DNA of 64,000 nucleotides from Hoeflea prorocentri (GTDB lineage Bacteria; Pseudomonadota; Alphaproteobacteria; Rhizobiales; Rhizobiaceae): the NCBI RefSeq assembly GCF_027944115.1, contig NZ_JAPJZI010000001.1:4216001-4280000 (forward strand). The letters run 5' to 3'. The notes under the pieces are model-generated. The model saw only the letters and a program-made list of their open reading frames with translations, was not told the origin of the DNA and made no database searches. The translations under genes were made by a program, and so were the position numbers. Position 1 is the first letter of the stretch, and each line of letters opens with the position of its first letter. This document shows, in pieces, positions 1 to 64,000 of the stretch.

Positions 1-309
1 GACCGCGAGCATGGCCAGCGGGCCGATCCAGACCATCTGCGTATCGCGCATCAGCATTGCGCCGATGATGCCGGCGAAGGCCATTGTGGCGGGAAGTGAA
101 AGATCGATCCCGCCGCCGACAAATACGAAGCACAGGCCAATGGCCAGTGTGCCCAGTATGGATGCCTGGACCAATACGTTGATGAGATTGTTAACACGGA
201 AGAACGAGGGCGCGTTCACATACATGACGGCAAGCAGGCCGATCACAAGCAGGCCGATGACGAGGTTTCCCAGATACTGGGAATGTCGCCCGGCCAGAAG
301 GGCAGTCAT
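1..309 (-). CDS. Ribose-type ABC transporter permease, N-terminal part (cut by window start)
   Basis: The reverse strand encodes about 103 residues opening MTALLAGRHSQYLGNLVIGL and containing the stretch FVGGGIDLSLPATMAFAG. This matches the N-terminal half of BPD_transp_2 (RbsC/AraH type) sugar permeases, in which a G-x-D-L-S motif follows the second membrane helix. Two hydrophobic segments are visible and the protein continues beyond the window. The start at 309 is supported by a purine-rich GAGGGGG ribosome binding site a few bases upstream. It lies 52 bp downstream of a small gene on the same strand, and further upstream is a regulator with a sugar-binding domain, so an operon for uptake of a sugar or polyol is likely. 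The substrate cannot be told. Confidence 0.85.
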   Translation of the reverse strand, partial: MTALLAGRHSQYLGNLVIGLLVIGLLAVMYVNAPSFFRVNNLINVLVQASILGTLAIGLCFVFVGGGIDLSLPATMAFAGIIGAMLMRDTQMVWIGPLAMLAV

Positions 310-361
310 TTCACCCCCTCAAACGGCTTGTTGCGATCAGTTAAAACGCCGGGATACATGA

Positions 362-565
362 CTATTTTGCGCCTTTCCGACCGGGTGCTTCGAGCTGCCT
401 TTGGCTGCGCGCGCTCCTATTGCGGTCAGGATCGAGCCCGTCCTGGATCACAACAAAGCCTTCGGGATCGTCGTTGTTGACGATATTTCCGGTGCGGTTG
501 ATGAACCTGTCTGGTGGCGCCGAAGCGTTCCAGCCGGCCTCAGCGGAAATGTCTTGATCTCTCAT
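362..565 (-). CDS. Small hypothetical protein (67 aa) preceding an ABC permease gene
   Basis: This short reading frame begins MRDQDISAEAGWNASAPPDR and is preceded by a good ribosome binding site (GAGGGAGCAG directly before the ATG). A longer version with start at 658 is possible but lacks such a site. The protein is hydrophilic, rich in Asp, Arg and Asn, with no signal peptide, membrane helix or motif I recognise. It ends 52 bp before the ribose-type permease on the same strand, so it probably sits in the same transcript. Function is unknown. The ribosome binding site and position support it being real, but it is short and could be spurious. Confidence 0.45.
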   Translation of the reverse strand: MRDQDISAEAGWNASAPPDRFINRTGNIVNNDDPEGFVVIQDGLDPDRNRSARSQRQLEAPGRKGAK

Positions 566-903
566 CTGCTCCCTCGCATTTGGGCTTTTTGTGAGTTTGT
601 TTATGACTTGCCCAAGTCTCTGCGCGCCTCGACCGAGCGGACTGCCCTGGGGGCGCAATTACCCGCTTTTCTCGATTTCCTCCCTATGCTCTCCCCGACC
701 GTTCCATGCTGTGCAGACCGTCTCGTGCATGAGGCGCAACTGGCTTGAAAAATACGCCCCGTCGGGGCGAAGAACGGCCAGTTCACTCATGCTGAAATTC
801 GGTATTCCCGTGCACCATTCCGTCGCCCAGAATTCGTCATCGGAACCCAAATTCAAACAAGATCAAAGAAGTTCATTTTGAACAATTGTTTGTTTACAGG
901 GGC
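566..903. other. Intergenic stretch between regulator and transporter operon
   Basis: This is 338 bp without a recognisable gene. It holds the 13-bp palindrome at 871-883 and an adjoining AACAATTGTT palindrome at 881-890. It probably also holds the promoter of the minus-strand transporter operon. A minus-strand open frame of about 65 codons (659-856, TTG start, containing the sequence MSELAVLRPDGAYFSSQ) runs through it. It lacks a clear ribosome binding site and resembles no family I know, so I do not call it a gene. Confidence 0.5.
871..883. promoter_or_regulatory. Candidate operator, GTTCATTTTGAAC (second copy at 2620-2632)
   Basis: GTTCA and TGAAC arms flank a TTT centre. The exact reverse complement recurs at 2620-2632 upstream of the winged-helix/SBP regulator. 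Two identical 13-bp near-palindromes bracketing one regulator gene suggest it binds here, upstream of the transporter genes, and at its own promoter. Binding is inferred. Confidence 0.5.
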
Positions 904-2580
904 TTACGACAACTGATCAGCGCGTTCCTGCGATCGTTGCAATGTCGTTGAGATCGACTGCTTGCCGCTGAGCATGTCGTGAATCTCTTCCCCAAGGATG
1001 GAAACCACCGAGGAAAAACTGGAAACAGGTGGACGTGGCCACAGTCTTATTTGTCCTCGCCTGGCCATCTGATCCACTGCGGTGATCATGGGCGACAATT
1101 GTTGTACGTCCGGATCAGATCCGACACTCAGGCGCGGCGTAACATGCCCGCCATGCTGCACAAGCAGCTTTATCACTTCCGGTGAAGATATCCATTCAAT
1201 CGCATTCCATGCGGTCCGAAGGCGGTTAGGAGCGATATTGCTTGGAATGCCGAACGCAAAGCCGCCAATGGGCGCCACACTGGACCGGGGCTGCCTGTCG
1301 CCTTCAATCGCACCCCTCGGATGGGGCAGATAATCAAGTTCCCGAGCCGCTGCAAAGCCATTTAACTGCGCCTCTCGGCTTGCCCATTCATAGGCAATAG
1401 CCACTTTGCCTTCACGCAGAAGATCCACCTGACCATCCCAACCCATGGAAAGAACGTCAGGCGCGGAAACGGCCAGCAAATCGATCATGAACCGAGCCGC
1501 CAGGTGACCGCGATCCGTATTGATAAGCGGCTTTAGGGCCTTGTTGCTAAGGCGGCTGGTTTGAAAGCCGCCAACCGACCGGTCAAGCTGAAACACAGGC
1601 TGTCCGAAATCCGCAAGGAACTGAATAAATGCCTGCCCCACCGGGCCACCGCGCGCGGCGGTCCATGACACCCCGTACTGTCCGATTGACGGACGGTGCA
1701 ATACACGCGCTGCCTCAAGAAGCTGGGCCGTTGTGTGCGGCGGCGGGATATTCAAATCCGCGAAGAGATCCTTGCGATAGAACAGCAATTGGGGATTGAT
1801 GAGAATGGGTATTCCGTACTGGTTGCCGGCGAAAACCGTGCCACGCCAAGCAGACGACACAAAGTCTGAGCTGTTGAGCTGACTGTCGCCAGCCACATCA
1901 TCCAGTGGGGCAAGCACTCCACGCTGCGCGAATTCGGCGATCATCGGCAAGTCGACCGCAACCACATCGTAACGGGATTGAGGCAACTCGCTGTTGTCCA
2001 GAATCTTCTGGCGAAGCGAATCGATGGAAGCTTCATGAAATCGGGCCTGACCGCCCATAAGATAGTTTAACTCCCGCCTCAAAGGCTTGCCGAAGGAATA
2101 GGCGGGATCTTCAACAACGAGAATTTCCAGGCCGTTGCCAAAACCAAGACTGTTGCTGGCTATCGGAGGCGCACCGATGAAATCGCGGCCTGCCGGCCTC
2201 CGGGACCGCCGGGAGCCGACCTTTGCCGTGCCGCTGATGGCGACTGCGGATTGGGTTGCCATCAACAATGATGTCATCTTGGCAATGAGCTTGGGGCTCG
2301 GGTGCACCGAAAAAGAGCGGCCCGACTTGGTCCGGGGCCGTAGGTCGATAAGGCCTTGATTGCGCATCTGCGCCACCCGGCGCGTGGCGGTTGTGTAAGG
2401 CACCTCAGCGGCCTGGGCCAAACTGGTGGGTGTCGTCAAATACCCCATGAGATGGCGCTTCATCAGGAAGAGCGACATGACCATAAGTGGATCCGAGATC
2501 GGTTCTTCAACCCAAAGATGTTTGAGGTTACGCAGACGTTCCAGCAACTCGATGGTCTGGATCAACTCCTCTTTGGTCAT
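904..2580 (-). CDS. Chimeric regulator: winged-helix DNA-binding domain fused to a sugar-ABC-type solute-binding-protein domain
   Basis: A 558-residue protein without a signal peptide. Residues about 35-110 form a MarR-like winged helix, with helices around TTPTSLAQAAEVPYTTATRR and a basic wing LRPRTKSGRSFSV. After a basic linker, residues about 150-530 resemble family-1 extracellular solute-binding proteins of sugar ABC transporters. Typical features are LEILVVEDPAYSFGKPLRRE, YDVVAVDLPMIAEFAQRGVLAPLDD, NQYGIPILINPQLLFYRKDLF and WNAIEWISSPEVIKLL. Such proteins are normally exported. Here the lack of a leader and the fused DNA-binding domain indicate a cytoplasmic one-component sensor whose ligand is probably the sugar taken up by the neighbouring transporter. 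LacI-type regulators are analogous, but they use a different binding-protein fold. The start is an ATG at 2580. Identical 13-bp palindromes lie 40 bp upstream of the start and just beyond the stop. The domain reading is firm; the ligand and regulon are inferred. Confidence 0.85.
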   Translation of the reverse strand: MTKEELIQTIELLERLRNLKHLWVEEPISDPLMVMSLFLMKRHLMGYLTTPTSLAQAAEVPYTTATRRVAQMRNQGLIDLRPRTKSGRSFSVHPSPKLIAKMTSLLMATQSAVAISGTAKVGSRRSRRPAGRDFIGAPPIASNSLGFGNGLEILVVEDPAYSFGKPLRRELNYLMGGQARFHEASIDSLRQKILDNSELPQSRYDVVAVDLPMIAEFAQRGVLAPLDDVAGDSQLNSSDFVSSAWRGTVFAGNQYGIPILINPQLLFYRKDLFADLNIPPPHTTAQLLEAARVLHRPSIGQYGVSWTAARGGPVGQAFIQFLADFGQPVFQLDRSVGGFQTSRLSNKALKPLINTDRGHLAARFMIDLLAVSAPDVLSMGWDGQVDLLREGKVAIAYEWASREAQLNGFAAARELDYLPHPRGAIEGDRQPRSSVAPIGGFAFGIPSNIAPNRLRTAWNAIEWISSPEVIKLLVQHGGHVTPRLSVGSDPDVQQLSPMITAVDQMARRGQIRLWPRPPVSSFSSVVSILGEEIHDMLSGKQSISTTLQRSQERADQLS

Positions 2581-2619
2581 CTTTTTGAGCCCTCACCCCG
2601 ACGGTAATACATTCAGAAA

Positions 2620-2632
2620 GTTCAAAATGAAC
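2620..2632. promoter_or_regulatory. Candidate autoregulatory operator, GTTCAAAATGAAC
   Basis: This copy of the 13-bp near-palindrome lies 40 bp upstream of the regulator ATG. It sits inside a longer imperfect dyad, GAAAG-TTCAAAATGAA-CATTTTC. It lies in the divergent region shared with the solute-binding-protein gene at 2757, so it could affect both. Confidence 0.5.
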
Positions 2633-2690
2633 ATTTTCCAGCTAGCGGAATCCGAGCATTGTGATTGAATTCCTTCCGTCGGGGATATTT

Positions 2691-2708
2691 TTTGCAACCG
2701 GTTGCAAA
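2691..2708. promoter_or_regulatory. LacI-family-type operator overlapping a putative -35 box
   Basis: TTTGCAACCGGTTGCAAA is a perfect 18-bp palindrome with the central CG typical of LacI/GalR-family operators. It ends 48 bp before the ATG of the binding-protein gene at 2757. It overlaps a plausible -35 (TTGCAA, 2692-2697), which is followed after 17 bp by TTTAGT (2715-2720), consistent with repression. No LacI-family gene lies in the window, so the cognate regulator would be elsewhere. Confidence 0.6.
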
Positions 2709-2756
2709 TTAGATTTTAGTACCACTCCTGACAGAAAATAGAAAGGGAGGAAGTTA

Positions 2757-4304
2757 ATGGCACGATCACCATGGACGAAAATGCTCGGCGCTGCTTTCGC
2801 GGTATGCTTCTACGGAAGCGCGCATGCCGCCGGAGGGGGCGGGGAGCTTGTTGTCGTCGCCAACCAGGAGCCGCAATCCATGCAGGCTCAGGTCACTTAC
2901 AAGGAGATCAACGGCGTTGGACTGCGCAATGTCATCGAAAACCTGACCCGGCTGGATCCGGCTACCAATGAAGTGCTGCCCATGCTCGCGTTGAGCTGGG
3001 AGCAGGTTGAACCGACATCCTGGCACTTCAAGCTGCGCGAAGGTGTGAAATTCCACGACGGCACCGACCTGGATGCCGAAGCTGCGGCCGTCAGCATCAA
3101 CTGGCTTTACAGCGATGAGAACAACTTCAGCATCCGCGAGATGATGGGTCCTCAGATAACGGCCGAGGCTGTTGATGACATGACCCTTGCCATTAACACC
3201 GAATCCCCAGACCCATTGCTTCCGAGGCGGATTTATCTGGCAGGCCTGACATCGGCCAAACAGATTCTGGAAAATCCGGCGGATCATGACGTCCATCCCA
3301 TCGGCACCGGCCCTTATATTTTCGACGAATGGAAACAAGGCCAGTACTGGACTGCAAAGGCCAATCCGGACTGGTGGGGCAACGACGCGGAAGATACCTA
3401 CGGGGATATCCACTTTGACAGCCTGCGTGTCATATGGAGACCGGAGCCAGCCGTCCGTTCGGCGATGGTGGAAAGCGGCGAGGCCCAGGTTGCGATGTTC
3501 CTGACCAAGGAGGAATGCGACCGTTTCAATGAGGCCAGCGGCGTTGATTGTATCGTAAAGGGATCCGACACATTCCTCAGCGTTCGCCTGGACTATCACG
3601 GCGCACAACCGGTTCTGGAGGACCTCAGGTTCCGCGAGGCGGTCTTCACCGGCATCGACTGGGAAGGAATCCGCATCAACCTGATGGGGCTGGGCGAGCC
3701 GCTGGCAGGCCAATTGCTGCCGTCGGCTGCAACCGGCTTCCATGATGGTATTTCCCAGTATGCGTATGACCCGGTCAAGGCCAAGGCTCTGATTGAAGAG
3801 CTGAAGGGCGAAGGTCAGGACATACCGACGATCCATATCGCGACGCGGCTTGGATCCACGCCAAGAAACGGCGAGATGATTGAAGCCATGGGCGCGATGC
3901 TGAACGGTATCGGGGTTCCAACGACAGTTGCCGTTGAAGAGCCCGGTGTCTTCAACCCGTGGGTGACCACCAAGCCTGATCCTGCCCGTTCGGGGATGTG
4001 GCTCCACCCTCAAGGCAATCCGCTCATGGACTATGCCGCTCAATTCAGCGCCCACTACCTTTGCGGCAGCATCATTTCGGTCTTCTGCGATCCGGACTTT
4101 GATGCCCGGGTTGCCGCGGCCGGAGCACTGGTCGGAGATGAACGTCACCAGGCCTTGCGCGAGCTCGTGAAGGAGGGTCATGACCGTTACATCATGGGCG
4201 CGGTCGGCCTTCTGCAGAGAGCTTATGGAGTTCCTGAAGGCTATGAGTGGGACTTCGGTCTCGATCACCGCATCCTTGCAGTGAACATGAAACCCAAAGA
4301 CTGA
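2757..4304 (+). CDS. ABC transporter substrate-binding protein, family 5 (peptide/opine/nickel type), orphan
   Basis: A 515-residue periplasmic binding protein of the SBP_bac_5 (DppA/OppA/NikA-like) family. A signal peptide with likely cleavage after AHA (about residue 24) is followed by family hallmarks. These are LVVVANQEPQSMQAQVTYKE, NLTRLDPATNEVLPMLALSW, WHFKLREGVKFHDGTDLDAE, HPIGTGPYIFDEWKQGQYW and a C-terminal ligand lobe. The start is preceded by AGGGAGG. It would capture a peptide or other small ligand for a Dpp-type permease. No permease or ATPase gene follows: a terminator comes directly after and the next feature is a tRNA on the other strand. It must therefore work with a transporter encoded elsewhere, or signal. 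A LacI-type palindrome upstream suggests carbohydrate or opine control. The ligand is unknown. Confidence 0.9.
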   Translation: MARSPWTKMLGAAFAVCFYGSAHAAGGGGELVVVANQEPQSMQAQVTYKEINGVGLRNVIENLTRLDPATNEVLPMLALSWEQVEPTSWHFKLREGVKFHDGTDLDAEAAAVSINWLYSDENNFSIREMMGPQITAEAVDDMTLAINTESPDPLLPRRIYLAGLTSAKQILENPADHDVHPIGTGPYIFDEWKQGQYWTAKANPDWWGNDAEDTYGDIHFDSLRVIWRPEPAVRSAMVESGEAQVAMFLTKEECDRFNEASGVDCIVKGSDTFLSVRLDYHGAQPVLEDLRFREAVFTGIDWEGIRINLMGLGEPLAGQLLPSAATGFHDGISQYAYDPVKAKALIEELKGEGQDIPTIHIATRLGSTPRNGEMIEAMGAMLNGIGVPTTVAVEEPGVFNPWVTTKPDPARSGMWLHPQGNPLMDYAAQFSAHYLCGSIISVFCDPDFDARVAAAGALVGDERHQALRELVKEGHDRYIMGAVGLLQRAYGVPEGYEWDFGLDHRILAVNMKPKD

Positions 4305-4322
4305 TTTGTGACAACCAAAACA

Positions 4323-4356
4323 GGCGCTCCCGGTCCATCGGGGGCGCCTCAATCTT
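4323..4356 (+). terminator. Rho-independent terminator after the family-5 binding-protein gene
   Basis: GGCGC-T-CCCG and CGGG-G-GCGCC form a ten-pair stem including one T-G wobble around a six-base loop. A partly T-rich tail, TCAATCTTTCC, follows. It begins 18 bp after the stop codon. Confidence 0.65.
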
Positions 4357-4696
4357 TCCTGACGTGATTCAGCTGTAAACTCAGCTTTGTGGAGCATAAC
4401 CGCGTTGGGGGCGGCGCCCGGCCCGTAAGGCTCGCAGGCTCATCGCGTCAGCGATCACGTGTTTCTTTCTTATGTCCGCCGCCTTCTGCGCCAACCATAT
4501 AGTTTTATATGTCGTCCTTCTGGCGCCTGACTTGTCTCCAAGGCCTTTAGAGAGATCATCAATTCTGCAAGATTTGGCGACGCCTTCTATCCACGCCATC
4601 GCTTCGACAATGGCCGGTGCTTTTACGGATGCACATGTCCAAAAGCGGGGCTTTGTGCGCACGTGCTAAGGCAAGACTGGAATCTCGGGGACTGAA
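4357..4696. other. Gene-poor stretch beside tRNA-Ser with one doubtful ORF
   Basis: The only open frame is on the minus strand at 4381-4662 (GTG start, 93 codons, containing MAWIEGVAKSCRIDDLSKGL). It lies just 3' of the serine tRNA, a common integration point. I could not recognise integrase motifs (no R-H-R-Y catalytic pattern), so it may be a remnant or chance. Nothing else is apparent. Confidence 0.4.
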
Positions 4697-4787
4697 TGGC
4701 GGAGAGAGAGGGATTCGAACCCTCGAGACGGTATCACCGCCTACACACTTTCCAGGCGTGCGCCTTCGACCACTCGGCCACCTCTCC
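4697..4787 (-). tRNA. tRNA-Ser (anticodon GGA)
   Basis: The reverse strand folds as a class II tRNA. The acceptor stem GGAGAGG pairs with TCTCTCC. The D-arm contains GGCCGAGTGGTCGAAGGC. The anticodon loop is CTGGAAA (anticodon GGA). A long variable arm follows, then a T-arm GAGGG-TTCGAAT-CCCTC, a G discriminator and an encoded CCA. Size and arms fit tRNA-Ser. Confidence 0.97.
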
Positions 4788-4834
4788 GCTGCGGTCCGGC
4801 CTCGGGAACAAAACCGATTGCCGAACCGGCGCGC

Positions 4835-4862
4835 AATATAGTCAAGCCATGGCCAGGATCAA
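4835..4862 (-). promoter_or_regulatory. Probable promoter of tRNA-Ser
   Basis: Read on the minus strand, TTGATC (4862-4857) and TATATT (4840-4835) are separated by 16 bp, a sigma-70-like arrangement. It lies about 45 bp upstream of the tRNA 5' end. The rest of the 4788-5089 spacer shows no gene. Confidence 0.45.
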
Positions 4863-5089
4863 CCAGAATCTGACGCTTTGATGACGGTGCGGCAGACGGA
4901 CGCCCCGAAAACCGGTTTCCGTACGGCGGTGTGAGTTTCCGCACAGAAAACAAAACGCCGGTAAGTATATTTCAAGCAGTTGATTTCCACGTGATGCCGA
5001 CTTGCGCTATGCATGTTGGAAAGAGCCGGGGGGCGACCGGCCGAGCGTGGAATCAAAAAGACAAATAAGGGGATGGGAGTCCAACCGTC

Positions 5090-5410
5090 ATGCGGTTTCT
5101 TCTGCGGGCAATCAGCCTGTTGGCGCTGATCGTGGCCGTCATCAGCGCTGTGATCGACGCAATCCGTTCTTTGGCCGCCTCCGAGGTCATCATAACGCCG
5201 CTCGGCTCGGCGTGGTATTCGTTCAGCCCGGACACACTCAACCTTGCCCAGGCATTGATCCAGCGAAACGTTCATCCATATATATGGGATCCAATCGTGC
5301 AGTGGATCCTGCTGCAGCCGACATGGGGCGTTTTTCTTGCCCTGTCGCTGATCCTTTATCTCGTCGCCTGGCGGCGCCCGAGACCGGCAGGCAGGTTCGC
5401 TGCGCGCTAA
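5090..5410 (+). CDS. Small conserved membrane protein of unknown function
   Basis: A 106-residue protein with two predicted membrane spans, one at the N-terminus ([20 protein letters not shown]) and one near the C-terminus ([16 protein letters not shown]). They are joined by a loop rich in aromatic and polar residues ([20 protein letters not shown]) and followed by a basic tail. The ATG follows a GGGGATGGGAG ribosome binding site. It ends 20 bp before msrA and is probably co-transcribed with it. I know of no function; the two-helix hairpin and basic end suggest an inner-membrane protein. Confidence 0.8.
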
Positions 5411-5430
5411 CCTTTCGCGGGGCCCGAACC

Positions 5431-6075
5431 ATGTTCAGTATTTTTAGCAGGAAGTCTGAAATGCCCGATCCGGCGGATGCCTTGCCGGGCAGAAACGAGC
5501 CGCTTCAAACGGCGAGCCGGCATTTTGTCAACGGACATGAACTCAAGGGACCCTACCCGCAAGGCCAAGAAACAGCCTATTTCGCCATGGGGTGTTTTTG
5601 GGGCGTCGAGCGCCTGTTCTGGCAGCGCGACGGCGTTTTCGTGACCGCGGCCGGTTATGCCGGGGGCACAACTCCCAACCCGACCTACGAAGAGACCGTG
5701 ACCGGCATGACCGGACATGCCGAGGTCGTGCTTGTTGTCTACGATCCGCTAAAGGTCAGCTATGGCGATCTTTTGAAGATCTTTTGGGAAGGGCACGACC
5801 CAACGCAGGGCATGCGCCAGGGCAATGATGTGGGCACCACCTACAGGTCCGCCATCTATACGGTGGACGACGCTCAGCTCGCGCAGGCACGCGCCAGCAA
5901 AGATGCCTATCAGGCATCGCTCGAAGCAGCCGGCATCAGCCACCGGATAACCACTGAAATCGCGCCCGCCGGTCCGTTTTACTTCGCCGAAGAGTACCAT
6001 CAACAATATCTGGCCAAAAACCCGAACGGTTATTGTGGCGTGAGAGGCACCGGGGTTGCCTGTGCCACCGGATAG
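5431..6075 (+). CDS. msrA: Peptide-methionine (S)-S-oxide reductase MsrA
   Basis: A 214-residue enzyme that reduces the S-epimer of methionine sulfoxide in proteins, using thioredoxin. The catalytic motif GCFWG (Cys55) follows the family's start of domain, and YAGG and [12 protein letters not shown] are present. The C-terminal Cys residues in NPNGYCG and GVACATG can act as resolving cysteines. A longer in-frame start upstream is unlikely because it would overlap the preceding membrane-protein gene; ATG 5431 follows a GGGG-rich stretch. The family is cytoplasmic and no leader is visible. Identification is firm. Confidence 0.96.
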
Positions 6076-6267
6076 ACTCTGGCGTAAACCGTAAGCCGAT
6101 CATTCGATTGCGTTTGTTGATCAAACGGTTCATTTTTCACGTGATCTTTGCTGGTAGCCATGCAAGGATATGGCAGAGCCTTGCCGGAATTCCGGCCTCA
6201 AAGGCTTTGAATAAGCCGTATGAACGCGGCGAAAAGGATAAAACGGAACAACACAGGGTTGGTGAAT

Positions 6268-7260
6268 ATGAAGCGAACACTACTCAGCATCTTTGCACTG
6301 GCAGCGATGTCCGCGACCGCACTGGCGGCCGATATCAAGCCTGCCATCATCTACGATCTGGGCGGAAAATTCGACAAATCGTTTAACGAATCCGCCTATA
6401 ACGGAGCTGAAAAGTTCAAGGCCGACACCGGCATTGAGTATCGCGATTTCGAGATCCAGAACGACGCACAGCGCGAGCAGGCACTGCGCAAGTTCGCCCG
6501 CGACGGCAACAACCCGATCGTCATGGCAGGGTTCTCATGGGCCGCAGCGCTTGAAAAGGTCGGCGCTGAATTTCCCGATACGAATTTCGCCATTATCGAC
6601 ATGGTCGTCGACCTGCCGAATGTACGCTCCGTGGTCTACAAGGAACAGGAAGGTTCCTACCTCGTCGGTGTGATGGCCGCCAAGGCCTCCGATTCGGGCA
6701 CGGTGAGCTTCATCGGCGGAATGGACATTCCGCTGATCCGCAAATTCGCCTGCGGCTATGCGGGCGGTGTGAAAGCCACCAATCCGGATGCAACGGTTCT
6801 TGAAGCCATGACAGGCACCACACCGGATGCCTGGAACGATCCGGTCAAGGGCGGCGAAATCGCCAAGTCACAGATCGCACAGGGTTCAGACGTTGTCTAT
6901 GCAGCCGCTGGCGGCACCGGCATCGGCGTCCTGCAGGCGGCTGCCGATGAAGGCAAGCTGGGCATCGGCGTCGACTCCAACCAGAACGGTATTCAGCCCG
7001 GTTCGGTCCTGACCTCTATGCTCAAGCGCGTCGACGTGGCTGTCTACAATGCCTTCAATGACGCAAATGACGGCAAGTTCACCTATGGCTTCAACGTACT
7101 TGGCCTTGCCGAGAACGGTGTCGACTACGCCATGGATGACAACAACGCCAAGCTGGTCGATCAGGACATGCGCGACGCTGTCGAGCAGGCAAAGGCCGAC
7201 ATCATCGCCGGAAAGATCACCGTGCACGACTATATGTCGGACGAGAACTGCCCTTACTAA
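6268..7260 (+). CDS. BMP-family ABC transporter substrate-binding protein
   Basis: A 330-residue protein with a signal peptide (MKRTLLSIFALAAMSATALA). It is followed by a Bmp/Med-type binding-protein fold: IYDLGGKFDKSFNESAYNG, QREQALRKFARDGNNPIVMAGFSWA, YKEQEGSYLVGVMAAKASDS and GVDSNQNG. There is no lipobox cysteine, so it is probably soluble in the periplasm. Known relatives bind nucleosides or autoinducer-like ligands for BmpABCD/RbsC-type transporters. An upstream in-frame start at 6220 would bury the leader, so ATG 6268 was chosen. No transporter subunits follow; a strong terminator closes the gene. The exact ligand is not evident. Confidence 0.92.
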   Translation: MKRTLLSIFALAAMSATALAADIKPAIIYDLGGKFDKSFNESAYNGAEKFKADTGIEYRDFEIQNDAQREQALRKFARDGNNPIVMAGFSWAAALEKVGAEFPDTNFAIIDMVVDLPNVRSVVYKEQEGSYLVGVMAAKASDSGTVSFIGGMDIPLIRKFACGYAGGVKATNPDATVLEAMTGTTPDAWNDPVKGGEIAKSQIAQGSDVVYAAAGGTGIGVLQAAADEGKLGIGVDSNQNGIQPGSVLTSMLKRVDVAVYNAFNDANDGKFTYGFNVLGLAENGVDYAMDDNNAKLVDQDMRDAVEQAKADIIAGKITVHDYMSDENCPY

Positions 7261-7287
7261 GCAGCAATCCCGCGATAGAAATATCAG

Positions 7288-7317
7288 GCCGCCGGACATT
7301 ATGCCGGCGGCTTTTTT
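7288..7317 (+). terminator. Rho-independent terminator after the BMP gene
   Basis: GCCGCCGG and CCGGCGGC pair perfectly around an eight-base loop and are followed by TTTTTTG. The convergent gene yraN ends 2 bp beyond; on that strand the stem has no T-tract. Confidence 0.9.
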
Positions 7318-7318
7318 G

Positions 7319-7693
7319 TCAGAAGGCTCCGGGGAAATGCCGAGGCCAGCGCCAGGGCAGCACCGCGACAATGTCACAGCGCAGCGAAAGCCTCGCTGCG
7401 TCGGGCTGGCGCGAAAGCCAGATATCGCCGGCAGCAGCGATGCGCCGCGCCGACGTCGCGGTAACAGCATCCACCGCCTCGCGTTCACCTGCCCGAGCCT
7501 TGACTTCAATCAGGGCAACAAGATCACCCTTGCGGGCGATCAGGTCGACCTCGCCTGCCTTGGTCCTGAACCGGCGCGCGACGATGCGATATCCTTTCAG
7601 GCTGAGGGCAAGCGCCGCCAGCCACTCGGCAATGTGGCCGCGCCGATAGGCCCGTTTCTTCTTTTGCAGGGCCGTCGCCGGATCGTCCTTCAA
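7319..7693 (-). CDS. yraN: YraN family protein (UPF0102, nuclease-like fold)
   Basis: A 124-residue protein with the UPF0102 signature: [38 protein letters not shown] and [12 protein letters not shown]. The E-x-D and E-V-K residues form the PD-(D/E)XK-like motif. The molecular role in bacteria is not settled; an association with nucleic acid processing is only inferred from the fold. The TTG start overlaps the rsmI stop by four bases (TTGA), indicating translational coupling. The C-terminus ends in [11 protein letters not shown]. Confidence 0.9.
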
Positions 7694-8574
7694 TCCGCTT
7701 CGTCCTTGATTTCCAGCAAGCGCCGGTAGAGGGTCTTTCGGGGAAGCCCGGTGCGGCGCGCGGCTTCGCTTGCGGCCTGCGCCGGAGAGTGTGTCCGGAT
7801 AAGTTCGCGCAACAAGGCCTCGGCCTCCTCCTCGCTTGTGGCCTGCGCCGGCGGCGGCCCGATGACCAGCACGATTTCGCCCTTGACGGTATCGGCGCTG
7901 CGGTAGTGCCCGGACAGATCCGCAAGGGTGCCGCGGCGGATTTCCTCGAATGCCTTTGTCAGCTCCCTGCAGACGGATGCGGGCCGCTCGCCGCCCAACA
8001 CGGACGAAGCCGTCTCGAGCGAAGCGGCCAGACGCCGCGGCGATTCAAAAAGGACGAGGGTTGCGGACACGTCTCGAAGGCGCTCAAACCGTTCGCGGCG
8101 CGCCTTGTCTTTAGCCGGCAAAAACCCGGCGAAAAAGAAACTGTCTGTCGGAAGGCCCGAGCCGACAAGCGCCGCAAGCGGCGCCGATGCGCCGGGGATC
8201 GGAATAACCGGCAGATCGGCGTCAAGCGCGTCACCCACAAGGCGAAACCCCGGATCCGATATGAGAGGCGTTCCGGCATCGCTGACAAGTGCGACGCTTT
8301 TTCCCTCTTTCAGCGCCGCAATCAGCTTCGGGCCGGCCCGGTCCGCATTGTGTTCATGATAGGCGACAGGTTTTGTCGCGATGGCATAGCGGTTCAGCAA
8401 CGTTCTTGTGACGCGAGTATCCTCACAGGCAAGCACATCGGCCTTTGCCAGCACCTGCAAGGCGCGCAGGGTGATATCGGCCAGATTGCCGATCGGGGTT
8501 GCCACCAGATAAAGACCCGGCTCCACGGCAGGGGCCTGGAGGCTATGCGCGCCGATTTGAAACGATCCGTGCAT
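7690..8574 (-). CDS. rsmI: 16S rRNA (cytidine1402-2'-O)-methyltransferase RsmI
   Basis: A 294-residue SAM-dependent tetrapyrrole-methylase-fold enzyme that 2'-O-methylates C1402 of 16S rRNA. Family motifs include [70 protein letters not shown] and FFAGFLPAK. The C-terminal RsmI helix-turn-helix-like domain ([24 protein letters not shown]) is also present. The start at 8574 gives normal length. It is divergent from the LpoA-like gene and coupled to yraN downstream, a common arrangement in proteobacteria. Confidence 0.97.
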
Positions 8575-8723
8575 TCGTTCAGTTTTCCATTATCCTGTGG
8601 GACGCGCCAGCTTGCCCTTGATCTTTACCCGGGGGCCGATAGGCAATATGTACGCATCTTGCCACAGCGGCAAATGCCACAGAATGGGACCCGGCACAAA
8701 CCGGGCACGGGCCGGGAGATGGG

Positions 8724-9953
8724 ATGAGACGTATTTTTGGCAAGGCAGCGCAAAAACTCACGATTCCGGCCCTGTTGGGTGCGGCGTTGGTGCTGTCCTC
8801 CTGTCAGGCAGCCAATTACGGTCTTCCCCAGGGCAGTGGCCCGACGGAACCGGCGCCGCTGACAAGTCTTCCGGTCAAGACCGGCCCGGCAACTGGCGAA
8901 GTGCTTGGCACCGGTGTGACACGGGTCGCGCTGCTGCTGCCGCTGTCCGCACCGGGCAATGGCGCCACCATTGCCCGCGAATACCGCAATGCGGCCGAGC
9001 TTGCGATCGAAACCCGAGGCCAGCAGTCGATGGAGCTGGTGATCAAGGACACAACCGGAACGGCTGCCGGCGCGATTGCCCGCACCGAGGAAGCCATTCG
9101 CGAGGGCTCGGCCATCATTCTGGGACCGGTGTTTTCGGGAAGCGTGACATCCGCGGCCTCAGTTGCCGGCCCGCAAAACCGCGTCATGATCGCCTTTTCG
9201 TCCGATCCCTCCGCAGCTTCAGGCGGCGTGTTCCTGATGTCGTTCCTTCCCAACCAGGTGGTGGACAGGACCGTTTCCTATGCGACCGGAATCGGGCTGA
9301 CATCCTTCACCGCCATATTGCCCAACGGAGCCTATGGCGCGCTGGTGGAACGCCAGTTGCGTGCGACACTTCAGGCGCGCGGGGGCGTACTGAACGGCGT
9401 ATCGCGCTATGACTACAACAATGAATCCGTTGTCGCCGCCGTCCAGCAGGTGCTGCCGGCGGTCGAACAGTCCGATGCGATCTTCATTCCCGATGGCGGA
9501 ACGGCACCGATCGCGATCGCGCGCGTATTGCAAAGCGAGGGTGTCAAGCTGCGCGACAAGCGCTTGATCGGTACGGGCCAGTGGCGGTCGTCAAAACTGT
9601 CGTCGCCCTTCCTTCAGGGCGCAATCTTTGCCGATATGGATCAATCGGGGTTTGAGGCCTTCAAGGTGCAATACAAGGAACGCTTTCAGGCCGATCCGAC
9701 GGTCAATGCGGGCCTTGGATATGACGCCGTGACAATGGTTGCGGACCTGCTGACGACCGGCAACCCGGCTGCGCTATCGCGCCAAAGCATAGAGCGGCCG
9801 CGCGGCTTTCGCGGTGTGACCGGTATATTCCGTTTTCAGGCGAACGGCGACACGCAGCGCGGGCTTGCGGTCTATCAGGTTCAGGAAGGCGACGTGACTG
9901 TCGTCGATCCGGCACCGCAGCAGTTCAGCACCTTTGATCCGGCGCAGTTCTAG
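8724..9953 (+). CDS. Penicillin-binding protein activator-type lipoprotein (LpoA-like)
   Basis: A 409-residue lipoprotein. The leader ends in the lipobox VLSSC with the acylated Cys near residue 27. The body is a type I periplasmic-binding fold (VALLLPLSAPGNGATIAREYRNAAELAI, IILGPVFSGSVTSAASVA, GLGYDAVTMVADLL). In Rhizobiales these proteins are annotated as penicillin-binding protein activators by similarity to the C-terminal domain of LpoA; an alternative view is a branched-chain amino-acid-type binding protein. The neighbours rsmI and yraN match the lpoA neighbourhood of Enterobacteria (yraL-lpoA-yraN), which supports the activator reading. Confidence 0.85.
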   Translation: MRRIFGKAAQKLTIPALLGAALVLSSCQAANYGLPQGSGPTEPAPLTSLPVKTGPATGEVLGTGVTRVALLLPLSAPGNGATIAREYRNAAELAIETRGQQSMELVIKDTTGTAAGAIARTEEAIREGSAIILGPVFSGSVTSAASVAGPQNRVMIAFSSDPSAASGGVFLMSFLPNQVVDRTVSYATGIGLTSFTAILPNGAYGALVERQLRATLQARGGVLNGVSRYDYNNESVVAAVQQVLPAVEQSDAIFIPDGGTAPIAIARVLQSEGVKLRDKRLIGTGQWRSSKLSSPFLQGAIFADMDQSGFEAFKVQYKERFQADPTVNAGLGYDAVTMVADLLTTGNPAALSRQSIERPRGFRGVTGIFRFQANGDTQRGLAVYQVQEGDVTVVDPAPQQFSTFDPAQF

Positions 9954-9960
9954 CAGGCAA

Positions 9961-10482
9961 TCAGTTCCGGCGCACGGTGGCGAGCGCTCCGGCAAAAGCC
10001 TGCGCGAAACTCTCGCGGTCATCCGGATTGAGGAAAGACCCGACATCCGTCGACCTTCCCTCGCCGGTCACGCGCATACCGGTTATGCCGAACTCTTCAT
10101 GTCGCGCAATGTGAAATCGAGCCCAGAACGGATTGAAGCGGTGTTCACGCACCCGCCCCGAGGGTGCGACTTTTCGGATCGACAGATCAGTACGCGAGAC
10201 GCTGACCACCTCACGCGCCCTGGCGGCCCGGTAGTTCAACCAGAATGCGCCGCCAAGAAGAACAAGATCGAAAATAAAAAAGCCGGTCACCGGCCAGGCG
10301 CCGGCGACGGCGAAAATCAGCCCGTGGAAGGCCGTGGCAGCGACGACAATGACCATCAATATAACAAAGCCCGTCCGCGACAGCGAGCGGTGCGGCGTCA
10401 GCAGCGCCTCGAAAACCGGCGCCTCATTGTCGCGGACCTTGTTGACCGGTCCGTCGCCATGGATGGCATTGCGTTCCCTCAT
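9961..10482 (-). CDS. DUF2244 domain-containing membrane protein
   Basis: About 173 residues. The protein starts MRERNAIHGDGPVNKVRDNE and contains LLTPHRSLSRTGFVILMVIV. Two membrane helices follow (about residues 40-85), then a cytoplasmic part with HRFNPFWARFHI, matching the DUF2244 family of alphaproteobacterial integral membrane proteins. Function is unknown. Longer starts at 10506 or 10590 would overlap the divergent nth gene; none has a clear ribosome binding site, so the start is uncertain. It is convergent with the LpoA-like gene with only seven bases between stops. Confidence 0.85.
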   Translation of the reverse strand: MRERNAIHGDGPVNKVRDNEAPVFEALLTPHRSLSRTGFVILMVIVVAATAFHGLIFAVAGAWPVTGFFIFDLVLLGGAFWLNYRAARAREVVSVSRTDLSIRKVAPSGRVREHRFNPFWARFHIARHEEFGITGMRVTGEGRSTDVGSFLNPDDRESFAQAFAGALATVRRN

Positions 10483-10504
10483 AGCGTCAGAATATAGAGT
10501 GTTC

Positions 10505-11275
10505 ATGGAAAAGGCCAAAATGAAATCCGCCCGCGCCGGCACCAAAACCGGCACGGCCGCTCCGCGAAAGCGCCGCAAAAGGTTGCCCAAGGGCGCCTAC
10601 AGCCAGGATGAGGTCACCGAGATCTTCCACCGCTTCAGCGTGCAGCGGCCGGAACCGAAGGGCGAGCTGGAACACGTTAATGCCTATACGCTTCTTGTCG
10701 CGGTGGTTTTGTCCGCGCAGGCGACCGACGCCGGGGTCAACAAGGCAACGAGAGCGCTGTTTGCCGCCGCCGACACGCCGCAAAAAATGCTCGGGCTTGG
10801 CGAAGACAAGGTGCGCGAGCACATCCGCACCATCGGCCTTTACCGCAACAAAGCAAAAAATGTCATCGCCCTGTCAAAAGCACTAATTGAAGATCATGGC
10901 GGCGAGGTTCCGCCTGACCGCGATGCGCTGGTGGAGCTGCCGGGCGTTGGCCGCAAGACGGCGAATGTGGTGCTCAACATGGCCTTCGGACAGCCGACGA
11001 TGGCTGTTGACACGCATATCTTCCGGATTGCGAACCGGGTCAGGTTGGCGCCCGGAAAAACCGTCGACGATGTCGAGGAAAACCTGCTGCGGACAATCCC
11101 GGACCAGTTCCTGCAGCATGGCCATCACTGGCTGATCCTTCACGGGCGCTATGTGTGCAAGGCCAGAAAGCCCGATTGCGCGGCCTGTGTGATTGCCGAT
11201 ATCTGCAAATCAAAGGAAAAGACCTGCGACATTCCGGCGGCTCTGGTGCCAGTGGAACAGAAGGCGATCAGTTGA
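10505..11275 (+). CDS. nth: Endonuclease III (DNA glycosylase/AP lyase)
   Basis: A 256-residue base-excision-repair enzyme acting on oxidised pyrimidines. The helix-hairpin-helix LPGVGRKTANVVLNMAFG carries the catalytic Lys151. Asp169 lies in VDTHIFR. The four cysteines 218, 225, 228 and 234 (C-x6-C-x2-C-x5-C) ligate the 4Fe-4S cluster. A basic N-terminal extension of about 30 residues (RKRRKRLPKG) precedes the usual start of homology; an internal ATG at 10520 is an alternative start. The 3' end overlaps the convergent CysZ-like gene by 8 bp. Confidence 0.97.
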   Translation: MEKAKMKSARAGTKTGTAAPRKRRKRLPKGAYSQDEVTEIFHRFSVQRPEPKGELEHVNAYTLLVAVVLSAQATDAGVNKATRALFAAADTPQKMLGLGEDKVREHIRTIGLYRNKAKNVIALSKALIEDHGGEVPPDRDALVELPGVGRKTANVVLNMAFGQPTMAVDTHIFRIANRVRLAPGKTVDDVEENLLRTIPDQFLQHGHHWLILHGRYVCKARKPDCAACVIADICKSKEKTCDIPAALVPVEQKAIS

Positions 11276-11984
11276 GAGCGAATTCTGGGTCTTTTGCCGA
11301 CAACATCTTGTGCAGATGCACCATCAGGCCAGCGGCAAAAAGCGGCGTCAGCAAATTGAGCAGCGGGATGGACAGGAAGGCGGCAATGACCAGGCCTGCG
11401 GCAAAGATGGTTGCCCGGTATTTGGAGCGCATCATTCGCACCTCCTCTTCACTGCGGTAACGCATGGCGGCGAACTCGAAGAATTCGCGGCCAAACAGGT
11501 AGCCGTTCACGAGCAGGAAAGCGACGATGTTGATACCCGGAACGAGCAGCAACAGCAGCGCGATGATATTGCCGGCGATGACGATACCCAGAAATTTCAG
11601 CGTATAAACAATCGCCCTGCCAATCGGCACGGATTCGCCCGGCCGATCACCCGGATAATCGCGGCCTTCGATGATCTCGGCAACGCCGTCGAGAAAAAAG
11701 CCGGCGACAACAGCAGTGACCGGCGCAATCAGCAGGGCCAGACCGACGGCAAGGCCAAGCCCGGCGAAGATTGCCAGGACAAAGCCCAGCCAGCCAGCCC
11801 AGTCGGGGACGCCGGGAACGAGGTGCTCAAGCCATGGCAGCGCATAGGCCATGAAAAGCCCGCGCAAAAGCGTCCATAGCCCGACAAGCATCAAGACCGT
11901 GATGCCAAGGATCTTCCAGAAGACGGACCGGGATTCAGGCGCAAGAAGATTGCGCCCGGCAAGACGCGCGGCTTCAATGATCAT
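11268..11984 (-). CDS. EI24/CysZ-like integral membrane protein
   Basis: A 238-residue protein with about five hydrophobic segments. The EI24-family pattern is present: PVTAVVAGFFLDGVAEIIEGRDYP, then LLLVPGINIVAFLLVNGYLFGREFFEFAAMR and LLTPLFAAGLMVHLHKML. CysZ of Enterobacteria is a sulfate permease of this family. Alphaproteobacterial members are often annotated sulfate transporter-like, but no sulfur-assimilation gene is nearby, so the substrate is not established. An ATG start at 11984 fits the family length. Confidence 0.88.
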   Translation of the reverse strand: MIIEAARLAGRNLLAPESRSVFWKILGITVLMLVGLWTLLRGLFMAYALPWLEHLVPGVPDWAGWLGFVLAIFAGLGLAVGLALLIAPVTAVVAGFFLDGVAEIIEGRDYPGDRPGESVPIGRAIVYTLKFLGIVIAGNIIALLLLLVPGINIVAFLLVNGYLFGREFFEFAAMRYRSEEEVRMMRSKYRATIFAAGLVIAAFLSIPLLNLLTPLFAAGLMVHLHKMLSAKDPEFALN

Positions 11985-12144
11985 GGGAGGTTTCCGGGTA
12001 GTTCATGGCATTCAGATAGGGATTTGATGCCCGGATTCAATGCAACTGCCGCAAACCAAAGGTTTTCCACCATCTGACGCTTCAATTTGACATCGAAACC
12101 GTCTAGGACGGTCGGCGGACAACACAAAGGGAGCCTGTTGCCCC

Positions 12145-13155
12145 ATGGAAGAACTCGATGTTCTTTGCGTCGGCAATGCCATTGTCGACATCATCGCACG
12201 CTGCGAAGACACGTTTCTCATTGAAAACGAAATCACCAAGGGGGCAATGAACCTCATTGATGCCGACCGCGCCGAGCTGCTTTACAGCCGCATGGGACCG
12301 GCGGTGGAGGCATCGGGCGGCAGCGCCGGCAATACGGCCGCCGGGATCGCCAGTTTCGGCGGCAAATCGGCCTTTTTCGGCAAGGTGGCCCGAGACCAGC
12401 TCGGGCGGATTTACGAACATGATATCCGCGCGCAAGGGGTCGTCTTCAGGACGGAACCGCTTGACGGCCCGCCACCCACCGCCCGCTCGATGATTTTCGT
12501 CACGCCCGATGGCGAGCGCTCGATGAACACCTATCTGGGCGCCTGTGTCGAGCTGGGACTGGGCGATGTCGACGAGGAAATCGTCGCCGCGTCCAAGGTC
12601 ACCTATTTCGAGGGTTATCTCTGGGACCCGCCAATGGCGAAGGAGGCGATCCGCAAATGCGCGGACATCGCACACGCCAATGGCCGGGAAGTCTCCATGA
12701 CGCTTTCCGACCCCTTTTGCGTGGACCGCTATCGCGACGAATTTCTCGACCTGATGCGCAGCGGGACGGTCGATATCGTCTTTTCCAACGAGCATGAGGC
12801 GATGTCGCTTTACCAGACCTCGTCACTGGACTCAGCGGTTGAGGCGATGGTGCAGGACTGCAAGCTGGCCATCGTCACGCTCAGCGAACGCGGATCGACC
12901 GTTGCGCGCAATGGCGAGCGCATATCGGTCGATGCCATCAACATCCGCGAGCTGGTGGATACGACCGGCGCCGGGGATCTCTACGCCGCCGGGTTTCTTC
13001 ACGGCTATACGAGCGGGCGGTCGCTCGAAGATTGCGCCAAACTCGGCAGCCTTGCCGCCGGGCTGGTGATCCAGCAGATCGGACCGCGTCCGCACAGTTC
13101 CCTCAAACAGGCCGGTATCGATGCGGGGCTGATGTCGGCCAGCCTTGTCGGTTAA
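12145..13155 (+). CDS. Adenosine kinase (PfkB family)
   Basis: A 336-residue PfkB/ribokinase-fold kinase. The N-terminus LDVLCVGNAIVDIIARCED, the substrate region GGSAGNTAAGIASFGGKSAFFGKVARD, and the C-terminal anion-hole motif DTTGAGDLYAAGFLHG (catalytic Asp) match the adenosine kinases common in Rhizobiales. It probably phosphorylates adenosine to AMP in purine salvage; another nucleoside or sugar cannot be excluded. AAGGGAG lies upstream of the ATG. The 3' end overlaps the convergent UPF0126 gene by 4 bp. Confidence 0.92.
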   Translation: MEELDVLCVGNAIVDIIARCEDTFLIENEITKGAMNLIDADRAELLYSRMGPAVEASGGSAGNTAAGIASFGGKSAFFGKVARDQLGRIYEHDIRAQGVVFRTEPLDGPPPTARSMIFVTPDGERSMNTYLGACVELGLGDVDEEIVAASKVTYFEGYLWDPPMAKEAIRKCADIAHANGREVSMTLSDPFCVDRYRDEFLDLMRSGTVDIVFSNEHEAMSLYQTSSLDSAVEAMVQDCKLAIVTLSERGSTVARNGERISVDAINIRELVDTTGAGDLYAAGFLHGYTSGRSLEDCAKLGSLAAGLVIQQIGPRPHSSLKQAGIDAGLMSASLVG

Positions 13156-13787
13156 GAACTGTTGTGCGGCGGACGGCCGCGCTTGTGACGGTAGGACGGC
13201 AGCCGCCAGCCGAACCGAAGCGCGCCGCCACGAATAGTGAAGGCCACCGCGAAGGCGAGGATGGATGCTGCAGCGCCGGCAACGTCCAGCCTGATCGCCA
13301 GCACATAGGCGCCGGCTCCCAACAATGCGGCGGTTACATAGATCTCACGGCGCATCAGCACCGACTGTTCTCCCGACAAAAGGTCGCGCAGGACGCCGCC
13401 AAATGTTGCCGTCAGGACGCCGGTCACAATTGCAACCGCCGGCGATGAGGTTGCCGAAAGGCCGATGGCGGCACCCATGACCGAAAACAGGGCAAGGCCC
13501 GCCGCATCCAGCCACAAAAGCCATCGATACCGCGACTCAAGCCTGTTTGCGGTAAAGAAAATCAGCACCGCAACAACCGCGCATATCAGCAGATAGACAT
13601 GTTCGCGCACCCAGAAAACCGGGGTCAATCCAAGGACGAGATCGCGCAGGGTTCCACCGCCGATGCCGGTGATCGAGGCCAGAAACAGGAAGCCGATTAT
13701 ATCAAGCTGCTTGCGCGAGGCAGCCAGCGCCCCGGTTGCCGCAAAGACCGCGACACCGGTGTAATCGAGCAGGTTCAGAATAGTCAC
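13152..13787 (-). CDS. TRIC/UPF0126 (YadS-like) membrane protein
   Basis: About 211 residues comprising two repeats of a three-helix glycine-rich module. Family motifs are DYTGVAVFAATGALAASRKQLDIIGF, LASITGIGGGTLRDLVLG and VLTATFGGVLRDLLSGEQSVL. Prokaryotic TRIC relatives form trimeric cation channels; others are linked to glycine uptake, so the substrate is uncertain. I prefer the GTG at 13787 (MTILNLLDYTG) over the TTG at 13814 because family members start close to the first helix. Neither has a clear ribosome binding site. Confidence 0.88.
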   Translation of the reverse strand: MTILNLLDYTGVAVFAATGALAASRKQLDIIGFLFLASITGIGGGTLRDLVLGLTPVFWVREHVYLLICAVVAVLIFFTANRLESRYRWLLWLDAAGLALFSVMGAAIGLSATSSPAVAIVTGVLTATFGGVLRDLLSGEQSVLMRREIYVTAALLGAGAYVLAIRLDVAGAAASILAFAVAFTIRGGALRFGWRLPSYRHKRGRPPHNSS

Positions 13788-13853
13788 GCGGCCAGCATAT
13801 AGCGGCACCGACAAACGGCAACCGCCATGGGTATTGCCCGGATCACAGGCTTC

Positions 13854-14522
13854 CTATTCGGCGTCACCGGTCGTTGTTTCTGCGGGGCTCTCAACAGGCT
13901 GCTTGGGCCCGCCCTTGGCAACCCCGACCATTGCCGGACGCAGGACACGATCGCCGATCACATAGCCGTCCTGAACCACCTCGACGACGGTATTGTTGGG
14001 CACGTCGGGATTGGGTACCTCGAACATGGCCTGATGGAAATTCGGGTCGAATTTCTGACCGGCGGGCGACAGGCGTGTCACGCCGTGGCGCTCTAGCGCC
14101 GAGAGCATGGAGCGCTCGGTGAGTTCAACACCTTCCATCAGCGCCTTCAGACCGGCGTCGGCAGTTTCGCGGGCTTCGGCCGGGATGGCGTCGAGCGCCC
14201 GGCGAAGATCATCGGAAACGGCGAGCATGTCACGCGCGAAGTTGGAGACGGAATAGGTCTTGGCGTCACGCACATCGCGCGCCGTGCGGCGGCGCAGGTT
14301 GTCCATTTCCGCCGCAAGACGCAGATATTTGTCCTTCAGCTCGTCGCGTTCGGCGGCAAGAAGCTCAAGCGGCGAAGGCTGGCCTGCCTCCGGACCGTCG
14401 TTTGGCGAAGCCGTGTCGGCCGGACCGGGCTCACCCGGCTGGTTTGCCTCCGCAGGACCGGCTGCAGCGGAATTCACGCCATCTTCCGCTCCAATATCCG
14501 TTTTTTTGGTTTCGTCGGACAT
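13854..14522 (-). CDS. grpE: Nucleotide exchange factor GrpE
   Basis: A 222-residue co-chaperone that releases ADP from DnaK. An acidic, low-complexity N-terminus (about 70 residues rich in Ala, Gly, Pro and Glu) precedes the long coiled coil ([25 protein letters not shown]) and the C-terminal beta domain ([32 protein letters not shown], then [12 protein letters not shown]). ATG 14522 has an AAAGGAAA ribosome binding site; a longer frame lacks support. It lies downstream of hrcA on the same strand with about 110 bp between, a typical heat-shock pair. Confidence 0.97.
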
Positions 14523-14630
14523 CGTGCGAGTTTCCTTTATAGCGGTTTTTGCTTTGTTGCCCCGCATATCGAGGTTTCAGCGGAAAAAATCAAGGGACAG
14601 GGCCGCCCGAATTCACCGCATTCGCAACTT

Positions 14631-15707
14631 TCAGCGGATCATGCGGGAAACCATCTGGGCGGTGTAATCGACCATGGGAACAATCCGCGCATAGTTGAGG
14701 CGGGTCGGCCCGATCACGCCGACTGCGCCAATGACGCGATCTTCCCCGTCCCTGTATGGCGCGACAATCAGCGAGGAGCCGGACAGGGAGAAGAGCTTGT
14801 TTTCCGAACCGATGAAAATACGCACTCCGGAGCCGGCTTCGGCCAGCTCCAAGAGCTCAATGAGGCCGTCCTTTTTCTCCAGGTCGTCAAACAGAAGACG
14901 CAGGCGTTCGATTTCCTCCATGTCCGAAATCGTATCGAGAAGATTGGCGCGGCCGCGCACGATGAGCTGCGAGGGCTGACCGTCGGCGCTTCCCGACCAC
15001 ACCGCGACACCGCGTTCGACAAGTGTCTGGGACAGCGCATCCAGTTCCCGGCTGACCTCGTTCTTCAGCTTTTTAAGCTCGCCCCTCAGCTCGTTCAGCG
15101 TGCGGCCGGCAATATGCGCATTGAGAAAATTGGCCGCTTCCGTTAACTGCGACGCCGTCACGCCTGCCGGCAGGTCGATGATGCGGTTTTCCACCTGGTC
15201 GTTGTCGCCGACGAGCACGACCAGCGCCCGTTTGGGCTCGAGCCTGACAAATTCGATATGTTTGATGACCGCATCGTTCTTGTTGGTGATCACCAGCCCG
15301 GCACCGCGCGACATGCCCGACAAAAGCTGGCTGGCCTCCGTCAGCAGGGTTTCAACCGACTGGTTGCGCTCAACGCTGCTGACCTGCCGTTCGATCATGT
15401 CGCGTTCTTCATGGGACAGATCGCCCGATTCCATGAAAGCGTCGACAAAAAACCGCAGCCCCTGCTGTGTCGGCAAACGGCCGGCGCTGATATGCGGCGC
15501 GTAGATCAGGCCCAGCTCCTCAAGATCGCTCATGACATTGCGCACCGAGGCCGGCGACAATGCCATCGGCAGGACACGCGACAGGTTGCGCGAACCGACC
15601 GGATCGCCGGAATCCAGATAGAGCTCGACGATGCTGCGAAATATCTCCCGGGTCCGGTCATCAAGGCGAGCCGGGCGCTCGATACCCATTTGCGAATCCT
15701 TACTCAT
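14631..15707 (-). CDS. hrcA: Heat-inducible transcriptional repressor HrcA
   Basis: A 358-residue repressor that in many bacteria binds the CIRCE element of groESL and depends on GroEL. A winged-helix N-terminus ([20 protein letters not shown], then [20 protein letters not shown] and [19 protein letters not shown]) is followed by the GAF-like domain ending in [28 protein letters not shown] chose [17 protein letters not shown] (15707); the longer frame to 15743 lacks support. No CIRCE repeat is visible upstream of hrcA or grpE, so its targets would be elsewhere. It is divergent from rph. Confidence 0.96.
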
Positions 15708-15860
15708 GCAATCGGTCTCTTGGCTGCTGCAGCGTCCATACACGTAGTTTCCCGGTCACCGCGAAAAAATCAAACGGCTTGGACCCTATATAGTGCATTT
15801 TCTTTGCAAGCGCCGCAAAGGAAGGCTAGGACCGGTTACGGATTGAACAGGAGTACCTCT

Positions 15861-16580
15861 ATGCGCCCATCAGGCAGAAAAACCGATGAGATGCGGGCCG
15901 TTTCCTTCGAGCGCGGATTTTCCAAGCACGCAGAAGGATCCTGCCTCGTCAAGTTCGGCGACACCCATGTGCTGTGCACTGCAAGTCTGGAGGAGCGCGT
16001 TCCACCATGGCTGCGCAATGCGGGCAAGGGCTGGGTGACGGCGGAATACGGCATGCTGCCCCGGGCAACCGGCGAAAGGATGCGCCGCGAAGCATCCGCT
16101 GGCAAACAGAGCGGAAGAACGCAGGAAATTCAACGCCTTATAGGCCGCTCACTCAGAGCCGTGGTTGATCTTGAAGCCCTCGGCGAGCGTCAGATATCCG
16201 TCGATTGCGATGTCATTCAGGCCGATGGCGGAACGAGGACGGCGTCGATCACCGGCGCCTGGATTGCCTTGCATGACTGCCTCAAATGGATGGAAGCGCA
16301 GGGCATGGTATCGGCCGACAAGGTTCTGAAAGACCATATCGCGGCCATCTCCTGCGGTATTTTCCTCAATCAGCCGGTCATCGATCTCGATTATGTCGAG
16401 GATTCCTCCGCAGAAACCGATGCGAATTTCGTGATGACGGGTTCGGGCGGCATTGTCGAGATCCAGGGCACGGCCGAAGGCGAACCGTTCAGCGAGGACG
16501 AATTCGCCAGTCTTCTGGGCCTTGCCAAGAACGGCATCTCGAGCCTCGTGGAGATGCAGCGGCTGGCAACAGCCGCCTGA
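15861..16580 (+). CDS. rph: Ribonuclease PH
   Basis: A 239-residue phosphorolytic 3'-5' exoribonuclease for trimming tRNA precursors. It starts [20 protein letters not shown] after an AGGAG site. Family motifs include [77 protein letters not shown] and [20 protein letters not shown]. Length and all core motifs are normal. It begins a plus-strand run rph-VOC-rdgB-hemW and shares a short intergenic region with divergent hrcA; a TATATA at 15788-15793 there could serve as a -10 for either side. Confidence 0.98.
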
Positions 16581-16590
16581 GATCCGCGCC

Positions 16591-17034
16591 ATGAAACCGA
16601 TCAGCCACATATTGGAAACCGGTCTTTATGCCGATGACCTCGATGCGGCCGAGCGGTTTTACGGGGATGTGCTGGGCCTTGAAAAGGTGACGCGCGCGGG
16701 TAATCGGCACGTCTTCTTCCGCTGCGGCGAAGGCATGCTGCTGATCTTCAATCCAGCTGAATCGGTCAAGCCCCCGGGCAATCCGGCAATGCCGGTACCG
16801 GTGCACGGTGCAAAGGGCGAAGGACATATGTGCTTTGCGGCAACGGCCGAGGAGATCGCCGCGATGAAAACGCGGCTCGAAGCCTCGAATATCGCTATTG
16901 AGGCCGATTTTCACTGGCCGGGCGGTGGCCGATCTATTTATGTGCGCGATCCGGCCGGCAACAGTATCGAATTCGCCGAACCCCGCATCTGGGGTTTCGG
17001 AACAGAAACGGACACGGGCATTGAGACAACTTGA
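16591..17034 (+). CDS. VOC (glyoxalase/bleomycin-resistance fold) family protein
   Basis: A 147-residue protein with paired beta-alpha-beta-beta-beta modules of the vicinal-oxygen-chelate fold. Examples are [50 protein letters not shown] and [22 protein letters not shown]. Metal-ligand-type residues are His6, Glu/His positions and the final Glu of the SIEFAEP strand. The substrate is unknown; relatives include glyoxalase I and fosfomycin-resistance enzymes. Ten bases separate it from rph, and its 3' end overlaps the rdgB start, so it is part of the operon. Confidence 0.88.
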
Positions 17035-17647
17035 AGACAGGAAGCTGGTCATCGCCAGCCACAATCAGGGCAAGGTGCGCGAGCTGAGGCAGCTTCTCGA
17101 CCCTCTGGGTTATACTCTGGTAACAGCGACGGAGCTGTCCCTCGACGAGCCGGAAGAAACCGGCGTGACGTTCGAGGAGAACGCCGAACTGAAGGCCCGG
17201 GCGGCCGCATCCGCGTCCGGCCTTCCATCGCTCTCGGACGATTCCGGCCTTGCAGTCGACGGCCTCGATGGGGCGCCGGGTATTTATTCGGCCCGCTGGG
17301 CCGGGCCAAAAAAGGATTTCGGCGAGGCGATGCGCCGCGTCAACGAGGAACTTGAGGCCAGGGCGCCGGACAACCGGACGGCGCGGTTTGTTTCGGTCAT
17401 CTGCCTGGCCTGGCCGGACGGTCACGTGGAGTTTTTCCGCGGCGAGGTGGAAGGCACGCTTGTGTGGCCACCGCGCGGCGACCAGGGCTTCGGCTATGAT
17501 CCGGTCTTTTTGCCGGAAGGATATGAAAAAACCTTCGGCGAGATGAGCGCCGAGCAGAAACATGGCTGGACACCCGGACAGGAAAAAGCGTTGTCGCACC
17601 GCGCGCGGGCATTCAAGCTGTTCGCCGAACAGTGCCTAACGAGCTGA
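17021..17647 (+). CDS. rdgB: XTP/dITP diphosphatase (RdgB/HAM1)
   Basis: A 208-residue Ham1-type pyrophosphatase that removes dITP, ITP and XTP from the nucleotide pool. Motifs are [59 protein letters not shown] and [20 protein letters not shown]. No ATG or GTG lies near the conserved start. The only sensible choice is the TTG at 17021 (decoded [13 protein letters not shown]), which overlaps the end of the VOC gene by 14 bases and implies translational coupling. Confidence 0.96.
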
Positions 17648-17662
17648 CAAGCGGAAACGGTT

Positions 17663-18820
17663 ATGCGTCATCAAGCAGATGCCGGATTTGGCGTTTACGT
17701 ACATTGGCCCTTCTGCGCGGCCAAATGCCCCTATTGCGACTTTAACAGCCATGTGCGGCACAGGCCGGTCGACGAGGGCCGTTTTGTCGCCGGATTTGAG
17801 CGTGAAATCCGTCATATGCGCTCCATGACAGGCCCCAGAACCGTCACCAGCGTCTTTTTCGGTGGTGGCACGCCATCACTGATGGCGGCGGAAACGGTCG
17901 GGTCGATCCTGTCGGCGATTGCCAATGCGTGGCACATGCCGGACGACATTGAAATAACATTGGAGGCCAACCCATCGAGCGTGGAGGCTGAGCGCTTCCG
18001 CGGTTACCGGGCCGCGGGCGTCAATCGCGTCTCGCTGGGCGTTCAGGCGCTTGATGACACGGATCTGAAATTTCTCGGCCGTCTGCACAATACCGAGGAA
18101 GCGCTTCGGGCAATCGGCCTTGCACGCGAGACCTTTCCGCGGCTCTCATTCGATCTCATCTATGCAAGACCCGGTCAAAGCATTGAAGCATGGACCGGGG
18201 AACTGGACCGGGCGATCGGCCTGGCGGCCGATCATCTGTCCCTTTACCAGCTGACAATCGAGCAGGGCACGCCCTTTTTCGAACTCCACCGCAGCGGCAA
18301 GCTGGTCGTACCGGACGGAGAGTTGAGCGCCGATCTTTACGAAGCAACGCAGGAACTGACCGAAGCGCGGGGACTTCCGGCCTATGAGGTTTCCAATCAC
18401 GCGGTGCCGGGCGCTGAGAGCCAGCACAACCTGACCTATTGGCGCTATGACGATTATGTCGGGCTCGGCGCCGGAGCGCATGGCCGGCTGAGCGGACCCA
18501 CTGACAAAACCGGAACCATCAACCATCGGCTGCCGGAGCGATGGCTTGAGCAGGTGGAAACGCTTGGTCACGGTATGGAGACCCAGGAGCACCTTGATGC
18601 GGGCTCACAGGCCGACGAATTGATGCTCATGGGATTGAGGCTGCGCGAGGGCATGGACCTTGCCCGCTGGCACAGCCTGACGGGCCGCAGCGTCGACCCG
18701 GACAAGGAGGGCTTTTTGATATCGCATGGCCTTCTGGAGCGGCTCGGCAACTCGCGGCTGCGCTGCACGCCGGCCGGCATGATGGTGCTTGATGCCGTGG
18801 TGGCGGATCTGGCCGCCTGA
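17663..18820 (+). CDS. hemW: Radical SAM heme chaperone HemW
   Basis: A 385-residue radical-SAM protein related to oxygen-independent coproporphyrinogen oxidase. Cys18, Cys22 and Cys25 (CAAKCPYC) bind the 4Fe-4S cluster; the SAM-binding glycine motif is VFFGGGTPSLM. The family regions ANPSSVEAERFRGYRAAGVNRVSLGVQ and ARPGQSIEAW precede the HemN_C domain. It starts directly at the radical-SAM core, which fits HemW and not the longer HemN. HemW relatives deliver heme to respiratory enzymes. It follows rdgB by 15 bp at the end of the rph operon. Confidence 0.94.
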   Translation: MRHQADAGFGVYVHWPFCAAKCPYCDFNSHVRHRPVDEGRFVAGFEREIRHMRSMTGPRTVTSVFFGGGTPSLMAAETVGSILSAIANAWHMPDDIEITLEANPSSVEAERFRGYRAAGVNRVSLGVQALDDTDLKFLGRLHNTEEALRAIGLARETFPRLSFDLIYARPGQSIEAWTGELDRAIGLAADHLSLYQLTIEQGTPFFELHRSGKLVVPDGELSADLYEATQELTEARGLPAYEVSNHAVPGAESQHNLTYWRYDDYVGLGAGAHGRLSGPTDKTGTINHRLPERWLEQVETLGHGMETQEHLDAGSQADELMLMGLRLREGMDLARWHSLTGRSVDPDKEGFLISHGLLERLGNSRLRCTPAGMMVLDAVVADLAA

Positions 18821-18851
18821 TCAGGCCATTTCAAACAGCAGGTAAGCCGGT

Positions 18852-19187
18852 CTAACCGGCCAGGCAGCGACGGAAATAGAGCTGCCGCGGTGTCCGATTG
18901 TAGTCCCAGGCGGTGCCTTGATCGGCATAGTAGGCCGCGCTGGCCGGCGGACAGAGGCTGCCGCTGCCATCCGAGCAAGGCACCCAGCGGTCGCCAATGT
19001 AACCCGGCTCCTGATTGATAACGAGTTTCGGCGGGAATTTTCTCGCCGCCGCGGCGCGGCACTCGGCATAGCTGCTACCGCCGGACGACACCGCCACATC
19101 CGTTTGATCTGCGACCTCGGATACACAGCCGGAAGCGATCAATGCCAGAGCGGCCAGAAAAAAACTGCGTAGGATAGCGGTGTCCAC
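18852..19187 (-). CDS. Small lipoprotein of unknown function
   Basis: A 111-residue precursor from a GTG at 19187, which has GCGAGG seven bases upstream. A short leader (ILRSFFLAALALIASGC) ends in a lipobox cysteine near residue 18. The mature part is rich in Tyr, Ala and Cys (SYAECRAAAARKFPPKLVI, then WVPCSDGSGSLCPPASAAYY) and carries four cysteines that could form disulfides. The longer frame to 19271 would bury the leader. It is convergent with hemW. No known family was recognised. Confidence 0.72.
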   Translation of the reverse strand: MDTAILRSFFLAALALIASGCVSEVADQTDVAVSSGGSSYAECRAAAARKFPPKLVINQEPGYIGDRWVPCSDGSGSLCPPASAAYYADQGTAWDYNRTPRQLYFRRCLAG

Positions 19188-19267
19188 AATAGGCCTCGCA
19201 ACTGGTTTGATGGGAGCACGAATCGGCCGATCCCGGTCGGCTTTTGCCACACTAGCCAGTCTGACAG

Positions 19268-19747
19268 TCAATTTGAAGCTTTTGATGGCGGAACGTCTAT
19301 CTCCAGCAATGGAAGAGTGCGGCCCGGGATTGCATCGGACGGGGCACGGCCAATCTCTCGGGCTCCCATCTTGAGATAGAACGCCACTGCATTGGGATCG
19401 GACAGAATGGTCAGCCTTGCGATCTTGTGTTCGCCGGCAAGCGCCAGCAACGCAGTAAAAAGACGTTTACCGACGCCCATGCCCATGGCTTCGGGGTCAA
19501 TAAAAAACTGATCGATTTCAAAACCGTCATCATCCGGGCCGATCGCTGCGATCCCGACAAGTTCACCGTCAAGTTCGGCGGCGAGAACGTGGCCGGCTTC
19601 AATACATCCCGGATCGACGGTCAGGGCGTCCTTGCAGCGACGCATAAAGTCTTCGCCATAACCCCAATGGGATTTGGAGCGCACACAAATGGCGCTCAGC
19701 GCCGCCGCCTCTTCCGCCTTGGCATTCCGGATGACAATCGGCGCCAT
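19268..19747 (-). CDS. GNAT family N-acetyltransferase
   Basis: A 159-residue Gcn5-related acetyltransferase. It opens VIRNAKAEEAAALSAICVRS, has the central strand HVLAAELDGELVGIAAIGPD and the acetyl-CoA loop MGMGVGKRLFTALLALAGEH (Q/RxxGxG/A-type), then FYLKMGAREIGRAPSDAIPG. The substrate is unknown. The ATG directly abuts the stop of gpmA (CAT at 19745-19747, TCA at 19748-19750), so it is almost certainly translated from the gpmA transcript. Confidence 0.9.
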   Translation of the reverse strand: MAPIVIRNAKAEEAAALSAICVRSKSHWGYGEDFMRRCKDALTVDPGCIEAGHVLAAELDGELVGIAAIGPDDDGFEIDQFFIDPEAMGMGVGKRLFTALLALAGEHKIARLTILSDPNAVAFYLKMGAREIGRAPSDAIPGRTLPLLEIDVPPSKASN

Positions 19748-20383
19748 TCAATGGGCCTTGGACATATCCCCGAGCACTTCCTTGGATGCAACGGTGGAAT
19801 CGGCGTTGAGCCGGTAGACCATCGGAACGCCGGTCGCAAGATTGAGCCCCGTGACCTCGTCTCGCGTCAAACGGTCGAGCACCATGACCAGCGAGCGCAA
19901 CGAATTCCCATGGGCGGCCACGAGAACCTTCTGGCCGGCGAGCACGCGCGGCAAAATCTCCATCATGTAGTAGGGCCAAACGCGCGCGCCGGTATCCTTG
20001 AGGCTCTCGCCGCCCGGCGGCGACACGTCATAGGAGCGGCGCCAGATGTGAACCTGCTCTTCACCCCATTTTTCTCGTGCGTCATCCTTGTTGAGCCCGG
20101 CGAGATCGCCGTAATCACGCTCATTGAGCGCCTCATCATGGATGGTCTCGAGGTCCGGCTGGCCAACCTTGTCGAGAATGATGTCGCAGGTGCGCTCTGC
20201 CCGCACCAGCACGGAGGTAAACGCGATGTCAAAGCGGATGCCATAGGCGTGCAGCGCCTCACCACCCTCTTCGGCTTCCTTCAGACCCTGTTCCGTCAGG
20301 CCCGGGTTCTTCCAGCCGGTGAAGAGGTTCTTCAGGTTCCATTCGCTTTGGCCGTGCCGTACGAGAACGAGTGTTCCGGACAT
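19748..20383 (-). CDS. gpmA: 2,3-bisphosphoglycerate-dependent phosphoglycerate mutase
   Basis: A 211-residue glycolytic enzyme of the histidine phosphatase superfamily. The phosphoacceptor histidine lies in [12 protein letters not shown] (His10), the second active-site His in [14 protein letters not shown], with [14 protein letters not shown] between. It is shorter than the E. coli enzyme, as usual for alphaproteobacterial GpmA. It lies 62 bp downstream of dapB on the same strand and directly upstream of the GNAT gene. Confidence 0.96.
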
Positions 20384-20445
20384 AATGGCTACCTTTCTGA
20401 TTCTAATGCGTATTTTCCGTTTGCCTTACTTGCCGGCAAAAGGTT

Positions 20446-21264
20446 CTATTGATCTGAAATCCCGAGGACATCCAACATGGAATAAAGGCCTGGCTGGCGG
20501 CCGCGCGCCCATAGGGCCGCCTTGACGGCACCGCGCGCGAAGATGGACCGGTCAAGCGCACGATGTGTCAGTTCAATCGCCTCACCCTCGCCGGCCATCA
20601 CCACCGAGTGCTCTCCGACAACCGAGCCGCCGCGCAACGTGGCAAACCCGATTGATCCCACAGGTCGCGGACCGGTCTGGCCGTCCCGCACGCGCACGCT
20701 GCTTTCAGAAAGATCCACACCCCTGCCCTGTGCTGCGGCCTCACCGAACAGGTAGGCGGTTCCGGACGGCGCATCCACCTTGTGGCGGTGGTGCATCTCC
20801 AGCACTTCGATATCCCAGTCAGCCGCATCGAGCGCGCGCGCGGCCTGTTTCACCAGAACGCTCAAAAGGTTGACGCCGAGGCTCATATTGCCTGATTTGA
20901 CGATTGCCGTGCGGCCGGAGGCAGTACGAACGGCCTCTTCCTGGGCGCTTTCAAAGCCGGTGGTTCCGATGACGTGGACGAGGCCGGAGCTGGCGGCAAG
21001 TTCGGCAAAGCGCACCGAGACGGCAGGCGCGGTAAAGTCCAGAACGCCATCGGCGGAAGCAAAGGCCACCTTCGGATCGTCGGTTACGAGAACACCGTTG
21101 CGGCCGAGACCTGACATCTCCCCGGCATCGCGACCGATAGCATCTGATCCATCACGTTCAACGGCGCCTGCGAGCGTTGCTCCTTCGATCGCGCTGATTG
21201 CCTGTATGAGCGCCTGGCCCATGCGTCCGGCCGCTCCGACGACGGCCAGTTTCATATCAGCCAT
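20446..21264 (-). CDS. dapB: 4-hydroxy-tetrahydrodipicolinate reductase
   Basis: A 272-residue enzyme of lysine/diaminopimelate synthesis. The nucleotide-binding loop is [19 protein letters not shown]. The substrate/catalytic region is [20 protein letters not shown] with the conserved His-His and Lys, and IGTTGF precedes it. The start MADMKLAVV at 21264 overlaps the stop of the upstream ABC exporter gene (21257-21259), which suggests translational coupling. The longer frame to 21378 runs inside that gene and is not used. Confidence 0.96.
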
Positions 21265-23089
21265 TGTCCACCTCACTGACTGCGGGTTTCCTTTCAAGCC
21301 CGAGATCTTCGCTCCCGTCGAGACCGAGCGCCTGAAGCTTGAGGAACCTGGCGTATATGCCGCCATCCATGGCGGCAAGCTCCGCGTGGGTGCCCTGTTC
21401 TGTTACCTTGCCGCGCATCATGACGACGATCCGATCGGCGCGTGCGATTGTGGAGAGCCGGTGGGCAATCACCAGAACCGTACGACCCGACATTGCCTCA
21501 TCCAGAGCTTTCTGGACCAGGACCTCGGATTCGGTATCAAGGGCTGAGGTCGCCTCGTCGAGAAGAAGGATCGGCGCATTGCGGATCAGCGCCCGGGCAA
21601 TCGACAATCGCTGGCGCTGCCCGCCTGAAAGCGTCGAGCCGCCCTCGCCGATGGGCGTCTCGTATCCCTCGGGCTGCTCCAGAATGAAATCATGTGCAAA
21701 GGCCAACCGCGCCGCTTCCTCGACCTCGGCGTCGCTGGCATCGGGCCGGCCATACCGAATGTTGTCGCGTATCGTACCTTCGAAAAGATAAGGGTGCTGT
21801 GAGACGTAAGCGATACCGGCACGCAGGGAGTGTTTCGTCACCTTTCCGATATCCTGCCCGTCAATGAGGATCCGGCCTTCCGGCAAATCGTAAAAACGCG
21901 GCAGCAGGTTGACGATGGTCGTCTTTCCGGCCCCGGACGGGCCGACCAGTGCGGTTGTCTTGCCGGCTTCGGCAACGAAACTCACATCATGGAGGACGGG
22001 GCTAGTTTCCGCGTATCCAAAACTGACATGCTCGAAGCGGATCTCGCCGCCCGATATCTCGATCGCCTTGGCACCCGGCGCGTCCGGCTGATGCGGAACG
22101 ATGTCGAGCACTTCGTAGATCATACGCGCATTGACAATGGCCCGTTCCATATTGACCTGCAACTTGGCCAGCCGGCGTGCAGGATCATAGGCGAACAAAA
22201 GCGCGCCAATGAAGGAGACAAGGGCGCCGGGCAACTCGTTCGAATTGATGGTCTGGCTGGCGGCATAGGCAAGGATGCCGGCAACGGCAAGGCCGGCCAG
22301 CGAATCCGTCAGTGGCCCGGTGCGTTCGGTCAGCCGCACGATACGGTTGGACCTCGCCTCGGCATCGGAGACGAGATAGTCGACCTTGTGACGCAACTGA
22401 TCTTCCATGGTGAATGCCTTGACGATGGCAATGCCCTGCATCGTCTCCTGCATCACGCCATAAACGCGGCTGTTGACCAGCACAGCCTCACGGGTGACGG
22501 CACGCAGGCGCTTGGAGATATAACGCAGCGCCACAACCACAGGCGGGCCGACGAGGAAAACGGCAAGCGTAAGAACCCAGTCCTGATAGAACATCACACC
22601 GACCAGCGCGACCAGGGTCAAAAGGTCCTTGGCAAGCGACGTAACCGTCAGATTGAGAACATCGCGGATGCCGCTGGCGTTCTGGCCGATCCGTGCAGCC
22701 AGCTGCGCCGATCTGGTTTCGCCGAGATAGCCGACCCCCAGCTCCATCAGATGTGAGAAAAGACGGCGCTGGTAGCGCGCCACGATATTGTTGCCGATTT
22801 GTGCAAGCGCGACCGCCTGGCCGTATGTTGCCGCTCCACGCACGACGAATGCGGCAAAGATGCCGGCCGTAATCCACCAGATGACGTCCGCACGCTGACG
22901 GGCAAAGGCCTCGTCGACAATGTCTTTCAATATCCAGGCAAGAAAGGCAGTCGACATGGAAATCGCGACCAGGCAGGTGATCGCAAAGGCATAGGTGCCG
23001 ATGTAGTCACGGCCGTTCTCAGAGAGAATACGCCGTAGCATGCCGATAATCGTATAGGTGTCGACCCGCGTTTCGTCAGATTCGGCCAA
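21257..23089 (-). CDS. MsbA-like ABC exporter (fused permease and ATPase)
   Basis: A 610-residue half-transporter. Six membrane helices (residues about 30-330, e.g. [23 protein letters not shown]) precede an ATPase with Walker [10 protein letters not shown], signature [20 protein letters not shown], Walker [16 protein letters not shown] and the H-loop LVIAHRLST. It works as a homodimer in the inner membrane. Relatives export lipids, lipid A or drugs, and the substrate is not determinable here. The start is a TTG at 23089 in the six-frame reading, with an ATG at 23041 as alternative. It is followed without a gap by dapB. Confidence 0.92.
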
Positions 23090-23149
23090 ATGAAAATGCC
23101 CTGAATTGATTGGATACAGCGGCTCTATATACGCTTCGGGACCGTTTGC

Positions 23150-24175
23150 CTATGCCCTCCAGCGGCGCCCTTCCGTCGCCACGCCAAAACGGACCGGTGT
23201 GCGCGCGAATGAGGCGAGGCCGAACAAAGCCGCCAGTGGGTGAGTGATGACGCAGGTCGGGATAGAGCGCATCATCTCTTCGTGCGGCGCCTTGTCCTCG
23301 AAAGCCGCCCGAAATTCCGGTTTTTCAAGCACCGGGATGATCTTCTGGGCTATGCCGCCCGACAAAAACACACCGCCGCGCGCCATAAACACCAGTGCGA
23401 GATCGCCGGCGACCCGGCCGAGAAATGTCGCAAAAAGTGATAGTGTTTCGGCGGCTAAGGGATCGCTGCCGTCAAGGCCGGCCCCGGTTATCTCATGCGG
23501 CGCACTATAGGCCGGCTTAACCTCGTCTGCCTTGCAGATGGCGCGATAGAGGTTGACCATGCCGCTGCCGCACAGGATCTGCTCTGCTGAAATGCGACCG
23601 CCGATCGCCTCCAGATGCGGGAAAATCGCAAAATCACGATCGGTGCGCGGACCGAGATCGATATGCCCGCCTTCTCCGGGAACCGGAATCCAGTTGTGAT
23701 TGGAGTAAACCAGACCGGCAACGCCGAGACCGGTTCCGGGCCCCAGCACAACGCGTGACGTATTGGCCTCGATCGCACCGCCGCCGATACCGTGGCGATG
23801 CTGCTCGTCCAGCGAGGCGGCGGCCAGGGCCTGCGCCTCGAAATCATTGAGAACGATGACGTCATCCAGGAAAAAATCCTTCATCATCTGCTTTGGGCGC
23901 ACCACCCAGGGACAGTTGGTCAGTTGGATTTCGTCGCCGTCGACGGGGCCGGCTATCGCGAATATGGCCGCACGCGGCTGCACCGATGTCTTGTCGAGCA
24001 CACAGACCTGGATCGCTTCTTCGATCGAGCCGAAATCCGCCGTCGCCAGAATCGGGAATTCCTTTGGCTGGGCAAATGCATCCACCAGGATGGCAAACCG
24101 TGCATTGGTTCCGCCGATATCGCCGATCAGGATCGGGAAATGAACGATGGCTTCCTGGTCCATGATATTAGGCAT
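23150..24175 (-). CDS. glk: Glucokinase
   Basis: A 341-residue ATP-dependent glucokinase of the proteobacterial type. Motifs are [16 protein letters not shown] (phosphate 1), [36 protein letters not shown] (catalytic Asp), [27 protein letters not shown] and [15 protein letters not shown]. The ATG at 24175 has GGAGACGGACGG just upstream. It sits 60 bp downstream of the ABC exporter's start, on the same strand and upstream of it. A LacI/ROK-like palindrome lies in the promoter region (24251-24264). Confidence 0.96.
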
Positions 24176-24250
24176 AGGTCCGTCCGTCTCCGAAATTGGC
24201 CGTTCCGGCGTGCGCGCCGAAGCGTCTCGCCGGAGGCTATTTCTGCCGCA

Positions 24251-24264
24251 TTAAATCGATTTGA
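24251..24264. promoter_or_regulatory. Candidate operator upstream of glk
   Basis: TTAAATCGATTTGA is palindromic except for one mismatch, with a central CG. It lies about 75 bp upstream of the glk ATG. A related sequence AAAACCGCTTTAA occurs at 24327-24339 nearer mepA. LacI- or ROK-family repressors of sugar genes use such sites; this is pattern matching only. Confidence 0.35.
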
Positions 24265-24356
24265 ATTCTTCCTATAGGGAATTGCGAGCGCAAATGAAAG
24301 CAGCGGCAAGGGCTTATTTTAGCGCAAAACCGCTTTAATCGGGAAATGTTGCAGTT

Positions 24357-25403
24357 CTATTGCACGAAGGGCCGCGGCTTTGGCACCGGCACAAGCGCCG
24401 GCAATGAAAAGGGCGAACGCACCGGCTTGACCGGCGCAAACGCGGTACGGGCGCCCGACACAGCCTGGAACGTCACTTCCGTCTCGGTCGCCGGACCGGC
24501 CGAGTTAAGCACGACCGCACACGCCGTCGGCAGGTCCGACAGCAAAATGTGCTTCGGCTTCTTCGGTTTTTTCGGCTTTGCCGTCTTTTTGGGTTTCTTG
24601 GCGGGCTTCTTCGGCTTCAGCGCCACATCGAACCACCAGTCAAGTTCCTTGCCGCATCCGGCGCTTGCAGGAACCGCGTTCTGGGCCCGGCAAGAGGCGG
24701 ATCCGTCCGGGCACCGCAGCCTTATATGCATGTGATAGTGATGGCCGTAATAGGGCCTGATCTTGTTGAGGTTCGAACGGTCGCCCTTATAGGTTTCGCA
24801 CAGTCTCTTCTTTATGCCGGGGTGAACCAGCACCCTTTGGACTTCCGGATAGCTGGCGGCGCGCATGATCAGCCTGCCATGCGCGTCTGTCCAGACCGCC
24901 GGATCAACCACCACCGATTTTGCCTTCAGCACCGAAATGGCACTGGTTGATTCACGCTCCTGAGCGCTGAAACGCCGGTTTGGCATCGGTGTCAGCCAGA
25001 TATCGGCGTCAAGGCCGATCTGATGGGAGGCATGGCCGGTCAGCATCGGTCCGCCGCGCGGTTGCGACAGATCTCCGACGAGAAGACCCGGCCAGCCATC
25101 CTTTTCGGCGGCGTCGCGAGACAGTTTATCGATTGTGGCAATCAGTTGCGGGTGACCCCAGCGCCGATTGCGCGACAGCCGCATGGCCTGCCAGTAAGGC
25201 CCGTCTGTCGCGATGGCTATGCCACCGGAGAAGCAGCCTTTGGAATAGAAGCCATGAACTTCCGCCGGCATCGCCGAGGGCAGTTTCTTGCGGCCGAAAA
25301 GCTGCTTGGCCGGCGTGCCGTCGGCGGCAAGGGTCGGAAAGGCCAGCGCCAACACGCCGCAAAGGGCAGCCAGAAATTTAATCGGAAATCTTCTTGCGAT
25401 CAT
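24357..25403 (-). CDS. mepA: Penicillin-insensitive murein endopeptidase MepA with Lys/Pro-rich C-terminal extension
   Basis: A 348-residue periplasmic LAS-type metallopeptidase cleaving D-Ala-mDAP cross-links in peptidoglycan. A signal peptide ends in FPTLAADG. Zinc-site motifs are LTGHASHQIGLDADIWLTPM and YYGHHYHMHIRLRCPDG; paired cysteines (KGCFSGG, RCPDGSASC) match MepA. After the catalytic domain the protein continues about 90 residues beyond usual length. This tail contains a Lys-Pro-rich run (KPKKPAKKPKKTAKPKKPKK, about residues 272-291), then a Val/Pro-rich tail. The tail could bind wall polymers or DNA by charge. The GAGG upstream of the ATG supports the start. Confidence 0.92.
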   Translation of the reverse strand: MIARRFPIKFLAALCGVLALAFPTLAADGTPAKQLFGRKKLPSAMPAEVHGFYSKGCFSGGIAIATDGPYWQAMRLSRNRRWGHPQLIATIDKLSRDAAEKDGWPGLLVGDLSQPRGGPMLTGHASHQIGLDADIWLTPMPNRRFSAQERESTSAISVLKAKSVVVDPAVWTDAHGRLIMRAASYPEVQRVLVHPGIKKRLCETYKGDRSNLNKIRPYYGHHYHMHIRLRCPDGSASCRAQNAVPASAGCGKELDWWFDVALKPKKPAKKPKKTAKPKKPKKPKHILLSDLPTACAVVLNSAGPATETEVTFQAVSGARTAFAPVKPVRSPFSLPALVPVPKPRPFVQ

Positions 25404-25487
25404 GGCAAAGGCCTCACCCGGACCAAATCATTCTGTCTCATCATATGGCAAAACCCGGACAATCACTATCCACCGCGCAGTATGACC

Positions 25488-27302
25488 TCATCGAAGGACA
25501 CGAAACACTTTGAGCGGGCCTTGCGGACCCGGCCTTGCCGGCTGGAGGAACGATGGCACGTTGCCGGCGGCCAGATTGGCGTAAAGACCGTCAGGGTAGG
25601 TCCTGACGATCTCCCGGGTCTCCGGGTCGCCGGCACAAAACGCTACAAGCGTTACGCCGGCACCGCGCAGAAAAGCTTCTGCGTCGCCTTCGCTTCCCAT
25701 GGCGATCTGGTATTGGGTCAGAATCCCGCCCTGGTTCCGGTGATATGGCGCTGAAAGCACACGGTGCGATGTGAAACGCAAGATCGCCGACCCAAGGCCG
25801 GTGCCGGCGGATACAACACCGGCGGGTTCTGCTGCGAGGACTGCCAGGTTCCCGGAAGAATTGCAGGCCGCATGGTGCTGCCCCCGGTCTGCGGAATAGG
25901 TGGTAACCGCATCAATCCCGCCGAAAGCCGCTGTTCCAGCAAAGGCCCAGAAAAGCTGCAAGGAAACGAGCATCAGAGCCAGATACTGCACCGCCGCCAT
26001 ACCCAGACTTTTGTTGCGGCGCGCGCTGGGGCTCTTTTGAGCGATCAATGCGGAAAGCGGGACAATGGCGATCAGATTGGCAAAGACCGCACCGCGCACC
26101 TGATGGAGCGAAAGCGCATAGGCGACAGTGAGGATCGTGAACAGAACGAGATACCGGACGATTTCTGCTCCCCGCGCGACCTGCCAGGCGCATAACGCCA
26201 GCGCGATGAGGGGGACCGCGTAGAAGGCACCAAGGCTTTCAGGGCTGATCCGCCCCTGGCTGACGACCGATCGGGCCTCGCTCACGCGATCCAGCCAAAG
26301 CGAACGCAACAGCGGGTCAAGTCCCGCATAGGGCTCCTGGAGGCAGGACGGCGCAATCGCCACGACCGCTGCACCCAGGCCCAGGCCGACAACCAGAAGA
26401 GATGTCAACCGGAAGCGTCTGCTGCGATCGCTCCAGCGCGCCGCAAGCAGGAACAGCACAACACCGCCCGCCGTGCCAAGCAAATAGGACCCGCCGGAGA
26501 ACGCGTCGCATGCAATGCGTGCATAGGCTGCGGGCGGCGTCAGAAGATAAAAACAAACCGCAAGCGTTGCGGCAAATGCCATGCCGAAGGCGCGCGCACC
26601 GCGACGCGCCGGGCGGCCGACCCAGGCCCACAACACGGCAATTGCACAACAGCCGGCGGCAACAATGGGAACGGTTTCTGCCCCGACGACAATGGCAAGG
26701 GCGCCAGCAGAACCGGCGACGGAGCACCACAGGCGGCTGAGCTTCGGCTCGGTGAGCCCCGCCACCATGAGCATGATGAGTATGAGCTGGACGTTGTGAT
26801 GGTCAATGGAGCCGGGCTGGAAACGGTTGTGGGCGACAACAAAGAAAGCCGAAAGGACCAGCGCGACAACCATTCCCCCACGGTCGCCGAAATTTCGGCC
26901 GGCAATGGCGGCTGCCAGGAAAAGCGGGACGAGAAGCGCCAAAGGCCAGACAAACAGCGCTGCGGCCTCGGCTGTTCGAATGTCTGTAAACAGGGAAAAG
27001 AACCCGATGAGATTGGCAAGCGGCACATCGATGAGCCGCGACCAGTGCATCGGCGTGCCGCCCTCGAGCCCAAGCCGGTACTGGGTCAGGTCGAACCAGC
27101 CCTGCCCCGCCATCAGGTCCCGGACCTGGACGAGACGCATCACGTCGTCATTGTCGGCACCGACATAGTCCGTGCCGAAATAGATATGCATCACCGAGAG
27201 AAAAGCAGCCGTTGCAGCCGAGGCCGCTGCCACCGGCAAAGCCAGGGCCGCACGATCACGGTGTTCGTCCGCCTGCGTGTGAGCAGCATTCGAATTCGGC
27301 AA
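25488..27302 (-). CDS. Large polytopic membrane protein resembling GT-C/STT3-type glycosyltransferases
   Basis: About 604 residues with a dozen hydrophobic segments in the first 470 residues and a soluble C-terminal part. After the first helix comes YVGADNDDVMRLVQVRDLMA, then GWFDLTQYRLGLEGGTPMHW and SRLIDVPLANLIG. This acidic, aromatic first loop resembles the acceptor/metal loop of GT-C enzymes such as STT3/PglB. Further on, RFQPGSIDHHNVQLILIM also recalls that family. It probably transfers a sugar from a polyprenyl carrier outside the membrane, but homologues are mostly annotated as hypothetical. The TTG at 27302 (MPNSNAAHTQADEH) has GGAG eight bases upstream and is preferred over the TTG at 27362. 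A GtrA gene is divergent. Confidence 0.75.
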   Translation of the reverse strand: MPNSNAAHTQADEHRDRAALALPVAAASAATAAFLSVMHIYFGTDYVGADNDDVMRLVQVRDLMAGQGWFDLTQYRLGLEGGTPMHWSRLIDVPLANLIGFFSLFTDIRTAEAAALFVWPLALLVPLFLAAAIAGRNFGDRGGMVVALVLSAFFVVAHNRFQPGSIDHHNVQLILIMLMVAGLTEPKLSRLWCSVAGSAGALAIVVGAETVPIVAAGCCAIAVLWAWVGRPARRGARAFGMAFAATLAVCFYLLTPPAAYARIACDAFSGGSYLLGTAGGVVLFLLAARWSDRSRRFRLTSLLVVGLGLGAAVVAIAPSCLQEPYAGLDPLLRSLWLDRVSEARSVVSQGRISPESLGAFYAVPLIALALCAWQVARGAEIVRYLVLFTILTVAYALSLHQVRGAVFANLIAIVPLSALIAQKSPSARRNKSLGMAAVQYLALMLVSLQLFWAFAGTAAFGGIDAVTTYSADRGQHHAACNSSGNLAVLAAEPAGVVSAGTGLGSAILRFTSHRVLSAPYHRNQGGILTQYQIAMGSEGDAEAFLRGAGVTLVAFCAGDPETREIVRTYPDGLYANLAAGNVPSFLQPARPGPQGPLKVFRVLR

Positions 27303-27568
27303 AATCTTAACTCCAGGCAGCCACCCAGGGCGGCAATTCCAACGGACACAGCCTAGCCCCAACCTTCCGAAGAAAAGGTAAAGGCCTGATCCTGCGCCAC
27401 TATCCGCCGGCCCTGACCGGCCGATAGGATATTTTGGATTCCGTTTGCGTAGGCCGTGCAGAATGGAAAAGGATGCTGTATATGGGTCACCGGACGGCGT
27501 GGCGGCAGACCGAGCGCCGTGAATAATCAGCGCCGGTCCGGCGGCAAGGCAAGGAAAACAATCGCTGC

Positions 27569-27946
27569 ATGAAAAAACGACTGCTGAGTTTCGTCGTTGT
27601 CGGCGGAATTGCCTTTGCGACGGATGCCGGGCTGCTGATGGGACTGTTACGCTGGACTGCGCTGGACCCGTTCACGGCACGACTGATCGCGATAGCGGCT
27701 GCCTTGCAGGTGGCCTGGCTGCTCAACCGCAATTTCACGTTCGGCAAGAGCACGCGCCACGCCGCTGTCGAGGGCATTCGCTACAGCAGCGTCGGCATAG
27801 CGACGAGCCTTTTGAACTATCTGGTTTATACGGGACTTCTTGTGTTCGTGCCGGAATTGCGGCCCGTCTTCGCGCTGACCATCGGCTCGGCGGTTGCAAC
27901 GGTGTTTTCCTATACAGGCTACGCGAAGCTGGTGTTCGGGCGATAA
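27569..27946 (+). CDS. GtrA family membrane protein
   Basis: A 125-residue protein with four membrane helices matching GtrA: LLSFVVVGGIAFATDAGLLMGLL, LIAIAAALQVAWLLNRNFTFGK, EGIRYSSVGIATSLLNYLVY and FALTIGSAVATVFSYTGYAKLVF. The conserved N-R-x-F-T-F motif is present. GtrA-type proteins are proposed flippases for polyprenyl-phosphate sugars. The divergent GT-C-like gene at 25488-27302 would be a suitable partner, supplying carrier-linked sugar on the periplasmic side. The AAGGAAAA upstream lies a little far from the ATG. Confidence 0.92.
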   Translation: MKKRLLSFVVVGGIAFATDAGLLMGLLRWTALDPFTARLIAIAAALQVAWLLNRNFTFGKSTRHAAVEGIRYSSVGIATSLLNYLVYTGLLVFVPELRPVFALTIGSAVATVFSYTGYAKLVFGR

Positions 27947-27947
27947 T

Positions 27948-28550
27948 CTACCAGGGCTCGACGGACAGTTCGGGCCAGACCTCAAGCGCTCTTTTTGCCT
28001 TGGCCGAATAACCCGGCTCGTTCAGAAGGACACGGTTGGGAATGACCCTGAACGAAAAAATGTGGTCGAGCCCGAATGGAGCGCACAGATCGAGCGTTCC
28101 GTCGTTTTCCAAACGCAGACCGACGGCATGGGTTTCGGAAGAAAACCGTTTGAGCGATTCATCGGTGCACGTCAGCGGCGAAACCTCCTGACCGAATTTT
28201 TCCGGATACCAAAGGTGAACACGCGCCTGATTGCGGATTTCGACGGGGATTTCGGAAGCCGCAAAAACACCTTCTCCGCGCTTGATCACCTGGTCCTCGG
28301 CATCCCATGACAGGTCACCATCATCGAAGTAGAACAGATCGACGTCGCGGATGCCGTTGCCCGGCGGCCTTTCGGTCAGAACATTCCAGACCGTGTTGTA
28401 GATAATGCCCGCGACCATGCGCCATTGCGGCAAACCAAAGGCGCGTGCCGTTACGAGCGGATCGTAGACAACCGGCTGCGAACGGACGATATCGAAAAGG
28501 ATGTCCCGCTGCTCTTCAAACGTTAATCCGGCGTAGCGAAGATGGTTCAC
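27948..28550 (-). CDS. Nucleotidyltransferase-fold family protein (DUF925/NTP_transf_6)
   Basis: A 200-residue protein. It has FDIVRSQPVVYDPLVTARAF, LPQWRMVAGIIYNTVWNVLT and GIRDVDLFYFDDGDLSWDAE; the last carries the D-x-D metal pair of nucleotidyltransferase folds. Later FDLHxx-type features and APFGLDHIFSFRVIPN complete the DUF925 family pattern. The biochemical activity is unknown. The GTG start at 28550 has GGGGAGCTGACC directly upstream. Its stop lies one base beyond that of the convergent GtrA gene. It follows the oxidoreductase gene on the same strand by about 80 bp. Confidence 0.88.
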   Translation of the reverse strand: MNHLRYAGLTFEEQRDILFDIVRSQPVVYDPLVTARAFGLPQWRMVAGIIYNTVWNVLTERPPGNGIRDVDLFYFDDGDLSWDAEDQVIKRGEGVFAASEIPVEIRNQARVHLWYPEKFGQEVSPLTCTDESLKRFSSETHAVGLRLENDGTLDLCAPFGLDHIFSFRVIPNRVLLNEPGYSAKAKRALEVWPELSVEPW

Positions 28551-28630
28551 GGTCAGCTCCCCGGCTCAGTCGTCACCGACCCGAATCGCGGACCGGCGCT
28601 TTGCGATGATGCGGGCCGGCCGACGCGAAT

Positions 28631-29632
28631 TCAACCGCCTTGAACGGGCTCCCAGCCGTCATGTTCGGCGGCGCGGTAAACCGCGTCGATCATTTCCTGG
28701 TTGGCCTTCGAACTTTCAAGGGAAAACAGCTCACCGCCGGCGCCCTGCGCCACGTCGCCAAAGGCCTCCAGCATGGTGCGATACTGACGCTCGCCGCCGA
28801 AGCGGAAGGTCCCGGACACCGCGTGCGACTGGTCATGCAGGGTGACGACGGGGTGGCCATAGTCGCCAGCGTTAAACGGCGCGGACACCACGATGGCGCC
28901 CTCGTCGCCGTGAAACACCATCTCCTGGCGCAGCGCCATTTGGGTCGCACAGTAGAAGTTGAGAGTGAATGCTCCGAAATCGGCCGTTACGTGGGCGTAG
29001 ATGTCGGTTCCGAATGCCGGATCGCGTTCGACCACGGCGCGCACACGCGATGGTTCCGCGCCTGTCACCATGCGTGTTGCAACGGTCGGGTAGACACCGA
29101 TATCCGGCAAGGCACCGCCGCCCAGTTCCAATATGTTGCGCATGTTTCCCGGATCGCGATTGAAATAGGTGAAGACGCCGCTGACATGCCGCAACGTTCC
29201 GATCGCACCCTCGGCAACGAGTTCGCGCACCTTAGCCCACTGCGGATGATAGTAGACCATGAATGCTTCGCTGATCAGCAGGCCGGAGCGGTCGCGCTCT
29301 ACTATGAGACCGTCAATTTCACCGGCGTTGAGCGCGATCGGCTTTTCGCAAAGCACATGTTTGCCTGCCTTGGCCGCCTTGAGGCTCCACTCGATATGCT
29401 GGCTGGTCGGCAGCGGGATATAGACACCGTCGACCTCAGGCGAGGCGAGGAGTTCCTCGTAGGACCCGTAGGCGTGCGGTGCGCCGAAACGGTCCGCCAC
29501 CTCGCGGGCACGCGCCAGATCGCGGCTGGCAATGGCCGTGACAACCCCGTTTCGGGCATCCTGCATAGCCGGAAGCAATTGAGTGCGGGCAATATTGGCT
29601 GTCGACAAAACGCCCCAACGAAACAAGGCCAT
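28631..29632 (-). CDS. Gfo/Idh/MocA family oxidoreductase
   Basis: A 333-residue NAD(P)-dependent sugar-type dehydrogenase. The Rossmann start [19 protein letters not shown], then [41 protein letters not shown] (conserved E-K-P) and [20 protein letters not shown] match the family. The substrate is not deducible; glucose-6-phosphate-like or inositol-like sugars are usual. The ribosome binding site AAGGAG is embedded in the last codons of the upstream NAMPT gene, with one base between that stop and this ATG, so the two are translationally linked. Confidence 0.92.
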
Positions 29633-29633
29633 A

Positions 29634-31019
29634 TCAGGCTCCTTTAGCTGCTCTTTCGCGAATTTCTGAAAATTTCCAGTCCTTCAGCAGTTGCCCGTCT
29701 TCCCAGACCGGCTGCATCAGGTTCTCCCGGTCACCCAGATCCTTCAGGGGGACGGCGGCAAAGTCGCCGTTCTCACAGATGACCGCCTGTCGGAAGGGTT
29801 TCGAGGCCTTGCCCGGATCGGTCTTCGGATCCTTGTGGATGCCGGTCCATTTGCCGGAGGTATCCTGCCTGGCATTGGCCTTCATGGCGAAGCGCAACGT
29901 GTCGCGGTTAACCTTCTGCAGCAGTCCGGCGCCCATGCCGAAGGCTATATTCTCGGCCGACCAGCCGCGTTCCATCAGCCGGTCAAGGATGATCCTGATC
30001 GTCTCCGGCGTCACGCCATCGCCCTGGATGACGCGAACAGCCGGGTTCAGGACCTTGTAGCCCTTGTTGTTGACGGAATGTCCGAAAATCGAGCCCAGCA
30101 TGTCAACCGTGTCGACCGGCACGACCTGCGGATCGCCCGAATCCGGCCTTACAACCAGCGTGCCGCCCATCTGTTCGACCTTGGAGCGCAGTTCCTTGCC
30201 CCAGATTTCCGAAACGGCGCGATAAAGATCGTAGGAATCTGACACGACAGCGACCATCTTTCCCTCGCCGCCGAAGGCTTCGATCATATTGCCGTAGGCT
30301 TCCGCCTCGCGTTCCTCGCCCCAGGCTGTCATGGTCGAGTGTTCGGCGGCGGGAATAGAAAAACCCGCCATTTCCTCGCCGTAATATCTGCGTGCGTAGA
30401 CAAGGCCAGACACGGTGTCCGTTCCCATAAAGCTGACGAGATGCGCAACACCGCCAATGCCCGCCTGCTCAAGCGACGTGGCGCCGCGCGCTCCGAAATC
30501 ATGCAGGCGGAAAGGAAGAACATCACCGTAATCGTCACAGGAGCGCTCAAGCGCCGTGGTGATGATACGCCGCACGTAATGAGAGACGGTCGCAACGGTT
30601 GCCGGATACCAGACGGCACGCAGGAGTGCCGTTTCGATGAAGGTCGGCAGCCAGAAAAAATCAGGATCCGTGTTCCTGATCTGAACAAGGGGCGTTCCGA
30701 CTGGTGCGATGGAGCCCTCGGGCAACGCTTCGATCAACAATGGAAAGCTGCCGCCATGGCGGTTTACCAGAAGCTCCCATCCCTCGCGGTTGAAGGGCAG
30801 GCCGTGCGCCGTGACCAGTTCATCCGCGTCGTCCACATCCTGCATGGAGATACGGCGCGTCAGGTATTCCTTCAAAAACATCTGCAGGCCGAAGAACAGC
30901 ACATGGTCGTGACGTCCTCCGGGGCGGCTCTCGATATAGGCCGAAATCGCCGCGGTTTCCGGCGGATACTGGGCGAAATGGGAATATTTGTAACTGTCCG
31001 TATTCAGGATCATGTTCAT
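29634..31019 (-). CDS. Nicotinamide/nicotinate phosphoribosyltransferase (NAMPT type)
   Basis: A 461-residue type II phosphoribosyltransferase resembling NAMPT/NadV. Evidence includes [74 protein letters not shown] (the phosphohistidine-type His), [20 protein letters not shown] and [25 protein letters not shown] converts nicotinamide plus PRPP to NMN, bypassing deamidation in NAD salvage. Nicotinate as substrate cannot be excluded, but the length and motifs fit NAMPT. A 23-bp dyad lies 22 bp upstream of the ATG. It is first of a minus-strand unit with the oxidoreductase and nucleotidyltransferase-fold genes. Confidence 0.92.
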
Positions 31020-31040
31020 GATTTCGCCCTCGACCGGTCC

Positions 31041-31063
31041 GTTATGCTCAACTTAAGCATAAC
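31041..31063. promoter_or_regulatory. Operator-like dyad upstream of the NAMPT gene
   Basis: Perfect 8-bp arms GTTATGCT and AGCATAAC are separated by seven bases, and the dyad is extended inside by a TCA/TAA near match. It lies 22 bp upstream of the NAMPT ATG, where a repressor would block transcription. A NAD-metabolism regulator such as NadQ or NrtR is a reasonable guess, not shown. No T-tract follows on the minus strand, so it is not a terminator. Confidence 0.5.
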
Positions 31064-31082
31064 CGAGCCGGCAAAGCATACA

Positions 31083-33497
31083 CTATGCGCGCAGAACGCC
31101 ACCGGTTTTTTTGCCGACATTTTCGATGATGCGCTCGGCCAGCGCTTCCAGATCGGCATCTGTCAGAGTGCGTTCATCCGGCTGGATATCGACCTCAACG
31201 GCAACCGACTTCTTGCCCTCGCCCAGCGACGGGCCTTCAAACAGATCGAAGACGCTGACATCGGCAATTAGTTTCTTGTCAGCAGCGGCGACAGACCGGG
31301 TGATATCGATCGCGGCGACACTTTCGTCGACAACAAAAGCAAAATCGCGCTTGAGCGCCTGGAAGTGCGACACCTCAAGCGGCGTTTTTGTCCTGGTCGC
31401 CTTGCGTTTCGGCTCGGGGATGACATCAATTCTGACCTCAAAACCGCATACCGGCCCCGATACGCCGATCCGATCGAGCGCCTTGGGGTGGAACTCCCCG
31501 AAGGTTCCGAGAATAACCTTCGGACCGAGTTTGATGGTTCCGCTGCGTCCCGGGTGATACCAGTGCGGACCGCCTGCCTCGATCTGTGCCCGCTCGACTG
31601 GCGCGCCACAGGCTTCAAGCGCGGCCAGCGCATCCGCCTTGGCATCAAAGACACCCACAGCTTCGGCGGCACCGGCCCAATGGCGACCGCTGCCCTCGAG
31701 CCGCGCATTGCCGCGTCGCACGCCGGCGGCCATGCGATGCTGGCTGGCATAGGTGTCACCCTCATAGACGTCGGAGACTTCGAACAGCGCCAGATCGCCA
31801 TGCCCCCGGTCCGCGTTGCGCTGGACAGCGGCCAGAAGGCCAGGCAGGAGCGACGGGCGCATGTCGGACATGTTGGCGGCAATCGGATTTGCCAGCTTGA
31901 GCGTTTCACCGCCGCCACCGAACAATTCGGCAAGATCGCCCGGGATAAATGACCAGTTGACCGCCTCTTTCATGCCGCGTGCCGCAAGGGCCCGCCGCGC
32001 CGTGCGCGTGCGGATTTGAAGCGTCGTCAGGATACGTTCACCGATATGGGCTTCACGCGGCAGAGGTTGCGGGTCGATGCGGTTGACGCCATGGATGCGC
32101 ATGACCTCCTCGACCAGATCGGCCTTGCCGTCGATATCCGGGCGCCACGTGGGTACGACAACGTCCACCGTCTCACCGTCACCATGCGGTTCAAAACCGA
32201 GGCGCTTCAAGATGCCGATGGCGTCATCGCGCGGAACGTCGATGCCGGTCAACCGCCGGATTTCCGCAAGCGGGAATGTCACTGTTTTCGGCTTCGGTTC
32301 CTCGTAGCCGCTGATGATGGGCTGAGTCGGATCGCCGCCGCACAGGTCCAGGACCAGCTTGGTTGCCAGCTCCATGCCCTCGGCCATGTAGGCGGGGTCC
32401 ACGCCACGCTCAAAACGGTAGCGCGCATCGGTGATGATGCCGAGGTCGCGCCCGGTGCGGGCGATATTCTGCGGATCCCACAGGGCCGATTCGATGAGCA
32501 CATCTGTCGTGCTCTCATCGCAGCCCGAGTGCTCGCCGCCCATGATGCCGGCGATCGATTCAACACCCTTGTCGTCGGCGATGACGCAGATGTCCTCGTT
32601 GACGTCATATTCGCGCTCATCGAGCGCCAGCACGCTCTCGCCCTGGCGGCCACGACGGACGACAAGATCGCCGTGCACCTTGCCCGCATCGAAGACGTGC
32701 AGCGGCCGTCCCCGGTCGAAGGTGACATAGTTGGTGATGTCGACCAACGCGTTGATCGGCCGAAGACCGATTGCGGTCAGGCGTTGCTGCATCCATTGCG
32801 GGCTCGGGCCGTTCTGGACGCCGCGCACCATGCGCAACGCAAAACCGAGACACAAAGGCTGCGTGTCGCCAAATTCCAGAGACACATTGACCGGGCACGG
32901 GCCATTGCCGCCCGCAGGCGGGGTCCGGGCGTCCTTCAATGTGCCGAGGCCGTAGGCTGCAAGATCACGGGCTATGCCGCGCACGCCCGTGCAATCGGGC
33001 CGGTTGGGCGTCAGGCCGATTTCGATCACCGGATCGTCAAGCCCGGCATGGGCGGCAAAGCTGCTGCCGATCTCCAACTCGCCTTCAAGGTCGATTATGC
33101 CGTCATGCTCGTCCGACATCTGCAATTCGCGTTCAGAGCACATCATGCCATGGCTTTCGACACCGCGGATCTTGCCGACCGACAATGTCAGATCGATGCC
33201 CGGCACATAGGTTCCGGGCGCTGCGAATGCTCCGATCAGGCCGGCGCGTGCATTGGGCGCGCCACATACGACCTGCACCGGTTCGCCGCTGCCGGTATCC
33301 ACACTGAGGACGCGCAGGCGGTCGGCATCGGGATGCTGCTCGGCCGTCAGCACCTTGGCAATCACAAAGGGCTTGAGGCCGGCCTTGTCATCAACCTCCT
33401 CGACCTCGAGCCCAATCATGTTGAGCGCATCGACGATTTCTTCGAGCGTGGCTTCGGTCTCAAGGTGGTCCTTCAGCCAGGAAAGCGTAAATTTCAT
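31083..33497 (-). CDS. pheT: Phenylalanyl-tRNA synthetase beta subunit
   Basis: An 804-residue subunit of the alpha2-beta2 enzyme charging tRNA-Phe. The order is an N-terminal EMAP-type tRNA-binding domain ([40 protein letters not shown]), the B3/B4 editing domain ([20 protein letters not shown]) and the B5 domain ([20 protein letters not shown]). These are followed by the catalytic-like core and the C-terminal ferredoxin-fold anticodon-binding domain ([20 protein letters not shown]: [20 protein letters not shown]). Length is normal. It is the second gene of pheST, 63 bp behind pheS. Confidence 0.98.
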
Positions 33498-33560
33498 CGG
33501 TCTATCCGTCGTCCAGATGGGTCCGCACGCAGCGGTCTAATGGGTTGCCTGCCGCCCGCT

Positions 33561-34643
33561 TCAGGGCGTCAGACCTGAAAACAGGGTCGGCATATCGAGC
33601 GGGCGGAAACCGTAATGGTTCAGCCAGCGCACATCGGCGTCGAAGAAGGCGCGCAGATCAGGCATGCCGTATTTGAGCATGGCGAGCCGGTCTATGCCGA
33701 TGCCCCAGGCAAAACCCTGATAGACATCGGGATCGAGCCCGACATTGCGCAGCACGTTCGGATTGACCATGCCGCAACCGAGGATTTCCATCCAGTCTTC
33801 GCCTTCCCCGAACCGGACTTCATTGCCGGACCGGTCACACTGGATATCAAGCTCCAGACTCGGCTCGGTGAAGGGGAAATATGAGGGCCGGAAGCGCATG
33901 TTGATGTGCGGCACCTCGAAGAATGCCTTGCAGAATTCCTGCAGCACCCATTTCAGATTGGCGACATTTGCGCTCTGGTCGACCACAAGCCCCTCAAGCT
34001 GATGGAACATCGGCGAGTGAGTCGCGTCGCTGTCACAGCGATAGGTCTTGCCGGGGATGACGATCCGGACCGGTGGTTTATGCTTCTCCATCGTATGAAT
34101 CTGTACCGGGGATGTGTGGGTGCGCAGCAGTTTGCGCGCACCATCCTCGCCCGCATTCAAAAAGAAGGTGTCGTGCATTTCCCTTGCCGGATGGCCTTCC
34201 GGGAAGTTCAGGGCGGTGAAGTTGTAATAGTCCGTCTCGATATCCGGACCCTCGGCGATGGAGAAACCCATATCGGCGAAAATCGCGGTGATCTCGTCCA
34301 CCACCTGGGAAATCGGGTGGATGCGCCCGACTTCGGCAGGCGAACGGCGAACCGGCAGGGTCACGTCGACCGTTTCATTCGCCAGGCGCGCCTCGATGGC
34401 AAGATCGTGCAGGGCCGATTTGCGTTCGGCAATTGCGTCGGCGATACGGCTCTTCAGACCGTTGATTGCCGGACCCATGACCTTGCGCTCGTCTGCGCTC
34501 ATCTTTCCGAGCGTCTTCAGCTTTTCGGAAACACTGCCTTTCTTGCCGAGCGCCGCCACGCGGACCGCCTCGATTGCCTGCTCGTCCTCAGACGCGGTGA
34601 TCTCGGCGAGAATGGCCTGTTCGAGTTCTTCCAGATCAGCCAT
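33561..34643 (-). CDS. pheS: Phenylalanyl-tRNA synthetase alpha subunit
   Basis: A 360-residue catalytic subunit. It has an N-terminal coiled coil ([20 protein letters not shown] onward) and a class II core with motif 1 ([20 protein letters not shown]), motif 2 ([20 protein letters not shown] then [20 protein letters not shown]) and motif 3 ([20 protein letters not shown]). Homologues begin near MADLEELE, so 34643 was chosen. An in-frame ATG at 34679 has a stronger GGAG site and would add 12 residues. A strong terminator ends 16 bp upstream of that alternative start and separates pheST from rplT. Confidence 0.97.
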
Positions 34644-34694
34644 GGTCGTTGTTTCCGTCGTCCCGTTGTCTTTCAGCATCTTTTGCTGCTCCGT

Positions 34695-34729
34695 AAAAAA
34701 ACCCGCGCCGGTCCAGCCAGCGCGGGTTT
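34695..34729 (-). terminator. Rho-independent terminator between rplT and pheS
   Basis: On the minus strand AAACCCGCGC and GCGCGGGTTT pair fully around an eleven-base loop and run into a seven-T tract. It lies 38 bp after the rplT stop and directly before pheS, so it ends the infC-rpmI-rplT transcript or attenuates read-through into pheST. Confidence 0.88.
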
Positions 34730-34766
34730 CCCAAATTCATGATGTCGTGCCTGGGAAAGCGCTGGC

Positions 34767-35168
34767 TTAGCGGACAGCGCCTTCAAAAGCATTGGGTGTG
34801 GTGTCTTTAAGATAGGCGAGCGACGCCTTGGCGCTCTCCACCAGCGCACCGAAAGCCTCGGGCTGGTTGATCGCCATATCGGACAGAACCTTGCGGTCGA
34901 CCTCGATGCCGGCCTTGTTGAGACCGTCGATGAAACGACCATAGGTCAGGCCATGCTCGCGCACGGCTGCATTGATGCGCTGAATCCACAGAGCGCGGAA
35001 ATTGCGCTTGCGGACCTTGCGGTCGCGATAGGCATATTGCTTGGCGCGATCGACGGCCGCCTTCGCGGTGCGGATCGTGTTCTTGCGGCGGCCGTAATAG
35101 CCCTTTGCCTGCGACAGAACCTTTTTGTGTTTTGCGTGGGAGGTCGTACCCCGTTTTACGCGTGCCAT
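34767..35168 (-). CDS. rplT: 50S ribosomal protein L20
   Basis: A 133-residue ribosomal protein that binds 23S rRNA early in 50S assembly. It opens [20 protein letters not shown], continues [20 protein letters not shown] and [20 protein letters not shown], and has the full L20 sequence. The C-terminus has a short acidic extension typical of alphaproteobacteria. It lies 31 bp behind rpmI; in several bacteria L20 represses its own operon by binding a leader RNA. Confidence 0.98.
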
Positions 35169-35199
35169 GATCTAAGCTCCTTGATCTAACGCCCGGCCC

Positions 35200-35400
35200 T
35201 TAAAGGCTGTTCGGCATAAATTTCTTCACGATGCGTGCATCCGGTTCGGACAGAACCATCGTGCCGCGTGCGTCGCGAATGAACTTGTTGGATCTTTTGA
35301 TCATGCCGTGGCGTTTGCCTGCGGCGGCGGATTTGACCTTGCCCGAAGCGGTAATCTTGAACCGCTTCTTGCAAGACGATTTCGTCTTCATCTTGGGCAT
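35200..35400 (-). CDS. rpmI: 50S ribosomal protein L35
   Basis: A 66-residue, very basic ribosomal protein. [20 protein letters not shown] and the downstream [20 protein letters not shown] give an unambiguous match over full length. It is followed by rplT and preceded by a 267-bp leader with a long-range hairpin. A cysteine at position 10 is unremarkable. Confidence 0.98.
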
Positions 35401-35457
35401 TTTGCTACTCCGTTTTCAGACCGGACAAGCGGCCTATTTGTTGTTTGCCCCGCATGA

Positions 35458-35518
35458 CGTCCCGCCCTTTCGGACCGGACCGACAAAAACCGCGTTGAAG
35501 CCCTTTCGGGCCGGGACG
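35458..35518 (-). promoter_or_regulatory. Structured leader upstream of rpmI-rplT
   Basis: On the minus strand CGTCCCG-G-CCC (35518-35508) can pair with GGGCGGGACG (35467-35458). The pairing encloses about 40 bases in which the word CCGAAAGGGC occurs twice. It ends 57 bp before the rpmI ATG. By analogy with L20 autoregulation it may be a ribosomal-protein leader; sequence alone does not prove it. The rest of 35401-35667 shows no gene. Confidence 0.4.
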
Positions 35519-35667
35519 GATTTTCGATCGGGGACATTGTTGCATTCAAAACCGCCACGGCATGCCCTGCCGGACGGTTCGGACGCGGCCTTATAGCGGC
35601 CAATGAACGCCAGCGCAAGCGGTTTCGAGCCCTCATCTCGCGCCGGCGGCGTTCAAACTGCTGTGGG

Positions 35668-36204
35668 TTATTTCGGCGCCAGCACCATCATCATCTGCCG
35701 GCCTTCCAATTTGGGCTCGGCTTCGACCTTGGCTATTTCGACCGTGTCTTCCTTGACCTTCTGGAGCAACTGCATGCCGAGCTGCTGGTGGGCCATCTCG
35801 CGTCCACGGAAACGCAACGTCACCTTGACCTTGTCGCCGCTGTCAAAAAAGCGGTTCATCGCCTTCATCTTCACCTCATAATCGTGGGTGTCGATGTTCG
35901 GCCGCATCTTTATTTCCTTGACCTCAACGGTCTTTTGTTTCTTGCGGGCCTCGGCGGCTTTCTTCTGAGTCTGGTATTTCAGTTTTCCAAGGTCGAGAAC
36001 CTTGCAAACCGGAGGATTGGCGTTGGGGGAGATTTCCACGAGATCAAGTCCCGCGTTCTGCGCGACCTCGAGCGCTTCTTCTATAGAAACGTCGCCGCGA
36101 TTGTTCCCCTCATCGTCGATAAGCTGCACCTGGGGAGCCCGGATGTCTTGGTTGGCGCGCGGTCCGGTATTGGTCGGCGGTGGCGCTCTGAATGGTCTGC
36201 GAAT
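35668..36204 (-). CDS. infC: Translation initiation factor IF-3, apparent AUU start
   Basis: A 178-residue factor that keeps 30S subunits free and proofreads start codons. From the chosen start the protein reads [20 protein letters not shown] then [20 protein letters not shown]. The N-domain, the Lys-rich linker ([20 protein letters not shown]) and the C-domain ([20 protein letters not shown], then [18 protein letters not shown]) are complete. No ATG, GTG or TTG lies at the conserved N-terminus. An ATT at 36204 sits nine bases behind a perfect AAGGAG. AUU starts are known for infC in other bacteria and allow IF-3 to repress itself. The longer frame to 36351 contains non-conserved sequence. 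Confidence 0.92.
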
Positions 36205-36213
36205 GGCCGTAGT

Positions 36214-36219
36214 CTCCTT
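36214..36219 (-). promoter_or_regulatory. infC: Ribosome binding site defining the AUU start of infC
   Basis: AAGGAG on the minus strand, followed by nine bases and then ATT (36204-36202). Its strength and spacing are what select the non-canonical start. Confidence 0.7.
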
Positions 36220-36438
36220 GGCTGTTTCGTATCTTACTAAAATGCCTGCATTGCACACGGCGCAAGCAGACAGGGGCGGCAATGTCACCATCGCCGCAAT
36301 CAAGTCAATAGCATGACTTGTGAAAAAAATCACCCGCCGAGGGCTTTCCACGCCGCCATGGCCCGTGCTTTTGGTTTACGATCCGTTCGCCGCACGCAAA
36401 TCGCGGCGACATTCGGGCGATACAAACAGGAAGGTGCA

Positions 36439-37224
36439 ATGACGCAACCAGCAGAGCAATTGGACGTGGGCGCCGGCGAGAATGAACGGACCATCGCCGT
36501 GCGGCACCGTGGCGGCACCGTGAGCGGCAAACCCGGCCTGGTATGGCTCGGCGGGTACAGGTCCGACATGGCTGGCACCAAAGCTGTTGAGCTCGACCGT
36601 TTCGCGGGCGAAAAAGGCCTTGAATGCACCCGTTTCGATTACTCGGGACACGGGGAATCCGGCGGCGACTTCCGGCGCGGCACCATCTCCCGCTGGCTTG
36701 AGGAAAGCCTTGCGGTCTTCGACCGGTTCACCAGCGGGCCGCAGGTTCTGGTCGGATCGTCCATGGGGGGATGGATCGCCCTTCGGATGGTGCAGGAATT
36801 ACAGAAATCCGGGCTGAAAGGCCGCCTCCACGGCCTTCTGCTGCTGGCGCCCGCGCCCGATTTTACTGCCGTGCTGCATGAACCGCTGCTGACGGATGCC
36901 CAACGAAAAGACCTTCAGGAACAGGGCTATTATGAAGAGGAGACGCCCTATGGGCCGGACCCAAACGTTTTCACACAGGCGCTTTTTGAAGACGGCCGGG
37001 ACAATCTGGTGCTGGATGGCATGATCGAAACCGGATGCCCCGTGCACATCCTGCAGGGAATGGAAGACCCGGACGTACCCTACAGTCATGCCTTGAGGCT
37101 GGTGGAACATCTGCCCGCCGACGATGTGGTGCTGACACTGGTGCGGGACGGCGATCATCGTCTCTCGCGGCCGCAGGATATCACTCTCCTGCTGAATGCG
37201 GCCGCGCAGATGATCGAAGCATGA
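36439..37224 (+). CDS. Alpha/beta-fold serine hydrolase
   Basis: A 261-residue hydrolase. The nucleophile elbow GSSMGG places the catalytic Ser at 108. FDYSGHGESGGDFRRGTISR matches the oxyanion/lid region. EDPDVPYSHALRL and RDGDHRLSR supply the acid and histidine. It resembles the small esterase/thioesterase group that includes mammalian ABHD10; the substrate is unknown. ATG 36439 has AGGAAGG upstream, while the longer frame to 36313 would overlap the infC promoter region. It is monocistronic in appearance and divergent from infC. Confidence 0.9.
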   Translation: MTQPAEQLDVGAGENERTIAVRHRGGTVSGKPGLVWLGGYRSDMAGTKAVELDRFAGEKGLECTRFDYSGHGESGGDFRRGTISRWLEESLAVFDRFTSGPQVLVGSSMGGWIALRMVQELQKSGLKGRLHGLLLLAPAPDFTAVLHEPLLTDAQRKDLQEQGYYEEETPYGPDPNVFTQALFEDGRDNLVLDGMIETGCPVHILQGMEDPDVPYSHALRLVEHLPADDVVLTLVRDGDHRLSRPQDITLLLNAAAQMIEA

Positions 37225-37310
37225 CCGAAGTGCAACACTCGTCCACTGTCTCGGTAACCATAAACAGAACTTGAGCGGTTTGTTTGTTGACTCGGCACCT
37301 GTCCCCAATC

Positions 37311-37325
37311 TTAACTGTTTGTTAA
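37311..37325 (+). promoter_or_regulatory. CtrA-like binding site (TTAA-N7-TTAA)
   Basis: TTAACTGTTTGTTAA matches the full CtrA recognition pattern of alphaproteobacteria and lies 33 bp upstream of the BTLCP protease start, at promoter distance. Such short patterns also arise by chance. Confidence 0.45.
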
Positions 37326-37358
37326 GAATAATGATGGGCGTACAGGGACGGGTCGTCT

Positions 37359-37973
37359 ATGAAGGGCGTGTTTTTAAAGGCTGCAATTGCCGGTTGTCTT
37401 GTCGCAATGTCGTCGACTCCGATTGTCATGGCGGCACAGCCCATGGGCTCGTCCATGGTTGTCGGCGACGTCACGTCCCAGCCCATCGGTCACTATGAAT
37501 TCTGCAAGCGGAATCGCGAGGAATGCCGCGGGACCGGGGTTCGCACCGCGCCGCCACGCGTAACCAATTATGGCTGGACCGTCGTGCAAGAGGTCAACAA
37601 ATCAGTCAACTATGCCGTTATGCCGATGACGGACTACGAAATTCACGGCCGCGAGGAAGTCTGGTCCTATCCCGATGTTGTCGGAGATTGTGAAGACTAT
37701 GTGCTGCTCAAACGCGCCATGCTGATCGAACACGGCTTTTCTCCATCCGATCTGCTGATCACCGTCGTACGCAAGCCCAATGGCGAAGGCCACGCAGTGC
37801 TGACGCTGCGCACCTCGGACGGCGACTATGTGCTCGACAATCTCGAGGACGAGGTGAAACTGTGGGTCGACACGCCCTATACCTACCTCAAACGCCAGGC
37901 GTCGTTCCATGCCGGGCGCTGGGTGGATATTGAAAATGGCGACGAACTGATGGTCGGCTCTATCCCCGAATAG
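37359..37973 (+). CDS. Bacterial transglutaminase-like cysteine protease (BTLCP, DUF920)
   Basis: A 204-residue exported protein. A leader ends in PIVMAAQ (about residue 26). The BTLCP catalytic triad is visible: Cys111 in VVGDCEDYVLLKRA, His145 in GEGHAVLTLR and Asp160 in YVLDNL. Family members are widespread in Rhizobiales as periplasmic or secreted proteins. LapG, a relative, cleaves biofilm adhesins under c-di-GMP control, but the short BTLCP form is mostly uncharacterised. A CtrA-like site lies in the promoter. The next gene is convergent. Confidence 0.93.
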   Translation: MKGVFLKAAIAGCLVAMSSTPIVMAAQPMGSSMVVGDVTSQPIGHYEFCKRNREECRGTGVRTAPPRVTNYGWTVVQEVNKSVNYAVMPMTDYEIHGREEVWSYPDVVGDCEDYVLLKRAMLIEHGFSPSDLLITVVRKPNGEGHAVLTLRTSDGDYVLDNLEDEVKLWVDTPYTYLKRQASFHAGRWVDIENGDELMVGSIPE

Positions 37974-37985
37974 ACCGCTTCTCCT

Positions 37986-38567
37986 TCACATCCGAGCGGA
38001 CGCAATCATAAGACCAAGCGCTTCAAGCACTGAAGCTGCGTCGGCGAGTTCCTGCGCCTCGAGATATTCCAGTCCGATCAGGGCACCGTAAAGCAGCCGC
38101 GCCATTCTTGCCGCGTCTTCACTGTCATAGCCGATATCCGAAACGATGCTCTGAAGATATTCCAGGCGCCGGCGATCGACGTTTTTTGCCGTCGAGGCCG
38201 CCTTGCCGTCGAGCTGGGCCCACTCGCGAATGGCCGCCTCGGTGCGCACACCGCCATATTCGGCGCTGCGTTCGCTTGTCACCAGCGCGATCAGGTCCTG
38301 CAGACGCGCCGATGCGTCCCTGAAGGGCCCTGCGTTAAGGGCAATAATATCTTCCGTCGCTCTCTTGCTCCAGGTTTGAAGCATCGCTTCCTTCAACGCC
38401 GGAACGTCCCGAAAATGCCAGTAGAACGAGCCTTTGGTTGTGCCCAGATCCCGGGCAATCGCTTCAGCGCGAATGGCCTGAACGCCGCCGGCGGACAGGG
38501 CGCGAAACGCGGCCTTTATCCAATCCTCGGCCGAGAGCTGATTTTTCTTTTTTGCCGCCCGCGTCAT
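37986..38567 (-). CDS. TetR family transcriptional regulator
   Basis: A 193-residue regulator. The N-terminal HTH reads AEDWIKAAFRALSAGGVQAI and continues EAIARDLGTTKGSFYWHFRD, followed by a helical ligand domain. It is divergent from a DUF3995 membrane-protein gene with 116 bp between the starts. Two similar 14-bp palindromes lie in that gap and are its likely operators, so it probably represses both itself and its neighbour. The ligand is unknown. Confidence 0.93.
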   Translation of the reverse strand: MTRAAKKKNQLSAEDWIKAAFRALSAGGVQAIRAEAIARDLGTTKGSFYWHFRDVPALKEAMLQTWSKRATEDIIALNAGPFRDASARLQDLIALVTSERSAEYGGVRTEAAIREWAQLDGKAASTAKNVDRRRLEYLQSIVSDIGYDSEDAARMARLLYGALIGLEYLEAQELADAASVLEALGLMIASARM

Positions 38568-38594
38568 TGCGCCTCGCTGTCATTTGTCAAAACC

Positions 38595-38608
38595 ATACGC
38601 CAGCGTAT
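38595..38608. promoter_or_regulatory. TetR operator candidate 1, ATACGCCAGCGTAT
   Basis: Six-base arms ATACGC and GCGTAT around CA, 27 bp upstream of the TetR ATG. It matches the second site at 38634-38647 at 12 of 14 positions. Confidence 0.65.
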
Positions 38609-38633
38609 TGAAACCTTCAAGGCGAACTGTTAC

Positions 38634-38647
38634 ATACGGTAGCGTAT
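38634..38647. promoter_or_regulatory. TetR operator candidate 2, ATACGGTAGCGTAT
   Basis: The second palindrome, 39 bp centre-to-centre from the first and 36 bp upstream of the DUF3995 start. Both share ATACG and AGCGTAT. Confidence 0.65.
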
Positions 38648-38683
38648 GGTAGACGAAACAGATGTATAGGTGAGGACCGGTCA

Positions 38684-39121
38684 ATGTTTGTCGCAATAAC
38701 CGTCGCTGTCATTCTCTTCGCGATTTCATCACTCCACTTCCTCTGGGCGGCGGGCAGCCCCTGGCCGTGCGCAGACGAAAGGAGCCTCATACGCACGGTG
38801 GTCGGACACCCTGAAACAAAGGGCTTTCCGTCTCCGGCCCTCACTGCGGCCGTCGCCACGGCAATCCTGCTTGCCGGGTTGATTGCCCTTTGGGCCGGCA
38901 ACGTCGTGAGCCCGCCTCTGCCCGACTGGATCAGGATCGCCGGCCTCGTCGTACTGACCGGCGTCTTTCTGCTTCGCGGTTTTGCGAGCTATTTGCCGCG
39001 GCGCTTGTGGGGCGAAATGACCGAGCCGTTCGCAACACTCGACCGGCGTTACTTTGCACCGCTCTGTATCGTGCTCGGCCTTGGTTTTCTCTGGCTGCTT
39101 GCCGGAAACCTTCCCAACTAA
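38684..39121 (+). CDS. DUF3995 domain-containing membrane protein
   Basis: A 145-residue protein with four membrane helices. The family pattern is ISSLHFLWAAGSPWPCADER near the N-terminus, then GFPSPALTAAVATAILLAGL, RGFASYLPRRLWGEMTEPFA and TLDRRYFAPLCIVLGLGFLW. Function is unknown. GAGGACCGGTCA precedes the ATG. It is controlled in all likelihood by the divergent TetR gene through two operators, so it may respond to a small-molecule stress. Confidence 0.88.
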   Translation: MFVAITVAVILFAISSLHFLWAAGSPWPCADERSLIRTVVGHPETKGFPSPALTAAVATAILLAGLIALWAGNVVSPPLPDWIRIAGLVVLTGVFLLRGFASYLPRRLWGEMTEPFATLDRRYFAPLCIVLGLGFLWLLAGNLPN

Positions 39122-39151
39122 CCCTGGAAGGCGCGGCGCTGCCGCGCCTAC

Positions 39152-40135
39152 CTACGCCGTTCCAATCAGCAGACCCGCAGCAAAGACCAATGCGCCGCCG
39201 AGCACCACCTGGAAAATGGCACGCGACCAGGGCGTTTCCATGAAGCGGTGCTGGATCCAGGAAATCGCCCACAGCTCGACAAAGACGAGGGCGATGGCAA
39301 TCGTCGTGGCAATGGTAAAATGCGGAATGAGGTAGGGCAGCGCATGGCCGAGGCCGCCGACCGTTGTCATGATGCCGGTCGCAAGACCGCGCTTGATCGG
39401 TGCTCCGCGGCCGGAAATCACCCCGTCGTCGGAGGCGACTTCGGTAAAGCCCATGGAGATGCCTGCTCCGATGGAGGCGGCAAGGCCGACGAGGAAGGTC
39501 TGCCAGGTATCGCCGGTCGCAAAAGCGGCGGCAAAGATCGGGGCAAGCGTCGATACCGAACCATCCATCAGACCTGCAAGGCCCGGCTGGATATAGGTAA
39601 GGATCATCTGGCGGCGTTCGATTGCCGCCTCTTCCTTTTGCACATCCTGCGGCGCGTGCGTTTCGGTCAGCCGGTGCGCCATGGAGCCGTGTTCGCGCTC
39701 CTCCTCCGCGAGGTCGCCCAGGAGCTTGCGCGTTGCCGCATCTTGCGTCTGCTGCGCCGCCTGCAGATAAAACCGCCAGGCTTGGCGTTCCATGCGCTCG
39801 GCTTCGTCGCGGATGTTTTCAACCGAATGATTCTTCGTCAGCCATAACGGCTTGCGCTCCATGTAGCCGCGCACATGTTCGCGCCGGATCAAAAGGATGC
39901 GCTCCCCGAAACGCTCGCGGTAGAGGTCGATCAGGCGGCGCCGGTGCTCGTTTTCCTCCCGCGCCATCTCTTCGAAAATTTCGGCGCTGCCGGGATAATT
40001 GTCCTTCAGCGCATCGGCATAGGCGAGGTAGATGCGGCCGTCATCCTCTTCATTGGAGATGGCCAGCGCCAGAATCTCCTGCTCGCTGAGGTGGGAGAAT
40101 GAGCGGCGGGCGGCACCGGTAATGCGGTTAAGCAT
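39152..40135 (-). CDS. mbfA: Membrane-bound ferritin/VIT-type iron exporter MbfA
   Basis: A 327-residue erythrin-vacuolar-iron-transport protein. The N-terminal ferritin-like diiron domain (about residues 15-165) carries EEDDGRIYLAYADALKDNYP, EIFEEMAREENEHRRRLIDL and DLAEEEREHGSMAHRL with repeated E-x-x-H ligands. It is joined to a VIT/CCC1 membrane domain with five helices (LAGLMDGSVSTLAPIFAAAF, ASIGAGISMGFTEVASDDGV). MbfA of Agrobacterium and Bradyrhizobium exports iron and protects against iron and peroxide stress. An iron control element lies 14 bp upstream of the ATG, fitting Irr repression under low iron. Confidence 0.95.
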   Translation of the reverse strand: MLNRITGAARRSFSHLSEQEILALAISNEEDDGRIYLAYADALKDNYPGSAEIFEEMAREENEHRRRLIDLYRERFGERILLIRREHVRGYMERKPLWLTKNHSVENIRDEAERMERQAWRFYLQAAQQTQDAATRKLLGDLAEEEREHGSMAHRLTETHAPQDVQKEEAAIERRQMILTYIQPGLAGLMDGSVSTLAPIFAAAFATGDTWQTFLVGLAASIGAGISMGFTEVASDDGVISGRGAPIKRGLATGIMTTVGGLGHALPYLIPHFTIATTIAIALVFVELWAISWIQHRFMETPWSRAIFQVVLGGALVFAAGLLIGTA

Positions 40136-40149
40136 GACTAGATTTCCTA

Positions 40150-40168
40150 TTTTAGAATAATTCTAAAA
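40150..40168 (-). promoter_or_regulatory. Iron control element (Irr box) of mbfA
   Basis: TTTTAGAATAATTCTAAAA has perfect nine-base arms and contains the ICE pattern TTTAGAA-N3-TTCTAAA bound by Irr in Rhizobiales. Its position just upstream of the start codon fits repression of this iron exporter when iron is scarce. Confidence 0.85.
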
Positions 40169-40328
40169 TATAATCCCTATCCTGCCAGTCAAGGACAGGC
40201 TGACGTGCCGTTGAATTCCGCGTGACGGAAAACGGCAGCCAATTCAACAGAACTTGTCGGCGTGTGTCGAAACGCATCTTGATATCGGGCGCGTCCGGCC
40301 AAATAGTATGGTTATGGCGGAGGACAAT

Positions 40329-41171
40329 TTGAAAACGGTGTCAAAGGATACGTTTCTCGACCGGCTGGGCCATTGGGTCGCGGGGCGCTTGCGCAGCGAG
40401 ACCTCCGGCTACCAGCCCTATACGCCCTCCGATCCCGAAACGCTGGAACGTACCCTGCAGCCGGGCGACATTCTGCTTGTCGAGGGCAACCAGAAGATTT
40501 CGGCGGCGATCAAATATCTGACCCAGTCGACATGGTCGCATGCGGCGCTTTACGTGGGCGATGCGTGCGGCGAGCCGAAGAAGGGATCGGAAAGGCTGCA
40601 ACTGATCGAAGTGGTGATCGGCGAAGGCTGTGTCGCGGTTCCGCTGAGGAAATACGCCACCTACAACACACGGATCTGCCGGCCGGTCGGCCTGACGGGT
40701 GACGACCGCCGCGCCGTGGTCGATTTCATGGTCTCCAGCATCGGCACCAAATACGATCTGAAAAACATATTCGACATGCTGCGCTATTTCCTGCCGACAC
40801 CACCGGTACCGGTCCGCTGGCGCCGCCGCATGCTGTCCTTCGGCTCTGGCGATCCGACCCGGGCGATCTGTTCCTCGCTCATCGCACAGGCCTTTCAAGG
40901 GGTCTATTATCCGATCCTGCCCGAAATCCGCCGTATGCCCGGCCACATGACCGCGCAATCGAAATATTCGAGGCGCGAAATCCTGCATATCAGGCATCAT
41001 TCGCTGTTCACGCCCCGCGATTTTGACCTGTCGCCCTATTTCCGGGTGGTCAAGCCGACCCTGGAACACGGGTTCGACTACAAGGCGCTGAACTGGCACT
41101 CCCGCCAGGGCCACGGGCCGAAGACAGCCGACCGGGAGTTCGTGATCGAAAGCAGCGAAAAGGGCGACTGA
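40329..41171 (+). CDS. YiiX-like permuted NlpC/P60 (papain-fold) protein
   Basis: About 280 residues. QPGDILLVEGNQKISAAIKY, LTQSTWSHAALYVGDACGEP and later DPTRAICSSLIAQAFQGVYY show the circularly permuted order of YiiX/YebB-type NlpC/P60 proteins, with the active-site His (in WSHAALYVG) before the Cys (in RAICSSLI). The family may cleave lipids, amides or wall peptides; the substrate is unknown. No signal peptide is visible. The TTG at 40329 has GGAGG at ideal distance; the upstream ATGs at 40308 and 40314 have none, so the start is uncertain by about seven codons. Confidence 0.85.
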   Translation: MKTVSKDTFLDRLGHWVAGRLRSETSGYQPYTPSDPETLERTLQPGDILLVEGNQKISAAIKYLTQSTWSHAALYVGDACGEPKKGSERLQLIEVVIGEGCVAVPLRKYATYNTRICRPVGLTGDDRRAVVDFMVSSIGTKYDLKNIFDMLRYFLPTPPVPVRWRRRMLSFGSGDPTRAICSSLIAQAFQGVYYPILPEIRRMPGHMTAQSKYSRREILHIRHHSLFTPRDFDLSPYFRVVKPTLEHGFDYKALNWHSRQGHGPKTADREFVIESSEKGD

Positions 41172-41276
41172 ATCGGGCCACATCACGCTCGTATGCACAT
41201 TCGCCGCGGGCAGACGGCTTGTTGAAGCCTCGAAATGACTTTTCAGCGCCCTATGAATTGCTCTATAGGGCCTGCC

Positions 41277-43097
41277 ATGAACGCTTCATCCCGAATTCCG
41301 CTCTCGCGAATCCGCAACTTTTCGATCGTTGCCCATATCGATCATGGCAAATCGACCGTGGCCGACCGGCTGATCCAGATGACCGGCGGCCTCGCCGAGC
41401 GCGAAATGTCCGAACAGCTCCTCGACAGTATGGATATCGAGCGCGAGCGCGGAATCACCATCAAGGCGCAGACGGTGCGGCTGCACTATGAGGCCAAGGA
41501 CGGAGAGACCTATATCCTCAACCTGATCGACACGCCCGGCCATGTCGATTTTGCCTATGAGGTCTCGCGCAGCCTTTCGGCCTGCGAGGGCTCGCTGCTT
41601 GTGGTCGATGCCAGCCAGGGCGTCGAAGCGCAGACGCTCGCCAATGTCTATCAGGCGATCGACAACGATCATGAGATCGTCACCGTGCTCAACAAGATCG
41701 ACCTGCCGGCGGCCGAACCGGACCGGGTCAAGCAGCAGATCGAAGAGGTGATCGGCCTTGACGCGTCCGACGCCGTCGAAATCTCGGCAAAGACCGGTTT
41801 CGGGATCGACGATGTTCTGGAGGCGATTGTTCACCGGCTGCCGCCGCCGGGCGAGGGCGATGAGAACGCACCGCTGAAAGCGCTGCTGGTGGACAGCTGG
41901 TATGACGCCTATCTCGGCGTCATCGTTCTGGTGCGGGTGATCGACGGCGTTCTGAAAAAAGGCCAGACCATTCGGATGATGGGCACGGACGCCAAATATC
42001 CGGTCGACCGAGTCGGCATCATCACGCCCAAAATGGTCAATGTGGATTCGCTCGGCCCCGGCGAGATCGGTTTTATCACCGCCTCGATCAAGGAAGTGGC
42101 CGACACGCGTGTCGGCGACACGATCACCGAGGACAAACGCCCGACGGCAGAGGCGCTTCCCGGTTTCAAACCGGCACAGCCCGTTGTTTTCTGCGGGCTT
42201 TTTCCGGTCGATGCAGCGGATTTTGAAGATCTGCGCGGCGCCATGGGCAAGTTGCGGCTCAACGATGCGAGCTTCTCCTTCGAGATGGAATCCTCAGCCG
42301 CGCTCGGCTTCGGCTTCCGTTGCGGGTTCCTTGGGCTTCTGCACCTGGAAATCATCCAGGAACGGCTGGAGCGCGAGTTCGATCTCGATCTCATCGCCAC
42401 CGCGCCATCCGTCGTGTACGAGCTGGTCATGACGGACGGCAGCCGCCGCGAACTCCACAACCCCGCCGATATGCCCGATGTGGTCAAGGTTGCCGAGATC
42501 CACGAACCGTGGATCCGCGCAACGATCCTGACGCCGGATGAATATCTCGGCCCAATCCTGAAACTGTGCCAGGACCGGCGCGGCATCCAGGTCGAGATGA
42601 CCTATGTCGGCACGCGCGCCATGCTCTCCTACGATCTGCCGCTCAACGAGGTCGTGTTCGATTTCTACGACCGGCTGAAATCGATCTCCCGCGGCTATGC
42701 CTCGTTCGACTACCAGATCACCGAGCTCAAGCCGGGCAATCTCGTCAAGATGCAGATTCTCGTCAATGGCGAGCCCGTCGATGCGCTGTCGATGATGGTG
42801 CACCGGGACGCGGCGGAAAAACGCGGCCGCGACATGTGCGAGAAGCTCAAGGACCTGATCCCGCGCCACATGTTCAAGATTCCAGTCCAGGCCGCCATCG
42901 GAGGCACGGTGATCGCGCGCGAAACGGTCTCTGCGCTGCGCAAGGATGTGACGGCCAAATGCTATGGCGGGGACGCCTCCCGCAAACGCAAGCTTCTGGA
43001 AAAGCAGAAGGCCGGCAAAAAGCGCATGCGTCAGTTCGGCAAGGTGGATATTCCGCAGGAAGCTTTCATTGCGGCGTTGAAGATGAAGGATGATTAG
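41277..43097 (+). CDS. lepA: Elongation factor 4 (LepA), back-translocating GTPase
   Basis: A 606-residue ribosomal GTPase. G1 [16 protein letters not shown], the switch region [20 protein letters not shown]3 DTPGHVDF and G4 LNKIDLP are present, followed by domain II, the EF-G-like III and V domains and the LepA-specific C-terminal domain ([40 protein letters not shown]). The start [20 protein letters not shown] at 41277 gives normal length; an upstream in-frame start at 41235 adds non-conserved residues. It follows the YiiX-like gene by about 105 bp. Confidence 0.97.
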
Positions 43098-43503
43098 GGG
43101 AATTTGTTTTCGGGTTTCCTTACGTCCTCACGGTTGAGCGCGGCTCTGCCGCTAACCTCCGGACGGGGCGGGCCACAAGGCCCGACGCGCGGTCGCGCTT
43201 GCGGTGCTCACGCACCGGGTTCTTGTTCCATGATGTCTTTGCAAGGAAAATCGTTCGAAGCTCGCAGAGCTTCGCAAGGCCGACCGGCCGCCGCCGCACA
43301 TGCGGCGCGCCCGTGCAGGCCAGCCGCGTAGCGGCGGTGCGGCCGTGAGCGAAAAGAAAATTGTGCAGCGGTGCGCAGCACCGCAAACAAAGAACCCCCG
43401 CCACGGGTCTCATGGCGGGGGTCCCGGCAAAAGCGCCTTTCAGCCAGTAGCACACATGTTCCGAATATTGCCCGTAGGGAACATGTGAGAGGGGTAGCGC
43501 CAG
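43098..43503. other. Hairpin-rich, gene-free spacer
   Basis: About 400 bp without a credible gene. The GC-rich part from 43140 to 43385 holds several short stem-loops: GCGGTGC-TCAC-GCACCG, GAAGCTC-GCAGA-GCTTC, and GCGGTGC-GCA-GCACCGC near 43368-43384. The 43394-43422 terminator ends it. The layout resembles an extragenic palindromic repeat or a structured RNA remnant. No other copy occurs in the window. Confidence 0.5.
43394..43422 (-). terminator. Rho-independent terminator after the EF-hand gene
   Basis: ACCCCCGCCA and TGGCGGGGGT pair over ten bases around a nine-base loop. On the minus strand the stem is followed by TCTTTGTTTG. It lies about 80 bp after the EF-hand stop. Confidence 0.7.
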
Positions 43504-43728
43504 TTACTGGCTGATCAACGCTTCGTATTCGGATACGGTGAGAACCCCGTCTCCGTCACTGTCTGCCGCGGCTACAGCGTCGGGAGACACGTCAGGCATG
43601 GCTGCCTGTGCTTCTTCCATGGTGACCACACCGTTGCCATCGGCATCGGCGGTGGCGAAATCAACCGTTTGGGCATAGGCTGCCATCGAGAAAGCGGTAA
43701 ATCCCATCGCCAAAAGAAGCTGTTTCAT
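43504..43728 (-). CDS. Small exported EF-hand calcium-binding protein
   Basis: A 74-residue protein. A signal peptide (MKQLLLAMGFTAFSMAAYAQ) is followed by two EF-hand loops, DADGNGVVTMEE and DSDGDGVLTVSE, each with Asp/Asn at loop positions 1, 3 and 5 and Glu at 12. The mature protein is thus little more than one EF-hand pair in the periplasm, suited to calcium buffering or sensing. AAGGAGAGTACC precedes ATG 43728; the longer frame to 43836 is not supported. Similar calsymin-like proteins occur in rhizobia, but this one is much shorter. Confidence 0.88.
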   Translation of the reverse strand: MKQLLLAMGFTAFSMAAYAQTVDFATADADGNGVVTMEEAQAAMPDVSPDAVAAADSDGDGVLTVSEYEALISQ

Positions 43729-43887
43729 TGGTACTCTCCTTATGTTTACAGAGCGGGTCGAATGTCTTGGGAGGTGACCCGTTCGCCCGACCCAACGCCG
43801 GACAGCTGCGAATGTGATCCGGATTTGTGGTTTCAAATGGGAAGAAAAATGACCCGTTGGGGATCATTTCAAGACAAAACTATGGGT

Positions 43888-43936
43888 AACTGTGATTAAT
43901 ATAACTTGTTGAAATATTGAGGTTATTAATCAAAGT
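43888..43936. repeat. AT-rich inverted repeat between EF-hand and ogt genes
   Basis: Thirteen-base arms AACTGTGATTAAT and ATTAATCAAAGTT, with one mismatch, are separated by about 20 AT-rich bases. They lie in the divergent region. It may be a dyad operator or a chance feature of AT-rich DNA. No T-tract follows either arm. Confidence 0.4.
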
Positions 43937-44025
43937 TGACTGTGTTTCCCGGCACGTCTAAGCAGCGGATTGGAAAGTGTTATTTTACTTCGCCGGCGCG
44001 CAAAGCGGATATTTGACAAGCCATC

Positions 44026-44571
44026 ATGCACGGCTACGATCACACCATGACCAAGCCACTCGCACCGCTGGATATCGAAGACACGTCTTCTGCGGAAAAA
44101 AGCCGCCACGTGGCGCATGTCGACACGCCCCTTGGCACGGTCGTGGTGATCGAAGAGGGCGGGAAAATTATCCGTTTGTTTTGGGACCGCGATACCGGCG
44201 CCTATCCGCAGACGGAGCGCACGGACCTGCTTGACGAGGCCGAGCGTCAGCTCAACGCCTATTTCGACGGCACGCTGAAACGCTTCGACCTGCCGCTGGC
44301 TCTGTCTTCCAGTCCGTTCGAACGCCAGGTGCAGGAAAAGATGATCGCCATTCCCTATGGCGAGACCCGCACCTATGGCGATATCGCCAGGGATCTGGAG
44401 ACCTACGGCCAGCCGGTCGGCCAGGCCTGCGGCGCCAATTCGATCCCGATCATCATCCCGTGCCACCGGGTGCTTTCGGCCACCGGAATCGGCGGCTTTT
44501 CAGGCGAGGGCGGCATCGAAACCAAAATACAGCTGCTCAAGCACGAAGGCGGCTTTCCCTTCCTGCTCTAA
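44026..44571 (+). CDS. ogt: Methylated-DNA--[protein]-cysteine S-methyltransferase
   Basis: A 181-residue suicide repair protein that takes the methyl group from O6-methylguanine. The acceptor Cys146 is in IIIPCHRVLS. The HTH arginine region (ERQVQEKMIAIPYGETRTYG), the asparagine hinge (GQACGANSIP) and the C-terminal GGFSGEGGIETKIQLLKHEG are all present. There is no AraC-type domain, so it is of the Ogt type and not Ada. The ATG at 44047 is an alternative start seven codons in; neither has a clear ribosome binding site. Confidence 0.94.
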   Translation: MHGYDHTMTKPLAPLDIEDTSSAEKSRHVAHVDTPLGTVVVIEEGGKIIRLFWDRDTGAYPQTERTDLLDEAERQLNAYFDGTLKRFDLPLALSSSPFERQVQEKMIAIPYGETRTYGDIARDLETYGQPVGQACGANSIPIIIPCHRVLSATGIGGFSGEGGIETKIQLLKHEGGFPFLL

Positions 44572-44597
44572 GCCCTCCGGCGCGGCCAAATAAACCG

Positions 44598-44626
44598 TTG
44601 ACATAAAAGGGCAGCGGCCTTACATC
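44598..44626 (+). promoter_or_regulatory. Promoter of tRNA-Leu
   Basis: A consensus -35 TTGACA (44598-44603) and TACATC (44621-44626) are 17 bp apart and about 20 bp upstream of the tRNA 5' end. Confidence 0.6.
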
Positions 44627-44645
44627 ACGCCGGCACAGTTGCAAT

Positions 44646-44732
44646 GCCCAGATGGCGGAATTGGTAGACGCGCCAGCTTCAGGTGCTGGTGACCGCAAGG
44701 TCGTGGAGGTTCGAGTCCTCTTCTGGGCACCA
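44646..44732 (+). tRNA. tRNA-Leu (anticodon CAG)
   Basis: The acceptor stem GCCCAGA pairs with TCTGGGC. The D-arm is GGCGGAATTGGTAGACGC. The anticodon stem-loop is CCAGC-TTCAGGT-GCTGG with CAG. A long variable arm (TGACCGCAAGGTCGT), a T-arm GGAGGTTCGAGTCCTCT, an A discriminator and an encoded CCA complete a class II leucine tRNA of 87 bases. Confidence 0.97.
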
Positions 44733-45000
44733 GTCTTTCTCACACATATCCGCAAATTCAAGATACGCCAGCTGCGAAGGATTTTGTCGCCATGGCTGGC
44801 CTGGTTTGTGTGACCATAACGACCCGGCATCATGCCGACGATCAGCCCGTTTTGTTATGATTGAGAGCCGGCCAGCCCTGATGTATGTCCACAATAAATT
44901 TCCATGTGTCGCATCGCAGGGTATCCGCTCTGCCTGCAACAGTCTGATTGCTTCATCCTGAAGCCACACAGCTACCATATTGGCGATTGGAACCAGCCAA

Positions 45001-45402
45001 ATGAAAAGAGCAGACTCTATATCAGACGACTTGGCGACAATCGTGGATTTTCACCTTTCGTTGGGGCGGGACAAATGTGTGAGCTACTTACCGATAAACA
45101 CTATCAATAATGTGCTGAACAAAACGACTGAGGCTATGTGTCAACAAGCTATGCGTGCAAATCTGAAGTGTATGGTGTTTGATGACGGTAGCTGTTGGGT
45201 CAAAGGCGGGGCGGTGTACTTCTATTCGGAAAGCGAGCTAAGCGGGCTCATAAGAAAACACAGAAATCTCCTGGATTCCTTGGGTTGGGAAGCCAATTGC
45301 GAAGATGTCGTAGCGAAAATCGCAGCCGAGTATTTTGAGGCTGATCACGCCGTTATGCCATTTATTGTCGAGGCTTTTGGAGACGACTTGATATTGAGAT
45401 GA
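45001..45402 (+). CDS. Hypothetical protein in AT-rich block after tRNA-Leu
   Basis: A 133-residue protein starting MKRADSISDDLATIVDFHLS, with LKCMVFDDGSCWVKGGAVYF and a C-terminal acidic helix (VVAKIAAEYFEADHAVMPFI). It has four cysteines and no signal peptide or membrane helix. Base composition is visibly more AT-rich than flanking genes, and codons such as AAA, ATA and TTG are frequent, suggesting acquisition. It is followed by two more unknown genes on the same strand. No family was recognised; small acidic proteins in such blocks are often immunity proteins, but nothing here proves that. Confidence 0.65.
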   Translation: MKRADSISDDLATIVDFHLSLGRDKCVSYLPINTINNVLNKTTEAMCQQAMRANLKCMVFDDGSCWVKGGAVYFYSESELSGLIRKHRNLLDSLGWEANCEDVVAKIAAEYFEADHAVMPFIVEAFGDDLILR

Positions 45403-45420
45403 AGCGGAAAGGGGAAACCC

Positions 45421-45894
45421 ATGGGCGGTAAAAAAGCCCTCAAGGAAATAGACGCAACCTGGATACCGGGAGAATCGGTTGGACCAATTGTGTTGGGAAA
45501 CCCTGCTGAGTCCATTTCTTCGTTTCTGACAGTTGAACGTAAAAATTACGACTGTGGGCCCGAAGACGAGACTTTTTGCGACGTGGATGATGAATGGATG
45601 ATCAGCGCGGAAAACGGGTATATTTCTACAATAGCTTGTTTCCGCAAATGCGTCTATGAGGGGGTCAATCTCGTTGGCTTACCGATAGAAGATTGTCTGG
45701 AACGACTTGGTTGTGATCGAAACAAATCTGCCGACGATTCGGTGTGGTTCGAAGACGGAGACCAAGACGTTTACGAAGTTGACTCATTGGGTGCCCAAAT
45801 ATGGGTGTTCAAAGGGCGCGTTGACAGCATTGCAGTCATGGAGATTTACGACGAAGACGGCGTGACGGTCATTCACCCCTTTCGGAAGAGCTAG
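45421..45894 (+). CDS. Hypothetical acidic protein in AT-rich block
   Basis: A 157-residue, strongly acidic protein (MGGKKALKEIDATWIPGESV, then GPIVLGNPAESISSFLTVER and ENGYISTIACFRKCVYEGVN). The phrase G-x-I-x-L-G-N-P near the N-terminus followed by alternating beta strands recalls small beta-rich proteins with a G-x-I-x-L-G-M-S/T opening, of unknown function. GGGGA precedes the ATG, 18 bp behind the previous gene, so the two form a unit. There is no leader or membrane helix. An immunity-type role is possible but unsupported. Confidence 0.68.
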   Translation: MGGKKALKEIDATWIPGESVGPIVLGNPAESISSFLTVERKNYDCGPEDETFCDVDDEWMISAENGYISTIACFRKCVYEGVNLVGLPIEDCLERLGCDRNKSADDSVWFEDGDQDVYEVDSLGAQIWVFKGRVDSIAVMEIYDEDGVTVIHPFRKS

Positions 45895-46041
45895 TGTATT
45901 TTAAATTCCAAACCGGTCGCGAGTTGGCCCGTTCATCATTGTAACCGCGACCTCACGAAAATTCTTAAGCCCACTAAGCCCTGGCACCCGAGATTCTAAA
46001 AAATAATCGTTTGAGAGATGTGATTATTAGAAAACGTTTCA

Positions 46042-46560
46042 ATGGAAAAGATAGATAAAAGCAAAATTGCAAGTTTCATAAATTTTGAAGCGGATACATC
46101 GAATAACAAATCCCTTGATGACCTATTTTATCGTGATCTTGGTTATCTAGACTACTTTGCGATGCCTATCGAGCCTGGAAAGCTACTTGGTCTACTGGAA
46201 CTTGTTTCTGATAATTTTTTCGTCGGCAAAGATGTACTTATAATGATCGATTCCGTTGTGTGGCCAAGTTGGGAGGATAAAAACCTTATTGATATTTCAC
46301 TTAACGGAAAGGGCATTTCCAAATTCTATTACGGATCGGATTTTCTGTATTTCGATGAAGATGAGACAACTGATGTAGTGTCTTTTGCATATATATTTTC
46401 CATGTTCCGATATGATTTCAGGATAATAGATACAGACGCTTCAGCGCACATATTTTTTTCCCATGATGATTGGTTTGTTATTCATGTGCAGGGAGATGCG
46501 GCAGAGAGGTTGGGGGCCATCTACGAATATGCGGATGTTTTAAAGAGGCCTACCGCCTGA
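46042..46560 (+). CDS. Hypothetical protein, markedly AT-rich gene
   Basis: A 172-residue protein starting MEKIDKSKIASFINFEADTS, with aromatic-rich segments YRDLGYLDYFAMPIEPGKLL and HIFFSHDDWFVIHVQGDAAE. It is acidic, without leader or membrane helix. Its DNA is the most AT-rich coding stretch in the window (runs of AAAA, TTTT and ATA codons), unlike the GC-rich host genes, which points to horizontal transfer. About 150 bp separate it from the preceding unknown gene. The C-terminal Trp-Phe-x-Ile pattern resembles some bacterial immunity proteins, but I cannot assign a family. Confidence 0.65.
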   Translation: MEKIDKSKIASFINFEADTSNNKSLDDLFYRDLGYLDYFAMPIEPGKLLGLLELVSDNFFVGKDVLIMIDSVVWPSWEDKNLIDISLNGKGISKFYYGSDFLYFDEDETTDVVSFAYIFSMFRYDFRIIDTDASAHIFFSHDDWFVIHVQGDAAERLGAIYEYADVLKRPTA

Positions 46561-46828
46561 AGCCCGATCACGTTGGCGCTGTGCTGAGGAACTATGTCCA
46601 TCTTTTGCAGGTAGGTTTTATCAGACATCTACTCTTTGGGTGGGTTTTCGGACAAAAATGTAGCTATCAAAATCCGACTCTTGCCTGTGCATCGCGTTCT
46701 TGTTCCGGGCATCGAGGGTGAATATGCCGTCCGATATATTCGCAATCTATTTGACTAAGCCAATTTCAACTAAAGCAAACCCGTAGAGTGGTTTTGCATA
46801 TCGTTTGTGCTTCACCGAAATGACCCCC
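46561..46828. other. Spacer at the right edge of the AT-rich block
   Basis: This is 268 bp with no supported gene. Its composition returns to the host average only near 46830. It may contain decayed coding sequence; no repeat of the tRNA-Leu 3' end was found here by eye. Confidence 0.35.
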
Positions 46829-49003
46829 TTAGGCGATCGCCGGTTCGGGTGTTTGGTTGTCTGTTTCCCTTTCCGGAACAGTCGCAAGCAGCCCCGGCAA
46901 AAGCGCCTCGGCAGCATAGGCGCCCGAGATCACAACGGCCTCGATGCCGGGGCCGTGGGTGGCGGCGCCGGCGAGGACGAGGTTGCGCATCGGGGTTTTG
47001 ACGGGGACCGTATCATCCTGTGTGCGAACGCCATAGATCGCGCCGTGCGCCGTGTGGGTGTAGCGCTGGAAGGTGACGGGGGTGGCGTCGGCGCGGTAGA
47101 CGATGCGCTCGTCGAGATCGGGGATGACCTGGCGGGCGCAGGTTACCATGTCGTCGCACAGCTTCGTCTTGCGGCCGAGATAGGCTTCGGAGCGCCGAAA
47201 GGCGGAATGGTCGAGATCATCGCCACCCTTCTCTGCGGCAAACCAGTCCTTCGCCTCGTCATTCGGGATGAGACGCAGGAGTTCGAGCGTCGAATAGCCC
47301 TCGGGCGCGCTGGTCGGATCGACGATGGACGGCATGATCATGCCGAAAGCCCCCTCCTCGCCATCAAAATGGATGATGGGCGGCAGATCAAGGTCGCCGC
47401 GCAGGCCAAGATGAACGGCGATTGCCGAACAGGCCGGACGGATCGGGCCGGTCTGAGCCTCAAGCTGTGCCGCAATCGAGCGGTCTTCAATCAACCGGTC
47501 CAGCATCAGGCGCAGATCGCCATTGCACAGGACGGCTTTGGCGCGGATGCGGCGCTCGACCCCCCGGTAATCCTTGACGACAAGGCCGGACGCCGCCCCG
47601 TTTTCCTGAACAATCCGGGTGACAGTGGTGCGCAGATGAACCGACCCGCCGAATTTTTCCACCGCGGCGGCAAGGCTTTCGCCCAAGCCGCCCGATCCGC
47701 CAACGGGATAGTAACCGCCGTGAAAATAGTAACCGAAGAGCGGCACCATGTCGGAGACAGGCGAATGTTCGGAATCGTCCGTCACATAGTCGGCGAGCAT
47801 ATCGATCCATTCGACCGCCTCGGGCGAGGTGACATGGCGGGCGACAAATTCGGTCCACGGACGATCCATCCAGGCAACGGCCAGCGGATGGGCATCGGCA
47901 AAGGCAAGCAGGCCGTCCGGCGTCGCCGGCGATCCGGGGATGCCGCCGCGTTCATCGACATTGGCATACATGGCCGTATAGACCTGATGGATATCCTCAA
48001 ACAGAGCTCTGATACCGTCGGCCTCTTCCGGGAACATGGCTGCCAGATCATCCGCGTAAGCGCGCCAATCCCGCGAAACCGAGACCGTTTTGCCGGCGAG
48101 CGTGTAGCGGTGATCCAGCCGCTCCCAATGGCAGTCATCGGCAATGCCGAACCGTTCGAACATCGCCCGGACCGGGCCGCCCGAATGCCAGCCGGAAACA
48201 TCGTGTACGCCTGAATCGAAGCGGAAAACAAGCGCCTGGCCGGTCTCAGGGTCGCGCGCCTTGCGCAGCCATGTGTGGGCAAAACCGCCCGGCACCACAT
48301 GCTGCTCGAAGACCTGCACGTTTAGGCCGGCCTGGGCCAGCAGCGCCGCTGCCGTCAACCCGCCTACTCCGGCACCGATCACGGCGACATCGCAGATCTC
48401 ATCCGCGTCAGCTACAGCCGGCGACGCCTTAGCGAAATCGGGTGGCGACCAGTCGTTGCGGCGGTCACCCCTGGCTGCCTGTCTCAAGGCGAAGGCGACG
48501 ATGGCCTTGGGAAGAGCGATGGAGACAATTGCGCCGAATGCCGCCGGGAGCCAGTTGGCAATAGCCGGCAGACCGAGAATGACGGCAATACCCATCCAGG
48601 CGAACAGGACGGCCCAGAAGGCCGACATGATCATGTTGACGAGGAGGAAAAGCGGCGTCTGGCTGGCGCCGCCATATTCGGAGGCCGAGAACGCCGCCGT
48701 CCAGGGCTTGCGGATGGCGACACTTGCCGCGGCCCCGACGGCGAGGCACAGAAGCACAACGCCTGTCGGCGCTTCCATCAGAGGCTGCACGTTGAACAGG
48801 CGGTCGACGAGGACAAGAAACAGACCGGCGATCAGGCCGATTTCGAACACCGGCGGCATTTTCAGCCCGCGCGTCGCCAGCGACCAGACAATGGCATAGG
48901 CGAAGGCCACGCCCGCGCCGATAAGCGGTGAAAACAGCCAAGCGCCCAGAAGATAAAGGGGCAGCGACAAAAGCGCGACATTCACCAGCAGATAGGTCTT
49001 CAT
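46829..49003 (-). CDS. Membrane domain fused to a CrtI/RetSat-type FAD-dependent oxidoreductase
   Basis: A 724-residue fusion. Residues 1-175 contain about six membrane helices (LLVNVALLSLPLYLLGAWLF, FEIGLIAGLFLVLVDRLFNV, TPLFLLVNMIMSAFWAVLFA). From about 203 a Rossmann dinucleotide site (CDVAVIGAGVGGLTAAALLA, then GLNVQVFEQHVVPGGFAHTW) begins a phytoene-desaturase/carotene-isomerase/retinol-saturase type flavoprotein. It ends with NLVLAGAATHGPGIEAVVIS. The family desaturates, saturates or isomerises polyenes and lipids; no carotenoid genes are nearby, so the substrate is open. The membrane part would anchor the enzyme near lipid substrates. It is divergent from a TetR gene over two perfect operators. 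Confidence 0.88.
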   Translation of the reverse strand: MKTYLLVNVALLSLPLYLLGAWLFSPLIGAGVAFAYAIVWSLATRGLKMPPVFEIGLIAGLFLVLVDRLFNVQPLMEAPTGVVLLCLAVGAAASVAIRKPWTAAFSASEYGGASQTPLFLLVNMIMSAFWAVLFAWMGIAVILGLPAIANWLPAAFGAIVSIALPKAIVAFALRQAARGDRRNDWSPPDFAKASPAVADADEICDVAVIGAGVGGLTAAALLAQAGLNVQVFEQHVVPGGFAHTWLRKARDPETGQALVFRFDSGVHDVSGWHSGGPVRAMFERFGIADDCHWERLDHRYTLAGKTVSVSRDWRAYADDLAAMFPEEADGIRALFEDIHQVYTAMYANVDERGGIPGSPATPDGLLAFADAHPLAVAWMDRPWTEFVARHVTSPEAVEWIDMLADYVTDDSEHSPVSDMVPLFGYYFHGGYYPVGGSGGLGESLAAAVEKFGGSVHLRTTVTRIVQENGAASGLVVKDYRGVERRIRAKAVLCNGDLRLMLDRLIEDRSIAAQLEAQTGPIRPACSAIAVHLGLRGDLDLPPIIHFDGEEGAFGMIMPSIVDPTSAPEGYSTLELLRLIPNDEAKDWFAAEKGGDDLDHSAFRRSEAYLGRKTKLCDDMVTCARQVIPDLDERIVYRADATPVTFQRYTHTAHGAIYGVRTQDDTVPVKTPMRNLVLAGAATHGPGIEAVVISGAYAAEALLPGLLATVPERETDNQTPEPAIA

Positions 49004-49044
49004 CTCTTGTTCCGGCGATAGGAGTGATTGCGAAAGATCATCGC

Positions 49045-49059
49045 GTTTACACTGTAAAC
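49045..49059. promoter_or_regulatory. TetR operator 1, GTTTACACTGTAAAC
   Basis: A perfect palindrome with seven-base arms, 41 bp upstream of the oxidoreductase ATG. It is identical to the site at 49071-49085 except for the central base. Confidence 0.75.
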
Positions 49060-49070
49060 TAGCGCAATGT

Positions 49071-49085
49071 GTTTACAATGTAAAC
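49071..49085. promoter_or_regulatory. TetR operator 2, GTTTACAATGTAAAC
   Basis: The second copy of the 15-bp palindrome, 26 bp centre-to-centre from the first, ending 30 bp before the TetR start. The pair lies in the shared promoter region of the divergent genes. Confidence 0.75.
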
Positions 49086-49115
49086 ATCATTTGCGACAAT
49101 CGGTGCGGCACGACT

Positions 49116-49766
49116 TTGACGGGGTCCCTCTTGGCAAGCGAATTGAAATCGAAGCTGGTGGACATAGCGGCCGGCATCCTGGAAAGGGACGGCCCCGACG
49201 CCTTGTCACTGCGCGTCGTGGCGCGGTCCGCCGGTGTCTCGCATATGGCGCCCTACCGTCATTTCGAGAACAAGAACGCCCTGCTCGCCGCCGTCGCGGA
49301 AACCGGGTTTCGCGCGCTTGTCGATTCGATTGACCGGGCAGTCGCCAAGGAGGAAAGCGGCCCGCTGATATCGCGCGCGATCGGCCTTGCCTATATCGAC
49401 TTTGCCCGCCGCAGGCCGGCGCTCTACCAGTTGATGTTCGGTCCGCAATTTGCAGATCACGAACACTATCCGGACCTTGCGGAGGCCGCCCTGTTGGCCC
49501 GGGACCGGTGTGTGGCGGCGGTCGGCCTTCTGGGTCCGCAGACAGGGTCCGAGGGCGCGCCGGAACTCGATCCGCTTGGCATCGCCATCTGGTCGATGGT
49601 TCATGGATTTGCCCAGTTGCTTATCGACGACTGGATCGATCTTCCCGAAAAGAGCAGCGAGCAACAACGGTTTGTCGAACAGGTTCTTGACGTTCTTGGC
49701 CGGGCCGTTCCGGCAAGCGGCGGGCAACAGACAGAGCCTGGTGCGGCGCGCCGCACGAGTCTCTAA
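49116..49766 (+). CDS. TetR/AcrR family transcriptional regulator
   Basis: A 216-residue regulator. The HTH covers LVDIAAGILERDGPDALSLR and VVARSAGVSHMAPYRHFENK. The C-terminal domain (ARRRPALYQLMFGPQFADHE, then IAIWSMVHGFAQLLIDDWID) matches the TetR_C group with the W-x-x-V-H-G-x-A motif. The TTG at 49116 is taken as start; a second TTG at 49131 is possible. Two perfect 15-bp palindromes upstream mark it as the local repressor of itself and the membrane/CrtI-type enzyme. The 3' end overlaps the convergent LysR gene by 4 bp. Confidence 0.92.
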   Translation: MTGSLLASELKSKLVDIAAGILERDGPDALSLRVVARSAGVSHMAPYRHFENKNALLAAVAETGFRALVDSIDRAVAKEESGPLISRAIGLAYIDFARRRPALYQLMFGPQFADHEHYPDLAEAALLARDRCVAAVGLLGPQTGSEGAPELDPLGIAIWSMVHGFAQLLIDDWIDLPEKSSEQQRFVEQVLDVLGRAVPASGGQQTEPGAARRTSL

Positions 49767-50614
49767 GGACGGCTCCGGACACTATTCTGCAGGATCGTTT
49801 CAAGCGCGCTGATGTCCGGGCGATGTCCGTCTGATTGTCTGTAGAGGGACAAGGCGACGCTGTTGAGAGACGGCAACCCCTCATCCTCGGCCACGATACG
49901 TAAGGGCGGCAGCACGGCGACCTTCGGCATCACTGTGAGCGCGACACCGGCGGCAACAAATGAGCGAACACCAACGGGATCGGGACTTGTATGGGCGATG
50001 AAGCCACGGCGGCCGATCCGGTCGAGCGCCTCAAGGGCAAAGCGCCGCAGATCGCGTCCGTCGGTCAGGAAAACCAATGGTACGTCCTGCCCGAAATTGC
50101 CGTCAAAATGCTCGCCAGCCGCCCAAACCAGCGGAGAATCTTCCACAAAGACACGGCCGCTCCGCCGGCCCTGGTCCATCATGAATGCCAGATCGAGTTC
50201 ACCGGCGTCAAAGCGGCCGGCAAGGGCATCGCTTCGATCACAAGAGATGTGAATCTGAACATCAGGATATGACCGGGCAAAGGCCCGCAACGCGACCGGA
50301 AGCACCGAGAGCGCAAGCGTAACAGTCGTGCCGAGACGGATCGTTGTTTGCGCGCCGGAGCTGCGCATCGTGTCCACTGCCTCGTCCGTCAGCGCCAGAA
50401 TACGCCGGGCATAAGCCAGGAAAACCGTTCCTTCATCGGTCAGACGGACCCGTTTTCCGCGGCCCCGCTCGAAAAGCGTTTGGCCGACGAGTTCCTCCAG
50501 CTTGGTGATGTGGGAACTGATTGCGGACTGAACGGTGTTTCGCCGCCTGGCGGCCTCGGAGAAATTCAACGTCTCGCAAACGGCCACAAAGCTCTCTAGA
50601 GCAACAAGATCCAT
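49763..50614 (-). CDS. LysR family transcriptional regulator
   Basis: A 283-residue LTTR. The winged helix MDLVALESFVAVCETLNFSE, AARRRNTVQSAISSHITKLE and LVGQTLFERGRGKRVRLTDE is followed by an effector domain (TTIRLGTTVTLALSVLPVAL, RFDAGELDLAFMMDQGRRSG). It is divergent from a TauE/SafE transporter gene with an AT-rich 98-bp gap, the classic LysR layout, so that gene is its likely target. The ATG start at 50614 is canonical. Confidence 0.94.
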   Translation of the reverse strand: MDLVALESFVAVCETLNFSEAARRRNTVQSAISSHITKLEELVGQTLFERGRGKRVRLTDEGTVFLAYARRILALTDEAVDTMRSSGAQTTIRLGTTVTLALSVLPVALRAFARSYPDVQIHISCDRSDALAGRFDAGELDLAFMMDQGRRSGRVFVEDSPLVWAAGEHFDGNFGQDVPLVFLTDGRDLRRFALEALDRIGRRGFIAHTSPDPVGVRSFVAAGVALTVMPKVAVLPPLRIVAEDEGLPSLNSVALSLYRQSDGHRPDISALETILQNSVRSRP

Positions 50615-50712
50615 ATATATATCTCATTTTATGATTTTATTGATAGTAATAAACTGTTTTTCTGATCTATCCAATTGTTCTATGCCTCCCGCATTCAACA
50701 GGGAGACGTGAT

Positions 50713-51483
50713 GTGACGCTGCCAACCGAGTTTTATGTCGTAGCGGCAGTCGCGGTGCTGCTCACCGGTCTTTCCAAGAGCGGTTTCGGCGGTGGGCTGG
50801 GGATCATGGCGGTGCCGCTTATGAGCCTTTTTGTTGCGCCGCAATTCGCTGCTGCGACGATGATGCCGATCCTCCTGGCAATGGATATCATCATCGTATG
50901 GCGCTATCGGCATGACTGGTCTGCTCCCGTGGTTCGGCTGCTGCTGCCCGGCGCGATCATCGGCCTGGGGGCCGGAGCGCTGGCGTTTCACCACGTGGAC
51001 GCAGCTCTGATCCGCTTTGCTGTCGGCCTGCTCGCTCTTTCCTTCGTCGCTCAATACGTTCTGTCGAGACGACGGTATGACGGAGACCGGGCTGCGCGAA
51101 ACGAAACCGTGCTTGCGCTCGGCGCCGTTTCCGGCTTTGCAAGTTTCATCGCCCATGCCGGTGGACCTCCGGTCAAAGGCTTCCTGCTGCGGAAGCGGCT
51201 TGAAAAATCGGCCTTTGTCGGCACCAATACGATATTTTTCTTCTTGCTGAATGCCACCAAAGCGGTCGCATACGGCGCGCTTGGCCACTACTCCGCCGAG
51301 AGCCTCGGTCTCAGCCTGACACTCTCCCCGATCCTTGTGCTGGGTGTGCTGATCGGATTCAAACTTCACGGGCTGATCGACCAGACACGGTTCACCGCAG
51401 TGGTCTACACACTGCTCGCTGTCACCGGCTCCAAGCTGGTTTGGGACAGCGTTCCGCTTTTGCTTCAGCCGGCTACCGGATGA
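50713..51483 (+). CDS. TauE/SafE family membrane transporter
   Basis: A 256-residue protein with about eight membrane helices. The family's glycine-rich first motif VAVLLTGLSKSGFGGGLGIM, the central PILLAMDIIIVWRYRHDWSA, the second repeat GAVSGFASFIAHAGGPPVKG and the later ATKAVAYGALGHYS are present. Family members are proposed to export sulfite, sulfoacetate or other organic anions. The GTG at 50713 has AGGGAG eight bases upstream. It is probably under the divergent LysR regulator; no sulfur gene is adjacent. Confidence 0.92.
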   Translation: MTLPTEFYVVAAVAVLLTGLSKSGFGGGLGIMAVPLMSLFVAPQFAAATMMPILLAMDIIIVWRYRHDWSAPVVRLLLPGAIIGLGAGALAFHHVDAALIRFAVGLLALSFVAQYVLSRRRYDGDRAARNETVLALGAVSGFASFIAHAGGPPVKGFLLRKRLEKSAFVGTNTIFFFLLNATKAVAYGALGHYSAESLGLSLTLSPILVLGVLIGFKLHGLIDQTRFTAVVYTLLAVTGSKLVWDSVPLLLQPATG

Positions 51484-51492
51484 TCGGGCGAT

Positions 51493-52269
51493 CTATTCCG
51501 GCCTGACGGCGTCCGCGGCCGTTCTATATTTTCTCCCGACGGGGATTTTCGTACCGTTTGCAAGCATGAGCACGACCCTGCCGTTCAACCGGCAGCGGCC
51601 GGACACCGCATGGCGTGCTACCCAGTGGGAGCGGTGAATCTGGGCTCCGGGTTCGGGCATGGCCTCGGCGATCGCATCGCGAAACCGCATGGCGACGAGT
51701 GTCCTGCCACGGGTGGTCACGACCTCGACATAATGGTCCTGTGCTGCAAGGCGAACCAGCCGTCCGCGTTTTTCCGGCGGCAAACGCGATATGAGTTGCG
51801 GAGCGACTGGCGCAGCCGGCAGCGGCGTCTTCTTCGGCAGCAATGACGGCAACAGCGCGATGCCCATTGTGACAACGGCGCACTGGCCGAAGATGGTCAG
51901 CAGATCGGCAGCACCGGGTTTCGATCCAAAGGCAAAAAGAAGCGCGACAACAACACCGAAGACAGGCATGGCGGCAATGATCGCGGCGACCGGCAGGCGA
52001 AGCCGGTGAGGGCAGCCCAGCCGCTCAGCCAGGATCTCGGCGGATGTTCCGGCCACATGTCCGGCGAGGGCTGTTCCGGCAACGACCAGCAACCAGAACA
52101 GGTGCCGCTCAAACGGTGCAAACGCATCGTAACTGCCGAAAGGGCCGGACAGCCCGGCAAAAATTGCGACGAGCAACAACAATACCAGCGTTTTGGTCGA
52201 TCCGAACACCGCCGCGCATTGGCGTTTGACATGCGCGGCCAGCGGGTCGTTTGCGAAGCTTTGGTGCAT
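51493..52269 (-). CDS. Membrane-anchored LytTR-type transcriptional regulator
   Basis: A 258-residue protein. Four membrane helices (residues about 25-145, e.g. TLVLLLLVAIFAGLSGPFGS, RLPVAAIIAAMPVFGVVVAL) lead to a C-terminal LytTR DNA-binding domain (GRLVRLAAQDHYVEVVTTRG, LVAMRFRDAIAEAMPEPGAQ, IHRSHWVARHAVSG, RLNGRVVLMLANGTKIPVGR). It lacks a response-regulator receiver domain and so works as a one-component, membrane-bound regulator whose signal is sensed by the helices. It is divergent from the amidase gene at 52353 with about 80 bp between, which is its probable target. Confidence 0.9.
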   Translation of the reverse strand: MHQSFANDPLAAHVKRQCAAVFGSTKTLVLLLLVAIFAGLSGPFGSYDAFAPFERHLFWLLVVAGTALAGHVAGTSAEILAERLGCPHRLRLPVAAIIAAMPVFGVVVALLFAFGSKPGAADLLTIFGQCAVVTMGIALLPSLLPKKTPLPAAPVAPQLISRLPPEKRGRLVRLAAQDHYVEVVTTRGRTLVAMRFRDAIAEAMPEPGAQIHRSHWVARHAVSGRCRLNGRVVLMLANGTKIPVGRKYRTAADAVRPE

Positions 52270-52352
52270 TTTACGAAGTCCTGCTTGGTTCGGCCCGACG
52301 AGCTGCCAGTATGGCGCTACGAGGTCAATATTAACATGCGGGAGAGATTTCC

Positions 52353-53438
52353 ATGCGGACCGTCACCTTGGCAAACTGGCGGCGGGCAAGCCGACTGCAC
52401 AGCAGCCTGTTTTTCTGGCTGTGGGCCTCGGCGGCCCTTGCCTGTTCGACCGTCGCGCTCGGGCTTCCTGACAGGCCGATCGTTGCCTACAGTTTCGACT
52501 ATGCTGCCACGGGAGACGGTTTTGTCTTCGTCAATCCGGCAAACGGCGCACGGCGTTCCATTATGGACGGTCCGGCGGCAAAATGGCCGGTTCGCTACGG
52601 CAGCGTCACCTTTAATCAGATGGGCCCGGGCATGCCGGCTGCCGGAATGAACACGAAAGGGCTCATTGTTACACTGATGTGGAATGAGGATGCTGTTTTT
52701 GGGACAGAAGGCACAGTCGTCCTCAACGAATTGGAGTTCATCCAGCGGCTGCTCGACACGTCCGGTTCGGTGGACGAGGCCTTGGCGTCGCTGCCGGGTC
52801 TTCGCATTGAAGGGCTTGTCCCCATTCACTTTTTTCTCGCCGATTCCAACGGTGCCGTTGCGGCGATCACGCCGGCGTCGACCGGATTTATCATCCACCA
52901 GGATGAGACCATGCCTGTCCCGGCCCTGACGAATACCACCTATGGCGACCTGATCGCACGCCTTGCCGATTTTGCGGGGCATGGCGGGAAGAGGACCGTG
53001 TCCTCCGAACCCGGTACGGGCGACCGAGGCAGCCTTGAACGCTTTGTCATCGCTGCAAATGCGTCACTGCATGGCGACCCGATGACAATGGCGGATGCCT
53101 TTGGCGTTCTGGCAAATGTCGCCAATGACGAGACCCGTTGGCAGATTGTCTTCGATCCGAAAAGGCTGGAGATCGGTTTCAGGATTGCCGGCCGCAAACG
53201 GGCACACCGGCTTGGGCTCAACGAGATTGATTTTCGCTGCCGCGACCGTCCCTTGTCCGCCGCACTTCAGGGTCTGACAGGCGAGGGCACGGCGGCAATG
53301 CTCGTCCCGGCCGATCCGGCAGAGGTAAGCAAGGTGTCCGCCGCAGTCCTCGCATCGCTTCGCGGCGCCGGTTTCGGGCCGGATGCAGCCGCGGGCCTCA
53401 CCATGGGTCTGCTCGCTTCCCTGAAATGCGAAGATTGA
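52353..53438 (+). CDS. Choloylglycine hydrolase-type linear amide C-N hydrolase (Ntn fold)
   Basis: A 361-residue exported precursor. The leader (SSLFFWLWASAALA) ends immediately before Cys31 (ACSTVALG), which after cleavage becomes the N-terminal nucleophile of an Ntn hydrolase. Family features are GPAAKWPVRYGSVTFNQMG, PGMPAAGMNTKGLIVTLMWN, HFFLADSNGAVAAI and ALTNTTYGDLI. Relatives are penicillin V acylases, bile-salt hydrolases and N-acyl-homoserine lactone acylases, so an acyl-amide signal or antibiotic is a plausible substrate. GGGAGAGAT precedes the ATG. It is divergent from a membrane LytTR regulator and convergent with the serine hydrolase gene. Confidence 0.92.
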   Translation: MRTVTLANWRRASRLHSSLFFWLWASAALACSTVALGLPDRPIVAYSFDYAATGDGFVFVNPANGARRSIMDGPAAKWPVRYGSVTFNQMGPGMPAAGMNTKGLIVTLMWNEDAVFGTEGTVVLNELEFIQRLLDTSGSVDEALASLPGLRIEGLVPIHFFLADSNGAVAAITPASTGFIIHQDETMPVPALTNTTYGDLIARLADFAGHGGKRTVSSEPGTGDRGSLERFVIAANASLHGDPMTMADAFGVLANVANDETRWQIVFDPKRLEIGFRIAGRKRAHRLGLNEIDFRCRDRPLSAALQGLTGEGTAAMLVPADPAEVSKVSAAVLASLRGAGFGPDAAAGLTMGLLASLKCED

Positions 53439-53447
53439 CATGGAGCT

Positions 53448-54692
53448 CTATGGGCGCTGCTCAGATACTTCCTTGGCGATGGATTGAAGCATCGTGAGAA
53501 CCCGATATTCCATGTCTTCATCCTCGTTGTATTCCGGATAGGTCGCATTCATCGCGATCACGATCTGCCGTTCGGGGTTGATGTAAAGAAACTGGCCGTG
53601 GATGCCGATTGCGGCGAAGTCACCGCTATCCTGCTCCAGTGGTATCCACCACTGGTTCTTGTATCCGAGGCCGTAATCCGAATTCGGGTTATCCCGCCCG
53701 GGCATGAGATGAGGCGCATCAGGCCGGGCGGATCGTTTCAGCCAGTCCTCCGAGACAATCCGATCGTCCCCAAAGGTGGTACCGCCCTCCAGAACAAGCA
53801 GACCGATGCGGGCAAGATCACGAGCGGTCACACTCAGCCCGCCCATGGCCGACGGTTCGCCAACGGCATCGGTGAGAATGTAGGCATCGCTCTCCGCACC
53901 GATTTTCTTCCAGAATTCATTCTCCAGGTAGTCACTGTAGGACCTCTTCGTCGCCCCGCGGATCACCATGGCAAGGATCTGGGTGTCGATGCTTGCATAA
54001 CGGTTGAAGGTGCCGGGTTCGAATTCCCGCTGCAAGGTGATTGCAAAATCGTCAAATGAACCGGTCAGGGAGGCTGCCACCATTCGCACGATGTCGGAAT
54101 TGAGATCGTCATAATCCTCGTCCCAGCGAATTCCGGAGGACATGTCCAGTATCTGCTGCACGGTCACGCCGTCGTAGGCGGACCCGACAAGCGACGGCGC
54201 ATATTTCGTGACCGGGTCGTCGAGGCTCTCGATGTCTTTGTCCTCAAAGGCCTTTCCGGCGAGGATCGACGCGACCGATTTGGACACGGACATGATAATG
54301 GCATGCGTGTCCCCGGTGTTGCCGCGCCGGTAATCCTCATAGAGAAGCGTGTCGCCTTTCAGGATCACGAGGCCCGTCTGGTGGATTTCTTCAAGCGTAT
54401 CCTCGACCGAATAGGTTTGTCCGTCGAACCGATAGTGCGCGGGCAGCCGGATTTCACCATCAACCGGTTCAAGCGACCTGACCGTTTGTCCCCTTTCTAT
54501 CCTGATGGCCGGATAGGTCTTGTGGAAAGAGCGAAACGCTTCGTCGATGTTCTCCGCTTCAAATGCGCTGCCATAAGCTATCAGCGCTCTGATGTCGCGA
54601 ATGTCATTCCAGTAGTATGTCGCACCGCCAAGGACGGCAAAAAGGACGACCGCAAGGGCGATCCAGATTTTTCGGGCCATATCAACAACCAT
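53448..54692 (-). CDS. Beta-lactamase-fold serine hydrolase (class C/6-aminohexanoate-hydrolase type)
   Basis: A 414-residue protein. One N-terminal membrane helix (IWIALAVVLFAVLGGATYYW) anchors a periplasmic serine hydrolase. The nucleophile motif S-x-x-K is at Ser135-Lys138 (MSVSKSVASILAG). RYASIDTQILAMVIRG holds the Tyr of the second motif and AIGIHGQFLYINPE the third (HG in place of K-T-G). Family members include esterases, D-aminopeptidases and nylon-oligomer hydrolases; the substrate is unknown. ATG 54692 or 54680 may start it. It faces a divergent TetR gene with a 16-bp dyad between. Confidence 0.9.
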   Translation of the reverse strand: MVVDMARKIWIALAVVLFAVLGGATYYWNDIRDIRALIAYGSAFEAENIDEAFRSFHKTYPAIRIERGQTVRSLEPVDGEIRLPAHYRFDGQTYSVEDTLEEIHQTGLVILKGDTLLYEDYRRGNTGDTHAIIMSVSKSVASILAGKAFEDKDIESLDDPVTKYAPSLVGSAYDGVTVQQILDMSSGIRWDEDYDDLNSDIVRMVAASLTGSFDDFAITLQREFEPGTFNRYASIDTQILAMVIRGATKRSYSDYLENEFWKKIGAESDAYILTDAVGEPSAMGGLSVTARDLARIGLLVLEGGTTFGDDRIVSEDWLKRSARPDAPHLMPGRDNPNSDYGLGYKNQWWIPLEQDSGDFAAIGIHGQFLYINPERQIVIAMNATYPEYNEDEDMEYRVLTMLQSIAKEVSEQRP

Positions 54693-54734
54693 ATTCGCAA
54701 GAAGAAGACGGCTTTGATGTAATCCTTTCTTATG

Positions 54735-54750
54735 TTAAGTAAATGCTTAA
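54735..54750. promoter_or_regulatory. Candidate TetR operator
   Basis: TTAAGTAAATGCTTAA has five-base arms TTAAG and CTTAA and one mismatch further in. It lies in the 114-bp gap between the serine hydrolase and the TetR gene, 43 bp upstream of the former. Confidence 0.5.
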
Positions 54751-54806
54751 TTTTGTCGCATCCCGAAGCGGGGTACTGGTCCAGACGGACGGGAAACAAA
54801 TAAAGA

Positions 54807-55427
54807 ATGCCCGATAAACTACGCACACAGCCGACGCAGGACCGCGCGCGGCTTCGGATAGACGAGATCCTGTCCGCGGCGCGGCGCCTTCTCGTGCGGG
54901 AAGGCTACGAAAAATTCAACACAAACCTCCTCGCGCAGGAGTCAGGCTGCAATATCGGAACGGTTTACCGTTACTTTCCTGAAAAGAACGGCGTTATTGT
55001 CGCCGTTTACAGGGAATGGTTGGCCGAGGCTGCCGCGAAAAACGACGAGGTGCTCAGCGCACCGGGCGAGTGGTCACACCCGGCCGATCTGGCGGCTCTT
55101 CATTTCGAGGCTTTTGTTGACGGCCTTTCGGACGACGATCACAAGCTGGCGGTCGAGCTGACAAAAGCGCTGTTCATGAATCGACATGTCCGCGATGCCG
55201 ACGACCTTCACAAGGCCGGGTTGATCAAGGCTTATCGCGATGTTTTGACGGAAACAGGGTTCAGCGATGTCGATCCCCGCCTTCTCGATTTCTGGGCCGA
55301 ACTCTGCTTTTCGCTGATGCTTATGGTGAGCATGGCTCCGCCCGCAGAACGGAGTTTTGTCAAACGTCAGGCCGGGCAGGTCATCCGCAGCACAATCAAC
55401 CCGGGGGCCGGAGACAAGACCGGCTGA
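54807..55427 (+). CDS. TetR family transcriptional regulator
   Basis: A 206-residue regulator. The HTH region spans RLRIDEILSAARRLLVREGY and TNLLAQESGCNIGTVYRYFP, followed by a helical domain with DPRLLDFWAELCFSLMLMVS. GGAAAC lies upstream of the ATG. It is divergent from the serine hydrolase, which it probably represses with itself through the dyad at 54735-54750. The ligand is unknown. Confidence 0.92.
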   Translation: MPDKLRTQPTQDRARLRIDEILSAARRLLVREGYEKFNTNLLAQESGCNIGTVYRYFPEKNGVIVAVYREWLAEAAAKNDEVLSAPGEWSHPADLAALHFEAFVDGLSDDDHKLAVELTKALFMNRHVRDADDLHKAGLIKAYRDVLTETGFSDVDPRLLDFWAELCFSLMLMVSMAPPAERSFVKRQAGQVIRSTINPGAGDKTG

Positions 55428-55501
55428 CAGCAACGCCGATTCCGGGACGGAAGCTGACCGGTCGCCCAAAACAGGCAACGCGACTGACTGTGCGGCGGCG
55501 T

Positions 55502-57979
55502 TCAGGCGAGCCGTCGTTTCTTCCCGGCGGTTGGTTGAGGGAAGTATTCGGCATTGATTTCGTCTATCGGCCGGGCGGGGCTGATGAGGAATCCCTGCAT
55601 CTCCGAGTAGCCGGCCGCCTTGACATGTTCGCGCTGATTTTCCGTTTCGACGCCTTCGGCCGTTGCCGTGATCCCGAGATCCTGGCTGAGGCCAGCGACA
55701 GCCTTGACGATCACGTCGGCCTCCTCCTGATTGGACAGGTCCTTGATGAAAGACCTGTCGATCTTGATCTTGTCGAATGGGAAACTGCGCAGGTAGCTGA
55801 GCGATGAATATCCGGTGCCGAAATCGTCCATCGCGATGCGCACGCCCATATCGCGCAGCGCATGCAGCTTGGCGAGCGTTGTTTCATTGTGCTGCAGGAG
55901 CACATGTTCGGTTATTTCCAGCTCAAGGCGCTGCGGTGCGATCCTTGACGTCGCCAGGGCATTGAAGACCGTGTTGACCAGCTCGTCGTTGCGGAACTGC
56001 GCTGGAGACAGGTTGACCGCCACCTTTGTGTGGGTCGGCCAACCGGCTGCGTCGACGCAGGCTCGCCTTACCACCCATTCGCCCAACGGCACGATCAGTC
56101 CGATTTCTTCGGCGACCGGGATAAACTCAGCCGGCGAAACGTTTCCGCGCTCGGGGTGACTCCAGCGCAACAGAGCCTCGAACCCGGTGATCTCATCCGT
56201 TTCCAGATCGACCAATGGCTGGTAGTGCAGCTCGAACTCGTCCTTCTGGAACGCCTTGCGCAGATCGATCTCGAGATTGCGCCTGATCTGCATGCGCGCG
56301 TCCATTTCGGCCTCGAAGAACCGATAGATCCCGCGGCCGTCATTCTTGGCCCGGTAGAGCGCCATATCGGCGTTCTTGATGAGCTGATCCGGATCGACAC
56401 CGTCCTCGGGCGCGACCGCGATCCCGACACTGGTTCCGATCACGACCTGATGGTTGTCGAGGTCGAAGGGTTCGGCCAGCACCTCGCAAATGCGCTGGGC
56501 GGTCAGTTTTGCGGCCTTCGGCTGGTCGTTCGATATCTGCAGTATGGCAAATTCGTCACCTCCAAGGCGCGCGATCGTATCGGTCTCGCGCACACAGTTT
56601 CTCAAACGGTCGGCCACCGCTTTCAGGAGTTTGTCACCCATGGGATGGCCGATCGTGTCGTTGACGTGTTTGAAGCGGTCCAGATCCAGACACATGATGG
56701 AGAAATTCTGCCCCCTGCCTATCCCGGGTATCGCCATTTCGACGCGTTCGCGCAGAAATGTCCGGTTGGGCAGATTGGTCAGGCTGTCATGATGCGCCAT
56801 ATGGGCCAGGCGCGCCTGAATACGCTGTATCTCAGTCGTGTCCTCATGTGTGGACACCCAGCCTCCATTGGGCATGGGCTGATGGTTGACGGCTATCGTG
56901 CGGTCCCCGATCAGGGTCTGAATTTTCATCCCCGGCTCGCCGCTCTCGATAATCTCCTTCCACTCGTCCAGATATGACTGCGGGTCGCTACATTCTTGAT
57001 CGCCGCGTTGCTCCCGGAAGCGGACAATATCGTCAAACAACGCACCGGGCTTTACCAACTCCTCGGGAAGATCGTAGAGCTCGATGTAGCGGCGATTACA
57101 GACCAGAAGCCGTCGGTTCCGGTCGAACAGACACAGGCCCTGAGACATGTTGTCGAGGGCTGCGTTGAAACGCTCATTCTGCTCGGTCAGCTCCTGGTCG
57201 CGCTTTAAAAGCGCTTCCTCGTATCTGCGGTGCTCGGTGACATCCGTATAGGTTGTCACCATGCCGCCACCCGGCGCCGGCGTTCCGCGGATCTCGACAA
57301 CGCTCCCGTCAGGCCGCACGCGCTCGAACAGGTGCGGCTGGAACTGTTTTGCCAGATCGACTCGCTCCCTCACCTGCTGATCGCTGTCGCCGTCGCCATA
57401 TTCGCCGCGCTCCGCATTGTAGCGAATGAAATCATCAAATTTCGTCGCGGCGTCCCCAAGTTCGGGAGGGAAATCGAGAAGCTCAAGGAATCGAGGATTG
57501 AACGCGACCACGTCCAGATCCTTGTCGAACATGCTGATACCCTGGTCGATCGATTTCAAGATGACCTGAAGCTGCTTACTGGTGCGGTCGGCGGCCTCCT
57601 TTTGTCCATAGAGCTCGGTCATGTCGACATGGATGCTGATTGTCGAGCCGTCTTCATTGCGCTTTTCCGATGTGCGCAAGACGCGGCCGTCCGCCAGACG
57701 ATGTTCAAAGGGCCCGTCGGAGCGACGGCGTTTGGCGAGCCGCCGCTCGATCCAGTCTGCATCCATCCTGTCGGTAGCCGAAGGGCTTTTGGCGGCAAAA
57801 AGTCGCAACAGCTCCTCAAATGTCATGCCGAGGACAACGATATCCTCCATGCCCGGGAAAAACCATTTCTTGTAAAGGGAATTGCAGGCAACGATGCGTT
57901 CCTGAGCATCGCACATCAAAAAACCGGCGGGGATGCTCTCCACAATGTCTGTCAATTGGCACTCAAGCGGCGAATCCAT
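55502..57979 (-). CDS. Triple-PAS GGDEF-EAL protein (c-di-GMP turnover)
   Basis: An 825-residue cytoplasmic protein. Three PAS-type modules (starting about residues 10, 130 and 260; each has a D-x-x-x-x-V-x-x-N-x-x-Y/F/R pattern such as CDAQERIVACNSLYKKWFFP) precede a GGDEF domain and an EAL domain. The GGDEF signature is intact (ARLGGDEFAILQIS), as is the EAL core (GFEALLRWSHPERG, MDDFGTGYSSLSYLRSFPFD). Both synthesis and hydrolysis of c-di-GMP are therefore possible, tuned by the PAS input. There is no membrane helix. ATG 57979 has GGGAGAATC upstream. It stands alone, with a terminator-bearing spacer behind polA. Confidence 0.95.
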   Translation of the reverse strand: MDSPLECQLTDIVESIPAGFLMCDAQERIVACNSLYKKWFFPGMEDIVVLGMTFEELLRLFAAKSPSATDRMDADWIERRLAKRRRSDGPFEHRLADGRVLRTSEKRNEDGSTISIHVDMTELYGQKEAADRTSKQLQVILKSIDQGISMFDKDLDVVAFNPRFLELLDFPPELGDAATKFDDFIRYNAERGEYGDGDSDQQVRERVDLAKQFQPHLFERVRPDGSVVEIRGTPAPGGGMVTTYTDVTEHRRYEEALLKRDQELTEQNERFNAALDNMSQGLCLFDRNRRLLVCNRRYIELYDLPEELVKPGALFDDIVRFREQRGDQECSDPQSYLDEWKEIIESGEPGMKIQTLIGDRTIAVNHQPMPNGGWVSTHEDTTEIQRIQARLAHMAHHDSLTNLPNRTFLRERVEMAIPGIGRGQNFSIMCLDLDRFKHVNDTIGHPMGDKLLKAVADRLRNCVRETDTIARLGGDEFAILQISNDQPKAAKLTAQRICEVLAEPFDLDNHQVVIGTSVGIAVAPEDGVDPDQLIKNADMALYRAKNDGRGIYRFFEAEMDARMQIRRNLEIDLRKAFQKDEFELHYQPLVDLETDEITGFEALLRWSHPERGNVSPAEFIPVAEEIGLIVPLGEWVVRRACVDAAGWPTHTKVAVNLSPAQFRNDELVNTVFNALATSRIAPQRLELEITEHVLLQHNETTLAKLHALRDMGVRIAMDDFGTGYSSLSYLRSFPFDKIKIDRSFIKDLSNQEEADVIVKAVAGLSQDLGITATAEGVETENQREHVKAAGYSEMQGFLISPARPIDEINAEYFPQPTAGKKRRLA

Positions 57980-58424
57980 AAAGATTCTCCCTGACAACCC
58001 ATAATAAAGCAATGATTCGGACTGTAATGTCGGCCATCATGCCGCATGGCTTCCCGGCTTGATTTGCGATAGGAAGTCCCGAACACACATTAAGCGCAAC
58101 AGGATAGGGGCGGATTGCTTCAATTTCGTTGAAGGGCTTGGTTAACAAATTGCTTAAAAAGCCCATGCCCCAGCGCCCGTGTGGGACCGCATATGAAGAA
58201 CTGCAGCCATAGAAACCTTCTATTGGAGTAACCGACAAGACGGACGTAACAAAGGGATCAGGCACTGAGGATTGACTGAGGGGCGGCGACTCGTTTGACG
58301 AGCAGAATTTCAGCAGCGCCAGGCGTGTATATTTCACCAAATTATTTTTAGGCGCGATGGAAGGTCCTCTCTCTTAGGGAGGGCCTTCTTTCTTTGATGT
58401 CGTCGCCATGTGCACAGAGCGCGG
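57980..58424. other. Gene-free spacer with possible small RNA
   Basis: This is 445 bp with no credible protein gene. It contains the promoter of the minus-strand GGDEF-EAL gene and, at its other end, a plus-strand terminator (58360-58396) that no plus-strand gene explains. A short hairpin GACTCG-TTTG-ACGAGC lies at about 58285-58302. A small RNA transcribed rightward from somewhere after about 58130 would account for it. Confidence 0.4.
58360..58396 (+). terminator. Orphan plus-strand Rho-independent terminator
   Basis: GAAGGTCCTCT and the 3' arm GGAGGGCCTTC form an eleven-pair stem with wobbles, followed by TTTCTTTG. The minus-strand side lacks a T-tract, so it does not serve polA. Confidence 0.65.
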
Positions 58425-61376
58425 CTAGTGTGCCTCATCCCAATTATCGGCGGCGCGGGCGTCCACCTTCAACGGCACCTTCATGGAAACGGCCGGCATG
58501 GAGGCGCTCTCCATCACGTCGGTGACAATACCGATCGTCTTGTCAACCTCCGGCTCAGGCACCTCGAAGATCAACTCGTCATGAACCTGCAGCAACATAC
58601 GGGCAGTCAGTCCCGCATCCTCGAGCGCTGCATCCATCCGCACCATGGCACGGCGGATGATGTCTGCGGCCGAGCCCTGGATCGGCGCGTTGATCGCGGC
58701 CCGCTCATTGAAGGCCCGCATGTGCGGATTGCTGGTGGCGATATCCGGATAGTGCGCCTTGCGTCCAAAGATCGTCTCCACATAACCATGCTCGCGGGCA
58801 TAGGCCTTGGTGTTGTCCATATAATCCTTAATGCCCGGGAAGCGCTGGAAATAGGTTTTGATATAGTCACTTGCCTCGGAGCGCTCGATACCAAGCTGAT
58901 TGGCAAGGCCGAAGGCGGATATGCCGTAGATAATACCGAAATTGATCGCCTTGGCGCGCCGTCGAACTTCGGCCGGCATGTCCTTGACCGGCACGCCGAA
59001 CATTTCCGAGGCGGTCATCGCGTGGATATCCATCCCGTCGGCAAAGGCCTGCTTGAGCGCGTCGATATCAGCAACATGGGCCAGCACCCGCAGCTCGATC
59101 TGGGAATAATCGGCCGAAACCAGTTTGCAGCCCGGCTCGCACACGAATGCCGTCCGGATTTTCCGGCCCTCGGCGGTCCGCACCGGAATGTTCTGCAGGT
59201 TGGGATCGGAGGACGACAGCCGCCCGGTTGTGGTCGCGGCCAACGCATAAGAGGTGTGGACGCGTTTCGTCTCGGGATTGATGAAATCGGGCAGCGCATC
59301 GGTGTAGGTGGATTTCAGCTTGGTCAGCTGGCGCCAGTCGACAATCTTGCGGGGAAGCTCGTGGCCTTCCGCCGCCAGATCCTCCAGCACCTGTGCGGAT
59401 GTCGACCACTGGCCGGTCTTGGTTTTCGATCCGCCGGGCAGGCCGAGCTTGCCGAACAGGATCTCTCCAAGCTGCTTTGGCGAGCCGATATTGAATTTCT
59501 CACCCGCCAGTTCCTGAATCTCTTCTTCGAGCGCCGCCGCCCCTTGTGCAAAATCGCCTGAAAGCCGCGACAGGATCTGCCGGTCAACGCGGATGCCGCG
59601 CGATTCCATCCGGGCGAGAACCGGCACCATCGGCCGCTCAAGACGCTCATAGACCGAGGCAACGCCTTCGGCGGCAAGGCGGGGCTTGAGAACCTGCCAA
59701 AGGCGCAAGGTCACATCCGCATCTTCGGCGGCGTAGGCCGTGGCCTTGTCGATGTCGACATAATCGAAGGTGACGGCCGATTTGCCGCTGCCGGCAACCT
59801 CCTTGTAGGCAATCGGCTTATGCCCGAACCAACGGTCCGACAGCGCATCCATGCCCTGGCCACCGCGCCCGGCATCAAGCGCATAGGAGATCAGCATCGT
59901 GTCGTCGTAACCACGCACCTCGATGCCGTAGCGCTTCATGATCAGCCAGTCATATTTGAGGTTCTGGGCGATCTTCAAAACCGACGGATCCTCAAGCAGA
60001 TCCTTCAAATGAGACAGGGCGGCATCAATGGGAATCTGGCCCTCGGCCAGACCGCCACCGAGCAGATCATCCTGACCGCTCTTATGAGACAGTGGGACAT
60101 AACAGGCCTTTACCGGTCCGCTGGCACCGGAATGGGCGTCCTGCGGCTGATAGGCCAGTGAAAAGCCGACGAGGTCCGCCTGCATGGCGTCAAGCGATGT
60201 CGTCTCGGTATCGAAAGCGACGACGCCCGTCTCACGCGCCGTTGCGATGAATGCGGCGAGCGTTTCAGCGTCGCGGATACAGGCATAGCCGGAATGATCG
60301 ATCTTGACGTCAGCAGCCGCTTTTGTCCGTGCAGCGGCAAAGTCGCCAGGGGTCCAACCATCGGATGCACCTGCGATCCCGGTTGCGGATGAGGGGTCGG
60401 ACGCGTCACCGGCATCAAGGTCCGGGCCGTGAGCCGCAGCGCCCCATTCAACCGCGACCTCGGCCGGCTCGATCTGCGCCGCGTCAGTCTCGGTCGCCTC
60501 GGCAACGCGCCGTGTCAGCGTGTTGAAACCCATGGCCTTCAGAAAAGCGATCAGCCGCGGTCCGTCCTGCTCCTCAAGCAGGAAATCGCCAGGCGTATCG
60601 GTGACCGGCGCGTCGGTGCGCAAGGTGACAAGCTCGCGTGACAGGCGGGCCTGATCGGCAAATTCGATGATGTTTTCGCGGCGCTTGTTCTGCTTGATCT
60701 CACCGGCGCGCTGAAGAAGCGTGTCGAGATCGCCGAAGGTCTCCAGAAGCTGCGCCGCGGTTTTCGGGCCAATGCCCGGAACGCCCGGTATGTTGTCGGT
60801 GGAATCGCCGGTGAGCGATTGCAGATCGATCATCTTTTCCGGCGGCACGCCCCATTTTTCGATCACCTCGGCCGCTTCGATCCTGCGGTCCTTCATGGTG
60901 TCGTACATGGCGACATGATCGGTCACGAGTTGCATCAGGTCCTTGTCGGACGAGATGATCGTCGTGTGTGCACCGGCTTCCTCCGCCTGCCGCGCATAGG
61001 TGGCGATCAGGTCGTCGGCCTCAAAGCCTTCCATCTCGATGCAGGGCAGATTGAATGCCCGGGTCGCCTCGCGAATGAGCCCGAACTGCGGCACGAGATC
61101 TTCCGGCGGCGCGGACCGATTGGCCTTGTATTCGGGATAGAGATCCTTGCGGAAGGTCTGTGACGAGTGATCGAAGATCACCGCCAGATGGGTCGGCGTC
61201 ACACCAACCGACGTATCGCGGGCTTCCGATAACAGCTTCCACACCATGTTGCAGAAACCGGAGACGGCGCCAACAGGCAGCCCGTCCGTCTTGCGCGTGA
61301 GCGGCGGCAAAGCGTGGTAGGCGCGGAAGATGTAGCCCGAGCCGTCGACGAGAAAGAGATGATCGTCCTTTTTCAT
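58425..61376 (-). CDS. polA: DNA polymerase I
   Basis: A 983-residue three-domain polymerase for repair and Okazaki-fragment processing. The 5'-3' exonuclease domain has FLVDGSGYIFRAYHALPPLT, HLAVIFDHSSQTFRKDLYPE and DKDLMQLV. An intact 3'-5' proofreading domain has VVAFDTETTSLDAMQADLVG with its D-x-E metal ligands. The family A polymerase has TTGRLSSSDPNLQNIPVRTA, SADYSQIELRVLAHVADID, RRRAKAINFGIIYGISAFGL and LLQVHDELIFEVPE. An acidic, Ala-rich insert of about 60 residues between the first two domains (about 300-355) makes it longer than E. coli Pol I. Confidence 0.98.
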   Translation of the reverse strand: MKKDDHLFLVDGSGYIFRAYHALPPLTRKTDGLPVGAVSGFCNMVWKLLSEARDTSVGVTPTHLAVIFDHSSQTFRKDLYPEYKANRSAPPEDLVPQFGLIREATRAFNLPCIEMEGFEADDLIATYARQAEEAGAHTTIISSDKDLMQLVTDHVAMYDTMKDRRIEAAEVIEKWGVPPEKMIDLQSLTGDSTDNIPGVPGIGPKTAAQLLETFGDLDTLLQRAGEIKQNKRRENIIEFADQARLSRELVTLRTDAPVTDTPGDFLLEEQDGPRLIAFLKAMGFNTLTRRVAEATETDAAQIEPAEVAVEWGAAAHGPDLDAGDASDPSSATGIAGASDGWTPGDFAAARTKAAADVKIDHSGYACIRDAETLAAFIATARETGVVAFDTETTSLDAMQADLVGFSLAYQPQDAHSGASGPVKACYVPLSHKSGQDDLLGGGLAEGQIPIDAALSHLKDLLEDPSVLKIAQNLKYDWLIMKRYGIEVRGYDDTMLISYALDAGRGGQGMDALSDRWFGHKPIAYKEVAGSGKSAVTFDYVDIDKATAYAAEDADVTLRLWQVLKPRLAAEGVASVYERLERPMVPVLARMESRGIRVDRQILSRLSGDFAQGAAALEEEIQELAGEKFNIGSPKQLGEILFGKLGLPGGSKTKTGQWSTSAQVLEDLAAEGHELPRKIVDWRQLTKLKSTYTDALPDFINPETKRVHTSYALAATTTGRLSSSDPNLQNIPVRTAEGRKIRTAFVCEPGCKLVSADYSQIELRVLAHVADIDALKQAFADGMDIHAMTASEMFGVPVKDMPAEVRRRAKAINFGIIYGISAFGLANQLGIERSEASDYIKTYFQRFPGIKDYMDNTKAYAREHGYVETIFGRKAHYPDIATSNPHMRAFNERAAINAPIQGSAADIIRRAMVRMDAALEDAGLTARMLLQVHDELIFEVPEPEVDKTIGIVTDVMESASMPAVSMKVPLKVDARAADNWDEAH

Positions 61377-61428
61377 GGCGACAGGGATAACGCAGCCTCA
61401 GGGCGACGTCCATGGCGATGATGCGCAA

Positions 61429-61884
61429 TCATACAGACGCTGCCTGGTCGGTACGCAGTTCGGCACTGCGGCGGGTTCCGAGATAAAGATTGGTTTCGCT
61501 GGCGCGGATACCGTCAACCAGCCGGATCTTGTGCAGCACCGTATCGAGCGAGGACAGCGTATCGGTGCCGAGCTCCAGCACCAGATCCCATTTGCCGTTG
61601 GTGGTGTGGATCGCGGTGATTTCCGGCATGCCGCGCAATTGGGAAACGATCCGGTCCGTCCCGCGACCCTCGATCGACAGCAGCATGATGCCGCGCACGG
61701 GCTGCTCGAACGCATCGCTTCGCAAGATAACGCTGAAACCGAGGATCTCGCCCGACTGCATCAACCGTTCAAGACGGGTGCGCACCGTCGCACGGGAGAC
61801 TCCGAGTTGCACCGCCAGATCGGATATGGCGGCCCGTCCATCATGACGCAGGGCCGATATCAGCTTCTGATCTGTTTTATCCAT
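61429..61884 (-). CDS. Lrp/AsnC family transcriptional regulator
   Basis: A 151-residue regulator. The HTH is MDKTDQKLISALRHDGRAAI, SDLAVQLGVSRATVRTRLER and LMQSGEILGF. The RAM/effector domain follows (VRGIMLLSIEGRGTDRIVSQ, TNGKWDLVLELGTDTLSSLD). It is divergent from the arginase gene with dyads between, so arginine or ornithine is the probable inducer, as for Lrp-type regulators of arginine catabolism in Agrobacterium. ATG 61884 fits the family start; 61896 is an alternative. The longer frame to 62106 overlaps arginase and is spurious. Confidence 0.94.
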   Translation of the reverse strand: MDKTDQKLISALRHDGRAAISDLAVQLGVSRATVRTRLERLMQSGEILGFSVILRSDAFEQPVRGIMLLSIEGRGTDRIVSQLRGMPEITAIHTTNGKWDLVLELGTDTLSSLDTVLHKIRLVDGIRASETNLYLGTRRSAELRTDQAASV

Positions 61885-61914
61885 ATCGATAAACATAGCT
61901 GCCGTTTCGGACAG

Positions 61915-61943
61915 TTGGCAAATCAATTTGCTTTGTTTGCCAA
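61915..61943. promoter_or_regulatory. Probable Lrp-type operator between regulator and arginase genes
   Basis: TTGGCAAA and TTTGCCAA form perfect eight-base arms 13 bp apart, with an inner palindrome GCAAATCAATTTGC (61918-61931). It lies 57 bp upstream of the arginase ATG, where the divergent Lrp-type regulator would bind. Confidence 0.6.
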
Positions 61944-61999
61944 GTTTTTTCCGCCGCTCTCCGGCCCAATAATAGAAGCAGCCAGAATTTGGAGACCGA

Positions 62000-62929
62000 A
62001 TGAACACCAACCTGTCCCTGATCGGAGCGCCGGTGGAAACCGGGGCCAGCCAGCCCGGATGCCTCATGGGTCCGGATGCGCTGCGTACCGCCGGGATGGC
62101 GGACACGCTGCGAAGCCTCGGCTATGAGGTCAGGGATCACGGCAATGCCGGATCCATCGCCGACAACGATGTCTCACACGACAACGACGCCATCCGCAAT
62201 CTGCGCGAAACCGTCGGCTGGAGCCGGTCGCTCGACGATATCGGCTACCGGTCCGCGACAGAGGGAAACCTGCCGGTTTTCCTTGGCGGCGATCATTCCA
62301 TATCCATGGGCAGCATACCGGCAGTGACCCGGTATGCAGCGGGCAAGGGCCAGCCGCAATTCGTTCTTTGGCTCGATGCCCATCCGGACTTTCACACGCT
62401 CGACAGCACACGCAGCGGGAACCTGCACGGCACGCCCGTCGCTTACGTGACAGGCCAACCGGGCTTCGAGGGTGTCTTTCCCGCTCTTCCGGTTGCGGTC
62501 GACGCGCACAACGTCTGCATGTTCGGCATACGCTCCGTGGACGAACGGGAGCGGGAGAACCTGACACGCTGCGGGGTCACAGTGCACGATATGCGCGCCA
62601 TCGACGAATACGGGGTGCCGGTTCTTCTTGATGCGTTTCTTGAGCGGGTGCGGGCTGCGAACGGCGCATTGCATGTCAGCCTCGATGTGGACTTTCTCGA
62701 CCCGACCATCGCGCCGGCCGTCGGCACGACCGTTCCGGGCGGCGCGACGTTTCGCGAAGCCCATCTCATCATGGAGATGCTGCACGACAGCGCACTTGTG
62801 TCGTCACTCGACGTTGTGGAGCTCAATCCATTCCTCGATGAGCGGGGAAGGACAGCAAAACTGATGGTGGATCTTGTCGCCAGCCTGTTCGGAAAACGGG
62901 TGATGGACCGCCCGACCCGATCCTACTAA
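62000..62929 (+). CDS. rocF: Arginase
   Basis: A 309-residue Mn-dependent hydrolase splitting arginine into ornithine and urea. Metal-binding motifs are GGDHSISMGS, WLDAHPDFHTLD and SLDVDFLDPTIAPAVGTTVP, which also holds the substrate loop. The N-terminus NLSLIGAPVETGASQPGCLM is typical. TTGGAG lies seven bases before the ATG. It is followed by ornithine cyclodeaminase after 21 bp, giving a pathway arginine to ornithine to proline, under the divergent Lrp-type regulator. Confidence 0.97.
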   Translation: MNTNLSLIGAPVETGASQPGCLMGPDALRTAGMADTLRSLGYEVRDHGNAGSIADNDVSHDNDAIRNLRETVGWSRSLDDIGYRSATEGNLPVFLGGDHSISMGSIPAVTRYAAGKGQPQFVLWLDAHPDFHTLDSTRSGNLHGTPVAYVTGQPGFEGVFPALPVAVDAHNVCMFGIRSVDERERENLTRCGVTVHDMRAIDEYGVPVLLDAFLERVRAANGALHVSLDVDFLDPTIAPAVGTTVPGGATFREAHLIMEMLHDSALVSSLDVVELNPFLDERGRTAKLMVDLVASLFGKRVMDRPTRSY

Positions 62930-62950
62930 CCAGCGCAGGGAGACGTTGAA

Positions 62951-64000
62951 ATGGTACATTTTGTCGGTGTTGAAGCAATGATCCGGCTCGTTGGAAAGAC
63001 CGGACCAAGAGAATTCCTCACCGGACTCGGCAATGCCATAGAACATGATTTTCGCCGCTGGGAACGGTTTGAAAAGACGCCGCGGATCGCCAGTCACTCG
63101 AAAGACGGCGTGATCGAGCTGATGCCCACCAGCGACGGCGAGCAATACGGCTTCAAATATGTGAACGGGCATCCGAAAAACATGAAGGAGGGCCTTCAGA
63201 CGGTGACCGCTTTCGGTGTCCTGTCCGATGTTTCGACGGGCTACCCCGTTCTTGTCAGCGAGATGACGCTGCTCACAGCCCTCAGGACCGCCGCCACATC
63301 GGCTATGGCCGCAAAGCACCTTGCCCGCAGCGGGTCGCGAACAATGGCCATCATCGGCAATGGCGCGCAGTCGGAGTTCCAGGCGATCGCTTTTGCCGCG
63401 ATGACCGGTATCGAGGCCGTCCGGCTCTATGACATCGATCGCAGCGCAAGCCGCAAATGTGCGGCCAATCTTTCGCGACACGGTCTCGATATCGCAATCT
63501 GCGCGTCAGCCCAGGACGCGGTGGCCGGCGCCGATATAGTCACAACCGTGACCGCGGACAAACAGTGCGCAACCATCCTGACGGACAATATGGTTGGGGA
63601 GGGTCTTCACATAAATGCTGTCGGCGGCGATTGTCCCGGCAAGACGGAATTGCACAAAGACATCCTTCACCGCTCGAAAATCTTTGTCGAATTTACGGCA
63701 CAGACACGCATTGAGGGTGAAATCCAGCAATTGCCGCAAAATTATCCGGTAACCGAGTTGTGGCAGGTCATTGCGGGACGGAAGGACGGGCGATCGTCTC
63801 CTCGAGACATCACGCTTTTTGATTCCGTCGGCTTTGCAATCGAGGACTTTTCAGCACTCAATTTCGTCCGGGATCAGGCGCTAAGCCACGGAATTTTTGA
63901 GGAACTTGATCTTGTTGCCGATCTGCCGGACCCACGCGATCTGTTTGGTGTGCTGAGACACGGGCAAGGCCCTCTTTGCGGACCGCACAGACCCGTTGCC
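62951..64000 (+). CDS. arcB: Ornithine cyclodeaminase (cut by window end)
   Basis: 350 codons are open to the window edge; the family is about 355 residues, so only a few are missing. The NAD-dependent enzyme converts ornithine to proline plus ammonia. It opens MVHFVGVEAMIRLVGKTGPR. Further features are EMTLLTALRTAATSAMAAKH, the Rossmann stretch TMAIIGNGAQSEFQAIAFAA, and GLHINAVGGDCPGKTELHKD. AGGGAG precedes the ATG. It sits directly behind arginase as the second step of arginine catabolism, as in Agrobacterium arcA-arcB. Confidence 0.96.
   Translation, partial: MVHFVGVEAMIRLVGKTGPREFLTGLGNAIEHDFRRWERFEKTPRIASHSKDGVIELMPTSDGEQYGFKYVNGHPKNMKEGLQTVTAFGVLSDVSTGYPVLVSEMTLLTALRTAATSAMAAKHLARSGSRTMAIIGNGAQSEFQAIAFAAMTGIEAVRLYDIDRSASRKCAANLSRHGLDIAICASAQDAVAGADIVTTVTADKQCATILTDNMVGEGLHINAVGGDCPGKTELHKDILHRSKIFVEFTAQTRIEGEIQQLPQNYPVTELWQVIAGRKDGRSSPRDITLFDSVGFAIEDFSALNFVRDQALSHGIFEELDLVADLPDPRDLFGVLRHGQGPLCGPHRPVA

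Follow-up and report, generated by a model that had tools for sequence, protein, structure and literature searches.

A winged-helix protein with a family-1 solute-binding domain as a probable cytoplasmic regulator beside a ribose-type transporter in Hoeflea prorocentri

The window considered here is the whole stretch of 64,000 nucleotides that was analysed from the 5.04-Mb genome of Hoeflea prorocentri. Close to its start lies a gene on the minus strand, between two copies of a short palindrome, with transport genes to either side. The features of this region are, by position in the window:

1..309, minus strand: start of a ribose/arabinose-type permease gene (best NCBIfam matches, below cut-off)
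365..565, minus strand: small open frame (67 aa) that precedes the permease gene, with a PhyH-like start
755..772, minus strand: terminator-like hairpin between the candidate operator at 871-883 and the 67-aa frame (consensus match only)
871..883, no strand: candidate operator GTTCATTTTGAAC, located after the regulator gene and before the ribose-type transporter operon
904..2580, minus strand: wHTH-SBP_bac_1 regulator gene, an intact ATG open frame of 558 aa with near full-length relatives
913..2130, minus strand: family-1 solute-binding domain, residues 151-556 (Pfam, PDB sequence matches, model, Foldseek)
2149..2229, minus strand: disordered linker, residues 118-144 (pLDDT < 50)
2230..2295, minus strand: long helix, residues 96-117, a candidate dimerisation helix (AlphaFold2 model)
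2281..2490, minus strand: winged-helix DNA-binding domain, residues ~31-100 (model secondary structure, weak MarR_2/TrmB matches)
2620..2632, no strand: candidate operator GTTCAAAATGAAC, 39 bp before the start codon of the regulator gene
2691..2708, no strand: perfect 18-bp palindrome TTTGCAACCGGTTGCAAA, 48 bp before the gene of the family-5 solute-binding protein; candidate for a different operator (inositol genes)
2757..4304, plus strand: family-5 solute-binding protein gene, divergent from the regulator (open frame, Pfam/NCBIfam)

The regulator and the ribose-type transporter genes lie on the same strand with the transporter downstream, and the ribose-type permease that the earlier note had placed beside the regulator is found at 1-309, as judged by those NCBIfam matches below cut-off. 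Beyond the window this permease gene is followed by genes for an ATPase, a permease, an RbsB-like protein, a TIM-barrel isomerase-like protein, and Opp/Dpp-type permeases and ATPases. The 67-aa frame has no Pfam match at E<=0.01, and its start is similar to the N-terminal end of a PhyH dioxygenase whose gene lies at another place in the genome (E=2.9e-6, 59% over 29 residues). The 67-aa frame and the PhyH dioxygenase gene are each found downstream of the same palindrome.

The C-terminal part of the protein is readily named. SBP_bac_1 (PF01547) matches residues 202-469 with E=3e-23 and 83.7 bits against a Pfam cut-off of 26, the same profile is matched in 17 of 17 family members at E<=0.1, and a phmmer search of the PDB returned mostly sugar-binding proteins, the best being 5iai (1.5e-17 over residues 203-556). 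NCBIfam gave the 558-aa protein weak partial matches only, to thiaminase, MalE and GanS models. For the N-terminal part, MarR_2 matches residues 42-88 of the whole protein below the Pfam threshold (E=0.005) and scores 20.1 bits against the domain alone, short of the 27-bit cut-off for the MarR family; across the family the domain is matched by MarR_2 in 31 of 37 members and by TrmB in 25 of 37 (E<=0.1). A PDB sequence search with this domain, made in order to name its winged-helix family, gave weak matches only, with a best E of 0.015.

The AlphaFold2 model of the full-length protein, built on 53 aligned sequences, has a mean pLDDT of 83.3 and a pTM of 0.72, and is divided into a helix (3-22), a winged helix (31-94, with helices at 31-45, 51-57 and 62-74 and strands at 78-82 and 90-94), a long helix (96-117), a disordered stretch (118-144) and a solute-binding fold from residue 151. 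The best PDB match of this model by Foldseek is 5iai, a sugar ABC binding protein, with a target-normalised TM of 0.89, and the 50 matches listed are family-1 binding proteins or entries presumed to be tagged with maltose-binding protein. Folding the N-terminal domain alone without an alignment gave a pLDDT of 49, and that model was set aside. The earlier note had read the gene as a MarR-like domain joined to a complete family-1 solute-binding domain, and had proposed a domain search and a structure prediction for both halves; with these now run, its reading is borne out, the winged helix being only weakly MarR_2-like. Joined genes, a frameshift or a sequencing error are excluded as the origin of the fusion by the near full-length relatives in other genomes.

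These relatives are carried by many marine and soil bacteria. The earlier note had allowed that related open frames may exist in databases, and they do, in genomes of the same family, across a scan of species and on plasmids. Within the family a near full-length match at E<=1e-30 was found in 16 of 199 genomes (own included); within the genus 4 of 8 match at E<=1e-40, with one ortholog at 55% identity (in genome G201); and among 398 genomes of the phylum seven match at E<=1e-40, six of them near full length (own included) and the seventh (G128) without the winged-helix part. The scan of one genome per species (84,980 species) confirmed 478 of 590 stretches, a count that may include plain binding proteins, and the best 80 of these 478 are 38-43% identical and by title belong to Alphaproteobacteria, except for one bin labelled Ectothiorhodospiraceae. 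Amongst plasmids, a search of 72,556 records gave 34 matches at E<=1e-30; the 25 matches listed comprise 22 annotated as 'extracellular solute-binding protein', one as a periplasmic component and two with no listed feature. Two other matches in the same genome as the window were discarded: L007, a 550-aa frame, has by eye the look of an ordinary exported binding protein, Tat-like leader included, and L005 covers the winged-helix part only. Near the latter, weak winged-helix-like match, a frame of 198 aa that contains an internal repeat lies beside a frame that by eye resembles a reverse transcriptase (L011:3543-5304).

As public annotation has it, the protein would be an ordinary exported ABC solute-binding protein with an odd N-terminal extension, and both the labels on 23 of the 25 plasmid matches listed and the C-terminal fold, which by Foldseek is that of periplasmic proteins, agree with this. 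However, an export-like hydrophobic segment (a 19-residue window with mean hydropathy > 1.6) is found in none of the 53 members as aligned; because relatives had been cut at the start of the match, the hydropathy test was repeated with up to 70 upstream codons added, and it again found none in the 52 relatives, nor in the four annotated full-length proteins. The signal peptide, Tat or lipoprotein signal of an exported substrate-binding protein is thus missing by hydropathy, and the N-terminus is instead modelled as a winged helix, which stays closer to the query than the remaining protein does (identity to the 52 relatives of the 53-row alignment is 52% in the winged-helix part, 43% in the remainder and 13% over residues 101-150). 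Moreover, the adjoining transporter already owns an RbsB-type binding protein. An exported protein with an extension is therefore rejected on hydropathy and the structure model, and is considered very unlikely; the lack of an export signal, as it was first described for this gene, holds throughout the family members tested.

Several known systems resemble the protein in part. The LacI family, in which a LacI-type HTH is joined to a type-I periplasmic-type sensor, exerts one-component control of sugar transport, and the likeness lies in such control by a periplasmic-type sensor, whereas here the parts are a winged helix and SBP_bac_1; neither a LacI HTH nor a type-I periplasmic-binding sensor was matched up to E=1 in Pfam, so that the proposed distinctness from LacI is upheld. 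TrmB of archaea controls an ABC transporter in response to sugar, and its winged helix is weakly similar to that of the family (the 25 of 37 members above), but its sugar-binding domain is not of the solute-binding-protein fold. LysR-type regulators likewise consist of an HTH and a type-2 periplasmic-binding-like effector domain, which is smaller than SBP_bac_1, but the 558-aa protein has no LysR match in Pfam. GntR-type HTH and solute-binding-protein architectures are suspected to be listed for Firmicutes. MocR regulators also combine a winged helix with a large recruited domain, although their sensor has an aminotransferase fold, unlike SBP_bac_1. A search of the literature with narrow terms found no characterised wHTH-SBP_bac_1 regulator.

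The nearest working model is provided by SgrR of E. coli and DsvR of Vibrio cholerae, which carry an HTH domain and a family-5 solute-binding domain in one regulator (PMC13060122). The N-terminal HTH fused to a periplasmic-type solute-binding domain is common to all three, but the sensor of SgrR and DsvR is SBP_bac_5 and not SBP_bac_1, and regulons and sites differ. No SgrR or SBP_bac_5 model matched the 558-aa protein up to E=1 in Pfam or NCBIfam, and by domain content it stands outside that family. A putative box of 11 bp lies immediately upstream of the DsvR gene (PMC13060122).

It is apparent that gene order around the regulator is strikingly constant among the relatives from the species scan (best 80 of 478). 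As to the survey that had been suggested, of this architecture beside sugar ABC genes, a divergent RbsB-type binding-protein gene lies directly next to the regulator in 70 of these 80 loci, as called by a gene parser. Neighbours were annotated with locus L046 as the example and one member per cluster, permeases and ATPase being identified through their cluster and the annotated Marinovum and Phaeobacter records. On the strand opposite the regulator L046 encodes the RbsB-type protein, an SDR, two permeases, an ATPase, a 6-phosphogluconate-dehydrogenase-like protein and ThuA, and on the regulator's strand an SDR, an M24-family protein, E1 and E2 parts of a 2-oxoacid dehydrogenase and an aldehyde dehydrogenase. 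This catabolic cluster around the regulator is highly conserved in L029-L037 and L045-L124 (e.g. L046:2618-20466), with an FMN-dependent dehydrogenase replacing the 2-oxoacid dehydrogenase set in L051 and some others. More remote members, on plasmids of Shinella and Agrobacterium, adjoin sugar ABC and isomerase-like genes, with Gfo/Idh too in Agrobacterium. Exceptions are L050 and L060, where the transporter lies upstream on the same strand, and L038-L043, where the surroundings differ from the common arrangement.

The palindrome that flanks the regulator, as GTTCATTTTGAAC at 871-883 and, in reverse complement, at 2620-2632, has the form GTTCA-N3-TGAAC. The two exact copies within the 64 kb compare with 0.27 expected, two being reached in 2 of 100 shuffles, and no further match with up to one mismatch occurs elsewhere in the 64 kb. 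Across the genome GTTCA-WWW-TGAAC occurs at five places, two flanking the regulator, two between PhyH-dioxygenase and SDR genes at 2.709 Mb, 1.5 Mb from the regulator, and one inside a frame that by eye resembles a glycosyltransferase. In G201 the same 13-mer lies 20 bp before the ortholog's called ATG and 65 bp before the aligned region, and that regulator adjoins the SDR ortholog (74% identical), the PhyH ortholog (87%) being part of the same cluster. A copy with one mismatch precedes the SDR gene, and between the SDR and PhyH genes lie genes for an inositol 2-dehydrogenase (IolG model 378.8 bits, cut-off 355) and an aldo/keto reductase. This linkage in G201, together with the palindrome shared in trans in the window genome, is the strongest single argument for the putative operator.

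The genome-wide count of the palindrome was rejected as proof, since 5 of 7 genomes of the genus have one or two exact matches, including three (G164, G199 and G202) with no homologue at E<=1e-40. From position and co-occurrence GTTCA-N3-TGAAC is nonetheless the probable operator of the regulator. The distance of 39 bp between the site at 2620-2632 and the start codon suggests autoregulation, whilst the hairpin (772-755) and the 67-aa frame (565-365) that come after the site at 871-883 leave room for control of the transporter arm by activation at a distance or by attenuation. A scan found no sigma-70-like promoter at either site.

Relatives carry a site of the same design. In the 70 loci with a divergent RbsB-type gene (of the best 80 of 478), ATCCA-N3-TGGAT with at most one mismatch occurs in the regulator/transporter intergenic region of 58, where 0.84 of 70 would be expected from letter shuffles; the loci are kin to one another and hence are not independent trials. 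The best match has no mismatch in 34 loci, one in 24, two in 10, three in one and four in one, whereas amongst 1400 size-matched random segments of the same loci 0.07% had none and 1.8% had one (1.9% with at most one). Sites with up to two mismatches form 44 pairs exactly 21 bp apart, the next commonest spacings having 6 each. The half-site of the window, GTTCA, and that of the family, ATCCA, have the common form RTYCA with identical spacing. Three of the 10 left-out loci (L049, L056 and L110) also have RTYCA-N3-TGRAY pairs, with at most one mismatch, 21 bp apart; the other seven showed none over the stretch searched, a result that long, wrongly called starts may have influenced.

Within the same family, the searched parts of stretches L029-L037 have a site of this form with no mismatch at 8 of 10 homologue genes, and the Shinella member, at 30% identity, shows GTCCACTTTGAAC, which begins 42 bp before the start of the gene. 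No such site lies upstream at L029, at the second gene of L032 or at L038-L043 (0 of 6, about 31% identical), nor, with starts as placed, at L050, L060, L064, L067, L072, L080 and L104; the Agrobacterium plasmid member has no site nearby and the Phaeobacter plasmid member has sites with one mismatch only. In L033, L034, L036 and L153 an extra copy of the palindrome lies 34 bp after the second one (e.g. GTTCAATCTGAAC, ATTCAATTTGAAC), and in L045 and L046 a weaker extra copy is found about 82-85 bp further on.

The intergenic region upstream of the regulator also holds the 18-bp palindrome. Its 16-bp core TTGCAACCGGTTGCAA occurs exactly at four places in the genome (2691-2708 of the window, and 2301261, 2343949 and 4210596 on contig C1). 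Of the three outside the window, one precedes the Opp/Dpp-type permease genes, one adjoins iolD and a Gfo/Idh gene, and one separates the gene of a rhizopine-type binding protein from that of an RpiR-type regulator. This distribution suggests that the family-5 binding protein and the Opp/Dpp-type permeases probably belong to an inositol regulon, without control by the wHTH-SBP protein being required. Two different palindromes in one region imply that more than one regulator probably acts there. It might then be asked whether GTTCA-N3-TGAAC belongs to another regulator, with the wHTH-SBP protein acting elsewhere, as the second palindrome, shared with inositol genes and 58 bp away, would allow, and as would the other regulator genes that lie within the stretch in single records, e.g. 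Marinovum. This is unlikely: in the 58 of 70 loci a site of unchanged 5-3-5 geometry accompanies the gene family, and no regulator is found among the recurrent neighbour clusters that were annotated (0, 4-12 and 14 by one example each, 1 and 3 through L009).

Taken on sequence, the protein is likely to be a cytoplasmic one-component regulator that senses a sugar or cyclitol and controls itself, the ribose-type transporter and the distant PhyH/SDR pair. A dimer of the winged helix would bind the 13-bp palindrome RTYCA-N3-TGRAY, and the family-1 domain would close on a sugar, a cyclitol or a derived compound imported by the adjoining transporter; a cyclitol-like ligand is suggested by the inositol regulon and by IolG in the G201 neighbourhood. 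Closure would then alter DNA binding, relieving or enabling it, at the regulator's own gene, at the adjacent ribose-type ABC operon and, in the window genome, at the PhyH-dioxygenase/SDR pair. For its own gene autorepression is favoured as the direction, whilst on the transporter arm the protein would on balance be a repressor, activation being a possible but less expected role.

It could also be that the solute-binding domain senses a protein partner, such as the transporter ATPase, or only dimerises, with no small molecule involved; a parallel is known in MalK, which restrains MalT. Strong conservation of the domain, which within the 53-row alignment is more uniform (0.82-0.83) than the winged helix (0.75), fits such a protein-protein role as well. 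This is rather unlikely, however, as the entire two-lobed fold is retained in the model and by Foldseek, and as the DsvR authors expect a sugar-like signal for their regulator (PMC13060122). The earlier proposal of an intracellular one-component switch beside a ribose-type transporter draws good support from architecture, conserved neighbourhood and conserved palindrome, but its uniqueness was overstated, SgrR and DsvR being precedents and LysR-type sensors sharing a type-2 periplasmic-binding-like fold.

More tentatively, and at not quite an even chance, the relatives may form a widespread alphaproteobacterial class of cytoplasmic sugar or cyclitol sensors, in which a family-1 binding protein was recruited as the effector domain, the operator consists of tandem palindromes two helical turns apart, and the same solute would be read on both sides of the membrane by two periplasmic-binding folds, type I in the RbsB-like protein and type II in the regulator. 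As the plasmid records among the matches listed label these genes as extracellular transport proteins, models of the bacteria would add a second binding protein and miss a regulator. If confirmed, the winged helix and sugar-binding protein would provide a modular scaffold for biosensors, and the family would add a new sensor fold to one-component sugar regulation, with a predicted operator and targets ready.
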